The notes under the pieces were generated by a model. It did not search any database. It was not told where the DNA came from and worked only from the letters and a program-made list of their open reading frames with translations. Of a stretch of DNA of 64,000 nucleotides, positions 1 through 64,000 are shown piece after piece. The stretch spans positions 558,001-622,000 of the forward strand of contig NZ_CP012357.1 of assembly GCF_001267155.1 (NCBI RefSeq). The letters run 5' to 3'. A program made the position numbers and the translations under genes. Each line of letters begins with the position of its first letter. The first letter of the stretch is position 1. Source of the DNA: Spiroplasma litorale. GTDB lineage: Bacteria > Bacillota_I > Bacilli_A > Mycoplasmatales > Mycoplasmataceae.

Positions 1-764
1 ATTTCTTTTAAATCATTTTTTTCTTCTTCTCCTGATTCCTCATTTTTTAAAATTTCAAATTTATATTTTAATAATTCTTTTTCTTCTTCATCATCATTTT
101 TATTGTTAATATTTTCATTTTTTGTTAAATAATATTTTGGTAATAATTTATCAATAATTTTTGTTTCTAAATTATTATTTTTAATACTATAAACAAATTT
201 GTCTTCCAACACTTTTACTTCGTCACTTATTTTAATATAGTTTGTAATTTTTAAATCAATATATTTTTTTATATTTTCATTTCTTTCGTAAACTAAATTT
301 GTATTAAAAAAATCCACTTTAAAATCTAAATTTTCAAAATCATAGAATAAATCATCATTCATTAAAGGGTTGATATTAAAAAAATACGCAATATAGTCAA
401 ATCCAATTTGCACTTCTTGTATTTTGTCTTGTTTAAATGATAATTTTGGTGAAGAATAAGCTTCATTAGAAATCGCTGTTCCTTTATAATCGTTGTTATT
501 ACAATTAAAATTATCACAATCTAAAACTATTCTGTTTTTATCAAGTTTATACTGTTCTTTATCTTTGTTATCTTTTTTATTTTCTTTTAAATTGGGAAGG
601 ATTGAAAAATACTCTTTGTCATTATTAATAAAAACATTTGAAAAAGCTACCATATTATTAGCCTTTTCAAAATCTGGGTTAATGTTTGTTGTTCCACATG
701 AAATTGTTGATATTGGCAAAAAAGAGATTCAAAAAGAAAGTATTAATTTTAATGTTTTTTTCAT
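1..764 (-). CDS. Lipoprotein, 3' end beyond window
   Basis: The frame opens at 764 with a Lys-rich n-region, a hydrophobic core containing one UGA-Trp, and a lipobox ending ISTISC-G (Cys about residue 24), so the product should be an acylated surface lipoprotein. About 254 residues are visible with no stop before the window edge. The mature part is very hydrophilic, rich in Asn, Lys, Asp and Glu, and has an acidic Glu/Lys stretch at the visible end. I recognise no enzymatic motif. Function unknown. Confidence 0.8.
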
Positions 765-778
765 ATAAAATTACCTAC

Positions 779-1279
779 TTATTTTTTTTCTAATTCGTCT
801 TCTCAAAAGTTTATTGCTAAAACGTTTTTAACGTATCTAATTGAAATTTCTAACCCTTTTATAGGAACTTGAAAATAACCGTTAGTAAATTTTGCGGCAA
901 TATGAATTAAACACAAAGGAACCATTTCGGGTTCAGATTTTATAAATTTAATTGGATCCATATCTTTAAATTCATCGAAACCAAAATGTTCATACATATC
1001 TTTTTGGAATGATTTTATTCCATTATCCATTCAATTATTTATTAAATATTCAACTATAGAATTATGAAATGAAATTCTATCATTAATATGAGAATATGCA
1101 AAATCCATTGCTCAACTTGAGAATTTTTTTACAGCTTCTTCTGGTGTTCTTACAATTAAAACCCCTCTGAACCTTTTATTATCATCACCAATAGCGGATA
1201 TTGATATAAATGATGTTCCTTCTAAAAATGAGATTTTCCCTAAATTAGATTTTTTAATATTATAAACTTTCTCGCTCAT
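779..1279 (-). CDS. Conserved-looking cytosolic protein, function unknown
   Basis: A 166-residue frame with three UGA-Trp codons, starting at 1279 (MSEKVYNIKKSN) and ending in TAA at 779. There is no signal peptide or membrane segment. It has a mixed alpha/beta look, with a hydrophobic central part (PLCLIHIAAKF) and a final segment IRYVKNVLAINFW. It lies 14 bp upstream of the lipoprotein start at 764, so the two are probably co-transcribed. I do not recognise the family. Continuous code-4 coding over 500 bp supports a real gene. Confidence 0.7.
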
Positions 1280-1337
1280 ATCTTTCACCCCATACTATGA
1301 AAATATTATACACTTTTGAATTTATTAATTAAACCCC

Positions 1338-2282
1338 TTATAAGTCTATATTCTCTATATATTCTATTCCTTTTTTTGTAATACATCTTCCTTTTGGTGT
1401 TTTTGTAATTAAATTATTTTTATATAAAGTTGGTTCAATAATTGAAGTTATTAATTGTTGAGGCATTGAAAGTAATTGTGATATATTTTCAATGCCTAAT
1501 ACCCCATATTTTTTAAGTAATTTTAAATAATTTATTTCATTTACAGTAATACCATACTTGTAGATTTCTAATTTTTTTAAAATATCAAATATATCCTGAT
1601 TTGATAAACTTAAATAATTTTTATACGTAATATAATCATATACCCTTTTTAATAAGTTTATTGCTATTCTAGGATTATTTTTACAATACTTTGATAATAA
1701 AATTATATTATCATTAGATAAATTTATATCTAGTTTTTTGCAATTTATTTTTAGTATTTCTTGTATTTCAGAGTAATTATAATCTTTGAAATTTAAATTA
1801 ATGGGAAACCTGTTTATAAAAGGTATTGCTAATTTATTTATTTCTGTTGTTGCAACAATTAAAGTAAATTTTGCTATTTTAACATTTATTATTTTTGAGT
1901 TATATTCTTTACCAATTATTATATTTAATCTATTATCTTCAAGTACAGGATATAATACTTCAAATACTTCTTTTGAACATGCGTGGACTTCATCAATAAA
2001 TAATAATTCACCATCTTTTAAAGATGTTAGTGGCGAAATTATATCGCTTGGTTTTTGCAAACTTGTCCCATTTAATATATATATTTTTTTATTTATTGTT
2101 TTTGCAATTATTAAAGCTAAACTTGTTTTGCCTAGCCCACTATTTCCATAAAAAATAATGTGATCTAGTTGAGAATTTCTTTTTTTAGCGGATTCTATAA
2201 ATATTTTTAGGTTATCTATTATATTTCTTTGACCTATAAATTCTTTAAAATTTAATGGTCTAAAAAGATTATTATTTTCCAT
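1338..2282 (-). CDS. ruvB: Holliday junction branch migration ATPase RuvB
   Basis: A 314-residue AAA+ motor that, with RuvA, drives branch migration of Holliday junctions. Visible features are the N-terminal RPLNFKEFIGQ segment, Walker A GNSGLGKTS (residues 46-54), Walker B LLFIDEVHA (about 94-102), the sensor stretch VATTEIN, and a C-terminal winged-helix region with GVLGIENISQLL and TPKGRC. Length is normal for the family. Its start overlaps the end of ruvA by 11 bp, a classic ruvAB arrangement. The frame contains no UGA. Confidence 0.95.
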   Translation of the reverse strand: MENNNLFRPLNFKEFIGQRNIIDNLKIFIESAKKRNSQLDHIIFYGNSGLGKTSLALIIAKTINKKIYILNGTSLQKPSDIISPLTSLKDGELLFIDEVHACSKEVFEVLYPVLEDNRLNIIIGKEYNSKIINVKIAKFTLIVATTEINKLAIPFINRFPINLNFKDYNYSEIQEILKINCKKLDINLSNDNIILLSKYCKNNPRIAINLLKRVYDYITYKNYLSLSNQDIFDILKKLEIYKYGITVNEINYLKLLKKYGVLGIENISQLLSMPQQLITSIIEPTLYKNNLITKTPKGRCITKKGIEYIENIDL

Positions 2283-2814
2283 TTATATTTATTAAAGCCT
2301 TTCTAATAATTTCTTCTTCGCTAAGTTTAAAATCTATATTTTTAATAGCTTTATATATATCATTAAATTTATAGCCTAATTTATAGAGTGAATTAATTAT
2401 TTCTAAATGTTTTTTTGTGTTGTTAATATCTATAACCTCTTTTCTTATTGAGTCAACTATAGATTTAACAATTTTTGTAGATATTTTTGTTTTTTGAGAT
2501 ATAAACTCAATTTCATAATCTATACTAGATTTAATGATTTCATCATAATCCATGTTTAAAATTATTTTCTCCAAAGTTTTAAAACCAACGTTATTTATAC
2601 TTATTAAAGTTTTTGCTAAATTTCATATTTTATAAGAGTCTAAAAATAAAAATTTAATAAAATAATCATTTTTATAATATAAATATCAAAACTTTACTTC
2701 TTGGTTTGTTTTATATTTATTCACTGAAATTAATTTACCAACAAATCCAAATTTATTTGACTCAAGAATAACTTCATTATTTATAATTTTGATAATTTTG
2801 CCAATAAAATACAT
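2272..2814 (-). CDS. ruvA: Holliday junction DNA-binding protein RuvA
   Basis: A 180-residue protein, slightly short for RuvA, starting MYFIGKIIKIINNEVILES, the typical OB-fold opening of the family. The middle shows the helix-hairpin-helix-like ISINNVGFKTLEKII, followed by a C-terminal helical domain that contacts RuvB. UGA codons read as Trp (KFWYLYY, KIWNLAK). The ATG at 2814 lies 1 nt from the T-run of the terminator-like hairpin at 2816-2849. The only Shine-Dalgarno-like sequence (GGGGTG, 8 nt upstream) is inside the right arm of that hairpin. Confidence 0.9.
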
Positions 2815-2815
2815 A

Positions 2816-2849
2816 AAAAAAACACCCCTATAAATATTCGGTGTTTTTT
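2816..2849 (-). terminator. Rho-independent terminator overlapping the ruvA leader
   Basis: On the minus strand the arms AAAAAACACC and GGTGTTTTTT surround a loop of about 13 nt and run straight into T8 and the ruvA ATG. It ends transcription of the lipoprotein gene at 2854-3219 and at the same time covers the ruvA ribosome-binding site. Confidence 0.8.
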
Positions 2850-2853
2850 AAGA

Positions 2854-3219
2854 TTATTTTATCAATTCGTATAAAACCAATGCTTTTCCAGTGTATCTAT
2901 CGCCGGTTCCCTCTAAGTTTGCTGCCTCAGAAGTTCATTCGCTTTCTGTAATATTAATTTCATCTAGTGAAATGTCTATTTTTTTCTCTTCCCACTCTTG
3001 TTTGTGAAGTTCTAATAATTTATTGTATATTGTTTCTTTTGATGGCCTTTCAACATTTGTACTAGAAGGATCTTTTTCAAGTTTACCTAAATTAAACTCA
3101 GTAATTATGTCACCGATATTCTTTTTTACTTCTGGTTCTTTTTCTCCACAAGATATAATTGTTGAAGTTGGTACTACTATAATTGAAAGTGATGATAAGA
3201 TAGTTAAAACTTTTTTCAT
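2854..3219 (-). CDS. Small lipoprotein with one beta-repeat-like unit
   Basis: A 121-residue protein with a lipoprotein signal ending STIISC-G (Cys about residue 24). The mature chain runs IGDIITEFNLGKLE, then an Asn/Pro-rich turn, TIYNKLLELH, ISLDEINITESEW and YTGKALVLYELIK. That order (NLG.., I..L..., V.I..I, YTGK.L..Y) resembles one unit of a repeat I remember from Spiroplasma and Mesoplasma surface lipoproteins; this is recall, not a computed match. Sole UGA-Trp at 2935. Function unknown; probably surface exposed. Confidence 0.75.
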
Positions 3220-3307
3220 ATTACTCCTTTTATTTATATTTATTATATATAAAGTATTTGATTATAATAAATTAATTTCTAAAAATTTCAAATAAAAACA
3301 TCTTTAA

Positions 3308-4569
3308 TGAACATCTAAAATAAAATTTACAGTAAAAAAGTACTTTTATTGTTAAAATTTTATTGAAAGGTGTTCTTTTTATATGGCAAAACAATAAACA
3401 AAAAACAAAAAACTAAATATAATTAATGAATCAAAATAAATGGGAATTTTAAATGCGGCACTAAAGTTTGATATTAGTACTAGCACAATTAAAAGATGAA
3501 AATCAGAGGTAAAAGTTAAAGGTGAAGGCGCTCTTGAATGAGGTAGTGGAACACAGGCAAAAGGAAATATTAAAAAATTTAAATACCATGATTGAATTTT
3601 TAAAGAACCTGATGATATGAGCGTTGAAGAATTAAGAGAGGCTTTGAAACTGGAACAAGCTTTAAAAAAGCATTTGGCGAAGACGACTAAGGAAAAGTAC
3701 TTCGCCATTTTTAATGTTAAAAGAATGTTTTCTTTGAAATTATTTTGTTTATATTTAAAAGTTTCAAGGTATGGATATTTAAAATAACTTAAAAACGGAA
3801 AACCAAAGTATAAAAATTATAATAGAATTTTAGCAATTAAGATAAGATGCCTTTTTTACTTGTTTAAAAAAAGATTTGGTTATAATATGATAACTTTATT
3901 TTTAAACAAATACTTTAAAGAAAGATTAAACCCTTGAGTTGTTTATAGATATATGAAAATAATGAGTTTAAAAGCAGTGAAGAAAAAGAAAGTTCCAAAC
4001 TATGATAAATCAGGTCCATTAAGATTTGAAAATTTACTGAATAGAAACTTTAATTCTAAAAATATAAATGAAAAATGAGTAACAGATGTAACTTATATAA
4101 AAACTATTAATGGAAATGTTTATCTATCTGTTATAAAAGATTTGTTTAATTCTGAAATTGTTGATTGAAAGTTATCGGTTAGTCCTAATAATAAATTATG
4201 TCATACAAATTTAATAAGTGCTATTAAAAAAGAGGTGCTCCAAAAATAATTCATTCAGATCAGGAGGCACCATACACAAATTAAACTTGAGAAAGATTAT
4301 GTAAAAATAATAATATAAATATTTCTATGTCAAGAAGAGGGAACTCCCCAGATAATGGTGCATGTGAGTCTTTTTTTGGAACTTTTAAAAATGAATGTAT
4401 ATATACATATAAAGTAAAAGAACTACATTACTCAAATATTTATAAAATTATCTCAGACTATATAGAGTTTTATAATTACGTTAGACCTTGTCTAAAGCAT
4501 AAAAAAACTCCATACGAAATTCGTATGGAAAAAGTATCTTTTTAATGTCAATTTTAATTGACAATTTCA
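3308..4569 (+). mobile_element. IS3-like insertion sequence, copy A1
   Basis: A 1262-bp element nearly identical to copies at 37773-39036 and 52802-54064. The left end TGAACATCTAAAATAAAATT and the right end (TGAAATTGTCAATTAAAATT on the other strand) form imperfect inverted repeats. It is flanked by a 3-bp direct repeat TAA (3305-3307, 4570-4572). Transposase frame is decayed (see the pseudogene entry). It sits in the loop of the mreB terminator. Confidence 0.9.
3383..4545 (+). pseudogene. Decayed IS3-family transposase (A1)
   Basis: By comparison with copy A3, the intact transposase would be one 387-residue frame: an N-terminal helix-turn-helix (NAALKFDISTSTIKRW), then an rve/DDE integrase core (WVTDVTYIKT, IIHSD) and a C-terminal segment with the catalytic Glu (NGACESFFGTFKNE). 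A1 carries UAA at codon 5, further UAA codons (ESK-stop, YLK-stop, TN-stop), and a base loss in the A-run before GAPKIIHSD. It cannot make a full transposase. Only the last 72 codons (4327-4545) remain open from an ATG. Confidence 0.9.
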
Positions 4570-4591
4570 TAAAAGGTGTTTTTATTAATTA

Positions 4592-5632
4592 TTAAGATAA
4601 GAATGTTGGTATAGTATGTTTCATTAATTTAATAATGTGTCATATTTCAGATTCGTATTTTTTAGTACCATTAATAACTGAAAGTAATGGTTGTTCACCA
4701 ATTTTTGCAGGTAATTGTAAAGTATCTGCAAAGTATTTATCAATACCTCTAATTAGTGCTCCACCCCCACAAATAGTGATACCATTTCTGAAGATATCTC
4801 CAGCTAATTCTGGTGGTGTATCTTCAAGAACTTGAACAGTTAAATCAATAATTCTTGAAACAGGTACTTTTAAAACTTCGCGAATTTCTTCTGGTGTTAT
4901 TTCAATTTCTCTTGGTAAACCAGAGACAACATCACGTCCATAAACTTTCATTCTTCTTTCATCTGCATATCTACTTAATGATCCAATATTAATTTTAATT
5001 GATTCTGAAGTTTTAGCACCAATTTCTAATCCATATTGAGAACGAATAAATTTTTGACATTCTTCATTTAAATAATTTCCTGCTACTTTAAGTGATTTTG
5101 AAAGAACAATATCTCCTGATGCTAATACTGCAACATCAGTTGTTCCACCACCTGTGTCTATTATTAAGTTTCCTGTTGGAGCATATATATTAACTCCACC
5201 ACCCAAAGCAGCCATTTTAACTTCTTCTTCAATGAAAACTTGATTAGCCCCTAAATTAATTGCAATTTTTTTTAATGCAGACTTTTCTAGTTCAGTGATA
5301 ACTGATGGACATGCTAATAACATAACTGAATTTTTTAGTAATTTATTTATTCTTAATCTTGTGAAAATTCATTTTAATTGAGCTTCTGTTGCTCTAATAT
5401 CGGTAATAACTCCATCAACCATTGGTTTGATAACTCTAATATTTTTGTTACCTTTTCCAATCATTTTATAAGCTTCTTTACCCACGGCAATTATTCTATT
5501 TTCTTTAATTTTATAAGCAACTATAGATGGTTCGTTGTAAACCACACCTTGCCCAGAAATATATACCAAAGTGTTTGCTGTTCCTAAATCCATAGAAATA
5601 AAATTTGGTTTATTTGATGTTGTTTTTAACAT
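4592..5632 (-). CDS. mreB: MreB actin-like filament protein (paralogue 1)
   Basis: A 346-residue bacterial actin. Visible are the phosphate-1 loop (SMDLGTANTLVYISGQG), phosphate-2 loop (IDTGGGTTDVAVLASGD) and the adenosine region (GITICGGGALIRGIDKYF). In Spiroplasma, MreB paralogues build the internal ribbon that sets helical shape and drives kinking motility. The ATG at 5632 has AAGGAG 9-10 nt upstream. UGA-Trp occurs at LKWIFTRL and near the C-terminus. The C-terminal tail (WHIIKLMKHTIPTFLS) is unlike that of paralogue 2. Which numbered Spiroplasma MreB this is I cannot tell. Confidence 0.95.
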
Positions 5633-5802
5633 ATTATTATTACTCCTTAAAAGTTGATTTTAAGCTATTAAATATTAGTTGTTTTGTTAATAAATAATAA
5701 CCCACATATAATATAATATAAAAACAAAAAATAGTAAATTGAAACGTAATATTTTGAAATTAATTTTACAAAAAAAAATTAATTTTAATAATTTTTTCTA
5801 AA

Positions 5803-6678
5803 TTATATATTAAAATTAATACCATCTTTTATTAAATTAAGTAATTTATGACCTACTGCCCCATCTCTTACATTTTTTATAATTTCTTTTGCAAGTTTTT
5901 TTAGTTCAGGAATTGCATTTTCTACTGCGTATGAGTTTTTAAAATCTTCAAACATGCATATGTCATTTACATTATCACCAAATACATATAAATTATCTTC
6001 GTCAACTTGCAAGTAATTTAATAAATTTCTTAAACCATAACTTTTGCAAACATTTTTTTTATACACTTCTATTTTTGCCCCGTCTGGGTAATTGAATTGA
6101 ACACTTTGTAAGTCAAGTTTTTTAATTAATTCATTTGCAATTTTGATTTTTTTATCATTGTCACAATCTAAAACAATATTTACAAATTCATTATCGTTAT
6201 TTATACTTTCTTCAATCATTTCTTTCAAACTATCATAAACATATATTACTTTATTATTTTCTTGATTCAAAAGAATTGATTCTGATTTATTCAAAACAAA
6301 TTGACTATATCAAGCATCGTTTTTGACTATATGAGCTCTAAAATCATTATGAAGAACAAAACCAATTCCAGTTTCATAAAATCTTTTCATAATTTCATAA
6401 ATTTCATCTTTTTCAAAGTGATTTTTTGAAATGTATTTTTTTGTTATTGGATCAATTACAGATGAACCATTAGAGCATACGATAGGAAGTTTTATATTTA
6501 ATTTTTCAACTAAAAAGTCAACTATAAAATAGTTTCTTCCAGTAACTAATGTTAATGCATTATTACTTTTTTTTTGAAATTCTAAAATTGTTTTTTGATT
6601 TTCTTCCGATACTTCATCTCATTTGTAAAGAATTGTACCATCAATGTCGGTTGCAGCTATTATATTATTTTTAACCAT
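5803..6678 (-). CDS. Cof-type HAD-superfamily phosphatase
   Basis: A 291-residue Cof/YidA-like hydrolase. Motif I is ATDIDGTIL (nucleophile Asp11, acid Asp13), motif II lies in TLVTGRN, the Lys is in the IIB cap/IKDG region, and motif IV is FGDNVNDICMFE. Members dephosphorylate sugar phosphates, nucleotides or cofactors; substrate cannot be inferred. Start 6678 has AAGGAG overlapping the engB stop codon, so translation is coupled to engB. One UGA-Trp follows the cap (YSQ region). Confidence 0.85.
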
Positions 6679-6692
6679 GAATTTAATGCTCC

Positions 6693-7304
6693 TTATAAAA
6701 TTTTATTTTTTTCAAAATAATATTCAAAAATTTCATAAATATTTTTTAAACTGTTTTTATCTAAAGAAGAGATTGAAATAAATTTATCAGCTGAGTCTAA
6801 AGTTAATGTTTCTTTAATTATTTTTTCATTTTTTTTGATGTCATTTTTTTTGCACTTATCTTTTTTTGTGGCAACAATTAAGACGTTTGTTTTATGATAT
6901 TTAAAAAAGTTATACATTTCTACATCTTCATTTGTAGGTTTGTGTCTTAAATCCACGAGTTGACATACAAAAATAAGATTTTTTCTATCAGTTAAGTACT
7001 CTTCCATCATTTTTGCAAAACTTACTTTTATTTCATTGCTTACTCTTGCGAAACCATATCCCGGAGCATCAACAATTCTAAATTGACCATTATTAATATC
7101 AAAAAAATTTAAAAGTCTAGTTTTACCAGGTGTAGATGATGTTTTTGCTAATTTTTTGTTGTTTGTTAGTGAATTAATAAAAGTTGATTTTCCAACATTA
7201 CTTCTACCTATAAAACAAACTTCATTAATATCATCATTAATTCATCCTTCTTTATTGGCAGCAGATTTAACAAATTTAGCATTTTTGATAATGTACTTAT
7301 CCAT
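6693..7304 (-). CDS. engB: Ribosome biogenesis GTPase EngB (YsxC/YihA)
   Basis: A 203-residue TRAFAC GTPase needed for late 50S assembly in other bacteria. Visible are G1 GRSNVGKST (residues 33-41), the G2 Thr in STPGKTR, G3 DAPGYGFA, G4 ATKKDK and G5 SISSLD. Length is typical. It starts at 7304, one base from the stop of the coiled protein at 7306, and is followed 14 bp later by the HAD gene. The three form a compact operon between the two mreB genes. Confidence 0.93.
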
Positions 7305-7305
7305 A

Positions 7306-7629
7306 TTAATATTTTAAAATCTTTTTATATGGTTTTACTGATTTTCTAAATTCTTTTCTAAGTTTTTTGAAGTCAAATTCTTCTTTTGGTGTAAGTAAAA
7401 TTACATCATAATAATACCTATTAAGTTTCTCAACATGATTTTTTTGTTTTTCTATTTTCATTTCAAGAATTGGATTTTTCTTTGAAGTTGTATCAAAGTA
7501 ATTCACTAATGATTCTAAAACCCTTTCTTCCATTTGAAGATAACTGAAAAAATCTTCTCTTTTGATTTTACTTAAGTTTAATTTAGAGAATGTTTTTTTC
7601 TCTTCTTTTGTTAAAAAATATTCAATCAT
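7306..7629 (-). CDS. Small charged helical protein, function unknown
   Basis: A 107-residue protein of unknown family. It is rich in Lys and Glu and predicted mostly helical, with a probable coiled-coil in the middle (KIEKQKNHVEKLNRYY). No membrane or export signal is present. The ATG at 7629 has a good AAGGAG 8 nt upstream. It is the first gene of the operon leading into engB and the HAD gene, and lies between the two mreB paralogues. That position may hint at a cell-shape or division link, but this is only context. Confidence 0.7.
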   Translation of the reverse strand: MIEYFLTKEEKKTFSKLNLSKIKREDFFSYLQMEERVLESLVNYFDTTSKKNPILEMKIEKQKNHVEKLNRYYYDVILLTPKEEFDFKKLRKEFRKSVKPYKKILKY

Positions 7630-7721
7630 TTTTAATCTCCTTATAATATATATTATATAAAATTTAGAATTTTTTTTAAACCCCTATAAACTATAAGTTA
7701 GTATTATTTCTTAATATAATA

Positions 7722-7750
7722 AAAAAATATTGGATATCCAATATTTTTTT
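7722..7750. terminator. Bidirectional terminator after mreB paralogue 2
   Basis: A perfect palindrome with A7/T7 flanks: arms ATATTGG and CCAATAT around an ATAT loop, 4 bp after the mreB stop at 7755. Confidence 0.85.
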
Positions 7751-7754
7751 TGTT

Positions 7755-8795
7755 TTAAAAGAACGTTACAGGTTTATGTTGATGAAGTTCTTTTAATTTA
7801 ATTCATATTTCAGATTCATACTTCTTAGTACCGTTAATAACCGCTAATAATGGTTGTTCACCAATTTTTGCAGGTAATTGTAAAGTATCTGCAAAGTATT
7901 TATCAATACCTCTAATTAGTGCTCCACCCCCACAAATAGTAATACCATTTCTAAAGATATCTCCGGCTAATTCTGGTGGAGTTTCTTCAAGTACTTGAAC
8001 AGTTAAATCGATAATTCTTGAAACTGGTACTTTTAATACTTCACGAACTTCTTCAGGAGTTATTTCAACTTCCCTTGGAAGTCCTGAAACAATATCACGT
8101 CCATAAACTTTCATTCTTCTTTCATCAACATATTTTGCTAATGATCCAATATTCATTTTTATAGATTCAGCAGTTTTAGAACCAATTTCTAGTCCATATT
8201 GTGAACGTAGAAATTTAAGACATTCATCATTTAAATAATTTCCTGCAACTCTAATTGATTTTGAAAGAACTATATCCCCTGATGCAATTGCAGCAATATC
8301 AGTAGTTCCCCCACCCATATCTATTATTAAGTTTCCTGTTGGAGCATATATATTAACTCCTCCACCTAAAGCAGCCATTTTAACTTCTTCTTCAACAAAA
8401 ACCTCAATTGCTCCTACTGATTTTGCTATTCTAATCAAAGCTTGTTTTTCAAGTTCTGTTACTACTGATGGACATGCTAATAACATTATTGAGTTTTTTA
8501 AAAAATTTTCAAGTCTTAATCTCTTAAAAATATATTTTAATTGAGCTTCGGTAGCTCTAATATCTGTAATAACTCCATCAACCATTGGTTTGATAACTCT
8601 AATATTTTTGTTACCTTTTCCAATCATCTTGTAAGCTTCTTTTCCGATTGCTATTATTCTATTTTCTTTTATTTTATATGCAATAATAGAAGGTTCATTA
8701 TAAACTACTCCTTGACCAGAAATATAAACTAATGTATTTGATGTTCCAAGATCAATTGATACAAAGTTTTGTTTTCGCGCTGTGCTTTTTACCAC
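7755..8795 (-). CDS. mreB: MreB actin-like filament protein (paralogue 2)
   Basis: A 346-residue actin homologue with the same motifs as paralogue 1: SIDLGTSNTLVYISGQG, IDMGGGTTDIAAIASGD and GITICGGGALIRGIDKYF. The two proteins are very similar through most of their length and differ mainly in short patches (for example IRIAKSVGAIEVFVEE versus IAINLGANQVFIEE) and in the last 15 residues. DNA identity is interrupted by many silent changes, so the duplication is not very recent. Start 8795 has AAAGGAG. A TATAAT box on the minus strand at 8877-8882 could be its promoter. Confidence 0.95.
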
Positions 8796-9127
8796 GATTT
8801 TTCTCCTTTATTTTTAATTATCAATTATGTTAATAAAATATAAAAAAAGGTTTAATTAAATTTTATTACCATAACTATTATAAATAAAAAAATGGTTTTA
8901 TAACACTATATGTAGATTTTTTTAAAATATAAAAATCTTTTTACATAAAAAACCTAGCTTTGCTAGGTCTAAAACATTAGGAATTTTATTGATAAGAAAT
9001 GCTAATATATTGAATATTAAAAATATTTATAGAAAAATGCATTTAAATTTACAACGTCCTTCCATTTACATTATAGTATTAAAGTTAATAATATAAATTT
9101 TATAATGCAAAATAAATTTCATTTTCA
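8796..9127. other. Intergenic region with mreB promoter and upstream terminator
   Basis: No credible ORF. The part near 8796-8890 should hold the promoter of mreB paralogue 2 (minus-strand TATAAT at 8877-8882, no clear -35). A terminator lies at 8945-8968. The remaining 8970-9127 is AT-rich and featureless to my eye. Confidence 0.5.
8945..8968 (-). terminator. Rho-independent terminator of the rpiR/mupG operon
   Basis: Perfect 7-bp arms ACCTAGC and GCTAGGT with a TTT loop, followed on the minus strand by a T-run. Confidence 0.85.
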
Positions 9128-9928
9128 CTAGTTTATGCATAATTTATCAAGAGAGACTTTATTTTTGTTTAATTCAAGTAATTTATAATATATAACTCTT
9201 AAATAATAAAGTTTTGAAAAATAACATTCATCAAGCGTTTTATTTACTGATTCATTCATTGGTAGTTTTAATACATGATCTTTATTTTTAATAATTGGAT
9301 TAATTTCATCGTTTGTTATTGTTATTACATTAATGTTTTTTTCGTTTATTTTTTTTGCAATATTATTAATTTCTTTATTTTCAAATGAATAAGATATTAA
9401 AATTGCAATATCTTTATCTGAAATAATTTCAGTAAAAGAGTTTTGACAAGTTAAATCATTTGTATAAAATGTTTTTAAGTTTAATCTAATTACTCAATTA
9501 ATAAATAAATGAATTAAAAATGAGTCATCCCCAACTCCAAAAATAAAAATATTTTTTGCATCATTAATTAATTTAACTATTTCCTCTATTTTATGTTTTG
9601 AAATACAAGCTGACCCACTAATTGAGTTAATGATGTTTTCAGTCATTAGACATTGCACTTCTTCATATGGAGCTTCATTTTGTAATTCCACCATTTTTTT
9701 ATGTGTTTGTATTGTTCAATATAAACTTTTATAACCTGATAGACCTAGTTTTTTGCAAAATCTAGTGATTGTGGATGCACTAGTATTTGTAAGTTTTGAT
9801 ACATCAAAAATTGTGTAACTATCTAAATCTTCAAAGTTATTAACTATAAATTCTGCTATTATTTTAAAACTAATATTGTCTGAGTGTTTTGCTATTTGAT
9901 TTATTTGATTTAAGATATTTTTTATCAT
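9128..9928 (-). CDS. RpiR-family transcriptional regulator
   Basis: A 266-residue sugar-phosphate-responsive regulator. The N-terminal HTH_6 domain (about 1-75) contains FDVSKLTNTSASTITRFCKK, and a SIS sugar-phosphate binding domain follows, with IFIFGVGDDSF and IAILISYSFENKEI. UGA-Trp twice. It lies 35 bp after the MupG-like gene in the same direction, so it very likely controls that gene in response to a phosphosugar such as a MurNAc-6-phosphate-like compound. Terminator downstream at 8945-8968. Confidence 0.88.
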
Positions 9929-9963
9929 TTTTTATTTCACTACTACTTTCCTTGTAAAATGAA

Positions 9964-11067
9964 TTAACCAATAATATTAAATCTGAATCTATTTCAAGGT
10001 TTAATATTTTTCAAGAGTAGTAAGTCTTCTTTTGATATTTTCCCTATTTTATTAACTGTATCACCAAAATTTTTGTAGTTATCTTTTAAAACTATTAAAA
10101 TCTCTTTCTGATAATGTTTATTATTTGAATTGATTATAAGAACATCTCCAAAATTGTATACATCATTTAAATTAGTAGGTTTTATATCATCTTTAAAAAC
10201 TACTCTTGGTTGAGTGGAACGAATAAAAAACTCATTTGCATCTCCACGTCAAAAATGATTGTTAAAATTTATAATTTCTAATTCATAATTAGAAACGCTT
10301 TTTTCTAATATTAAGTCAAATTCAAAAACATTATCAAATTTAATTTCTTTAATGCTTTTGATTTCCTCGTCACTTAATGGTTGATTTCCAACATAAATTG
10401 ATTCAAAAAGATTTGTAGATAAAGCCAATTTTATTTGGTTTTTAATTTTCAAATCTCTATAATTTTCACAACTCACCAATTTAGTGACGTCATATTTTTG
10501 AGGACCTTTTTTACCGAAGTCAGAACCAACAAAACAACTTACTTCAATATCGAGTTCTCTAAATTTTTTAGTAGATTTAATAAATAAATCTTCAGATAGA
10601 CCGCTATGAAATAGCGGATAAAAATTGTGACAACCAAATAATCTATCTTTATTTGGCATAAAGTCACATATATTTGTAACAAAATGATCATTATTACTTG
10701 CGTTAATTTGAATATCCATACCTTGATAAGTAGTTTGAGCTACTTTACTTGCAACAAATGGTGCATCTAATCTAATGCAATCAATACCTTTGGTTTTAAA
10801 AAAAGCTAATTGATCATCAGTGATTTTATAGAGTTTTAATGCTAATTCATTAATGTCTACTACTGTATAATAACCTAGTTTTTTTGCATACATGATACTT
10901 TTTTCATAATATTCCAAAAGTTTCTTATCAGGGTTGTCTCCAAGTTGTAAAATTGAAAAAAATACTTTTCTAAATCCAGCTTCGTAGCATTTTTTTAGAT
11001 AATTATTTGTTTCCTCTTCTGTAAAGTGTTCAGGATAAACAGAAATTCCTAAATGTCTTTTACGCAT
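9964..11067 (-). CDS. MupG/DUF871-family TIM-barrel protein
   Basis: A 367-residue protein opening MRKRHLGISVYPEHFTEEE, the typical start of DUF871/MupG (6-phospho-N-acetylmuramidase) proteins, with GFRKVFFSILQL, DCIRLDAP, INASNND and NFYPLFHSGLS along the barrel. Known MupG splits MurNAc-6P-GlcNAc from cell wall turnover. In an organism without peptidoglycan the substrate must be imported or different. It forms an operon with the RpiR regulator. The C-terminal domain (WRGDANEFFIRSTQPRV) matches the family architecture. Assignment to DUF871 is firm; the exact reaction is inferred. Confidence 0.85.
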
Positions 11068-11160
11068 AAAAATAACCTTTCAAGTTGTAATTATTAAAAT
11101 AAACCAACAAATTTATTGTAATATAAAAACAGCAAATTTTAACACTTATAATTAATTATT

Positions 11161-11715
11161 TTATTTATGTGAATCAATAAATTCTGTGAAAAAGTCTTTT
11201 AATTTTCAAGTGTACTTAAGTTTAATTATTACTTCTTCGTTATCATCTAAAAAAGATATTTGTAATTTTTTTCTTTTTACATCATTATCAACTTTTAATA
11301 TATTATTTTTTGTTATTATATTATTTAAAGTAACAATATTGTTTTCATAGATTATTAAATACACAGATTCAGAATACATAAAAATTAAAATAATGTTATT
11401 TATTGCAATAATACTAAAAATTAAATACATAAATGTAAAAATTAGTGATAAATAATATATTTTATTAATATATATAATTGAAAGTGTAAAAAAAATTATT
11501 ACTGAAATATATAAAACATCACTTAAATAATTAATAAATATATTAAAAATTAATGATAATTTTTTATTTTTGTAATATTTTTCTGATTTAAATAATTTTA
11601 GCTTTCTAATTTTTAAATAGTAATTAATTACAAAAAAATAGTGAATCGAAGAAGCTAATAAAAAAAACATAAAGCCAATTATAATATCTGTAGTATTAAA
11701 AAACTGATTATTCAT
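11161..11715 (-). CDS. Multi-pass membrane protein, unknown
   Basis: A 184-residue protein with about four hydrophobic segments (FFNTTDIIIGFMFFLL, YLSDVLYISVIIFFTL, YYLSLIFTFMYLIF, IAINNIILIFMYSE) and a short C-terminal hydrophilic domain. The single UGA-Trp is near the end. It starts 8 nt inside the previous gene (11708-12232), so the two are translationally coupled. No motif recognised. Confidence 0.7.
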
Positions 11716-12232
11716 TTTTATTTTTCTCCTTAATTACATTTTTCAACGTTAAATAAATTATATTTGTTTCATCTATTAAAGTATATTTAGTTTTTTGTAT
11801 AATCATAGTAATTAACCTAAATCATTGTTTGTTAATGTATGCTTGATCTATAAAAAAATTATCTACATATTCTATATTGTATTTAAAGTAAATGTTTTCT
11901 AAAATAAATAACACTGTTTTATTTGTAATGTATAGTTTCGTTTTATATATATTTTTTGAAATTTCTTTTAATTTTTTATTGTTTGTTTTTAATAAACCTT
12001 GATTATTATTGAAATAGTAGCATGTCTCATCTTCTGGTAATTCAAATTCAATTGTAACAGGCACTAACTTAAAATTTTTAATAGTAGTTTCTAGGTTTTT
12101 TTTAGAATTTATTGAAAAAATTCTTAGTTTTTTATATTTATCTTTAAATTTTAAGTATAAAAAAAATGAAGTAATTAAAGACATTAATCAAAAACAAATT
12201 ATTAAAATAATTGCTATATCTTGTGTTTTCAT
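11708..12232 (-). CDS. Single-pass membrane protein, unknown
   Basis: A 174-residue protein with one N-terminal membrane helix (IAIILIICFWLMSLITSFFL) and a soluble Lys-rich domain of about 140 residues with several beta-like strands (LVPVTIEFELPE, KTKLYITNKTVLFIL). Two UGA-Trp codons. Reading to TAA at 11708 overlaps the next start at 11715. The pair looks like a small membrane complex, but no family is recognised. Confidence 0.7.
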
Positions 12233-12296
12233 TTTTACCTCATATAAGTATAATTATATTTTATTTAATATATATTTTAAAAATAAATTAAAAGTT

Positions 12297-12322
12297 AAAA
12301 AAAACCTTTATATAATAAAGGT
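12297..12322 (-). terminator. Rho-independent terminator
   Basis: Arms AACCTTTA and TAAAGGTT with a short loop and a T8 run on the minus strand, 10 bp after the stop at 12332. Confidence 0.8.
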
Positions 12323-12331
12323 TAAATAAAT

Positions 12332-12652
12332 TTAAGCATTAGCTTCAACTTTTTGAGTTGTTTTACCATTAACATTTGGAGTAATATATTTGATTTCTTG
12401 ATAACTATTTTCGTTATTGCAAATTATCAATATTCCAGCAATTGCTCCTAAAAAGAATGTAAATAATATACAACATACACCTAGTAAAGGTGCGGGTTTG
12501 TAACTATTTACTAATCTTTTTGTTGCTAAAGTTATTGGTATAGTTCATGCCATCGTAATAATCATTCAACTTGTTAGAACTGTTGCTATTACCATTAAAA
12601 CATATGCTGCATTAGCAGTTGGGCTATAAACATTTTTTGAACTTTCTGTCAT
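12332..12652 (-). CDS. Small two-to-three-helix membrane protein
   Basis: A 106-residue protein with hydrophobic segments AAYVLMVIATVLTSWMIITM and LGVCCILFTFFLGAIAGILI separated by LATKRLVNSYKPAP. The same pattern (LNTKKLIHEYKDATALGVCC) recurs in the C-terminal part of the broken gene at 59487-60240, so this is a small family present twice in the window. The C-terminal tail is soluble. Function unknown. Start 12652 has no strong Shine-Dalgarno sequence. Confidence 0.7.
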
Positions 12653-12690
12653 TTTTTTTACACTTATAATATATTTTAAAATAAAAAATA

Positions 12691-12719
12691 AAATTCAACT
12701 ATATTAAATAGTCAAATTT
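12691..12719 (-). terminator. Rho-independent terminator of MOLPALP gene 1
   Basis: Arms AAATTTGACTAT and ATAGTTGAATTT (minus strand) pair over 12 bp with two G-U pairs, followed by a T-rich run. Confidence 0.65.
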
Positions 12720-12724
12720 TATAA

Positions 12725-14869
12725 TTAAGAAATTGATTTAATATGAATTTTATTATTTATTGTTTCTATTTCTATTTTAAATGTATTTTTTGCTTTATCT
12801 TTGTATTGAGTTGTATATTCAAATACTGTATTTGACTCCATTTTAATTGAAACATTTATATCTTTTTGTAAATTAATATAACTCTCGCTTATTTTATTAA
12901 GACTATTTTGCATTTCATCAACAAAGTCTTTTAATAAATTAATAACACCAGTAAGTAATTTAGCGTTTTCATTTAAAAAGCTTTTAAATATTTCCATTGG
13001 TGAACCAGATACTGTACTTCCGTCACTATTTAGACCAAGTCCTTTAAGTAGTTCTTTGTAGTTACTTGAAGCGTTTTTTAAATTATGATCAGATGAATAA
13101 AGTTTATTAAATAAACTAGATAATGTATCAAATTTAATAGGAGCTATATCTAAAGGAGATATATGTTTATCAATATCATACACAATTTCTTTTATTGTTT
13201 TGCTACCTAAATATGGTAATAGATATGATTTAGTGCTATCAAATGAGCCATTTGCTTTTACTTCGCTTATATTTGATATACTTATTGGAAAAATACTTCC
13301 TAATTTGCTTGGAATATCAGTTATTTTTGTATTTTGAATAATATCAAGTATGCTTACTCCAAGTTTTTTATTTGGATCATTCCATAAATAACCTATAAAA
13401 TCTTTAGTAAATATTTTTCATTCATCATTATTTTTACCATTATCAGTAATTTTATTAACGAGACCTTTTATTAAATCAGGTAGATTATCTGCAAAATTTG
13501 GAAGTAATGGAATTGCAATTTCAAATATTGTACCACCACTAGAATATCCAAGACCTTTATTTATAAGACTTTTAAGTAGATTACTTACATATAATTTTAT
13601 TTTACCAATTAATGGAGCGTTAAATTCAATTGTTTCATTGCCTAATAAGACTACTCCAAGATCACCAATTAATCTTCCATAGATTTCAGTATCTGATGAA
13701 TATTCAACCTTTTCTTTAGTTTTTGGATTTTCTACTCCTTGTATATCAACTTCGTTGTTTGATTCTCCTTTATCAGTATCATGAGTTAAGAATAAAATAT
13801 TTAATAAGTTTTTAAATATTATTAATCCTTCCCCATTTTTATCATCAACCATTTTTTTTAATAAACCAACTCATTTTTTTGAGTCAAATTCATTTTTACC
13901 AACACTTTTGGTTTTGTTTGCTAAAATATCTTTTTTATCAATAACACTTTTTGTAAGTTGATCTTCTGAATAACTATCAATATACAGTAATAAAACTCTA
14001 ACAAATTTTATTATACCTGGTAAGTATTTAATTGAACTCATTTCAAATTTTAGTGATGTTTTACCATCGATTAAACCTTTTATTAAATTAGCAATAGATT
14101 TTGATGCATCATTAAATGTTGAAACACTTTCTTTACCAGCTAATCCGTTCATTGAATTTGCAAAATCAACCATACTATTTCTAACTGCGTCAACATATGT
14201 TTTTTCAGTATTTGCATCATATTTAAATGCGTTTTCAAAGTCTTTCAATACTTTATTATCATTTTCAGTTAATGAATTTATTGCGCCTTCTAGTGTATCT
14301 TTAAAGTCATATATTGCTCCTTGAAAACCATATAAAGTTGCAAGTAATCCATTTAATTGTTCTGGACTTGATAAACCATTAAGAATAATAGGTATATAAG
14401 TATTAATTGTTGATAATATTGAAGGAACTGATTCTTTTGAGTTTAAAACCTCATCCTTGTAGATGTTTTCACCAATCTCAGTTTTGCTATCAGCCAATGT
14501 ATTTTCTGAACCGAATAATTTTGCAACTGCATCTTTAAAGTAATCACTACTATCTTTTTTGAAATCCTCAGAAATATCTTCGCTAAAGTTTAAATCTTTA
14601 ATTTTTTTATTGTTTAATAAATTAAAGTAATCACTTGAACTATAGTGGTCTGTGGTATCACCTGCACCTAAATCTAATAGCGAATTCTGATTTACATATA
14701 GTGATTTTGCATATTGTGATAAAGCAACAGATTCTGATTTTGATAAATCTGGACTATTTGTATTTGGCGTGTTTTCACTTTCGCTCGCTTTATCTCCACA
14801 TGCAACTGCATATGAAGAACTTGAAGCAATTATTGAAACTGCTCCCAAAAAACTTAATAATTTTTTCAT
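12725..14869 (-). CDS. MOLPALP-type paralogous lipoprotein 1
   Basis: A 714-residue lipoprotein: signal MKKLLSFLGAVSIIASSSS, lipobox YAVAC-G (Cys24), then a Ser/Asn linker, ALSQYAKSLYVNQNSLLDLG and a long mostly helical body ending in a beta-rich tail. The overall plan, length and the SQYAK-L-N element match what I know as the MOLPALP (mollicutes paralogous lipoprotein) family; function unknown, presumably surface. Several UGA-Trp codons and an occasional UGG. It is tandem with a near-identical paralogue at 15072-17195. The stretch 14048-14455 is almost base-identical to the paralogue, while flanks differ. Confidence 0.85.
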
Positions 14870-15026
14870 TATAACTTTCTCTCCTCTTATAGTTATATTT
14901 ATAAATTAAACTATAAAACTAAGCAAATTAAGTTATTGGATATAAAGTAATAATATACTAGTCATATAAATTATTTTTATATTAAAAATAATTTATATTT
15001 AAAAAAATGTTTTTAATTATTTTTAT

Positions 15027-15071
15027 AAAAAAAAAAAAAAAAACAATTTGAAATTGTCAATTAAATTGTTT
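15027..15071 (-). terminator. Terminator of MOLPALP gene 2 with T17 tail and IS-end-like loop
   Basis: Arms AAACAATTT (15041-15049) and AAATTGTTT (15063-15071) enclose a 13-nt loop. Read on the minus strand, the hairpin is followed by T17 (15027-15043, partly shared with the stem). Positions 15049-15065 are identical over 17 nt to the right tip of IS family A. Confidence 0.75.
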
Positions 15072-17195
15072 TTAGTTTATTGATTTAATGTGAATTTTAT
15101 TATTTGATGTTTCTATTTCGATTTTAAAAGTATTTTTCACTTTATCTTTATATTGAGTTGTATATTCAAATACTGTATTTGATTCAACTTTAATTGAAAC
15201 GTTTATATCTTTTTGTAAATTAACATAACTATCACTTATTTTGTTAAGACTATTTTGCATTTCATCAACAAAGTCTTTTAATAAATTAATAACACCAGTA
15301 AGTAATTTAGCGTTTTCATTTAAAAAGTTTTTAAATACTTCCATTGGTGAACCAGATACTGTACTTCCGTCACTATTTAAACCAAGTCCTTTAAGTAGTT
15401 CTTTGTAGTTACTTGAAGCGTTTTTTAAATTATGATCAGATGAATATAGTTTATTAAATAAACTAGATAATGTATCAAATTTAATAGGAGCTATATCTAA
15501 AGGAGATATATGTTTATCGATATCATAAACAATTTCTTTTATTGTTTTGCTGCCTAAATAAGGCATAATATATGACTTAGTATTATCAAATGAACCGTTT
15601 GACTTTATTTCACTTATATTTGATATACTCATTGGAAAAACACTTCCCAATTTATTTGGAATGTCATTAATTTTTACATTTTGAATAATATCAATTATGC
15701 TGAAACCTAATTTGTTATTTGGATCTTTTCATAAATAATCAATTCATGCATCGGCAAGTTTTGATCATTCATCATTATTTTTACCATTGTCTGTTATCTT
15801 GTTTACAAGTGTTTTAAGAAAATCAGGTAGTTCATTTATGAAGTTAGGAATTGCACCAAATATCATTGTTAAAGATCCACCACTTTCATAATCTAACCCT
15901 AGATTTATAAGTGATTTTAATAGATTGGAAATATAAATTTTTATTTCCATTCCAGAATAATTTATTGTTAATGTTTCTTCGCCTAACAAGACTACTCCAA
16001 GGTCACCAATTAATCTTCCATAAATTTCAGTATCTGATGAATATGATACATATTCTCCGCTCTCGTTTTCAGTTCCTACAATATCAACTTCGTCATCACC
16101 ATCATAATTAGTGTTATCATGTGTTAAGAATAAAATATTTAATAAGTTTTTAAATATTGTTAATCCTTCCCCGTTTTTATCATCAACTAATTTTTTTAAT
16201 AAACCAACTCATTTTTTTGAGTCGAATTCATTTTTACCAACACTTTTTGTTTTATTTGTTAAAATTACTTCTTTATCAATAACACTTTTTGTAAGTTGAT
16301 CTTCTGAATAACTATCAATATATAGTAATAAAACTCTAACAAATTTAATTATACCTGGCAAGTATTTGATTGAAGTCATTTCAAACTTTAGTGATGTTTT
16401 ACCATCGATTAAACCTTTTATTAAATTAGCAATAGATTTTGATGCATCATTAAATGTTGAAACACTTTCTTTACCAGCTAATCCGTTCATTGAATTTGCA
16501 AAATCAACCATACTATTTCTAACTGCGTCAACATATGTTTTTTCAGTATTTGCATCATATTTAAATGCGTTTTCAAAGTCTTTCAATACTTTATTATCAT
16601 TTTCAGTTAATGAATTTATTGCGCCTTCTAGTGTATCTTTAAAGTCATATATTGCTCCTTGAAAACCATATAAAGTTGCAAGTAATCCATTTAATTGTTC
16701 TGGACTTGATAAACCATTAAGAATAATAGGTATATAAGTATTAATTGTTGATAATATTGAAGGAACTGATTCTTTTGAGTTTAAAACCTCATCCTTATAG
16801 ATGTTTTCACCAATCTCGGTTTTGCTATCAGCCAATGTATTTTCTGAACCAAATAATTTTGCAACTGCGTCTTTAAAGTAATCACTACTATCCTTTTTAA
16901 ATTCACCAGAAATATCTTCTTTGAAATTCAAGTCCTTAATTTTTTTATTACCTAATAAATTAAAATAATCACTTGAACTATAGTGGTCTGTGGTATCACC
17001 TGCACCCAAATCTAATAGTGAATTTTGATTTACATACAATGCTTTTGCATATTGTGATAAAGCAACTGCTTCTGCATTATTATTTGTATTGTTTTCGTTA
17101 TTGTTTGATGATTCGTTTCCGCCACATGCAACTGCATATGAAGAACTTGAAGCAACTAAAGATATTGCTCCTAATACGCTTATTAATTTTTTCAT
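15072..17195 (-). CDS. MOLPALP-type paralogous lipoprotein 2
   Basis: A 707-residue lipoprotein with signal MKKLISVLGAISLVASSSS and lipobox AVAC-G (Cys24), followed by an Asn-rich linker and the same body as the gene at 12725. Middle (about residues 60-310) and C-terminal thirds are nearly identical to paralogue 1, while a segment around residues 360-430 (SGGSLTMIFGAIPNFINELP) has diverged. This mosaic suggests gene conversion. Surface location follows from the signal; function unknown. Confidence 0.85.
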
Positions 17196-17335
17196 TTAAA
17201 TTTTCCTCTATCATTATTGTTTATAGAGTAAATTCTAATATAAAGCAAATTAAAGCGTCACCAAAAACTCTTTATTTAATAGTTTATATTAACAAATTAA
17301 TTTATAAAATTATTTTTAATTTAATAAAAATGTTT

Positions 17336-17800
17336 TTATAAATTATCATATGGAAAATTTTTAATCAAAAAGTCTTTTCATCCAAGATTGGGACTATGTT
17401 TTGGATATATTTTTTTAAAGTTATTTATTGCATCTTCAAAACTTTTATTAGATAAGTATTTTTTTCAAACTAAATAAATAAATACTAAACTAGCGCTTCT
17501 ATTAACACCTCATAAACAATGAATATATATCTTTTTAGAGCCTATGTTTTTATCTATTTCAAGCAAAACATCTTTAATTAACTTCTTATCTAAACTACCT
17601 GAATTTGGAAAATCTTCAAAATTATAGTAAAAACGTTCATCAATTTTTGATTTTAATTTGTTTTCGCTAATTTCAATTACATTTGATGAATTTATCATAT
17701 CATCATAAATTTCTTGGGCACAAGATATTATTATTTCCGATTTCTTGTCAATGCTATGCATATCACCTAAAATTAAATTATTTATAATTTGTTTTGACAT
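17336..17800 (-). CDS. Dual-specificity protein phosphatase
   Basis: A 154-residue cysteine phosphatase. The P-loop HCLWGVNRSAS (Cys95, Arg101; HCx5RS) is complete, the general-acid Asp is likely in FEDFPNSGS (about 61-70), and the N-terminal part IINNLILGD is typical of DSP folds. The UGA-Trp lies within the P-loop itself. I chose 17800 (MSKQII) because it has AAGGAG 6-7 nt upstream; an ATG 18 codons upstream has no such site. Divergent from the hydrolase at 17916. Substrate unknown. Confidence 0.85.
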
Positions 17801-17915
17801 ATTTCTCCTTAAATAAAATGTTTTATTATAATTAAAACGTTTTATATATAACACTTAGGTGTTTATTTTTTTATAATTTTATTTTACAATAGAATTATAA
17901 AAAGGAGGTAAAATT
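17801..17915. promoter_or_regulatory. Divergent promoter region, phosphatase/hydrolase
   Basis: Intergenic spacer between divergent starts. TATAAT at 17872-17877 suits the plus-strand hydrolase. A small dyad ACAC-TTAG-GTGT lies at 17851-17862 between the two genes. AAGGAGG precedes the ATG at 17916. Confidence 0.4.
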
Positions 17916-18920
17916 ATGGAATATAAAAAACATTTAAAAAAGCTTAAAAAATATCATTATAATTGATTCAATATTACTTTTGTAATTTTACTCTTCCCTG
18001 TTGTTATATTTTTTAGTTGAATATGCTCTAAAATATTCAGATTTTATTTATTTAACTATAAAAGAAGTGGATTTATTAACAATAAAATCGAAATTAACAC
18101 TTATGAAGAGTTGCTTTATGAATTAGATAAACACTCAGTTAAAGATTTTGATATTAGAAAAGATCAAATAAAAGAGTTTAACATTGGTTACACATCAAAT
18201 CAAATTAGTGCGCTTATGGTTAGAAATAACAAAAGTAATAAATGAATTGTTGGACTTCATGGATTTAAACGTAATAAGTATTATGCATTACGAAATATCT
18301 TTCATTTTTATAGTCAAGGTTATAATATAATAACATTTGATGCTTATGCCCATGGTAAAACATATGGGACTAAATCTGATTTTGGATATACAAATGCAAA
18401 AGTATTAGATGAAGTTATTAAATGAACTAAATTATGCTTTGAAGTTGAAGAAATTGGTGTATTTGGTGTAAGTATGGGAGCAAGTACTTCTTTACTTTTT
18501 GCAAATAAATATTATAAAAATAACAAGGTTAATTGAATAATTGCAGACTGTGCATTTAGTGAAGTTATACCTCAAATTAGATATTTCTTGAAAAGAGCAC
18601 TAAAATTACCTTGATGATTAATGTCATTTAATATTAATAAAAATTTTAAAAAATATACTGATGTTAATCTAAAGGATGTAAATCTTTTGGTCAAAAATGA
18701 TGATATAAATGATTTAAAGATATTGTATATTCATGGTAAAGAAGATGATTTTGTTTTATATGATAACTCTATAGTCCTATATTATATAAAATCTTCAATC
18801 GAAAAAGAAAAAATAAGTAAAATTGAAATTTTTGATAAAGCAAAGCATTCTGGATCTTTATGAAAAGATATTAATAAATATCGAGAAGATACAACAAATT
18901 TTGTAAAATCAAATAAATAA
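17916..18920 (+). CDS. Membrane-anchored alpha/beta hydrolase
   Basis: A 334-residue serine hydrolase with an N-terminal hydrophobic anchor (ITFVILLFPVVIFFSWI, about 20-37). The fold markers are IVGLHGF (oxyanion region), the nucleophile elbow GVSMGAS (Ser186), Asp in HGKEDDF and His in DKAKHSG, so the triad is complete. Such mollicute proteins are annotated as esterases or lipases; substrate not inferable. One of only three plus-strand genes in the window. Strong RBS AAAGGAGG; terminator at 18919-18950. Confidence 0.85.
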
Positions 18921-18950
18921 AAAACTAAGTTTTATACTTAGTTTTTTATT
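18919..18950 (+). terminator. Rho-independent terminator
   Basis: Arms AACTAAG and CTTAGTT with T6 after the right arm, immediately after the hydrolase stop codon. Confidence 0.85.
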
Positions 18951-19059
18951 TATAGTTTATAAACTATATATTCAATTATAATTTTCAAGCTAATAGAAGT
19001 ACAAATAATAAAGATATAAATGTAACTATTATACAAATGAAATTTTATTTATAATTTTT

Positions 19060-19293
19060 TTAGTTTACTCTTTTTAATGAGATTTTTGCTTGTTTGTTTG
19101 ATTCATCAACTGAAATAACGTATCCGTCAACAGTTTGACCAACTGAAACAAATTCATTTACGTCAGAAACATATTTATCTGCAATCTCAGAAATATGGAT
19201 TAAACCTTTGTAAATTGTTCCATCAATGTCAGCGTCACAAAATGCACCGAAATTAACGGTTTTTGTAATAGTTACTTTTACAACTTTGTTCAT
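19060..19293 (-). CDS. S1-domain RNA-binding protein
   Basis: A 77-residue protein made of a single S1 (OB-fold) domain: VVKVTITKTVNFGAFCD, GLIHISEIADKYV, VGQTVDGYVISVDE, KISLKR. Similar single-S1 proteins in Firmicutes (GSP13/CvfD-like) associate with the 30S subunit. Complete with no UGA. Good RBS AAGGAG upstream of 19293. Role in translation regulation is inferred from the family. Confidence 0.85.
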   Translation of the reverse strand: MNKVVKVTITKTVNFGAFCDADIDGTIYKGLIHISEIADKYVSDVNEFVSVGQTVDGYVISVDESNKQAKISLKRVN

Positions 19294-19396
19294 TTAATAA
19301 TTCTCCTTCCCTATAACTATACATTTTTTTTATTAAAAAATAAATAGAATTTAAAAATATTTTTTTTAAATATAAAATACTTTTAAACCAATTTTA

Positions 19397-20194
19397 CTAA
19401 CCTATATATTTTTTATAGTATTTGGTTTTAATAATGCAATTGTTTATAAAGTTATATAGATAAGTGAATCCTATCATAACACCAATAATTAAAATAAATG
19501 CAATGATAAATCAACCATATCCTGGTATACCCAATGGACCGTTTGCGTTATGTAAATTTAAGAAAAAATACGGATATCATGTGTTTTTTCCTGACGGTGT
19601 ATTGTATAGTTGTGAATCAGATCTATATCTTAATTCCCCTTTTATTAGTGAAATAATACAATATGATATTAAAATTGTAAATTGTATTCAAAATTTTCTT
19701 GTAAAAAATCGGTTTAAATCAATTTCGCGCTTATTGTCCATCAAAAATAAAAAATATACCACAAATGCAATTGGAGTAATAATGTGATTTACAATAGTTG
19801 CAAAAGCATCATAAGAATGAGTTGGAAAACCAGTATCTATTGGAACAAGTATAAAGTTATAAACAATAAAAGTTATTGTAATCATAACCGAAAAAGTAAG
19901 TGCTGTAGTATGACTTAAAAATACAAACTTTTTACGACTTGTAAACTTAGAATTACCTTCCTTTTTTGGTGTTATAGCTGCTCATAGTAGCCAAATTTGG
20001 CAAAGTATGTTAGAAATAAGTGTAAATGTTGAAAAATAATCTAAAGTATATATTTCATAGTTATTATTATAAGTATCTAGACCATGTCCTGAAAATAGTT
20101 TATAAAAATAATATGTATATATAGAAATGCAAGATAATATTGCAAAAAAGTATTTATAAGTAATTTTAAAATTTTTTAAATTTATATATTTCAT
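19397..20194 (-). CDS. Pr6Pr-like six-helix membrane protein
   Basis: A 265-residue protein with about six hydrophobic helices, beginning ITYKYFFAILSCISIY. It has the pattern I associate with the mollicute Pr6Pr membrane family (TFTLISNILCQIWLL, NHIITPIAFVVYF, and NGPLGIPGYGW before the last helix). Four UGA-Trp codons. Function unknown. Start at 20194 follows AAGGAG. Confidence 0.7.
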
Positions 20195-20277
20195 ATATTT
20201 ATTAATATCTCCTTTTAATGATAATTCTATATTAAAATCATTTAAAAACTTTTTATAAATTATAAATAAATATAATA

Positions 20278-21543
20278 TTATTTAGATATAAACTTACTTG
20301 TTATTAATGAAAAAATTCAATATGTAAAAATAATTATAAAATTAATTAAATAAAGTTTATTTGTTTCTTCGTTATGAACAGATAAATAGTTTAAAACTGA
20401 TGATTCAATAAAAATTATTATTGGTAATGCTATGTTTAGGATTATATTAAATACATTAAATGATTTGTATTCAAATACTTCAAGTATGCTAGTAAAAATA
20501 TAACTTAGTAACATTGTTGATAAAACAATATACACAATATAACATAAAAAAGTTATTAATTCAGATTCGTATCAATCACTTGAACTCTTCATTATTGGAG
20601 ATAATATTATATTTAAAAAGATATCTATAAAAATAAAACAAATGAACATTAAATAAACAAATAAATGTCCTCAAAATATTTTTATACTATGCTTTTTTCG
20701 ATTATATATAAGATTAAAAATAAACAATAGACTAGAAATCAAGAAAACACAAAGAGAAAATGATCCATAAAAAAACTTATTAAGGTCAACCCCTATTCCA
20801 TAAAGCATCCCCCCTACTGCACCATATAAAATTAAAGAAATAATAAAAGCTGGGTACAAAAAGTAAGAAAATCTTGAAATATATAAACTTGTAATTTTTC
20901 ATTTGTTAACTTCATATTCATGTGAATGTACATCTTTATTATGTAATGATAAATAAAAACTTATTACAAATCAGCTATTTTTATTGTAATATTCATTCAC
21001 TCTTTTTAAATCAAACATATTTTCTGTTTTTAGGTGCATCAACTTATCTTTTTCTTTTTTATAAGTTTCATTAATGTTTTCCATGACTAAGGAACAAGAT
21101 TGATAAAGGTCACTAAAATCATGATTACTTAAAATTCTTGAAGCTAATTCGTCTATTAATAGGTTTAAATAAACCGGTCTATATTTAATCGAACTATAAT
21201 CTTTTATGTTATGTTTAATTTTATCAATTTTTTGATCTTTTATATTTTCTTTCAAAACAGATAAATATTTAATTACATTATCGTATTCGAACAAAATATT
21301 ATTTCTCAAATTTTTTTTATAATCTTTTAAGTTTTTAATATTAAAAAAAAGAATTGTTTTAATTGCACCATATACAATAGTAAAAATGGACCCTAAAATC
21401 AATAACTTAAATGGACTAAAGATTTGATACAAAGTAGTTTGAACTTTACTTTTATCATAAAGATAATCTATTCAAGAACTATAAATATAGTATAAAAAAG
21501 TCATTATTGTAATGAAAACAATTTCATATATTATTTTTTTCAT
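20278..21543 (-). CDS. Large membrane protein with cytosolic helical loop, unknown
   Basis: A 421-residue protein: two N-terminal membrane helices (IIYEIVFITIMTFLYYIY and FKLLILGSIFTIVYG), then about 150 residues of charged, probably helical sequence, then about five helices (YPAFIISLILYGAVG onwards). Several UGA-Trp codons. Shares its layout (helices, long charged middle) with other unknown membrane proteins of the window but no motif is recognised. ATG at 21543 is preceded by GAGGAAG. Confidence 0.65.
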
Positions 21544-21620
21544 ATTTCTTCCTCTAAATAATTATATTATATATATCTAATAGAAAAATTTAATAACTAT
21601 TTTAATTCATTTAAAAATAT

Positions 21621-23195
21621 TTAAATGGTTGATAAATCATAATAATCATAATTAATTTTTAAATTATCGTCTGTTTTAAAAGTTAGTATTTCATTATCGT
21701 TTTCTTCTAAAAACTTTAGCATTGTAAAAGTTGATCCATCTGGGAACTTCATTTCTAAAGTTGTTTTGTCTAATAATATTTCTATGCTATTATTTTTAAA
21801 ATTTTTCAAATCAGCGTAATACTCTCTAATATTTGAAAACCCTTCATTATTTTTTAAGTTTTTGTATGTAGAGCTTCTTTTTACTGATATTTTATTATTT
21901 GTAAAATCAAGTTTTATTTTTGCGTTATATGAATTAGCATTTAACTCAAAGTTTATATTACTATTAAAATTATTTAAATTATTCAAGTTTATTACCATTT
22001 TAAAAATTCCACCAATTTCAGTAAAACTATTTTTATTAATTAGCTCAACTTTTTTTGTTTTTAAAGTATTTTCAAAACCTAAAAAATCAGAATTTATTGT
22101 GTAATTTGGTTTGTTTTCTGTGCCTGTATTTTCTAATGAAACTTCTCTCGCAACTGACATTGAACCAATTCTGCCATCATCTGGTAGTTGATATATATAA
22201 CTTCAACTTCCTAATCACGCTGTTGAAATCAATTTATCAACATTCAAATTTGATTGCTGGTTTAACATATATTTTGCAGCATAATAATCAGGTCCAAAAT
22301 CAAATCTCTTTGTTTCTTGATTTTCATCTGGAATAAAAACATAGTTGTTATCAATTTCCCCAACCACATAGTAAGTACCAGTATATAAATTATCTGAATC
22401 TTGACCTCAACCGCCATTACCACCATAAAATAAAACAAACTTCTTTTTGTTTGAATTTTTTACATTCATTTGAAATATATTTGGACATTCTAACATTGGA
22501 TGTTTAGCATAGTATTTTCCGGTTTTAAAGTATTCACCAGTTGGTTCATCAGCTACTCAAACACCAAAATTATCATTTTGTGCTAAATACATAACATATT
22601 TTCCATCCATTTTAAAGAAGAATGGATCTCTAAAGTCTCCTGGGTTATCATATTCTTGTTTCCTATTTATTATTGGAGTATCTTTAATTGGTATAAAATT
22701 ATATCCTCCATCAATTGAATAATAACCCATTATATTTTGTTCATTTCTTGCGAAAGATGAAACCATTGCTATAATTGTTCCTTCACCATATTTAAAAAAA
22801 TTATTTTTATCTTCAAAAACTGTGCCAGATGAAATGTCATTATAATATGTTAAATCTTTATCAGCTGCAATCCCGATATAATTTCAATGAATTCAATCTT
22901 TAGTAGTTACATGATACATGGTAGAACCCCATTTACCATGATTAGTCCCATCATCATCAAATACTGCTTCATTATTATATAAATAATATACGTGCCAATA
23001 ACCATCTCTATAAAATCCGCCTAAAATATCATTCATCAATCCAGTTTCTTGCATTTGAACATGAAATTTATTGCTAAATCTTTCTTGGAAACTTTTTTGA
23101 TAATTACTATACGAAGATAGAGTAGCAAAAAAATATGCCCCAGCAGATAGGTATATTAGTGCAAATGCAGTTATTATTCATCTAAATTTACTCAT
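21621..23195 (-). CDS. Membrane-anchored GH32 fructan/sucrose hydrolase
   Basis: A 524-residue GH32 enzyme. An N-terminal hydrophobic segment (IITAFALIYLSAGAYFF) with no lipobox acts as signal anchor. Catalytic elements: nucleophile region LMNDILGG (Asp56), FRDP transition-state stabiliser (Asp190), and ECPN acid/base (Glu236). A C-terminal beta-sandwich follows (about 360-524). The usual NDPNG is replaced by NDILGG, as in the two neighbours. Should hydrolyse fructosyl linkages outside the cell. Last of a three-gene GH32 series; RBS AAAGGA. Confidence 0.9.
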
Positions 23196-23214
23196 CGCTA
23201 TTTCCTTTAAAAAT

Positions 23215-24817
23215 TTATTTTTTTATTTGATAATAACTATATCTTAAATTACTTGCTTTTGTAGATAATTTTATATCTTCGAATGATTTTGAATCAACAA
23301 ATTTTAGCATTGTAAATGTTGAATTATCCGTAAATTTGAACTCTACAATTGTTTTATCGATATATATTTCTAAATTTGAAGATTTTTTAAGAGCTTTTAA
23401 ATTAGAATTATAAATTCTTTCCTTTGTAAATTCTTCTTTTCCATAGTTAAAATCAACTTTAATATCTCTTTTTACTTTTATTTTATTATTAGTATAATCT
23501 AAATTAACCTTAATTGAATATTGATTATCACCAATAATTAAATTAACTTCATTGTTGCCGATATTATTTCAAGAAAAATCAGCTTTATAATATTTACCTA
23601 TTAAATTGTTTGATTTAATTAAATTAGAATCACTTAAATATTTTCCTTCACTTTCAGGTTTAAAGTTATTAAACCCTATATAATCAGATTTCATAATATA
23701 TTCAAAACCAGTTGAATTAGTTTCTTTTGTTAATTTTATTTCTCTTGCCAAAGACATATTTCCAAGTCTTCCATCATTTGGTATAGAATAATTATAACTT
23801 CAATTACTTACTCAACCAGTTGTAATTAAACTATCAATATTTGTATTATAAGGACTTTTTGTCATAAATTTTGCAGCATAATAATCGGGTCCAAAATCTA
23901 ATCTTTTGTAGCTTTTATCACTATCTGGTTTAAAGACATATGTTTTTTCATCTAAATCTCCAACTACATAATAAGTACCTGAAGAAAGATCATCTTTATT
24001 TTCACCTCAACCGCCATTACCACCATACAGTGCAACTCATTTTTTTTCAACTTTTTCTTCATATTCTACGTTCATTTGAAATATATTTGGACATTCTAAC
24101 ATTGGGTGTTGAGCTTTGAAAGATCCTGTTTTTTCATATCCGCTTATTGGGTTATTAGATACATATACTCCAAATTCATTTTCTTCTGCAATATACATAA
24201 TAAATTTATTATCTTTTTTAAAAAAATATGGATCTCTAAAATTTTCGTTTGTTTCTTTATGTGGATTTCATAAAATTGGTTCTTCTTTTACTGGTAAAAA
24301 ATTATATCCTCCATCAATTGAGTAAGACATCATTATATTTTGGCCTTCATCACTGTATGAGGTTGTAACTGCAATAATCGCTTCATTACCATAACCAAAA
24401 TCATCATTAACATCTTCAAAAAAAAGTTCCTGATGCTTGATCACCATACTTTGTTGTAAATTTTGGTACAGCAGGTCCTTCGTAATTTCAGTTTATTCAA
24501 TCTATTGTAGTGACATGATATCAAACAGAACCAAATTTACCATGATTAGCACCAGATGAATCAAAAATGCCATCTGCATTTTGTAAAAAGTAAACATGCC
24601 ATTTTCCATCTCTATAAAATCCACCCTGAATATCATTCATCATCCCAGTGGTTGGGTTTTGTACGTGGAATTTATTTGTAAATTTTTCATTATTTATTTC
24701 TGGTAAAGAATAACTTGTATGTGGTTTTGAAAAACTTTGTTTAAAAGCCAAACTCATAGATGAAATAAAAATTGATAAAATTGAAAATAATAATCCCATA
24801 AATATTGTTTTTTTCAT
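23215..24817 (-). pseudogene. Secreted GH32 enzyme, frameshifted at a T8 tract
   Basis: An apparently complete GH32 enzyme (about 533 residues if repaired) with a Sec signal (IFMGLLFSILSIFISSMSLA), nucleophile GMMNDIQGG, NFRDP and ECPN. After GGAACT the run at 24418-24425 has 8 bases where 7 keep the frame (TFFEDV). The unshifted frame stops at 24407 after 136 residues. The remaining frame to 23215 is fully open. Either slippage or phase change restores the protein, or the gene is dead or the base count is wrong. Spaced 13 bp from the upstream GH32 gene and 19 bp from the downstream one. Confidence 0.85.
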
Positions 24818-24830
24818 ATATATCCCCTAT

Positions 24831-26510
24831 TTAATATTGATAATAATCGTAATTAAAACTTATTTTTGTAGATGATTCTAATGTTAATTTTTCAACAGAC
24901 TTACCATCTGGAAACTTTACTAAAGATATAGTAGAACCATCTGGCATTATAGCTTCGATTGAAGTTGTATCAACATATAATGAAATTTTTGCTTTATTAA
25001 GTTTGTTAATATTTGCACTGTATTTTCTTTTTTGAATAAATCCATTATTGTTTTTAATTGTTTCATCAAGTGAACTTCGATATGTTGATATTTGATTATC
25101 ATTAAAATCTAATTTTAAAGTATTTTTATATGTTTCGTCATTAAAAACTAAGTTAATAATTCCTTTTGATTTATCAGTGTTTTTAAACTCTAAATCCAGT
25201 TTATAACTACCACCTTTTAAGGTTCTATCAACAAAAAAACTTTCATTTCCATATGATGATGATTCTAAATTTTCATTGTCAATAAATGATTGTTTCAAAG
25301 AATAAATTCCTTCATCATTTTTAACTAATAATATCTTTCTAGCCAAAGACATGTTTCCTCAGTATCCAGTATTAGGAACTATCCTGTTATAATCCCAACT
25401 ACTCATTCAACCAGTACCAATTAAATACTTTCCTAAGTCATCATCATTCTCTTTGGTATCTTCAAAAAACTTTGCTGCATAAAAATCTGCACCAAAATCA
25501 AGTCTCTTAGGTCCTTGTTCTTCAACAAATACAAAATTTTCATTTAAGTGACCTATAGAATAATAAGTTCCAGTACCCAAATTATCAATAAATTCAGGTT
25601 GACCATTATCATTATTACCATTTCCTCCATAAATCATAATATATTTTTTTGAGTTTTTATCTCCATTGACATTTAATTCAAATAAATTTGCACATTCAAC
25701 CATTGCGTGCTTTGCGTAATAATCACCTTTATGTTCATAACCTTTTAAAGGATTTTCAGAAACATATACACCAAATTTATCTAGTTGTGAAACATACATA
25801 ATAAATTTGCCATCTTTTTTAAAAAAATGTGGATCTCGAAAATCTGGATATGTTCCTTCAGGTTGGTTATTTTTTAATATTGGCTCACTATCATTTAATG
25901 GATTAAAATTATATCCAAAATCATTACCTTCCCCATTTTCTCCAGGGTTAGAATAATATGCTAATATATTTTGCCCTTTTTCACCACCATAACCTGTAGA
26001 AATCGAAACTCTACCATTTTTAAGATTTTTAACATTAAAATCTCCATCTTTGTCAATGAATAATGTTCCACCAGCGGCATCGCCTCAACCTTTACTATTT
26101 CATTTTTTTACAGCTAACCCTTTATATTCATAATTTACAAAGTCCTTTGTTTGCATATGAAACCATTCAGTACCATTTTTACCTATTTGTTCTCCGTTTT
26201 CATTATAATTAGCTTCGCTATTGTATAAGAAGTACAAATGTCAGTAAGTACCATCAAATCATGCACCTTGCATATCGTTTAACATTCCTTTTTTATCTGG
26301 CGTATCAACATGAAATTTATTGTAATATCTTTCATTATAGTTTGGACTTGTTAACCTAGAACCATTAATTAAATTTATTTTTGTTAGATTTTCAACTTCC
26401 TTGTTTGCATCTTCTTTATTGCTTGTGTTATTATTTGTACAAGAAATTGAAGATAATAAAACATTACCACTAAGGCATATTAAAGATAATATACTTAATA
26501 CTTTTTTCAT
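24831..26510 (-). CDS. Lipoprotein GH32 fructan/sucrose hydrolase
   Basis: A 559-residue GH32 enzyme with a lipoprotein signal (lipobox LSSISC, Cys about 24) and an Asn/Glu-rich linker. Catalytic motifs are KGMLNDMQGA (nucleophile), DFRDP (stabiliser) and VECAN (acid/base). The beta-sandwich domain begins near WDYNR. No frameshift. First gene of the GH32 operon; its promoter lies in 26511-26655, next to a terminator that the copy C insertion regenerated. The acid/base motif ECAN differs from ECPN in the other three GH32 proteins. Confidence 0.9.
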
Positions 26511-26654
26511 TTTTAATCCCCTCTATAGTAAATTATAGATATATAAAATAATAAATAAATAGTATATTTAAAAAAAATTATTTTTACTTACATAATTTAT
26601 ATAAAGTAAAAATATATTATCTACATTTCTTATAATATTTATTAGGTCTTCATT

Positions 26655-26685
26655 TAAATAAAAAATAACCAGCGAAATAACTGGT
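26655..26685 (-). terminator. Terminator downstream of scrB, regenerated beside IS copy C
   Basis: On the minus strand ACCAG-TTATTTCG-CTGGT followed by a T-rich run. The same loop and one arm recur at 28014-28028 on the other side of copy C, so the original scrB terminator was the insertion site. Confidence 0.75.
26671..26685. repeat. 15-bp direct repeat flanking IS copy C, left
   Basis: AGCGAAATAACTGGT, identical to 28014-28028. Confidence 0.85.
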
Positions 26686-28013
26686 AAACATATTCTGTCA
26701 AGTATAGAATATGTTTTTTTATTCTAAATTGAGTTTCAAACCTCTCACGGTGTGCCTCATTTTTAACCATCACTTTATTAAAATTATAATAATACAAATA
26801 ATCTACAACAGTATTATAAACTGATTCAAAATTTTTATATTTACCAGTATATCACTCTGTTTTTATAGAAGAAAAGAATGTTTCACAAGCAGCATTATCA
26901 AGAGAACATCCAGGGTTACTTAGTGAAATTTGAATATTATTTTTTTACAAAATTCTTTACTATAATTTGATGTGTATTGAAAACCATTATCTGAATGTAT
27001 TATAAGATTTTTGTTTTTGATGAAATAATTTTTAGCCATTTTTAAAGTGTTTATGTATATTTTATTATCATTTCTAATCGAAATGTCATAACCAACTATA
27101 AAACCTGTTTTTACATCTTTCATAATACTTAAATATGCAAACTTTTTATTAGCATAAGGTAAATAAGTAACATCCGTTACAAATAATTCGCCTTTATCAT
27201 ATTTTTTTTATTGTCTATTTACAATATTAGGTATTGATTTATTTTTAACTTTGATTTCTTTTGGTTTTTAATTTTCTTTTTAATCTTATTTTTGATTTAA
27301 TACCCAATAGTTTCATATATTTGTATACTAATTTATTTGACGCTATACAGTTATAATTTCTTTTTAAATTTATTCTAATTCTTGGATATCCATAAGTTTC
27401 ATTGTGCTATTTAAATATATCTTTGATTTTATTAGTTAAATTATTATCAAATTTGTAATTAAATTTAGGTTTCCTTTTTTTTACTCATCTATAATAACTT
27501 GCTTGAGTTGTTTGGAGCGCATAACATAAAAACTTAATTGATCAATATTTTTTATTATTTTCAATGTATAAATATTTTAACTCTTGTATTTTTCTAAATT
27601 ATCCAGGGATTGATTGAACTTTTTTAGGATTTCATTCTCCATTTCTAAAAGTTTATTTTTTTTCTTTAGTTCCTGAAGTTCTTTTCTTAACAGATTACCT
27701 CTTAATTCATTATTTACTCTACTTATGCCACAACTTTACCCAACTCTCGTTGATATTTTCTTTAAGTAATCCTCACCATACTCTTCATAACCAAGCGCTC
27801 ATTTTCTTGCAGCGGAATAAGATACATCATATTTTTTAGCTATTTTTTTCATGATGGTTGATTTTTAGATCAATCTTTTGCTATTTCTAATTTCTTTTCA
27901 AAAGACACTATATTTGATTTATTTCCTTTTAAATTTGCCATATAAAAAATCCTCTATGTATAGATTATATTAGATTTTTTTATTCTAACTCTATACATAA
28001 AGGATTATATTCA
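26686..28013 (-). mobile_element. Decayed IS3-like element, copy C
   Basis: About 1.33 kb between two 15-bp direct repeats. Ends contain weakly similar inverted sequences with AAAAAAA/TTTTTTT blocks (near 26711 and 27975). Its transposase belongs to the same superfamily as the A and B elements but is a different sequence. Exact ends are uncertain by several bases. Confidence 0.75.
26705..27941 (-). pseudogene. Degenerate IS3-family transposase remnant (C)
   Basis: From ATG 27941 (MANLKGNKSNIVSFEKKLE) a helix-turn-helix region follows (KKYDVSYSAARKWALG), then a coiled segment, then an rve core with LFVTDVTYLPYANKKFAYLS, NLIIHSDNGFQY and NAACETFFSSIKTEW. Multiple stops and frameshifts interrupt it (for example the extra base after KEFCKKI and a stop in the loop after NIVNRQ), so it is inactive. 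The DDE residues can still be read in separate frames. Confidence 0.85.
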
Positions 28014-28028
28014 AGCGAAATAACTGGT
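28014..28028. repeat. 15-bp direct repeat flanking IS copy C, right
   Basis: AGCGAAATAACTGGT, identical to 26671-26685. It includes one arm of the scrB terminator. Confidence 0.85.
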
Positions 28029-28061
28029 TTTTTTTACTCCTTTTTTAAAAGAATTTTTCAT

Positions 28062-29513
28062 TTACTTATAAATTATTGGACTTATATTAGAAACTTCAAA
28101 TTCTTGATCACATGAAAATTCAATTCTATTAAAGTTTTTTACAAAAAATCTTGAAGTAAATACTGTTTTATAATCATCGGCAAATAGTTCGATTGAAGAT
28201 GAATCAATAAATATTTCAACTATTTGAGGTTTATTTTTGATTTTTCTTTTTGCATATCTTGTTGTTTCAAAATCTCAGTCAACTTGTGAAGTTTGATTAG
28301 ATCTATCCATAATTATTTCATCATCAGTAAATTTAACTTCTAAATATTCATTATTATCATTTAAAATTTTAAAATCTATATTTCCATTTAAAGTAAATTT
28401 TAAATGTTTATTTTTATTAATGTTTATATTGTTAGTTTTAACTATTTTTTTATCTTTTAACACATTATTTACAAATTCTAAATACGGTTTTTGTACTAGT
28501 TCATCATTTTCAATTGACATTTCTCTAGGAATTGTAAGCATTGAGTGTCATGAATATTCGTCTGTAGGATACTGAACATCACAAACTCCAAATCATCCGA
28601 TATTTAATAATTTATTGTTTGCTCAATATGTTTGTGGAGCATAAAAGTCATAACCATAATCCATGTTTTTCATTGCAAATTTCTCATTTAATTGATTTCC
28701 ATCAAAATCAATTTTATCGATTATTGTATATACTACATTTCTTGAACTATTTAACTCATATTTATCTTTTTCATTAAAATAACCTTCTGCTGAAATAAAG
28801 AATAAATATTTATCATTTATTTTATCTAAATTTGGACATTCTCACATATATCCATAAGTATTCCCTTTAATACTTGGTTTTAAGATTGTTTTGAAAGTAA
28901 AATCATCATAATCATTCATTTCATAAACTGCTAAACCACCTAAGTCATCTTCTTTTGTTCTTACACCAAATATCATATATTTTTTATTATTATGTTCAAA
29001 AATTTTAGGATCTCTAGCATGTGGAGTAAATTTGTCGCCATCTCAGTCAACAGCTACTCTTTTATTAATTATTTTTTCATTTTCAAAATCTGCAACCAAC
29101 TGAATTTCTTCAGTCATATTACCTTTTCCATCTTCCATATTTCCAGTGTAATATATTTTAACGGTGTCACCAAAATCATATGCACTTCCTGAAAATGAAC
29201 CGAATGCTTCTTTTTCGTGATCTGGAACTACTGAAACACCTTTATCCTCATAATTTACAAAGTCTTTTGTCTTAACATATCTTCAATGTTTAAAACCATG
29301 ATATGGTTCAACTGGTGATCATTGATAATGAATATGATGTATTCCATCCTTAAATAACAACCCATTAGGGTCATTTACTAACCCATTTGGTGAAGCTATA
29401 TGATATGTAGGTCTATAGAACACATCTTCTTTAACAAGTTTGTTTGCTTCTTCATAATATTTATTATCAATTTCATTATATTTTTTTCATTGTATATCTT
29501 TAATTCTTTTCAT
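28062..29513 (-). CDS. scrB: Cytoplasmic sucrose-6-phosphate hydrolase ScrB (GH32)
   Basis: A 483-residue GH32 enzyme without signal peptide. Motifs are canonical: SPNGLVNDPNG (nucleophile Asp48), ARDP, and WECPN. It hydrolyses sucrose-6-phosphate, formed by the PTS permease just upstream, to glucose-6-P and fructose. Its ATG (29513) sits next to the scrA stop (29515) and uses the GGAG inside the scrA end, giving coupled translation. Several UGA-Trp codons. Sequence differs clearly from the three exported GH32 enzymes. Confidence 0.9.
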
Positions 29514-29514
29514 T

Positions 29515-31119
29515 TTATTCTCCTTTTTTAATGGTTTTGATATTTTCTTGTTTTTTTACTGAGTCGATAACTGGAATTGGAGCAAAATCTCTTTCTAAAA
29601 TAGAGTTTGTCATTTTTTTAAAGTAACTTACTCTTGATAAAAGAATTGTTGCAATGAAAGTAGTACCAATTGTTACGACTAAGGCTATTGCCATTCATAA
29701 AAACCCTGTTCCAGCTCATGTTGACATATTAAACTCAGAAATTCTTGAAGCTTGCGGAATTATTGTTAAGAAAACAAGTAATGAACATGGTCCCATTGTT
29801 GTAAGAACCCCAGATGCAGTTGTTATAATTACTCCTGCTGTCGTACCAATACTTACAGCTATTACTGGGAATAAAAATCTTAGTGCTACACCAAATAATG
29901 CAGGTTCAGTTGATCCTCCCACAAAGGCTATTAGATATGAAGGAACTGCTGTTTTTTGTAGTTCTTTATTTTTTTTGTTTAATATTGAAAAAGCAAGTAC
30001 GCTTGTAGCAACTGAAACATTTAATTGAGTGAACATTGGGTTTATTGAAGTTGCATTATAAGTCATGAATTGTTGTAAAGCTACTACAACAAATATTTGT
30101 ATAAATCCCGTCACAACTAGTCAAGGTAGCATAATTGCAAATAATGGATTAAATATAAATTTCGCAATTTCATGTGTAGTTGCTCATAATACTGCTATAT
30201 TCATTCCATAAGTAATCATCATACCAATTGGTGCAATAAGAAGTTGAGCTACAAAGAATGAAACTAGCACAACCATTGGAATACCAAAGATTTCTTTTAC
30301 AACACCTCATTTAATTTTTCTAACCAATCTTTCTAGATAAACAGCTATAAAACCAATTAAAACTAATGGTAATATTTGTCCTTCGTATGAAATTTTTCAT
30401 GGATATCCACTTAATAAGTTTGAATATGATCACTCACCAGCGCTACCAGAATGTCCTCATTCAAATAGTGGTTTTCCTGAACCCATAAAATCATTTGTTG
30501 AAGTCATATCTTTAGCACATAAAACTACACCAATAGATATCCCTATTGCCTCACTACCCTTCATTAGTTTAAAAATAGATCATGGGATTAATATACTAAA
30601 AGACAAAGCTAAGGATTTTTGAAGAGTTGCCATAATTTTTCCTAATGTTAAAGCAAACTCGCCAGTATCTTTTATTGCTTGACCATTAACTTCAATACCA
30701 TTTATAATATTTTCAATTGTTGATACAATTGATAAAGTTATTAAATAAGGTATTATAGGCATTACTAAAATACCTATTCCGTCTGTTAATGATTTGAAAA
30801 AACCTTTTTTAGTAGTTAATTTAACATCATAAAAATTAGCTACTTTTTTTAAAGATACCCCTAAACATTTTAATAAATCTTTATTAAAATGTTCGATATT
30901 ATTTCTTACAACGAATTGAACCAAGTCATCTTTTACAATGACACCAGTTATTAGAGAATTATTCTTTATTTTTTCAACTTCTACTTTATTTAAATCAATA
31001 ACCTTTATTCTCATTCTAGTAGCACAATGACTAACATTCTTAATGTTTTCAACATTACCTAAAGCATCAGCAACTAAAATGATGTCATTATCAATATTTT
31101 TTTTACTAAAAATCTTCAT
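29515..31119 (-). CDS. scrA: PTS sucrose-type EIIBC permease
   Basis: A 534-residue glucose/sucrose-superfamily PTS permease. The EIIB domain (1-90) has the phospho-Cys in NVSHCATRMR (Cys32), and EIIC follows with about ten helices, including GHSGSAGEW, FVGGSTEPALFGVALRF and TTMGPCSLLVFL. No EIIA domain, so it must use a separate EIIA. Adjacency to scrB makes sucrose the likely substrate, but other alpha- or beta-glucosides are possible. RBS GAAAGGA. Confidence 0.85.
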
Positions 31120-31161
31120 TTATATATCCTTTCAGAGAATAGTACTATATGTGTGTTCTAT

Positions 31162-31186
31162 TCATATATATTAAATCATATATATT
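31162..31186. promoter_or_regulatory. Repeated TCATATATATT boxes upstream of scrA
   Basis: Two copies of TCATATATATT (31162-31172 and 31176-31186) spaced 14 bp, about 45 bp upstream of the scrA ATG. They could be operator half-sites or simply -10-like AT-rich sequence. Confidence 0.3.
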
Positions 31187-31324
31187 TAGTTTTTTTTGGT
31201 TTTTTTTGGATAATATAAAAAAAATGGAAATTTTATTAAATCAAATTTAATAAAATTCTAAATATTTAGTTTAGCTTGCAAATCTATATTGATTATTTAA
31301 GTTTTCTTATAAATAAATAAAAAA

Positions 31325-31352
31325 AACATAAATTTATAATAATTTATGTTTT
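31325..31352 (-). terminator. Terminator of MOLPALP gene 3
   Basis: A roughly palindromic ACATAAAT/ATTTATGT hairpin with A- and T-runs on both sides, about 10 bp after the stop at 31362. Confidence 0.6.
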
Positions 31353-31361
31353 TGTTTGATA

Positions 31362-33539
31362 TTATATTTTTTTTATGTTTGAAACAAAAAGATAATTTCC
31401 ACTATAATTTAGTTTAATTTCAAATTTATTTTCTAAATTTGTTGTTTTATTTTTTACTAGATAAATATAATCATTAACTTTATTTTCCACTATACTTACT
31501 TCGGTATTGTCATAATACGCATTAACGATCTCTTTGGTTTTTGAAAGTTTTTTATTATAAGAACTAATCATTGTGCTTAAAGTATTAATAACTGAATTTA
31601 ATCATGGTAAATTCTCATTTACTATAACTTGCAGTTGTTCAAGTGGAGAATCTTTTGCAATGGTGCTATCATCATTTAAACCTAAAATTTTCATAAAATT
31701 ATCAACGTCTTCAGTTGCTTTAGTAAAAGTATTATTTGTATATAATCTTTTAAATAAAATTGCAAATGAATCAAATTTAATTTTAAAGTTTGTATCAGGT
31801 TTTTCTTTTTTTTGATTATCTATATCCGCTTTTATAGAATTAACAATAGATTGTAATGAATTAGAAGTCAAGAATCCTAATCCTAAATCTTTTTTATTAT
31901 CAAATATTTTATTTTTTTCTGATGTGTTGCCTGAATTAAATAATTGTGAATTTAATAAGTTTTCTAATGGTTCAGATAATATTTTTTTAATTGAAAGATT
32001 TAGTTTTTCATTTTCATTATCATATAAATAATTAATTCATTTACCTGATTTTCCAAAAAATTCACTTCAATCTTTTGAATCGATATTAGAAACAATATTT
32101 TTTAATAAATCTGGCAATTTATCTTTAAAACTTGGTAGCAAAGCTATTAAAGTACTAAAACCTATTTGAATTCCACCAACTAATTGAGTTTTACCACCTG
32201 TATCATAGCCAACACCTCAATTTACAAAACTTCTTATAACCGAATCTATATATAGTGTTATAGTTTTTCCCATAGCATCTACAACTAATTTTTCTTCTCC
32301 CACAAGCTTTATAGCTAAACGTGATAAAATGTTAATTAATCCGTTTTTTCCACCTTCATATTTTTTATTAATATTAGTTGCATCAATAACATTTTCTTTA
32401 TCTGTTGCTGGAGTTGCCAGTAATACGCCAAGTAAATTTTTTAAAGTTAGTCCACCTTTACTATCTGTATCATTTACCACATAACTTAAAACTTCGATTG
32501 CATTATCAAAATCAAAAACATTTTCTTCTTCTTTAATTTTTGCAGTTCTTTTAGTTTCTAACATTTCAATAAAATTATTTCCATCATATTCTGTAGTTAA
32601 GTCTTTAATACTAAATGAATTTAAGTAAACTAATAATGATCTTATAAAGAATATTAGCTCTGGAAAACTACTTATATCAAGAAGTATATCTAATTTAAGA
32701 CTTTTTGTTCCATTTAAAATTTCGATTAAGTTTGTTGCTATTTTTTCTGAGGCAACATTAATGTTAGAATTAATTTCACTACTATTTTTATATGTTAATT
32801 TTTCTGTACTTTCGTCTTTATTTATAATTTTATCAACTGAGTTTGAAAGTGCAATAATACCTGCGTTTAAACCATCCTCATAACTTAAAAATACACCTTT
32901 ATCATCTTTAAATGCTTCTACTGAAAATGCTTTTTCTAAATCTTTTAATACATTATTATCAATTAATTTACCTAAAGTTTTCAATAAAGCTGGTGATACT
33001 AAATCTTTTAGTTTTTTTGACAAAATACTCATAAGTGGTCCAAAAGCTGCAGGGTTTGATAATGACTTCAATATCATTGGAAGTGATTGAACTAATGATG
33101 TAATTGTACCAACCATACCTGTAACTTCTGGAGCAACTACTCCATCTTTGTATATTCCATCTTCAACATTAGTATTATCATTTACAATATCGGTGCTATT
33201 TTTAAAATATTTGCTTGCTATATCGCTGTATCTTGTAAAATCATTTGTTTCGACATTTTTAAAATCACCTAAATTTAAATTTCTAATATAATTATCTTTA
33301 ACATAATCCTTCATTAAATATGATGAACTATAATGTATTTTATTTAATCCTTCGTTAGTTGTGTCTATTTCATTCTCATTTATATAAAGTGCTTTTGCAT
33401 ATTGTGACATTAATTTAGATATATTTTCTTGATCATCACTATTATCAAAAATTGTGTTTGCATTACCACATGCTGTCACCAAAGATATTGATGATGATGT
33501 AATTGAAATTATCCCTAAAATACTAATTAATTTTTTCAT
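31362..33539 (-). CDS. MOLPALP-type paralogous lipoprotein 3
   Basis: A 725-residue lipoprotein with signal MKKLISILGIISITSSSIS, lipobox LVTAC-G (Cys24) and the family element MSQYAKALYINENE. It follows the same plan as the genes at 12725 and 15072 (helical body, LPSFKDKLPDLLKNIV, C-terminal beta-rich tail) but has diverged along the whole length, so it does not take part in the recent sequence exchange between the other two. An in-frame A8 tract at 31806-31813 is correctly phased here. Surface protein of unknown role. Confidence 0.85.
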
Positions 33540-33555
33540 TATTAATACCCCTTTC

Positions 33556-34746
33556 TTATTCTTTTATTAAACCTGAACTTATTAACAATTTCCACACTAT
33601 TTCAGAAACATATTTATGTCCAGATGAAGTTGGGTGAACTTTATCAATAAAGAAAAATTTATCTATAATTGTTTTATCTTTTTCATAAGCTTCTTTAAAT
33701 TTTTCAGCAACTGTAGCATTTATTTCTAAATTACTTAAATCTAATTTTGCTAAATCAAATGCAGTAGATTTAGCAAAATTTGATTCGACATTAGCTCCCT
33801 CTCCAATTGTCTCTTTAAATCCAGCTAATATGTTTTTTAACTCTGTATATAAGTTATAAGTTTTAACTACGTCATTAAATTGTTCATTAACTTTATTTAT
33901 AACCTTTGTAATATTAGAATCAAATTCTTTACATAATTTGTCAATTTTACTTAAATCTGCTTCTGAGAATTGTTCAAAATCATCATTATTTTTATTATTA
34001 TACCCTGGTGTAAGATTTATATCTGGTGGTTTAATGAATAATATTTTTTTTGCACCGTTATTTAATAAAGTATATAAGCAATTACTTATATTTTCGATGG
34101 CATTTTTCATAATACTTGATTGTTGATTAAAATTGTTTCTTGCCCCAGCTAATGCAAATAAATCATTGCCCCCAATTTCAATTAGGAATAAGTCATCATC
34201 TTTGATTACTTGTTGTTTTACAAGAGCTTGTGCTTGTTTGTATATTCCTGTATTACCCATTAAAAGTTTAGCAGTTAAATCACTTGATTCATAAGCTGTT
34301 GCGCCACCAATTGAATAATTTCTTCCTCATACTTTATCATTATTTAAGTTTAAATCCGCATCATGTATTAAATTTGATGATTTAAATGTATCAACTTCAT
34401 CTTTATCAAATCCAAGTTTTTTATTAATCAATTCAGCAACTCTTAAACCATTACTAAATCCATTATCATAAAGACCAGTTATTTTAACTTTTACTCCTAA
34501 TTCATCATATGCAACAGCAGCTAACCCACCATTATCACTTAAACTATCTCCAAGAGTATAGAAATTAGAAACTCCATGATGTGTTTCTTTATCAACACTA
34601 GTGTCTTTAGCGTTTCTTTTATCAATACTTAATCCAGCAGTGTTATCTAAATTAATTGGTGCTTGTTGTGGTACACATGAAATTACAGATGTTGCAGATG
34701 TTGAAGAAATAGCAAATACTGAAATTAATGTAAGTAATTTTTTCAT
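33556..34746 (-). CDS. GDSL/SGNH-hydrolase lipoprotein
   Basis: A 396-residue secreted esterase or lipase with a lipoprotein signal (lipobox SVISC, Cys24). SGNH blocks: YTLGDSLSDNGG (Ser68), a Gly block in RNYSIGGA, IGGNDLF (Asn of block III) and DKVHPTSSGH (Asp368, His371). The catalytic set is complete. It starts 1 nt inside the upstream gene (TAATG), so its synthesis is coupled to the two-helix membrane protein. Possibly releases fatty acids from host lipids; substrate is inference. Confidence 0.88.
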
Positions 34747-35672
34747 TATTTATTTCCTTTCTTTTTGTTTATTATCAACATTGTTATTGTAAATGTGTAT
34801 CCTGGAATAACAACTATAAGTAATATAAAGAAAAATACTACTCCTGCTCTTAAAGTATCTAATGTATCAGTAAAATGAGGTAGATATAATTCATCTGCTG
34901 ATACTTTAGTTTTAGGCATTTTTGATTCATTTAAAGTTTTATCTTTAAATATGTTGTGTCCAAAAACATTAAAACCGTATTTTATATTTTCTATTTGTTT
35001 GTTTAAATATCAAACTTTATTATTTATTAATAATGTTCCTGGTGAATCATAAACATTGATTCCATCAATTCCAGGATCTGAAGATTTAATTTTTGATTCA
35101 TATAAATATTGATCAATAATTGTTTGATTTCTTAATAGATCTTCTTTTCTTTCTGAAGAAAAAATATCACTTAAACCACCTGGTTGGAACATTCATTGAA
35201 TCCCTGCATGAACATAACCATAACTTAGAAATTCTGTTGAAACTGCTTTATCAAATTCAACTAAATCATTCCCTAAATCAAATAAGTCTATATCTTTTTG
35301 TTGTTCTCTATAACTTGATCATTTACTTTCAAATCAATCATTTGAAAATTTTTCATATTCATTTCTTCTTTGTTCGTAATTGACAGTTTCATATGAATTT
35401 AAAGTTGAAATAGCGTCAGCTGAATATGATTTTTTTACAACTGATTCTAACACCGTGTTAAAAGATGGATCCTTACCATCGATAACATACACACCTTTTG
35501 GCATAACTTGTGATATTTGATCGTGGATGCTATTTATAAATCTTAGTGACTCTAATCCAACACCTGGTGACACCATTAAAAAACTAAGTAAAAAGTAAAA
35601 TGCAAAAACCGATGAAAATACAATAATTTTTAATTTTACTTTTGTTGAATAAAAATTTAAAAATTTCTTCAT
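34746..35672 (-). CDS. Two-helix membrane protein with extracellular domain
   Basis: A 308-residue protein with one N-terminal helix (IIVFSSVFAFYFLLSFLMV), a large outside domain of about 220 residues including GVYVIDGKD and YDSPGTLLINNKVW, and one C-terminal helix (FFFILLIVVIPGYTFTITM) ending KKKGNK. Stop and next start overlap as TAATG, coupling it with the GDSL lipase. The same helix-ectodomain-helix plan appears, with more helices, in the permease-like gene at 35830. No family recognised. Confidence 0.7.
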
Positions 35673-35829
35673 TAAAATAAACCTTTCTAAAAAAAATAAA
35701 ATTAAACAAAAGATTGTTTAATTACTATATTATTTTATATGGATTTATTTTTAAATAAAAAATATTAAAATAATTAAAAATAATTTATATAAATAAAAAC
35801 ATTTTATTATAAATAAAAAAAAGATGATT

Positions 35830-37629
35830 TTAATTAACATCAACTTTAGTAAATTTATATATTGAAAGTATGTATAAACAAATTGCAACAACTAAAATTA
35901 TTGAAATAAGAATAGCTGGATCCAAATATTCATCATAAGTATCTTTTTTTATGTTTTTATTATCTAAATTTAAATTAAATCTTACATATGGTAAAAATAA
36001 ATTTTCCTGCTCTATTAAACTTATCGATGATGAAGTGTCTATATTGAATCAAATATCATCAAAATAAAATCCTGAATATTTAGTGTAGAAACTTCAAGTA
36101 TCATAAAATGGATTAATAGAGTTTAATATGTTTATTGTAGACATATTATTTTGATATTTTTTAAATTCATCATTCTGTACTATTCTACTATAAACGGAAT
36201 TATAATAATTAACAGTATAATGTATAAAATATTCTTCTACAACTCTTGCACTAAACATAATTGGAAAGCTAAAATATTCATCAAAATACTTTTCTAATTT
36301 ATGATCATTATCTCAAAGTTGGAAGGAATCCTTGCTTGCTGAAATTTTTTTTACAGCTCATTGAAAAATATTATTTAAATCAATCTTTGTAAAAGGTAAT
36401 GATTGATTTAAATTTTCATTTTTAATAAAGTTAATTTCTTTTTCTTCATCAACAACGCCTATTTTATTTTTAATTGTTTTTGGTTCATAAAAAAATATAA
36501 AATCACTAAATAAATCTGATTTTTCTTTTTTAAAATCTATAAAATAAGTTTTAAATTGATTTGTTAGATCAAGCAAATCTTGTAAAATAAGCTTTTTTTC
36601 AGAGTCTAATTCATTTGAATTAATCATATCTTTTATTTCGTTCTCATCTTTAAAGTAACTTTCCAATGTAAACTCTATTGAAACAGGATCATTTTCTTTT
36701 CAATTTTTTGCTTTTGCCGAAGAATTTAGAGATGATAAAATACCATTAAATTTATAATTTTTTTGTTTGTTATTTATTACATTTAAATAGTTATTTCAAA
36801 AGCTAGTGTATCTATATTTATTAGAATTTTTAAAAGTATCTAAATCAGTGAAATCTTCATTTTCTTGATAATTTGTAAAATAGTTGTTTATTGCTTTAGA
36901 AAGATTTTTATATTTAATGTTTTCATATTTTAATATATTTTGAAAATTAATTGAATCGTATACATCATTAGAAGATAGTGCAAATGGAGTATTATTTTTA
37001 GGATCATTAAAAGTAAAATTTATGTTGCTAGTTTTTGTTTCGATTAATTTTGCAGGTATATTAGCTATAAAAGACAAAGACATTAATATAGTAGAAATTA
37101 TCAAAGTTGGCTGCGCACCAGCAAAAAAGATTAAAAATATAATAAAATTAATTAAACAAATAGTTAAAATTAATGTAAAACCAAGAAAAACTGAAGTTTT
37201 TCTAATTACAAAATTAGTAATTTCAAAATCATTTGAGATTAAATAAATTATATTAAACGATAAAAATGACAATACCACAGAAAATGAAATTATTATTAAT
37301 ATAGTTAGGTATTCACACAAAAAAAACTTCATTCTTGAAACAGTGTTTGATAATATTATAAAAATTGTTTTATCTTCAGATTTTCTTATAAAGAAAAAAT
37401 TAATTACTCTTAAAATCAACAAAAACAAAAAAACATTTATAAAGATAATAACGTAAAAATCAAAAATTTGATTTTTAATTTTTCCAATTGAAGTATTTGC
37501 AAAAACAATTGCCACTAAAATACTAAATATATTTATTATTGTAAAAAATATTATATAAGTTTTTTCTGTAAAAAGTATTCTAAATGAAAACTTCAATATA
37601 TCTCTAGTTTTTAAATTAATTTCTTTCAT
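35830..37629 (-). CDS. ABC-2-like membrane protein with large ectodomain, paralogue 1
   Basis: A 599-residue protein with about six N-terminal helices (FFTIINIFSILVAIVF onwards), including RKSEDKTIFIILSNTVSRMKFF, a motif-like segment found almost identically in the gene at 46504, then about 300 residues outside and one C-terminal helix (DPAILISIILVVAICLYIL). The layout resembles ABC-2 or permease-type exporter subunits, but no ATP-binding subunit is near. Several UGA-Trp codons. Function unknown. Confidence 0.7.
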
Positions 37630-37772
37630 TATATCCTTTATCTTTAATTAAAACAATAATATAATTATACACATATTTTTAAATATGTGTATAATTAAAT
37701 TTTAAAAAGTTAATTATAGCTGTAAATTAACTTATATTTGAAAAAAATAGTATGCAAAAAAGCCTATAATAG

Positions 37773-39036
37773 TGAACATCTAAAATAAAATTGACAGTAA
37801 AAAAGTACTTTTATTATTAAAATTTTATTGAAAGGTGTTCTTTTTATATGGCAAAACAATAAACAAAAAACGAAAAACTTAATATAATTAATGAATCAAA
37901 AAAAATTGGTATTTTAAATGCGGCATTAAAGTTTGATATTAGTACTAGCACAATTAAAAGATGAAAATCAGAGGTAAAAGTTAAAGGTGAAGGCGCTCTT
38001 GAATGAGGTAGCGGAACACAGGCAAAAGGAAATATTAAAAAATTTAAATCTCATGATTGAATTTTTAAAGAACCTGATGATATGAGCGTTGAAGAATTAA
38101 GAGAGGCTTTGAAACTGGAACGAGCTTTAAAAAAGCATTTGGCGAAGACGACTAAGGAAAAGTGCTTCGCCATTTTTAATGTTAAAAGAATGTTTTCTTT
38201 AAAATTATCTTGTTTATATTTAAAAGTTTCAAGGTATGGATATTTAAAATGACTTAAAAACGGAAAACCAAAGTATAAAAATTATAATAAAATTTTAGCA
38301 ATTAAAATAAGATGCCTTTTTTACTTGTTTAAAAAAAGATATGGTTATAATATGATAACTTTATTTTTAAACAAATACTTTAAAGAAAGTTTAAAACCTT
38401 GAGTTGTTTATAGATATATGAAAATAATGAGTTTAAAATCTTCAAATAAAAAGAAAGTTCCAAACTATGATAAATCAGGTCCATTAAGATTTGAAAATCT
38501 ACTAAATGGAAACTTTAAATCTAAAAATATAAATGAAAAATGAGTAACAGATGTAACTTACATAAAAACTATTAATGGAAACGTATATCTATCTGTTATA
38601 AAGGATTTGTTTAATTATGAAATTATTGATTGAAAGTTATCGGTTAGTCCTAATAATAAATTATGTTATAAAAATTTAATAAGTGCTATTAAAAAAAAGA
38701 GGTGCTCCAAAAATAATTCATTCAGATCAGGGAGCACCATACACAAATTAAACTTGAGAAAGATTATGTAAAAATAATAATATAAATATTTCTATGTCAA
38801 GAAGAGGGAACTCCCCAGATAATGGTGCGTGTGAGTCTTTTTTTGGAACTTTTAAAAATGAATGTATATATACATATAAAGTAAAAGAACTACATCATTC
38901 AAATATTTATAAAATTATCTCAGACTATATAGAGTTTTATAATTATGTTAGACCTTCTCTAAAGCATAAAAAAACTCCATACGAAATTCGTATGGAGAAA
39001 GTATCTTTTTAATCTCAATTTTAATTGACAACTTCA
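37773..39036 (+). mobile_element. IS3-like insertion sequence, copy A2
   Basis: A 1264-bp copy of family A, flanked by the 3-bp direct repeat TAG (37770-37772, 39037-39039). To the left, AAAAAAGCCTATAATAG looks like one arm and loop of a terminator, but no matching arm follows directly on the right. Confidence 0.9.
37848..39012 (+). pseudogene. Decayed IS3-family transposase (A2)
   Basis: Same protein as in A1 and A3. UAA at codon 5 (MAKQ-stop) and UAA replacing Glu in YTNETWE are the same two nonsense changes as in A1. An A8 run at 38691-38698 adds a base before RGAPKIIHSD. Between these lesions the helix-turn-helix and DDE core are well preserved, and YLKWLKNG still reads through UGA-Trp where A1 has UAA. 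Confidence 0.9.
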
Positions 39037-39406
39037 TAGAGATTCAATTTAATTAGTTAGATTTATCAACAAAAGTTATAGAAATTATTTTTAAAATATT
39101 TTTTACTTATTTTTATACCCAAATAATATTTTTTTAATGGATTTATGTAAAAAGCGTTTTATTTACCTAAAATTTAATTATAAATATTTTTTTTATCTTT
39201 AACTTTTAATCGTCGAGTTATTTTTTTTTTTTTTTTTATTTGTTATTTGAAATTTAAAAAAAAAAAAAAAAACAACCTTTCTACAAAAAACAAAATTATT
39301 AATTTTAATATAATTTTTATAGTATCATAAGGCTGTTCTTTTATTTTTTACATTTAAAATTTAATTTTTTAATTCATAATATTATGAAAATATATATTTA
39401 CCAAAA
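39037..39406. other. Intergenic region with T17/A17 inverted runs and a terminator
   Basis: No ORF. T17 (39221-39237) and A17 (39256-39272) are separated by 18 nt. On the minus strand GAACAGCCTT (near 39330-39342) can pair with AAGGTTGTT (39273-39281), which runs into T17, forming a long-looped terminator for the lipoprotein gene ending at 39407. Confidence 0.5.
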
Positions 39407-41521
39407 CTATTCAACTATTTCAATCGCTGATTTATATCTATTTCCGCTACTTAATTTTCAAATTGTGTCAACTCTAAATTCAATATTCATAAAATCTAAA
39501 TTAAATCTTATAGGAGCATTATCACTACCTGAACCATAAATTCCATCAATTATAAATCCTTTTGTATCACGATCTTTAGGAGCACCTTCATCTTCTAAAC
39601 TTTTTATGAATCTAACTCTTACTCTATCTGAATAGCTTGTACCAAATTCTCAACTAAAATTTGTTTGATTACCTTCTTTTAATAATTTTTCTCTTACAGC
39701 TTTTTGCGTATCGCTACCTGTTCCGGAATTTTGTATTAATGAAAGATTGTCATTAAATTTTTTTGCTCCATCTTCATAAACCAAGTATATTAAATTTGGA
39801 TTTTCATTATCTGTACTTAAATAATCAGAACTGAATGAGTCGGTTCAAAGATTTAGTTCTTTTCCACCAATATTAACACCTGTTTTTCCGCTAAATGAAG
39901 CAACTTTATTTTCGCTTGAAGTTGGCGCAATACCAAATGAATTTTTATAAGAGTTAATTCCTTTTAATGAGTTAGCAACAATTGATTTGTAAGTTAAAGA
40001 ATTCTCATCAAATTTACTTGTTGATAAATTTTCTTCTTTATCAATTGAGTATCCAGCAGTTATAAAAATATCATCAATACTTGTTGTGAATCCACCTTGA
40101 CCTGATCCACCATTAATATTTAATTCTAAACTATTTAGTTTTACAATTTTCAATTTGTTTGTAATGTTAATTTGATTAAGAATCGCTTCTTTATTAGTTG
40201 TTAAGTATTCATCGTTTTTTCCTTCGATGTTTTCTTTAACAAATTTATCTTTGTAATCTTTGAATCAATTGTCTAGGTTAGCTTTATTTAAATAATCTTT
40301 TTTTAATAAAGCTTCCCCGTCTGTATCGTTTTCTTTTGAAGCAGTTCTGAAAATATATTTGTATAGTTCTTCTCTACCTTCAATTTTGTCATCTTCTCAT
40401 CCTGACTTTTCATTTTTTCATGAAAATACTGACTTGCTTGAATTTAATGAATTCATTTCATAATCTCATGAATTTTCATCTTTAGATAATTCATTTACAA
40501 GATTATTGTTTTTGGGTTTAATTTCAAATTTTACACCTTCAATTTCCCCTGTTTTTAAATCATCTGTTAATTTTGTTTTAAATTCTTCACTATTAAAAGT
40601 AGTTATATACTTACCAGTACTTTTATTATTTAACTGATCATATGATTCAAATTTATCAGCATTGCTTCCTGATTTTAATCCAGACTCAATTATTGAATCT
40701 CCATCTTTTAAGTATTTAAATTTTAATTCTTTAGCTTTTTTGTTAATGAAATCTACAACATTTCCATATGTAGTAATTTTATAAGTGAAGTTAAAAATAT
40801 TATTTGTTGCAGGTGCTAATTGATTACCGTCTTTTGCTTTGAAATTAAATTTAAAGCTAATGTTAACATTTTCAAGTGATGCAAAAAAGTTTGATTTATT
40901 TGCTTCGCTTTCTTCTTTATTATAAAATTTTAAAGTAGCTTTAACATTTTCGGTGTTATTAGCATTAACAGTTGATTCGTCTACTTCAATTAATTTATCT
41001 TTTTCAACACCTTTTGTAATTAAACTACTGTATTCTTTTTTGTCTGCAATTGATTTTATTCCATCTTGAATTTTACTAAAATCAATTATAGATTTTACAT
41101 TTGCAAAAAATTTAGTTTTTAATTCAGTTGCTTCTGTTTTTTTAAATAATTCTGATAAGTCTATAGAACTTTCTTCTCCGCTAGACTCTTCTTTTGTTTT
41201 TTTTGCTAATTCAGCTGCTTTTTTTAAGGCATTTGCATTAAAAAATTCTTTATCTTCATTAGAATATGAAGTAGCTTCAGTTCAATCTTGGTTTTGAACT
41301 TGAGTACTGATATTTTTGTTAACAAAATCATTAACTTCTTTTAAATATTGATCTCTTACTTTTTCATAAGATAGTCCTTCTTGGTTTGGGTCAGTTGTTT
41401 CCCCCCCACCTTGTTCACCGTCGGTATTACCATTATCATTATCACTACCACAAGAAATAATTGTTGCAGCTGGTGACACTGTCAATCCTATTGACATTAA
41501 AAATCCTAATAATTTTTTCAC
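39407..41521 (-). CDS. Large lipoprotein, unknown
   Basis: A 704-residue lipoprotein: signal MKKLLGFLMSIGLTVSPAAT, lipobox TIISC-G (Cys25), then an Asp/Gly/Glu-rich linker. The body is Lys-, Asn- and Ser-rich with alternating beta-strand and helix segments (KFNFKAKDGNQL, FNFTYKITTYG). The C-terminal part contains a Gly-rich stretch NINGGSGQGGFTTSI. Five UGA-Trp codons. No enzyme motif seen. Probably surface exposed, possibly an adhesin-like protein, but this is only inferred from location and composition. Confidence 0.75.
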
Positions 41522-41648
41522 TTTCTTATTCTCCTATTTTTTTTTCATTACATATGTAATAAAAAAATTATACTAAATAAAATATAAATTGCAAATTATT
41601 TTATATAAACTTTTACAATATTTTTTTCCTAATTACATATATAAATGG

Positions 41649-41678
41649 AAAAAACTTATTTAAAAATAAGTTTTTTTA
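41649..41678 (-). terminator. Terminator of the GH18 lipoprotein gene
   Basis: Arms AAAACTTATT and AATAAGTTTT around a 4-nt loop with flanking A- and T-runs, just after the stop at 41687. Confidence 0.85.
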
Positions 41679-41686
41679 TATATTAA

Positions 41687-44647
41687 TTACACTTTTTTAG
41701 CAGGTCTTTTGACTTTTTCATCTCATTGGCCATTAAATACTTTTGCAAAATCATACTCACCTAGGTATCCGAGACCATGACTAGTTAATGATTTTGGTCT
41801 AGCAACCCCTGATAATTTTCCTCTATCATCATTCATTGATCACATTGATAAATATGATAAATCAGCAGATTGAGCTCAATTATAAAGTTCTTTTGCATCT
41901 TCAAGTGTAAACACACCTTCAACTGTATCATTTACACCAATCATTGGAGTAGCACCGATTAATCTATGTATATCTCTATTTGAAGGAGTAGAAATTCCAT
42001 AATTTTTAATTACTGATTTAGCAATGTTTTCTTTAGTGTTTTCTATTGCTTCTTTTGCTAAATCAAAATTGGTTTTACCATTTGTTTTTCCATCTAAATA
42101 TATTCCATTTCCATAGTCCATTAACATTAAATTAATCACTGGCATGTCTTTGTAACTTAATCCTTCATTTTTGAATGCTTTAGTGAATTTATCCATTACA
42201 TTAAATCCAACATTTGTTAATCCAGAAGGAAGAACTGGAAGAGTTACTGAAAAGTTTCATGAAGAATCAGATTTTTTCATTTTTGCAAGTGTTTTTGCAA
42301 GTACATCATTTGAAATGTGATCTTCTTGAGCTTGTCCTTCAATATCAAAGTCTATATTTTTTGGCATATTTAATGTTTTACCACTTGATTTACTTGCAAA
42401 GTTTTTTAAATAATCATTGTAATTAAATAAAGCATCACTTAATAAATCACTTGCTTTATTAATATCATTATTTGCTAATTTATATGCAAGATTTCAAGGA
42501 TTTTTTTCAATAAATCCACCTGTTGTCGCTCCACCATATGCAACTTTAATGTTTTCAAAGTTATTTGAATCAACTAGTGGTTTTAAATCTTTTTCATAAA
42601 GTTGTGATTTTTCTCATCATGCATAACCATCACCTTTATTTTCAATACCAGCTATTGATAAATCTAAGCTATTATTATGACTATTAACTTGTTGAACAAA
42701 TGCAAGTGTTAAATGATCTAAACCTGTATTTTCTCTAATTTTTGCAATGTCATTTCCTTCGTATAAACCTGCATCTAAATATGGAGAAAAGTATGTACTG
42801 TTGTTACTTTCGTTTTTGTCAACAATATTATCTTTTCTATTAGGATTGGCATCTTCTCATTTAACATAAACATTTTTGTTAGAAGTTGATGGAGTTGAAG
42901 GATTTACAACATTTCCTTCACCTTCTGATGGTTGACCTTGATTTCATTCATTACCATTTCCACCAGCAACACCATCTCAACCTTCTTTTTGATATTCATC
43001 TAGTGAATGGTTATTTCTAATATCTCTATCATAGTTTAAATAACCATCAAGTTTAGAAATTGCTTCAGGTGTTTTAGCTTCTTCAGGTATGTCAGTTTTC
43101 ATTGTTCCATTTAGTATTTTTGAATATGTAAATTTATCATATCCTGATGCACTTCTAATATTTTGATCAAGTGCATTTTTATCAGCAATTCCATCTGGAC
43201 CCAAACCATTACTCATAAATTCTGATGGGTAATCTCTTGTTATATAAAACATTGAAATTTGACCAACTTTTTTATCTTCAGCAAATTTTCTAAATTCTAA
43301 AGCATCATTTGCATCAAAATCATAAATTGCTTTTTCAGCTCTTTTACCAATTCATGGAGTTAGAACCATTCTGTCATAAACATTACCACTGTCATTTAAA
43401 AATTTACTTGTATTTCCGTTTAATTTGTCATTTATAGTTCTTCATGTTTTTTCAGTATCTTCAGTAGCTGATTTAATAACCTTCATTTCTCAGTCTTTAT
43501 CTCCACCAACTTCGTTATAAGCTGAGTAAGTTAAATATGGTAAAACTAAGTTTAATCTAAAGTTCATTCCTAGAAATTTAGTAAACATATATAATGGAAA
43601 TTCTTCACTACCAATTAATGATATATCTCCATCTCAGTTCCCATTAGGTCTTGCAATAACACTTGATATACCATCTTTTGTTGAAACCACTAAAGATAGT
43701 CTTATATCAAATTCGTTATCTTTTTCTAATAATATTTTTAGTGCTCCTGCTAATAACCTTTGAGAATCAGCATAGCTACCTTTATTAGTTAAATATGGTG
43801 CTGCAAAATAAAAGTCAAATTTTTTGGTTCCATATTTAACAGAAATTTCTGCTAATTTATCCGCTAATTGTTCTTCAGTATAACCATTTTTATAAGCTTC
43901 GTGTCATAATGAGTTTGCAAATGGTCCAAATGAAATTGTAACTTTTGAACTATCTAATTTTTTATCTCCAGTTGTTCATTTATCTCATCTTTGTTGAAAT
44001 CATTCAGCAGAATTATTGCTTGTTTTGTTTGGTGCTGCATCTCACATTGGAACTAATTCATTTTCATCACTTGCATTTTGCATAAAACCAAGAGTAATTC
44101 CATCATTTTCTTTATCTTTAAATAAATCTGAATTATTTCATAATTCACCTAAATTATTGTAGTGGTTATTTTCAGCAGTAGAATTGCCTTCAAATTTTGC
44201 GTGTTCTTTATATGAAGAACCAAGACCTTTGTTTTTTAATAAATATTCTTGACTGTCTTCAACAATACCAATATCTGAATAAGGATTGAAACCGATTTTT
44301 GATTTCAAATTATTTTTTAAAACATCTTTTTTTGCTAAAGTTGATTGAGTGTTTGTTGATTCAGCCCTGTTATCAACGTTACTTAGACTTCTGTATCTTG
44401 AACTATTTGAATAATCATTTGTTAATACACTAGCCCATTTCATGTCCCTTGCTTTCATAAGGTTAGTTTCAGTTTTTTCTGATGTACCTGTTTCTGCATA
44501 AGGGTTTTTAAAATCTATTGGTTCATCTTGCGATGGATCGAAACTTGAGTTTTTATCTTTGTCACTACCAATTGAACAAGAAGTTATAATTCCTGCTAAT
44601 GGTGTAACAATCATAAAACTACTTAATAAACTAATTAATTTTTTCAT
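41687..44647 (-). CDS. GH18 chitinase-like lipoprotein, two modules
   Basis: A 986-residue lipoprotein (lipobox IITSC-S, Cys24). The C-terminal half has a GH18-like barrel: LDHLTLAFVQQ, VAYGGATTGGF (the SxGG strand), and KNIDFDIEGQ with Asp766, Asp768 and Glu770, the catalytic acid, followed by LMLMDYGNG. The N-terminal half repeats the plan (GITLGFMQN, ISFGPFANSL) but at KKFDFYFAAPY the catalytic Asp and Glu are missing. A Gly/Asn/Pro-rich linker near residue 560 joins the modules. Likely acts on chitin or related N-acetylglucosamine polymers at the surface. Confidence 0.82.
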
Positions 44648-44763
44648 TTTTATATGCTCCTTAAAATTAATATAGCAAAATATAAAAATTATGCAAGGAA
44701 ATTAATTTTAATTATTAATCTATAAAAAAATTGTGCTGTAACCTTTTTCCGGACACATTTATT

Positions 44764-45546
44764 TTATAACTTTATTCTCCTTTCATTATAAAATTTTGAG
44801 TATAAATTAAAAATGTATATATATTCTTCAATCGATGTATATTTTTTGTTCTCTATTATAGCTTCTCTTTTTAATACACTTCAAAAACCCTCTATATAAC
44901 CGTTATCAGTTGATTTACCAACTCTAGACATGCTTATATTTAAGTCAAAATTCATCAACATTAATTTATATGTATAGGATTTAAACTCTGAACCATTATC
45001 AGAGTGAATAACGCTATTTGGTTTAAAAACTCCAAACTCATCAACCATTTTTAAAAATGATTCAACAACAAGTGATATACCTTTTGATGTCTTTGTAATT
45101 AATCCATAAATTTTTTTCTGCTTAATATTATAAAAACCACAAGTGTAAAGTCTTGGTCTATTAATAACTTTTTCTGTTATGTCAACACTAAAAACATCGC
45201 CAAATTTTTTCAAATCTGCGCTTGTTTTTATTAATCTCTCATATTTACCAACTTTTTCTATGTGATTTGTTGTTTTCTTTGGGTTTTTGTAATTATTTAC
45301 TTTAAAATTTTAAAAAATCATATATCTTCTTACTTTTTTATGAGAGCATATATTGTTTAAATCAATTGCTAATCTTCTTGAACCATATGTTTTCCCAGAA
45401 TCGATAAAACTTTTCTCAATATTTGATAGTAATTCATAATCTATATGTCTAAACTTTGGTTTTTTATCTTTAATTCAATCATAATATGTTGATTTACCTA
45501 GTTTTATTATTTTGCAAAGTTTTCTTATTGTTATTTCATTATCCAT
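44764..45546 (-). pseudogene. OrfB transposase of B1, nonsense-interrupted
   Basis: About 260 codons: MDNEITIRKLCKI opening, HTH_21-like KIIKLGKSTYYDW, GSRRLAIDLN, then the DDE core FGDVFSVDIT, PNSVIHSDNGSEFKS and STDNGYIEGFW with the catalytic Glu. A UAA at 45310-45312 replaces the UGA-Trp that copy B2 keeps (MIFWNF), cutting the protein. Otherwise the frame is open. The downstream open part begins at 45213 (MKKFGDVF). Confidence 0.9.
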
Positions 45547-45599
45547 AATTTTTTTATTGTGTACAACAATGTATTTGTATATGCAAAGCTGCCACTTAT

Positions 45600-45896
45600 T
45601 TACTTTTTTTTATTTATTAACCTTCTTAAATCTGAATACATTTCATCTCTTAATTCTTGATCTTTAAGTTGTTTTTTTAGCTTTTTATTTTCTTTTTGTA
45701 AGCTTTTAAGTTTTTCTTCTAAATGTGTTTTTGAATTATCAAAAGCTCCGTCTCCGAATAAATTATAGTTTTTAACTCAATTTCTTAAACTAATCGATGA
45801 TAGTTTATAGCATTTTGAAAAATCTTCGCATTTAGAATTGCTCTCTAAAAATAATTTACATATTTTTATTTTTTCTTCTTTAGTGTATCTTTTCAT
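45600..45896 (-). CDS. OrfA of IS copy B1
   Basis: A 98-residue protein MKRYTKEEKIKICKLFLES... with a helix-turn-helix (CYKLSSISLRNWVKNY) and a C-terminal leucine-zipper-like coil (LEEKLKSLQKENKKLKKQL). It ends at an A8-G run (AATAAAAAAAAG) just before its UAA, the usual place for -1 frameshifting into orfB in IS3 elements. OrfA alone can act as a regulator of transposition. Confidence 0.8.
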
Positions 45897-46003
45897 AAAA
45901 AACCTCTTTCCTTATAATTTTATAATCTTATTTAGATTAATTTTAAATTATGTCCGGAAAAAGGTTACACTACATTAATCTGTAAAATATTTTATTTAAT
46001 AAC

Positions 46004-46030
46004 AAAAAAATAGACATTTAAGTCTATTTC
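46004..46030 (-). terminator. Rho-independent terminator of the GNAT gene
   Basis: Arms AAATAGAC and GTCTATTT around TTTAA-type loop, followed by T7 on the minus strand. IS copy B1 begins 30 bp further on. Confidence 0.85.
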
Positions 46031-46038
46031 TATTATCT

Positions 46039-46482
46039 TTAAAGTACTAATTTCATAGTTTTGTGTTCAATGTTTGAAATAACTTTAATTTCTTCATCGA
46101 TTATTTCAAAACCATTATTTTTGTAGAAATCAATTGAGTGTAATTGAGCTTCAATAATAACTTCGCTTGCACTTAATTCTTTTTTTGAATACTCTTTTAA
46201 AAATTCTATTAATTTATTTCCGACTTTTTTCTTGCGATATTTTTTTATAACTGCAACTCTACCCCAATAACATTTGTTTACATCGATATAAATCCTTGCA
46301 CAACAAATTGGTTCTGCTAATAAATATCCAACGACATGATAAGCTTTATCATCATAATCATCGATTTCTTCAGTAATATCTACATTTTGTTCATCTACAA
46401 AAACATTTTTTCTAATCATTAATGCATCAAAAAATAACTTATTATCAACATTAAAAACTACTTTAAAATCTATTCCTTCCAT
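46039..46482 (-). CDS. GNAT-family N-acetyltransferase
   Basis: A 147-residue GNAT (YjcF/ElaA-like): RKNVFVDEQNVDITEE, the acetyl-CoA region RVAVIKKYRKKKVGNKLIEF (consensus R/Q-x-x-G/A around KKKVG), and a C-terminal FYKNNGFEI. I prefer the start at 46482 (MEGIDF) because GGAG lies 9 nt upstream; an ATG six codons earlier lacks a site. Substrate unknown, typically small molecules or amino groups on proteins. Confidence 0.85.
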   Translation of the reverse strand: MEGIDFKVVFNVDNKLFFDALMIRKNVFVDEQNVDITEEIDDYDDKAYHVVGYLLAEPICCARIYIDVNKCYWGRVAVIKKYRKKKVGNKLIEFLKEYSKKELSASEVIIEAQLHSIDFYKNNGFEIIDEEIKVISNIEHKTMKLVL

Positions 46483-46503
46483 ATATAAGTCTCCATACAA
46501 TTA

Positions 46504-48282
46504 TTATAAACTTATTTTTCTAAATCTTCAATATGAAAATCCTATTGCAATAGAGGTTAATGTAAGGTATAAAAATAGGTATATTAATGGATTTATAAAA
46601 TTTTCATAAGTATTTGGTAAAACTTTTCCATTTTCATCTGTTGTAAAACTATATTGCACATAAGGTAAAAATAGATTTTGTTGATCATATAATTCTATTT
46701 TTGAATCACTATAAAGACTAAATCAAATATCATCATATGCATATCCTGAATAATAAGTATAACTACTTCATAAACTATAATATGGTGAAAATATTGAAAA
46801 TATTGAAAATGCAAGTCTTGAATTATAATATTTAATAAAATCTGTAAAGTTAAAATCAATTGGATTACTAATTATGGTTCTGTATGTAGTGGTATACGAA
46901 ACAAAATAATTTTCTAATAGTCTTGTTGCTATCATTAATGGTGAATTTAGTGTTGTTTTTACTAATTTTTCAAGATCTTTATTTTCGTTATCGAAAAATA
47001 AAACTTGTTTACCATCAGAACCTTCATAAAAGAAAGAAATATAATTTGATCTTAAATATTCTTCTAAAAATGATGATTCACAATCTTTACCAGATGCACT
47101 ACATTCATTTTGTTTAGCGTTAATCTTGCTATCTGCATTTAAAAATATAAAATCGTCAAATAAACTATAGTAATTTGCTTGTAAATCAGTAAAGTTAAAT
47201 GCTAAATATTGATAAAAATTATAAAAGTCACTTAAAACTGCTTTTTTTGTAGAATCTTTTTCATTATCAATAAGATTTAATAATTCATCTTGCTTAATAA
47301 ACCTTTTATCAATTCTATACTTTATATCATATTTTTTTTGTTCGTTTTGCTTGAATGAATCAACTCATGAAGTTGGCACACTATTTGAATATGATAGATT
47401 TTTAAATCTTAAATCTTTAATTTCGCTTCAATCATCACCCTTAATATCTACTAAAATGCCCAAATCTTTTCATAAATTTATTCTTAAAGTTTTTTTTTCT
47501 AAAGTAGATATGTTTGATTTTGTAATATTATTTTGTTCGTTTATTAAAAAATTATTTATAAATTTAGATAAATTTTTAAACCTAATATTACCTTTCCCTA
47601 TATAGTCTTGAAGATCTAAAGCCTCATACATATTAGAAACGTTATAAATTTGATTGTTATTTAGCTTTATTCTTGTGCTCTCTTCACTAGTTTTTATAAA
47701 TTTTAATGGTAAATTTGCAACAAATGTAAATGCAAGTAAAAGAGTCAAAAATGTCATTGTTACTTGATTGTTAACAAACATTAATAAAAATATAACAAAA
47801 TTTAGTAAACAGATTAAAATTAATGGTGCAAATCATAAAAAAGTTGCAGTTTTTTGGAGTATTATTGTTGAGTTTTCAACATTATGAAATATTGAAAAAC
47901 TAATATTAAATAAAACAAAACTTAAAAAAACCTGAAATATTATTACAATTATACTAATTAAGTATATTGAAATAAATAAACTTAATCTAGATACAATGTT
48001 TGAAACTATTAAAAATATTGTTTTATCTTCTGTTTTACGCACAAATAAATAAAAACAAATTCTTATTATAAGCATAAACATAACTACACCAACAAAAAAT
48101 ATTGCATAAAAATCAAATATTATTGCAACTTCCCCATCTTTATCAATAAATGCTGAGTAGAAAGAAAAAATTAATGAAAAGAATAGAGTAGCAACATTAA
48201 AATAAATAAACGTTTTATCAAACATAAGATTTTTAAACAAAAATTTTAATAAACTAAAATAAGATATGTTTTTTATTTTCAT
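46504..48282 (-). CDS. ABC-2-like membrane protein with large ectodomain, paralogue 2
   Basis: A 592-residue paralogue of the gene at 35830. It shows the same N-terminal helices, RKTEDKTIFLIVSNIVSRLSLF, helix NQVTMTFLTLLLAFTFV, ectodomain of about 300 residues ending LYDQQNLFLPYVQYSF (compare LIEQENLFLPYVRFNL in paralogue 1), and a last helix before WRFRKISL. No ATPase nearby. Probably a surface-exposed transporter or protein-export accessory specific to the lineage; function unknown. Lies divergently from the first J-domain gene. Confidence 0.7.
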
Positions 48283-48459
48283 AGCAATTCCTTTATTGAA
48301 TATTATACATAAAAATACCCCTTTTTACAACCCATACCATACACATAAATGTTTAGTAAATATCCATTAAAATTGCAATTTTCAACTTTTAAGTGTCCTA
48401 TAAATATTTATATTTTCATATATAATATATTATATAAATTAATTTTGTATGAGGGTATT

Positions 48460-49962
48460 ATGGGTATATATAGAATAATAAGAGGATCATTATTAATTTT
48501 AATAATTAGCTTAGCATTATTTGTTTGCCTTATAATTGCAAATTATGCAAATGATAAGGACAGAATGTATGAATCGGTTTTAGAACTTTACACAACTGAT
48601 GAAATATACAATTCTAAACATTTTAATTTTAATGGTAAATTATTTTGATTAATAATGTCAATGTTTATAGCTGGTTTTATTTTTATTGTTACAAGTTTAT
48701 TGTTTATTGTTGATTTATCAAAAAATGGTCATAGGATGATATTACCAAATATTTGTTATGTTGTTTTTTTTGCTACTGCAGGTGTATTAATAACACTATT
48801 TAATTATAAGGTTATGGACTTTTATGGGAGTGTTTTTGATAGTTTAAAATACGAGTCAAATATTAGTGCTAAATATAATCCTTCAAAAGTAATTAATATA
48901 TTTAAATTTGCTTATTTTAGTATTTATGTAATCTCTTTTATTCTTTTAATTGTAAATATGTTAAATTTCAAATACCAATATAAATTTTTTAGAGTTCTAA
49001 CTTTTAGATGGCATACTTCAAATGACTATAAAATAAACAATGAATTTAAGCTTGAAAAAGAAAAAAAAGCAATGAAGAACTTAAAAAAAACCAGAGGACT
49101 TCAACAATATAATTTTGAAAACTTTAAAAAAGTATCAACTAATTTTAATAGATTGGTTTGAATTGATGATTTTAATACTGATTTAGTTTTAGAAATGCAT
49201 GAAATTGATGAAATAATTGATAGATATTCAAAGTATAGCGAATACAAAAGTCTGGTTAATTATACTTTTAGAAATAAATTTAATGTATTTATAGCAGATG
49301 AAAACTTTAAGCTATCTTTATTTCCTTCGTATGTTGAAAACATAGAAAATTCATTTTATTATATTAATTTATTTACAAAATATTGTAAAAATTTATTTTT
49401 AGCAGCTTACTACAAATACGCAAAACATATTGCAGCAACCCTTGAACATAGTTTAACAATTGTTTATAGAAGAATTACAATGCAAATTTTAAGCTATGAA
49501 AACCTAGATAAAAAGTTAATAAAAATAGCAAATGATAACTTAAATGATTTTATTGCTAAAATTTATGCAATATTACGTAATTATGAGAGTAAAAATATGT
49601 CAATCAATGTAACTACCAATGATATAATCGAATATGGTAAAGAATTCTATCATGATTTAACAGAACGATTTTCAAAAGAATTTGAATATTCATATAATGA
49701 AATAATAAGAATACAAGATGAAATGTATACTGGTGATTACAATGATGACGTTATGAAACATAAAAATGACAAAGTCAAAACAGCATTAGATTATTTTGGT
49801 TTAAATCCAAAATCAACATATGACGACTTCAAAAATAAATATAGAGAATTGATTAGAATCTATCATCCAGATGCAAACTCCAAAAATTCTGAAGATTCAA
49901 TAAAAAAAATTACTTTAATTAATTTAAATAGAGAAATTCTTGAAGAATATTTTCAAAATTAA
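48460..49962 (+). CDS. Membrane J-domain protein 1 (type III DnaJ-like)
   Basis: A 500-residue protein. Four membrane helices lie at about 11-29, 62-84, 93-114 and 145-167, then about 270 residues of charged helical sequence, then a C-terminal J-domain (440-500) with LDYFGLNPKSTYDDFKNKYR and the HPD tripeptide at 469-471. It has neither the Gly/Phe nor the zinc-finger part of DnaJ, so it should recruit DnaK to the membrane. I chose ATG 48460 because the first helix starts there and GAGGG lies upstream. Paralogue at 51291. Client unknown. Confidence 0.8.
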
Positions 49963-49979
49963 AATAATTAAAGTTTTTT

Positions 49980-50669
49980 TTATTTAAAATACTCTATGAA
50001 ACTTCATTTAAAGTTTTTAAATTTATAATAACTTTCTCTATATTCTACTAAATCCTGACTAGTTGTAAATAACATCCCTTTATCTAATATAAATTGATTT
50101 TCATTTTCAAATAATTTATCATTTAATACATCAATGTCTTTTCTTTCCAAGGCTATAATTTGTTTTATCGAATAATTAATATTATGTTTTAAATAATTTT
50201 TAAAAAAATACATTAACCCTTTTTCACTTATTACTTCCATTTTAATATCTTTTTTTAATAGATAATCAGATATATAAGATATTTGATATATAAACAGTTC
50301 ATTATTCAAATATCTTTTAACACACATTTTATGTACAAAATCTTCATATAAAAAATTTGTTATTTTCTTTAGTTCATCTGTTAATTTTATTTTACCTAAA
50401 TAGACATATTCGCTTATTGCTGTTGGAAATAATTCACTAAAAGAAAATAATATATTATTTTTATCTTTTAGTGGGATATATCCCTTTCCTTGTGAACTAA
50501 CAATTAATTTATCTTCTTTTAATTTTGAATACGCTTTTCTAATTGGCTGAACTGAGCAATTAAATTTTAACTTTAATTTATTTTCTGAAGGCAAACATTC
50601 ATTGTCCCCTATTTTTTTATCATGTAATAAATTTAATAAATAATTATATATTTCATTTCACTTTTTCAA
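49980..50669 (-). CDS. GntR-family transcriptional regulator
   Basis: A 229-residue regulator. The winged helix (residues 1-65) has LPSENKLKLKFNCSVQPIRKAY, the GntR recognition signature, and KLIVSSQGKGYIP; a UTRA-like effector domain follows. The start is most likely TTG at 50669 (LKKWNEIYNYLL) with GAGTGAG upstream, because no ATG fits the domain. Reads through a UGA (50004) to TAA at 49980. Convergent with J-domain gene 1. Effector could be a sugar or amino acid derivative. Confidence 0.8.
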
Positions 50670-50713
50670 TTTCTCACTCTTTCTTAATAAATAATATACA
50701 CTATCATTAAAAT

Positions 50714-50757
50714 AAAAAAACTAATCTATAATTAATTGTTATAGATTAGTTTTTTTA
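50714..50757 (-). terminator. Strong rho-independent terminator
   Basis: Long stem AAAAAAACTAATCTATAA with the matching arm TTATAGATTAGTTTTTTT and a 7-nt loop, between the small membrane gene and the GntR gene. Confidence 0.9.
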
Positions 50758-50767
50758 TTTTAATAAA

Positions 50768-51109
50768 TTACTCTGCTTTACCACAAAGAGTCAATATTCC
50801 ACCAATTAAGAATAATACTAATGGTATAAAATAAGCAGCTCATGCAAATAGTATACCTACTAATGACAATACACCACAAGCAATTCTTGCTTTGTTAGAT
50901 TTTTTTGCTAGAGCAATTGATCCAAAAACAATTACAAGTATTGGTACAATTAATAAAAATGCAGCAATACCCATAATAATTCCAGTGCCAAGAGCAGGAA
51001 ATAAACCAGCTAATAAAGCTTAACTTGCAAATAAAATTATACCGAATATTGAACTTATTGAGGCACCAATAAGAGAGGTGATTATACCCCCTTTTGCCAA
51101 TCCATTCAT
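50768..51109 (-). pseudogene. Small membrane protein with in-frame UAA
   Basis: A 113-codon frame, MNGLAKGGIITSLIGASISS..., with about three hydrophobic segments (GIIMGIAAFLLIVPILVIVF, ACGVLSLVGILFAWAAYF, PLVLFLIGGILTL). It resembles small DUF4064-like membrane proteins. UAA at 51020-51022 (codon 30) breaks it, but the frame continues unbroken to TAA at 50768, so the mutation looks recent or is a base-call error. Restart at an internal ATG (codon 46) would keep two helices. Confidence 0.65.
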
Positions 51110-51250
51110 ATAAAAATTTCCTTCCTACGTTACCAATAACATTATTTATTCTAATATATATATTTTTTTATAATACAATAATATTTTATATATAATAACT
51201 ATTTAAGTTGTTAAAGTACACTAATACCTTTATATTTTTAATTTTTATGG

Positions 51251-51256
51251 TATAAT
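51251..51256 (+). promoter_or_regulatory. -10 box of J-domain gene 2
   Basis: TATAAT preceded by ATGG (extended -10-like), 35 bp upstream of the TTG start at 51291. No clear -35 is visible. Confidence 0.45.
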
Positions 51257-51290
51257 ATATGTGAAAGTTAAATTGTGGAGGTAGAGGGAG

Positions 51291-52784
51291 TTGAAAAAAT
51301 ATAAATTAACAAGAACTATTATCTTGTTGATTGTTTTTAGTTTAACTATTACGTCAATTATATTTTTAGATATTAAAAATTTAAATCAAACTAAATATGT
51401 TGAATCTGTTGACAAATTTTTAGACTATAATTCTGTTAGTAATAAAAAAACAATTAATTTTGATTCAGAGATTTTTTATTTATTGTCAAGCATTATTTTT
51501 TGTTCTATATTATATTTTTGATTAAGTTTTATGTTTATATTTGACTTTATTTTTAAAGCTGAATTCAATAAAAAAACTTACAAACTTATTAACTGAATTT
51601 ATATAGTTTATTTTGTGTTGGCAAGTTTTGTTATAGCTTATTTTGTATATAATATGTATACAGTTTATTATGATTCATTTAAAACTAATTTTAATAATAA
51701 TAACCAAATTGTAATAACTTATACATATAGTCTGGTAAAAAGTTCAAGTATATATTTAACAATATCTTATTTTGTATTATATTTCTTTACTTTTACCTTT
51801 TTAATTGTAAATACTTTAAATTGTGATGAACAACTTAATTTTTTTCAAACTATATTATTCATTAAACCATTTTTATCTTCTAAAAAATTGGCAAAAGATA
51901 ATAATGAATTACCTTTTGAGGATATGAAATTTGAGTATGAAAAATATTATAATTCTGAAGTTTTTAAATATGTAAAATGAATTAATGAGGTTGAAGATAG
52001 TATGGTTTTTCAAAACCATGAGTTAGAAGAAAAAATAAAAATATATAAATATTGCAACTCTTTTAAAAACCTAATATCATATTCGAATGGAAAACTATTT
52101 TATATGATGATTGGAGACGAAAAATTCAGAGTTAAATTATTTCCAATATATTTAAGAAGGATTCGTGAATCATTTTATTATATAAGTTTGTCAAATTATA
52201 ATAGATTAATATTTAAAACAGCTTATTTCAAATTAGCAAAATTTGTATCAGCTACTTTAGATAAAAATATAGAATATTTATTAAAAAGAATCTATACAAA
52301 CCTATTAGATTATAAAGCTCTTTATAAAGGTATAATTAAAACTATTTCTGATCAGTTAAATGACTTTTTATGTGTTTTATATAACAAGTTAAGAAAACAC
52401 GAATATGATCAATTTAAAGAATTTTATGAAATATCAAAATTAATAGATTTTGGTAAAGATTACTATTATGAAATAATTTCAAACATTATTTCTCAAATTA
52501 GAACAAGATATAGAGAAATAATGATGAAAGAAAGATATAAATATAATTCTAATTATAATGACCAAGTTAGTGAATCTAAAGATAATAAAGTTCTAGCTGC
52601 TTTCAAATACTTTAACCTAACAGATAATACAACTTACGAAAACTTTAAAAAAGTATATCGAAGTTATGTAAAAACATATCATCCTGATTTATCAAACTCA
52701 ACAGAAGGTAAAAACGATGATAAAAACATTACTTTAATAAACACACACAAAGAAGTTTTAAATAAATATTTTAAATCCAAATAA
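51291..52784 (+). CDS. Membrane J-domain protein 2 (type III DnaJ-like)
   Basis: A 497-residue paralogue of the protein at 48460. Four helices (about 9-26, 68-90, 100-122, 155-176), a charged helical middle with HELEEKIKIYKYCNSFKNLI and SFYYISLSNYNRLIFKTAYF (compare SFYYINLFTKYCKNLFLAAYY), and a J-domain (433-497) with FNLTDNTTYENFKKVYR and HPD at 464-466. The start is TTG at 51291: the preceding in-frame codon run has a UAG, and GGAGG lies 9 nt upstream. Ends in a terminator shared with the gnd gene and now split by copy A3. Confidence 0.8.
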
Positions 52785-52801
52785 TAAAAATCGCTTAATA
52801 G

Positions 52802-54064
52802 TGAAATTGTCAATTAAAATTGACATTAAAAAGATACTTTCTCCATACGAATTTCGTATTGAGTTTTTTTATGTTTTAATGAAGGTCTAACATAATTATA
52901 TAACTCTATATAGTCTGAGATAATTTTATAAATATTTGAATGATGTAGTTTTTTTACTTTATATGTATATATACATTCATTTTTAAAAGTTCCAAAAAAA
53001 GACTCACAGGCACCATTATCTGGTGAATTTCCTCTTCGTGACATAGAAATATTTATATTATTAGTTTTACATAATCTTTCTCAAGTTTCATTTGTATATG
53101 GTGATCCTTGATCTGAGTGGATTATCTTTGGTGCACCTCTTTTTTTAATGGCGCTTATTAAATTTGTATGACATAATTTATTATTAGGACTAACCGATAA
53201 CTTTCAATCAATAATTTCTGAATTAAACAAATCCTTTATAACAGATAGATATACGTTTCCATTAATAGTTTTTATATAAGTTACATCTGTTACTCATTTT
53301 TCATTTATATTTTTAGATTTAAAGTCTCTATTTAGTAGATTTTCAAATCTTAATGGACCTGATTTATCATAGTTTGGAACTTTCTTTTTCTTTGCTGCTT
53401 TTAAACTCATTATTTTCATATATCTATAAACAACTCAGGGGTTTAATCTTTCTTTAAAGTATTTGTTTAAAAATAAAGTTATCATATTATAACCATATCT
53501 TTTTTTAAACAAGTAAAAAAGGCATCTTATCTTAATTGCTAAAATTCTATTATAATTTTTATACTTTGGTTTTCCGTTTTTAAGTCATTTTAAATATCCA
53601 TACCTTGAAACTTTTAAATATAAACAAGATAATTTCAAAAAAAACATTCTTTTAACATTAAAAATGGCGAAGTACTTTTCCTTAGTCGTCTTCGCCAAAT
53701 GCTTTTTTAAAGCTCGTTCCAGTTTCAAAGCCTCTCTTAATTCTTCAACGCTCATATCATCAGGTTCTTTAAAAATTCAATCATGAGATTTAAATTTTTT
53801 AATATTTCCTTTTGCTTATGTTCCGCTACCTCATTCAAGAGCGCTTTCACCTTTAACTTTCACCTCTGATTTTCATCTTTTAATTGTGCTAGTACTAATA
53901 TCAAACTTTAATGCCGCATTTAAAATACCAATTTTTTTTGATTCATTAATTATATTAAGTTTTTCATTTTTTGTTCATTGTTTTGCCATATAAAAAGAAC
54001 ACCTTTCAATAAAATTTTAACAATAAAAGTACTTTTTTACTGTCAATTTTATTTTAGATGTTCA
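52802..54064 (-). mobile_element. IS3-like insertion sequence, copy A3
   Basis: A 1263-bp copy of family A in the opposite orientation to A1 and A2, flanked by the 4-bp repeat ATAG (52798-52801, 54065-54068). It lies exactly in the loop of a terminator hairpin. Confidence 0.92.
52826..53989 (-). pseudogene. IS3-family transposase (A3), single nonsense codon
   Basis: The best preserved copy. ATG 53989 to TAA 52826 is one continuous frame of 387 codons covering both orfA and orfB parts, interrupted only by UAA at 53816-53818 (codon 58), where A1 and A2 have CAG. Helix-turn-helix NAALKFDISTSTIKRW; DDE core KWVTDVTYIK, KIIHSDQGSPYTNE and NGACESFFGTFKNE. OrfA and orfB fused in one frame is not the usual two-frame IS3 plan. 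Confidence 0.9.
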
Positions 54065-54088
54065 ATAGCGATTTTTATTATTTTTTTA

Positions 54089-54988
54089 TTATTTTTTTAT
54101 TATTTCATGTCCACCAAAACTATTTCTCAATGCTGATATTACTTTTGCTGCAAAATTGTTTTGTTGTGTGCTATTTTGTCTCAACATTACCGATAGACCA
54201 ATTATTGGTGCTGGCGTACCTTGTTTTAATGCTTCTTGAAGTGTTCACAAACCCTCTCCATTCATACTCATAACATCACTATAATTATTTAAATTAGGGT
54301 CTTTTTTAAAGACTTCTACCATTAATTCAACAAGTCAACTTCTTATTACACTTCCATTATTTCACAAAGTTGATAACTTGCTTAAATCAAAATTGTAATT
54401 TGAATTATTTATAATTTGATACCCTTCTGCAATCGCTTGCATCATTCCATATTCAATTCCATTGTGCACCATTTTTGCAAAATGACCACTACCTGGTTCA
54501 CCAGTATATAAATAACCATTTGGTACACATATTTTGGTAAAAAAGTCATTGTAGTTTTTTATTATTTCTTCATTACCACCAGCCATTATACAACAACCAT
54601 TTAGTGCTCCACTTGGTCCACCACTAACCCCTGCATCAATAAAGTTAATTCCTTTTTCTTTTGCTAAATTGTATTTAGATACAGAGTCTTTATAAAAAGA
54701 GTTACCCGCATCAATAATGCAATCTCCTTTTTCTAAAAAGCTTGATAATTCATTAAAAACTGCTTCTGTTGGTTTTCCTGAATTAACAATCATTATAACA
54801 CTTCTTGGTTTATCAAGAGATTGTATTAATTCTTTAATTTCATTTTTGTGTTTGATATTATAATTGTCTAATTCTTTATATATAGTTTTATTTAAATCAT
54901 ATCCAATTACATCATAATTATTTTTCTTTATATTTTTTGCTAAATTTAGACCCATTTTACCAAATCCAATTATTCCTATTTGTTTCAT
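54089..54988 (-). CDS. 6-phosphogluconate dehydrogenase, short decarboxylating type
   Basis: A 299-residue enzyme of the short (NAD-preferring, YqeC/GndA-like) group. Rossmann motif IIGFGKMG (residues 6-13), IVNSGKPTE, the 6PGDH signature IDAGNSFYKDS, GVSGGPSGA and catalytic Lys in HFAKMVHNGIEYGMM. It converts 6-phosphogluconate to ribulose-5-P and CO2. It lies 13 bp after the PTS EIIA gene, forming an operon with a mannitol-type PTS, where mannitol-1-P dehydrogenase would be expected. Confidence 0.87.
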
Positions 54989-55001
54989 ATATACTCCTTT
55001 A

Positions 55002-55427
55002 TTACTCTGGTTTTAAAAAATTATTTACATCATCTATAGATTTACATTGTTTATAAAATTTTTTTACTTTTTCTTCATCAGAAAAACTAATTGCTAAGTC
55101 ATATAACATGTCAATTTGTTTATCGCTGTTTAATATTAAAACAATCACAAATAGTACTTCGTTTTCATCTCAAAATATTGGTTTTTTTAATTTAATAAAA
55201 ATAAACTCATTTATTTTTATATTTTTTCCATACTCATATTCACAATGTGTTATTGCAAGATAACTACCGATTGCAACACTTGCTTTTTCATCTCTTTTTA
55301 TCATTGAATTTATAGTTTCTTCATTACCTAGATTAAATTCTATTAATTTTTGTTTTATAAATTCAAAAACTTGTTTTTTATCATCGAATTCTTTTTCTAA
55401 AAAAATTAGTTCTTTTTTAATTTCCAT
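55002..55427 (-). CDS. mtlF: PTS mannitol/fructose-type EIIA
   Basis: A 141-residue EIIA of the PTS-EIIA_2 fold. The phospho-His is in SVAIGSYLAITHCE (His61, equivalent to AIPH/G in MtlF). It passes phosphate from HPr to the EIIB of the permease just upstream. ATG 55427 overlaps the permease stop as TAATG. One UGA-Trp. Mannitol specificity is inferred from the neighbouring EIICB. Confidence 0.85.
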
Positions 55428-57029
55428 TATTCATCCTTCTTTGCTTCTAGTAACATATTTTGCAATTCAGTAAACACATCTTTACCTAAATATTTTTGCA
55501 CTGTATAAATATATGCATTTGGCGAATTTTCCATTGCAACTTCTTTAAAATTAATCATTGTAACAACAATATCAATATCACTTGTTAGATCTTTAACTGC
55601 ACAATTATCAACAATAATATCAAGATTTTTATCTTTAACTCATTTTTTTAATATTCCTGCTGCCATTGCACTTGATCCAACACCCGCATCACACGCTACC
55701 ATAAGTTTTTTAGCATTCTTAAGATCAATAGATATTGAATTATTAATTACATTTTTATCATTTGTGCTATTTTTAAATTTGATACCTTCATCAGTAACAT
55801 TAACTTCTTGTGTTTGAATGTTGTGTTTTCTTTTAAAAATCATTATTATACTTGCAATCGCAAAAGAAACTAAGGCTCCAGTAAACAATGCTGCAACATT
55901 TATCAATATTCTAATTCCATCTCCTGACATAGAAATTACTGATATTATACTACCAGGCGAAATTCCAGCTATTGCTCCACCACCTGCTAATGAAATTATT
56001 GATAGACTTGTAAATGCACCACCAATTGTAGCTAGAATCATTATCGGTTCAGAAAGAATATAAACATAATGAACTTCATGAATACCACCAATAAGTTTTA
56101 TTACACTACTACTAGAAGCTGCACCTCTTTGTTTTTTTCTTCATATTGCATATGCAATTAATAAACCAAATCCAGGTCCGGGATTACCTCCAACCATGAA
56201 GAAGTTTGAAAAACCTCTTCCTTGTTCTACTTCGGTTAGTCCTAACGGAATCATAACGCCATAATTTAATGCATTGTTTAAAAATACAGCTCTTAAGGGT
56301 TCGGTTACTATTGCCATAAAGGGAAATAATCAAGGAATTTTAGTGAATAGATTGATTATTTCAACCATTACGTAGCTAATTCCATACATTGCAAATCCTC
56401 ATACAAAATATGAAATTAAACCAAAGAAGATAGCAAATAAAGCTAGACTAAAGTTCTTAACAACCATTTCAAATCCAGGTTTAATTTGATTTATATATAA
56501 AATTTCTATGTTTTTATAAGCATAAGTTGTGAGCGGCGCCATAATCATTGCACCAACAATTTGGTTTGGAGCTCCTACTTTCGATGCTACGCTATCTCCA
56601 ATTACCCAATCACTTGCAGTTGTTTTATAAGTTCAATCATTACCTAAAATAATTAAAAAAGTTATAAATGCTGCAAATACCGCACCACGGGTTTTATACA
56701 CCATATTACCTGCTGTATAACCAATCAATACCGGTAATAAATATTTCATTGTTAGAGCAATTATCTGACCAATTGCTTCTGATTTAAATCACCCAGTTCT
56801 TACCCATTCGCCATTATCGTCATATTTACCAATAAAAACTGACGCTAATAAACCTCACGCAATAAGTATACTGACAGATGGCATAATCATACCAGCCATA
56901 AAACTACCACATCTTTGTATTGTTTTTTTTAAGCTTTACCTTAAATGTAGATGTTTTTATCACATCTTTTAAAAGATCTTTAGTTTTAAAATTATTATTA
57001 TCATTTTTTAATAATTTGTTTTTATCCAT
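55427..57029 (-). pseudogene. mtlA: PTS mannitol-type EIICB permease, A8 frameshift near start
   Basis: About 533 residues if repaired. EIIC with KTIQRCGSFMAGMIMPSVS, NNALNYGVMIPLG and GGIHEVHYVYILSEP, then an EIIB domain with phospho-Cys in MVACDAGVGSSAM, typical of MtlA. From ATG 57029 about 32 codons run in one frame to a tract of eight A (56923-56930, T on plus strand); seven are needed. The unshifted frame ends at UAG ten codons later. All the rest to 55427 is open. Loss of one A, or polymerase slippage, restores the protein. Confidence 0.85.
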
Positions 57030-57119
57030 ATGTACCTCCTAAATAAATTATATTTTTTATTTAAAAGACGATTTCGGTAAATAAAAACATTGACATTGTT
57101 TATGTTTTAATGAACTATT

Positions 57120-57892
57120 TTACTTAGAATAATTAATTAAATATAATATTTGCATAACAATTGTTAAAAAACTAATTATTGAACTAGTTTGATCTTCTAG
57201 AATCTTTTCGTTGTTTTTAATTAAAAAATTATAATCACTATTTATAAAAAGTGGAGATTCAACATTTGAAGTTGCAATAATTAATACTGTATTTCTATTT
57301 TTAATATCATCATATATTTCTAACATAGATTTTGTAAGATTTGAATAAGTAAATATAAAGCATATATCTTGTTCATTAACATTTTTAGTTATTCTTTTTT
57401 GAACATCAAAATCTGTTGAACTTACACAATTAAAGTTTAGCTTAGATAAATAATTTCTAAAAATATCTATTACGTGTATGTTTGGTCCCTTACCAAATAA
57501 AAATATATTTCCTTTACATTTTTTTTATAAGTTCAGAAACTTTTAAGAAAGTATTAAAATTATTATTTTTTAAATTATTTATATTTTCTTCAATTTGTGA
57601 AAAATATTTTATATTCAAATTATTACTATCTATTTTATTATCAATAACTTTAAAAATTGAATATTCTCACATCAAAATTCTTATTAATTCTTTAAACCCT
57701 TCCAAACCTAATTCTTTGCAAAATTTTACAATACTAGATTTACTACAATTACAATCTTCTGCAACTACATTTATATTCATATTCTTTAAATTTACTAGAT
57801 TATCTAAAAAATAATTGGATAATACAAATTTAACATCTTCTTTTGTTGAACTACTTTTTTTTAAATTTACTTATTAAATTTGTGTTGTTCAT
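57120..57892 (-). pseudogene. RpiR-family regulator with two A8 frameshifts
   Basis: If both tracts are read as seven A, a 256-residue RpiR regulator results: HTH_6 with VAEDCNCSKSSIVKFCKE, and a SIS domain with GNIFLFGKGPNIH and TVLIIATSNVESPLF. The first tract (57855-57862) breaks the frame at codon 14, the second (57519-57526) at about codon 122. No other lesion is seen. It lies upstream of the PTS operon in the same direction and probably regulates it. Confidence 0.8.
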
Positions 57893-57955
57893 TTTTATTT
57901 ACTCTTACATTTATTATTTTAATTCTTTTTTTACTTCATATAAAAATATATATTT

Positions 57956-57994
57956 AAAAAAAGCAACACATTAAATTAATTGTTGCTTTTTTTT
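57956..57994 (-). terminator. Rho-independent terminator
   Basis: Arms AAAAAAAGCAACA and TGTTGCTTTTTTTT around a 12-nt loop. Confidence 0.88.
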
Positions 57995-58150
57995 GAAATT
58001 AATTTTATAAATATTTTTTTGATTTTTAATTGCTTCTTTATATAAAGATTTATGGATTTTATTATTTTTATAATCATTTTTTATATTTTTTATAATATAT
58101 TTATTTGATTTTTTTAGCTTTCTCTTATAATTTTTGTTTTCATCATTCAT
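57971..58150 (-). CDS. Lys-rich 59-residue small protein, tentative
   Basis: Starts MNDENKNYKRKLKKSNKY and is composed mostly of Lys, Asn and Ile with no hydrophobic segment. Its stop lies inside the loop of the terminator at 57956-57994. No good RBS. In DNA this AT-rich, a 60-codon frame could occur by chance, but its position as the last ORF before a strong terminator favours a real small basic protein. Confidence 0.4.
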   Translation of the reverse strand: MNDENKNYKRKLKKSNKYIIKNIKNDYKNNKIHKSLYKEAIKNQKNIYKINFKKKQQLI

Positions 58151-58270
58151 TATAGTTTAATTCCTTTTATTTATATTATAATATTTCAATATCTAAAATA
58201 TTTCATATAAAATATAAAAAAAATAACAATTAATTGTCTGTGCTGTAACCTTTTTCCGGACACATTTATT

Positions 58271-59051
58271 TTATAACTTTATTCTCCTTTCATTATAAAA
58301 TTTTGAGTATAAATTAAAAATGTATATATATTCTTCAATTGATTTATATTTTTTATTCTCTATTATAGCTTCTCTTTTTAATACGCTTCAAAAGCCTTCT
58401 ATATAACCATTATCAGTTGATCTACCAACTCTAGACATGCTTATATTTAAGTCAAAATTCATCAGCATTAATCTATATGTATAGGATTTAAACTCTGACC
58501 ATTATCAGAGTGAATAACGCTATTTGGTTTAAAAACTCCAAACTCATCAACCATTTTTAAAAATGATTCAACAACAAGTGATCTACCTTTTGATGTCTTT
58601 GTAATTAATCCATAAATTTTTTTCTGCTTAATATTATAAAAACCACAAGTGTAAAGTCTTGATTTATTAATAACTTTTTTTGTTATGTCAACACTAAAAA
58701 CATCGCCAAATTTTTTCAAATCTGCGTTTGTTTTTATTAATCTCTCATATTTACCAACTTTTTCTATGTGATTTGTTGTTTTCTTTGGGTTTTTGTAATT
58801 ATTTACTTTAAAATTTCAAAAAATCATATATCTTCTTACTTTTTTATGAGAGCATATATTGTTTAAATCAATTGCTAATCTTCTGAACCATATGTTTTCC
58901 CAGAATCGATAAAACTTTTCTCAATATTTGATAGTAATTCATAATCTATATGTCTAAACTTTGGTTTTTTATTTTTAATTCAATCATAATATGTTGATTT
59001 ACCTAGTTTTATTATTTTGCAAAGTTTTCTTATTGTTATTTCATTATCCAC
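58271..59051 (-). pseudogene. OrfB transposase of B2, frameshifted
   Basis: Same protein as B1 orfB but with single-base losses near 58498 (VIHSDNG-QSLN instead of SDNGSEF) and near 58883 (GS-RRL region). The initiation codon is GTG where B1 has ATG. The internal UAA of B1 is absent here. Not expected to be active. Confidence 0.85.
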
Positions 59052-59105
59052 AATTTTTTTTATTGTGTACAACAATGCATTTGTATATGCAAAGCTGCCA
59101 CTTAT

Positions 59106-59402
59106 TTACTTTTTTTTATTTATTAACCTTCTTAAATCTGAATACATTTCATCTCTTAATTCTTGATCTTTAAGTTGTTTTTTTAGCTTTTTATTTTCTT
59201 TTTGTAAGCTTTTAAGTTTTTCTTCTAAATGTGTTTTTGAATTATCAAAAGCTCCGTCTCAGAATAAATTATAGTTTTTAACTCAATTTCTTAAACAAAT
59301 CGATGATAGTTTATAGCATTTTGAAAAATCTTCGTATTTAGAATTGCTCTCTAAAAATAATTTACATATTTTTATTTTTTCTTCTTTAGTGTATCTTTTC
59401 AT
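59106..59402 (-). CDS. OrfA of IS copy B2
   Basis: An intact 98-residue OrfA, differing from the B1 copy by a few residues (KYEDFSK, SSICLRN, LFWDGAFD with a UGA-Trp). Same helix-turn-helix and coil, and the same A8-G run before the stop. Confidence 0.8.
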
Positions 59403-59486
59403 AAAAAAACCTCTTTCCTTATAATTTTATAATCTTATTTAAATTAATTTTAAATTATGTCCGGAAAAAGGTTACACTACAAGCAA

Positions 59487-60240
59487 TTAATTGTCATTAT
59501 AATTTGTAATATTAATGTAATTTAATTTTTTATAAATATTTTTATTATTTATCTCGTCATTAACTAAATATGAATTTTTTTTATTTGTTAAAACTAATAT
59601 ACCTGCAATAAAATTAAATAAATTGCCAAATAATAATACAACAAACTCCAAGTGCTGTTGCATCTTTATATTCGTGTATTAGTTTTTTTGTATTTAAAGT
59701 CATTGGAATTAATCAAGCTAACGGTATAATTAAAAATGATCACAACACAGTTCCCACTATCATAAATACGTATGCAGTTCTAATTTTTTCATTATAATGA
59801 TCATGTTTTTCGCCATTGTTATTTTTAAATATAATAACTCATTTATGTTTTTTAGAATTGTAAATAAATAAAATCATAAAAACTAAAATTAAAACTATCA
59901 TAAATAATAAACAAGAGTTAATTAACAATAAAATTGGTTGGTATAGATATGTCGCAACAATATATAAATATGTTAGTATTCATAAAGTAGGTATAGATAT
60001 ACCAATTAAAGTTCCTAATTTTATACATTTTTTATTTTTATATAAACATATCAAAATTAAAGAAACTATTGAACAGATAAAATTAATAAAAATAATTGTT
60101 AGTAGAACAGCAATAATGGGTGCCAATTTTGTTCCTAATAAATCTACCGAAAACAATATTGCTAACGGTAAATCTATAATGCACATAGCTATACTAAACG
60201 AACAAGCAGTAATTCCAAAATCTCAATAAACTTTTTTCAT
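59487..60240 (-). pseudogene. Membrane protein with late frameshift
   Basis: From ATG 60240 (MKKVYWDFGITACSFSIAMC) the frame encodes about six hydrophobic helices up to AYKDATALGVCC-like sequence (EYKDATALGVCC) and stops at 59614. The homologue at 12332 continues LFTFFLGAIAGILI; here LFGNLFNFIAGILVLTNKKNSY follows in the next frame to TAA at 59487. So one base was gained or lost near 59630-59650, with no homopolymer there. The N-terminal half has no counterpart in the 106-residue homologue. Function unknown. Confidence 0.65.
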
Positions 60241-60326
60241 AATTATTATAAAATCCTTCTTAAATCAATATTTATTTTACAATAAAATAAAATGTTTTAA
60301 CAAAATATTAATTAAATTTTATAAAG

Positions 60327-61703
60327 TTATTTATTTTTTGAATCTATTAATTCTTTTAAATATAGTCCTGATTTTTTTATATTAGTTTTTTGAGTATCTA
60401 AATCATATTCAATGAGTCCATATCTATTTTTATATGCATTAGTTCAACTTCAACAATCAATAAAAGTTCATAATGAATAACCAAAACAATTTGCTCCTTC
60501 ATCAATTGCTTTTTTAAGTCAGTCTAAATGTTCGTTTATAAAATCAATTCTATAGTCATCATTAATTATATTGTCTTTTCTAAATCTATCTTCATCTTGT
60601 ACACCCATTCCATTTTCGCTAATCATTCAAGGAAAATTATTATATTTCTCTTTTATTAAATTTGCAATATCATAAATTCCTTCAGGATATATTTCTCAGC
60701 CTCTATATGGATTAACCCTTCTATCTGGTCATTCATAGTGATCATAAAAACTTCATGGCATAATTTGATTTTTGATTGTTTTTGATTCTTTTTTCATTAC
60801 TCTAAATGGTTGATAGTAATTTAAAGAAAGATAATCTATTTTATGTTTTTTAAACTCATTTAGTTCTAGTTTTGTATATTCAGGTAATAAATTATTTTCT
60901 TTTAAAAATACTATAAGTTCTTTACTTAACTCTCCTTTTAAAACTAAATCTAACTGAGAATAAGTAATTAACATGTTATTAAAATCTGAAGCTTTTATAT
61001 CATCAATATCATTTGATCTTGGATATGATGGAGTTACATTTAATATTATGGTTATTTTATTATGTTTATTTTTAAAATTATCTTTATAGTAATTTACAAC
61101 TTTGGCATGGGCAACCATCATATTGTAAAATACTTGTATAGATCTTTTGAAATTTTTTATTTTTGGATAGTGTCAACCATATAAATATTTAGAATCAACA
61201 TCTGCTAATGGTTCATTAAAAGTTGCTCACTCATCAACAATGTCTTCAAATAATTCAAAACATATTTTTGCAAATTGAAAAAACAAATAAATAGTTTCTT
61301 TATTTTCTCATCCACCATTATCTAATAGAATTTTTGGTATATCAAAATGATGTAAATTAACTACTAATTTTATTTTTCTTTTTTTAATTTCTTTAAAATA
61401 ATTTAAATAAAAGTTTTTTGCATCATCATTTATTTTACATTTATATATATCATCAATTAATCTTGTTCATTGTATTGAAGTTCTATAAACTTCTAAACCT
61501 ATTACATCTAATCATTTTAAATGTTCTTTATAGTTATTATAAAAATCACATGTATAATTTGGACCAATGCGATCATAAAAATCTTCGGGTTGAATTTTAA
61601 ATCAATAATCCATTACACTTTGGTTTTTTTTATTTTTATCACCTTCTGTTTGTGGACCAGATAAAGATACACCAAACAAAAAATCTTTAGCAAATTTTAT
61701 CAT
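60327..61703 (-). CDS. GH1 glycosidase, probably 6-phospho-beta-glucosidase
   Basis: A 458-residue GH1 enzyme. Acid/base Glu164 in ATFNEPL, nucleophile Glu363 in MISENGMG, and N-terminal FGVSLSGPQTEG. The C-terminal WTFIDCWSWTNAYKNRYGLIEY carries the Lys and Tyr typical of the phosphate pocket of 6-phospho-beta-glucosidases, so the likely substrate is a PTS-delivered beta-glucoside-6-P. An unphosphorylated glucoside is the alternative. Many UGA-Trp codons. No PTS gene for beta-glucosides is in the window. Confidence 0.87.
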
Positions 61704-61775
61704 TATGTTTCTCCAAGTGAAATGCACCAATTAAATTGGCATCATTTGTATATTTACAATTTTCAATTTTTTATT

Positions 61776-61808
61776 AAAAAACTCCACACTATTTTAATGT
61801 GGGGTTTT
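61776..61808 (-). terminator. Rho-independent terminator of the sugar-binding lipoprotein
   Basis: ACTCCACA/TGTGGGGT arms with one G-U pair, loop of 9 nt, A- and T-runs outside. Confidence 0.8.
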
Positions 61809-61853
61809 AACATCATAATTAAATTTATTATATAAATTTTAACTATTAATATA

Positions 61854-62924
61854 TTATTTATTTTCATTAGGTGGCAACATTACAGTCGCATCAATTTCAG
61901 TAGATTTTTCAAAAGTTTTACTTGGGTTTTCTCCATTATTTTTTTTGTCTATTAACTCAATTGCTTTATCTATTGCGGCCTCGACTATTTTTTTATATTC
62001 TTGTTTTACTGTTGCATATATATGATTTCTTGAAGTTTCTGATCAAGAATTAACATCATTTGCAACATCATCTGATCCATCAAAACCTGCGATATAACCT
62101 TTTGTTTTACCTTTTTCATCTTTTGAACTAAACCAAGATTTCATTCCTTCATTTAAATCAATTGCTTTTTTCATACCAAGTGCCATTGGATCGTTACCAG
62201 CTCAAATTATATGTGCATTATTTGCTGATTCTTTACCATTCCACTCATCTGTAAGTACATCTCCAGCTGCATCACCTGTATTTTCATTACCTTTTGCAAC
62301 ACTTCCTTGATTAAAACCTTCACCTTTTCTATTCACTATTTCTATTCAGTCGGCATTATCTAAAACGAATCCTTGGAATCTTTTGCGTTCAGCATCGTTA
62401 TCCTGATTTGATCACATCGCATAAACTTTAACTTTATTTTCTTTATTATCATTTGAAGGTAGTTCACCATAAATTTTTTTGTATATATCTTTAAACATTT
62501 GTTGACTTGCTTTTGTTTGTTCAGAAACAAAGCCTGCAGCACCTCTTTCGCCTACTGCTTTATCATATTCAGTATCAATATTTAGAACAGGAATATTTTC
62601 ATCAAGAGCAGGTTTAATTGCTTTATTATTTTTTACATTTGCTGGATTAATTATTATTGCTTTATCATCTTTTGTTATTGATGATTGTACGTTTGTTTGA
62701 TCTTTTGCACCACTAACGTCTGCTTGTGAGTCATATGTGTTTAATTTATAACCTTTTGATTCAGCATATGTTTTTCCTGAACTCATCATATTTTGAAAAT
62801 AAGCATTATTAAAATTTGAGATTAGTAATCCTATAGAATCACCATCATTACCACATGAAACAACTGATACTCCTACAGAAGATACTAAGTTAACACTAGC
62901 TAGAATTGTCATTAATTTTTTCAT
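61854..62924 (-). CDS. Sugar-binding lipoprotein of an ABC importer (type 1 PBP)
   Basis: A 356-residue substrate-binding lipoprotein (lipobox SVVSC-G, Cys24) of the ribose/xylose/galactose group: GDSIGLLISNFNNAYFQNM, AIIINPANVKNNKAIKPAL, IPVLNIDTEY, HIIWAGNDPMALGMKKA and YIAGFDGSDD. It lies 16 bp after the permease gene with GGAG before its ATG. Captures a free sugar or related compound and hands it to the permease; exact ligand unknown. Confidence 0.88.
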
Positions 62925-62940
62925 TTTTTCTGTTCTCCTT

Positions 62941-64000
62941 TTAAATAACTTTTAATAAAATAACTTGTTTAATAATTCATTGTTTAATTTTATTTACTAT
63001 TTTATATTCAGTATTAGAAAGTACTGCAACCATTATTATAAGACCTTTTAAGATTGATTGAATATCACTTGATAGGCCAATTAAATTTAATGCATTTTTT
63101 AAAACACTAAGTGAAAATCATCCTAATATTGTAAGAAATATACCTCCTTTTCCTCCAGTTAATAATGTACCACCGAGAACAACACAAGCAATTGCGTCTA
63201 ATTCTCAAGCATTACCAGCTGAAGGGCTAGCTGTTTGAATTCTTGCAGCATATATAAATGAACCAACACCTATACAAAGTCCTCCAAATACATATACAGA
63301 AGTTAATATTGTTTTTGCTTTTATTCCTGAAAGTTGTGCACTTCTATAATTACCGCCAACAGCATATACATGTCTACCATAAATAGTAAATCTTAGTATT
63401 ATAAAAGAAACTATTGCTAATAAAAACATTATTCAAACAACAATACTTAAACCTAGAAACTTTGTTTGTATAAGTTGAGTTAAATAATCATTATCAAATG
63501 ACTGAGATGTATTTTCTAATATAAATTGTGTCGCACCACGTCATACCATCATAAGTATTAAAGTAATAATAAATGACGGAAATTTTAGTACACTAACAAA
63601 TATTCCTGATATTAATCCTGAAAATCCACAAAATAAAATAACAGCTATTATTGATAATCAAACATTAGTACCACTAAGAATAAGTTTGGCCGCTAATGCA
63701 GTTGCAAAAGCCATTGTCGAACCAATTGACAAATCAATTCCACCAGTAAGTATAATCACAGTAACTCCAATTGCCATACAACCAATATCAGCATTCAAAT
63801 ATAGAATATTTTTTCAGTTATTAGCCTTAAAGAAACCAGGTTCAATAATACCAACAATTATTGCAAAAGCCATTATAATAAATATTAATTTAATGGCATT
63901 TATAGCACTTAAACTTTTATTAATAAATTTATTTTTGTTTGAAAAACTAAATATGAAGCTTTTTTTTAATTTTATCGAATAATTTTTTGATGTTTTTGTA
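62941..64000 (-). CDS. Sugar ABC transporter permease (RbsC/XylH-like), 5' end beyond window
   Basis: At least 353 residues of a BPD_transp_2 permease: FIIMAFAIIVGIIEPGFF, GVTVIILTGGIDLSIGS (the family signature), YGRHVYAVGGNYRSAQLSGI and VVLGGTLLTGGKGGIFLTI. About eight to ten helices. Nothing in the visible part is a convincing start, so the first residues lie beyond 64000. The ATPase gene is expected further upstream. Stop at 62941 directly precedes the RBS of the binding lipoprotein. Confidence 0.88.

Follow-up and report, generated by a model that had tools for sequence, protein, structure and literature searches.

Exported GH32 paralogs of the LevB branch beside a ScrB-type gene in Spiroplasma litorale

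Background

Mollicutes are usually viewed as living on simple host sugars. Spiroplasma litorale is a wall-less bacterium whose source is horseflies. Levan uptake in Bacteroides thetaiotaomicron crosses an outer membrane, a structure that Spiroplasma does not have. By sequence, the closest described enzyme to the proteins considered here is LevB1 of Bacillus licheniformis (PDB 9h8i), for which PMC5245892 reports endo hydrolysis of levan and no action on sucrose or inulin. BT1760 of B. thetaiotaomicron is a surface-bound GH32 enzyme that cuts levan before uptake, and PMC5245892 gives its nucleophile region as GFVGDPMP, which also departs from the common NDPNG. For Spiroplasma itself, the sucrose genes scrA/B/K have already been reported in S. 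diminutum (PMC5726471), while the fructan and levansucrase passages of PMC8426549 concern Brenneria. No prior report of a Spiroplasma surface GH32 enzyme or levanase was found in the literature searched.

Anatomy of the locus

The window analysed here is a stretch of 64,000 nucleotides of the S. litorale chromosome (NZ_CP012357.1, positions 558,001 to 622,000), in which open reading frames were read with genetic code 4. The features referred to below, in window coordinates and all on the minus strand, are as follows.

20278..21543 (-): 421-aa membrane protein
21621..23195 (-): GH32 gene a, 524 aa, N-terminal membrane anchor without lipobox, catalytic residues kept, NDILGG
23215..24447 (-): GH32 gene b, 3' piece, C-terminal part with RDP and EC motifs and without the nucleophile
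24407..24817 (-): GH32 gene b, 5' piece, 136 aa, signal and nucleophile motif NDIQGG, TAA stop after the frame break
24418..24425 (-): run of eight T, site of the b frame break
24831..26510 (-): GH32 gene c, 559-aa lipoprotein, lipobox SISC with Cys24, NDMQGA
26668..26685 (-): hairpin resembling an intrinsic terminator, between ScrB and c
26671..28028 (-): broken IS3-type element, its transposase named by eye from ORF pieces
28062..29513 (-): ScrB-type GH32, NDPNG, no signal by eye
29515..31119 (-): PTS EIIBC adjoining ScrB

By coordinate the order is a, the b pieces, c, the IS relic, the ScrB-type gene and the PTS gene. An earlier note on this DNA had described a single fructan/sucrose locus in which the exported enzymes stand together with PTS uptake and ScrB. 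The genes do lie side by side, but the terminator-like hairpin and the broken IS3-type relic separate ScrB from c, and a working unit is not supported, since the array adjoins PTS-ScrB only in S. litorale among the six species with the array that were compared. Terminator-like hairpins numbered three in the 11.4 kb scanned, against 1.4 expected by shuffling; a 15-nt direct repeat (26671-26685 and 28014-28028) flanks the relic and overlaps the hairpin. A PTS gene lies next to this ScrB in six of the eight relatives examined. In three of the relatives (G009, G017 and S. turonicum) the 421-aa membrane protein is encoded 3' of ScrB, either directly or no more than 1.8 kb away, and because ScrB precedes its gene in these genomes we regard it as a marker of the older gene order. 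Arrival of the array beside sugar-uptake genes seems to be peculiar to S. litorale among the species compared: a rearrangement would have left it downstream of ScrB, ahead of the gene that relatives have in that place, with the IS relic at the junction.

Two intact exported enzymes and a broken one

Genes a and c each encode the nucleophile Asp, the RDP motif and the EC motif in one protein and score 132.7 and 135.1 bits with PF00251 (curated cut-off 22.1). The nucleophile motifs NDILGG (a), NDIQGG (b) and NDMQGA (c) could be read directly in all three, bearing out the description in the earlier note of ND(I/M)xGG/A in place of the NDPNG of ScrB, and RDP and EC(P/A)N are retained. The AlphaFold model of a (pLDDT 90.8) has a complete GH32 fold of five-bladed propeller and beta-sandwich, and the 50 entries listed in a structure comparison with it are all GH32-type enzymes (Z 25.6-38.5).

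Gene b is different. Its two pieces score 114.8 and 37.3 bits with PF00251 (cut-off 22.1), and the nucleophile lies in one piece and RDP and EC in the other, so that the GH32 motif triad is not present in one protein. Hence, of the three consecutive GH32 enzymes originally proposed, a and c stand, while b, its frame split at the eight-T run, is not one enzyme. The frame of gene b is broken, probably by a recent event. A sequencing error would suit a break situated in a homopolymer, but section 3 of PMC4591310 describes how about 4.2 million Illumina reads of 300 bases were mapped and the result checked by eye, and we consider such an error very improbable. It is also unlikely, though somewhat less so, that b is still live, with slippage on the T run, at the DNA or the RNA level, yielding full-length protein part of the time. 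Neither piece contains a further stop, and changes at codon positions 1-2, divided by those at position 3, are not elevated relative to three orthologs (0.27 versus 0.24-0.32 for the 5' piece, 0.42 versus 0.31-0.44 for the 3' piece); a very recent break, however, would give the identical picture. Second-position changes in the 5' piece (10 of 99, versus 4-6 of 93-95 in the orthologs) are a slight sign of slackening, and the lipobox Cys has been lost too, a second change of the kind expected of decay. The T run was rejected as evidence for a special slippage site, since such runs are ordinary in the window, with eight in the 42 ORFs of at least 150 aa, seven of them in ORFs other than b.

Surface retention

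The same array had been read as displaying three ways out of the cell, of which two are supported. The hydrophobic N-terminus of a carries no lipobox and agrees with the proposed signal anchor, and c has the lipobox cysteine expected of the proposed lipoprotein (Cys24 of SISC). A lipobox Cys in a genome that encodes LspA (85.6 bits) was found for c, and not for a nor for b of the window. The cleavable Sec signal assigned to the gene at 23215 is instead a former lipobox that lacks its Cys: position 24 is Ala, the lipobox Cys stands there in eight of nine b-type relatives with an intact gene, which are lipoproteins, and the ninth has no signal. Moreover, signal peptidase I (PF10502) had no match in any of 20 genomes of the genus, versus matches in 12 of 14 control genomes, and TIGR02228 had no match in the S. 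litorale genome, which counts against release of enzyme into the medium, although release by another peptidase may occur. With a Cys-less lipobox in b and no signal peptidase I match in the 20 genomes, we recognize two retention types rather than three. This example is also a caution that a broken gene can make a locus look as though it had three export routes.

Phylogeny and the NDxQ/LYN pocket motif

In trees inferred by quick searches from a selected set of rows, which have long branches and do not include levan fructotransferase or BT1760, 24 Spiroplasma proteins form one clade (SH-aLRT 99), which groups with four Lactobacillus plasmid GH32 rows (99) and then with LevB-type rows (99 and 97 in two trees). 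With the Lactobacillus rows removed, the link to LevB is retained (98), and a clade of the Spiroplasma rows with their own two ScrB proteins was rejected in the one test made, on a quick tree (p-AU 0.0144). The GH32 tree that the earlier note had proposed as a check thus places a/b/c with LevB-type levanases and apart from ScrB, and we conclude that, as far as sequence can tell, a/b/c belong to the LevB (endolevanase) branch as exported GH32 paralogs. Among PDB sequences, a, c and a profile of the 24 rows all match LevB1 best. With the ScrB model TIGR01322, a and c score 82.4 and 78.9 bits, far from the cut-off of 356.4; the two ScrB-type proteins of S. litorale score 317.7 (28062-29513) and 316.3, both also below this strict cut-off, and the former has 231 bits with PF00251. 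Spiroplasma ScrB is likewise a GH32 protein and adjoins the array in S. litorale, but differs in having no signal, in NDPNG and in its separate branch. A search of named genomes, from which near records may be left out, returned 51 loci, none of Spiroplasma by title and distant kin only.

In the Spiroplasma/Lactobacillus/LevB clade, NDxQ replaces NDPN and LYN replaces FFQYN. Among rows with letters at these positions, the Gln of NDxQ is present in 21 of 24 Spiroplasma proteins and the Leu of LYN in 24 of 24, and both occur in all four Lactobacillus rows and in LevB1; in 85 other rows, those with letters have the Asn of NDPN in 77 of 79 cases and the Gln of FFQYN in 77 of 78. The suggestion that NDxQ is a sign of levan hydrolases is borne out for LevB1 and for three LevB-like plasmid proteins, and the NDxQ/LYN swap may serve as a testable mark for a little-studied levanase branch. 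By this motif, which is defined here and is not a published criterion, c and the 5' piece of b share both Gln and Leu with LevB1, while a has only the Leu. The Gln is gone from a and from its S. corruscae ortholog, both of which read NDIL, and the function of a may therefore be different. The likeness to LevB1 extends to clade, GH32 fold and triad, but the identity of a to LevB1 is low (22-24%); in contrast to LevB1, the Spiroplasma proteins replace the Pro of NDP by Ile, Met or Val and are predicted to be membrane-fixed tandem paralogs in a wall-less cell. The plasmid proteins of Lactobacillus gasseri, L. johnsonii and L. taiwanensis (L177-L179 and L183), sister in the trees, have NDLQ and LHS, share a TGTYY-VG-LD stretch and have, by eye, a signal peptide without lipobox; their records give the family name only. 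BT1760 is 13-14% identical to the model of a. A Bacteroides plasmid protein (L181) was considered as a relative of BT1760 and dropped, its GWMNDPNG being unlike GFVGDPMP.

Proposed function

Starting from what was observed directly, namely the clade, orthology, motif swap, synteny, anatomy and breakage, we favor, with some confidence, a model in which these proteins are surface fructan depolymerases of the LevB branch, probably acting on levan, and in which the oligomers they release are taken up through an ABC importer whose genes lie elsewhere. The a/b/c genes form an old tandem set, their products predicted to sit on the outer face of the wall-less cell, with a held by its signal anchor and c, like b in relatives, held by lipid. 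The substrate would be a fructan, levan being more likely than inulin, and putative endo action by the retaining GH32 double displacement would yield fructose together with short oligofructosides. These oligomers would pass to a MalFGK-like ABC importer beside a fourth exported paralog, and fructose to fructose PTS permeases; two fructose PTS IIC genes score above the cut-off. This fourth exported GH32 gene (genome positions 726,401-727,909), which the importer genes adjoin outside the window, was overlooked earlier, as was a second gene of ScrB type, whose accompanying PTS looks more like a sucrose PTS. The PTS protein at 29515-31119 itself scores 189.2 bits with the trehalose model (cut-off 591.95) and 145.1 with the sucrose model TIGR01996 (559.3), far below both. 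A relative of the importer in genome G003 (ATPase 69% identical) lies in a cluster that also holds ScrB, PfkB kinases and two GH32 genes of the clade, one for a protein lacking a signal and one for a lipoprotein. As these two GH32 genes lie 1.8 kb and about 15 kb away from ScrB, there may be a functional tie of exported GH32 to ScrB.

The enzymes could instead be surface invertases or exo-fructosidases that split sucrose or short fructo-oligosaccharides of nectar and honeydew into fructose and glucose. Sucrose is likely in the host diet, the sequences clearly match those of yeast invertases and exo-inulinases, and yeast invertases rank first in a Foldseek search with a. The tree and the NDxQ/LYN swap nevertheless tie the proteins to LevB-type enzymes, LevB1 does not cut sucrose according to the relevant part of PMC5245892, and two ScrB-type genes with PTS partners could already serve sucrose; we consider this possible but doubtful. 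Structure comparison was not decisive for the nearest enzyme, as several GH32 types tie: among the matches listed, levan fructotransferase, endo-inulinase and exo-inulinase fall at Z 37.9-38.5 and LevB1 at 33.0. The tied top score of levan fructotransferase (Z 38.5), together with a pocket motif unlike that of ordinary GH32 enzymes, might point to transferases of this kind or to enzymes acting on another fructose-containing glycan, but the 24-row profile gives LevB1 205 bits and levan fructotransferase 88, and we find this quite unlikely.

Distribution in the genus

The a/b/c set occurs in six Spiroplasma species and in decayed form in a seventh; the set is old. Other Spiroplasma, including the flower isolate S. 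floricola, have an exported enzyme of GH68, the levansucrase family. The putative levan-cutting set and the GH68 set are found in 7 and 3 of 20 genomes, respectively, with no overlap, a pattern that chance alone would give about one time in four. We offer as speculation that horsefly and firefly spiroplasmas harvest levan at the surface by enzymes whose fructose pocket has been remodelled (NDxQ/LYN, followed by loss of Pro and, in a, of Gln) while others of the genus make it via GH68, levan cutting and making being split by lineage and levan perhaps being a resource held in common on flowers or in the guts of insects. Eight genes of the clade are present in one Spiroplasma species. If Spiroplasma does cut fructans at its surface, its ecology would be linked to fructans of plant or bacterial origin in insect food.

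Phylogenetic placement and active-site motifs

S. litorale TN-1, reported from the gut of Tabanus nigrovittatus, a horsefly, has a chromosome of 1,225,519 bp (PMC4591310). The window covers positions 558,001-622,000 of it. The genes considered here are listed below.

Features of the locus (ORF calls, code 4) and the fourth exported GH32 gene
31119-29515, minus strand: PTS EIIBC
29513-28062, minus strand: ScrB, a signal-less GH32 of the sucrose-6-phosphate hydrolase type
26510-24831, minus strand: GH32 c
24817-23215, minus strand: GH32 b, in two frames
23195-21621, minus strand: GH32 a
L098:6390-7910 (genome 726,401-727,909): fourth exported GH32, anchor type, beside a MalFGK-like ABC importer

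PF00251 matches exceed the cut-off for a, for c and for each of the two b pieces. The structure model of a (pLDDT 90.8, pTM 0.89) shows a GH32 fold and, at the N-terminus, a long helix. Among solved structures, LevB1, the endolevanase of Bacillus licheniformis (PDB 9h8i), is the closest in sequence to a, to c and to a 24-row profile, with 205 bits for the profile and 153.6 for the next structure. When structures are compared with the model of a, several GH32 types tie (up to Z 38.5) and LevB1 falls lower (Z 33.0), so that the fold does not decide the enzyme type.

Phylogenies were reconstructed by quick searches on a selection of rows (66 and 30 out of the 93 candidates) and have long branches. 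In the larger tree, of 95 rows, all 24 Spiroplasma proteins group together (SH-aLRT 99) and join first with four GH32s from Lactobacillus plasmids (99), next with LevB1 (99). The same nodes received 99, 99 and 97 in a second tree (65 rows, mixture model) that included three further LevB-like plasmid proteins, and the LevB link had 98 after removal of the Lactobacillus rows. A clade of the Spiroplasma rows with the two ScrB-type proteins of S. litorale was rejected (p-AU 0.0144). The tree placement proposed as a check in the earlier note sets the exported proteins with LevB1. The Lactobacillus genes (L177-L179, L183; from L. gasseri, L. johnsonii and L. taiwanensis) have NDLQ and are the nearest kin found outside Spiroplasma.

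All 93 candidates were aligned with the Spiroplasma, PDB and ScrB rows. Of the 24 Spiroplasma rows with letters at the site, 21 carry Gln as the fourth residue of NDPNG, and all 24 have Leu in place of the Gln of FFQYN. Both changes occur in the four Lactobacillus rows and LevB1 and, judged by eye, in the three LevB-like plasmid proteins. The 85 other rows, where they have letters, show Asn (77/79) and Gln (77/78) at these positions; the only Leu belongs to L054, a row whose own NDPNG motif is lost. The two changes occur together, as if Gln had shifted place within the fructose pocket. In gene a and in the S. corruscae ortholog of a, the motif reads NDIL.

LevB1 is reported not to cut sucrose, kestoses or inulin (PMC5245892). 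BT1760, another surface endolevanase, resembles the exported Spiroplasma enzymes in that its nucleophile region departs from NDPNG, with GFVGDPMP instead (PMC5245892). Treating NDxQ as a hint of levan hydrolases was thus reasonable, and the exported Spiroplasma GH32s may act on levan. The GH32 family is known, Spiroplasma sucrose genes have been reported (PMC5726471), and gain of carbohydrate genes by transfer is known (PMC6007557). The literature searched gave no earlier report of exported GH32 enzymes in this genus, and the setting and pocket variant look new.

Export signals and the broken gene b

Among nine intact b-type relatives from five species (five of the nine from genome G003), eight carry the lipobox Cys as residue 24; the ninth (L093, in G003) lacks a signal. 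S. litorale b has Ala at that position. The cleavable Sec signal earlier ascribed to b is, by this comparison, a changed lipobox in a broken gene. A lipobox is present in all seven c genes, two of which have a first called start further upstream, and in none of six a genes. Signal peptidase I (PF10502) had no match in 20 genus genomes, with 12 of 14 control genomes matching, and TIGR02228 found none in the S. litorale genome, where LspA is present. Signal cleavage by another kind of peptidase is possible.

A run of eight T (24418-24425) marks the point where the frame of b breaks. The 5' piece carries the signal and nucleophile and ends at TAA after 136 codons; the RDP and EC motifs are in the second frame. 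Sequencing error is an unlikely cause, since the genome is reported to rest on some 4.2 million Illumina reads of 300 bases, which were visually inspected (PMC4591310). Slippage at the T run is possible and not specially supported, since such runs are ordinary in the window, where 42 ORFs of at least 150 aa contain 8 of them. The break in b looks recent, because changes at codon positions 1-2, taken relative to those at position 3, are not in excess when b is compared with three orthologs; second-position changes in the 5' piece are somewhat more frequent (10/99 versus 4-6 of 93-95). Elsewhere in the window (11161-12232), two adjacent ORFs with an 8-base overlap each contain a T8 run.

Distribution and movement of the array

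The exported GH32 query, P0001, matches 7 of 20 Spiroplasma genomes, S. litorale included; one of the seven, S. turonicum, has broken remnants only. These contain many stops (L097:7000-8900), and the array is evidently decayed there. Among 298 genomes sampled from the order, none outside the genus gave a close match and five gave weak ones; in 395 sampled from the class, the best match outside the genus reached 113 bits. Groups a, b and c each include several species in both trees (b support 97 and 91). In G003, PF00251 gives ten matches, of which eight belong to the exported Spiroplasma clade, a strong species-specific expansion; six clade genes are consecutive (L092:6094-16382) and two lie elsewhere.

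The array lies about 22-23 kb from ScrB in genomes G009 and G017 and farther in S. helicoides and G003; in S. corruscae a is 27 kb away, with b and c elsewhere. The exception is G003, where one b-type copy, without a signal, lies 1.8 kb from ScrB and another, a lipoprotein, about 15 kb from it. In S. litorale, a is followed by a 421-aa gene which in three relatives stands directly after ScrB or within 1.8 kb of it, so the array probably came to sit between ScrB and this gene. A terminator-like hairpin between ScrB and c, overlapped by an IS3-type relic with a 15-nt bounding repeat, argues for separate transcription of ScrB and the array. The view of array and PTS-ScrB as one working unit is not supported, the G003 copies excepted.

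PTS adjoins ScrB in six of eight relatives examined and is absent there in G017 and G003. The S. litorale protein scores 189 bits with a trehalose model and 145 with a sucrose model, both far below cut-off, and cannot clearly be called a sucrose permease. Elsewhere in the genome, another ScrB-type gene adjoins a more sucrose-like PTS (380 bits, under the cut-off of 559) and also a kinase-like gene, named by eye. Two large lipoprotein-like proteins in the window (31362-33539 and 15072-17195; 725 and 707 aa) have similar N-termini and are perhaps a paralogous surface family.

Possible function

The best clue to function is the G003 cluster together with a related S. litorale importer. The cluster contains, in order, a kinase fragment (BLAST; at the locus edge), ScrB, a DeoR-type regulator, a PfkB kinase, a signal-less GH32, a second PfkB kinase, an ADP-ribosylglycohydrolase-family protein, an ABC ATPase, two permeases, two family-less genes and a lipoprotein GH32. 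In S. litorale the similar importer (ATPase 69% identical, permeases 37 and 50%) adjoins the fourth exported GH32, with a GntR-type regulator. A polymer would be cut outside the cell, its oligomers imported by the ABC importer and their breakdown finished inside; free fructose could enter through the products of two fructose PTS IIC genes present in S. litorale. No GH68 match was found in S. litorale, which points to the host's food or other microbes as the polymer source.

Genes of the levansucrase family GH68, with a signal at the N-terminus as judged by eye, occur in 3 of 20 genus genomes (L198:3100-4491, L199:2832-4181, L200:2582-3961), none of which has an exported GH32 match; one is S. 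floricola. Near the fourth S. litorale GH32, L098:1-2208 encodes a lipoprotein-like protein containing a domain of the endo-beta-N-acetylglucosaminidase family GH85 (89 bits).
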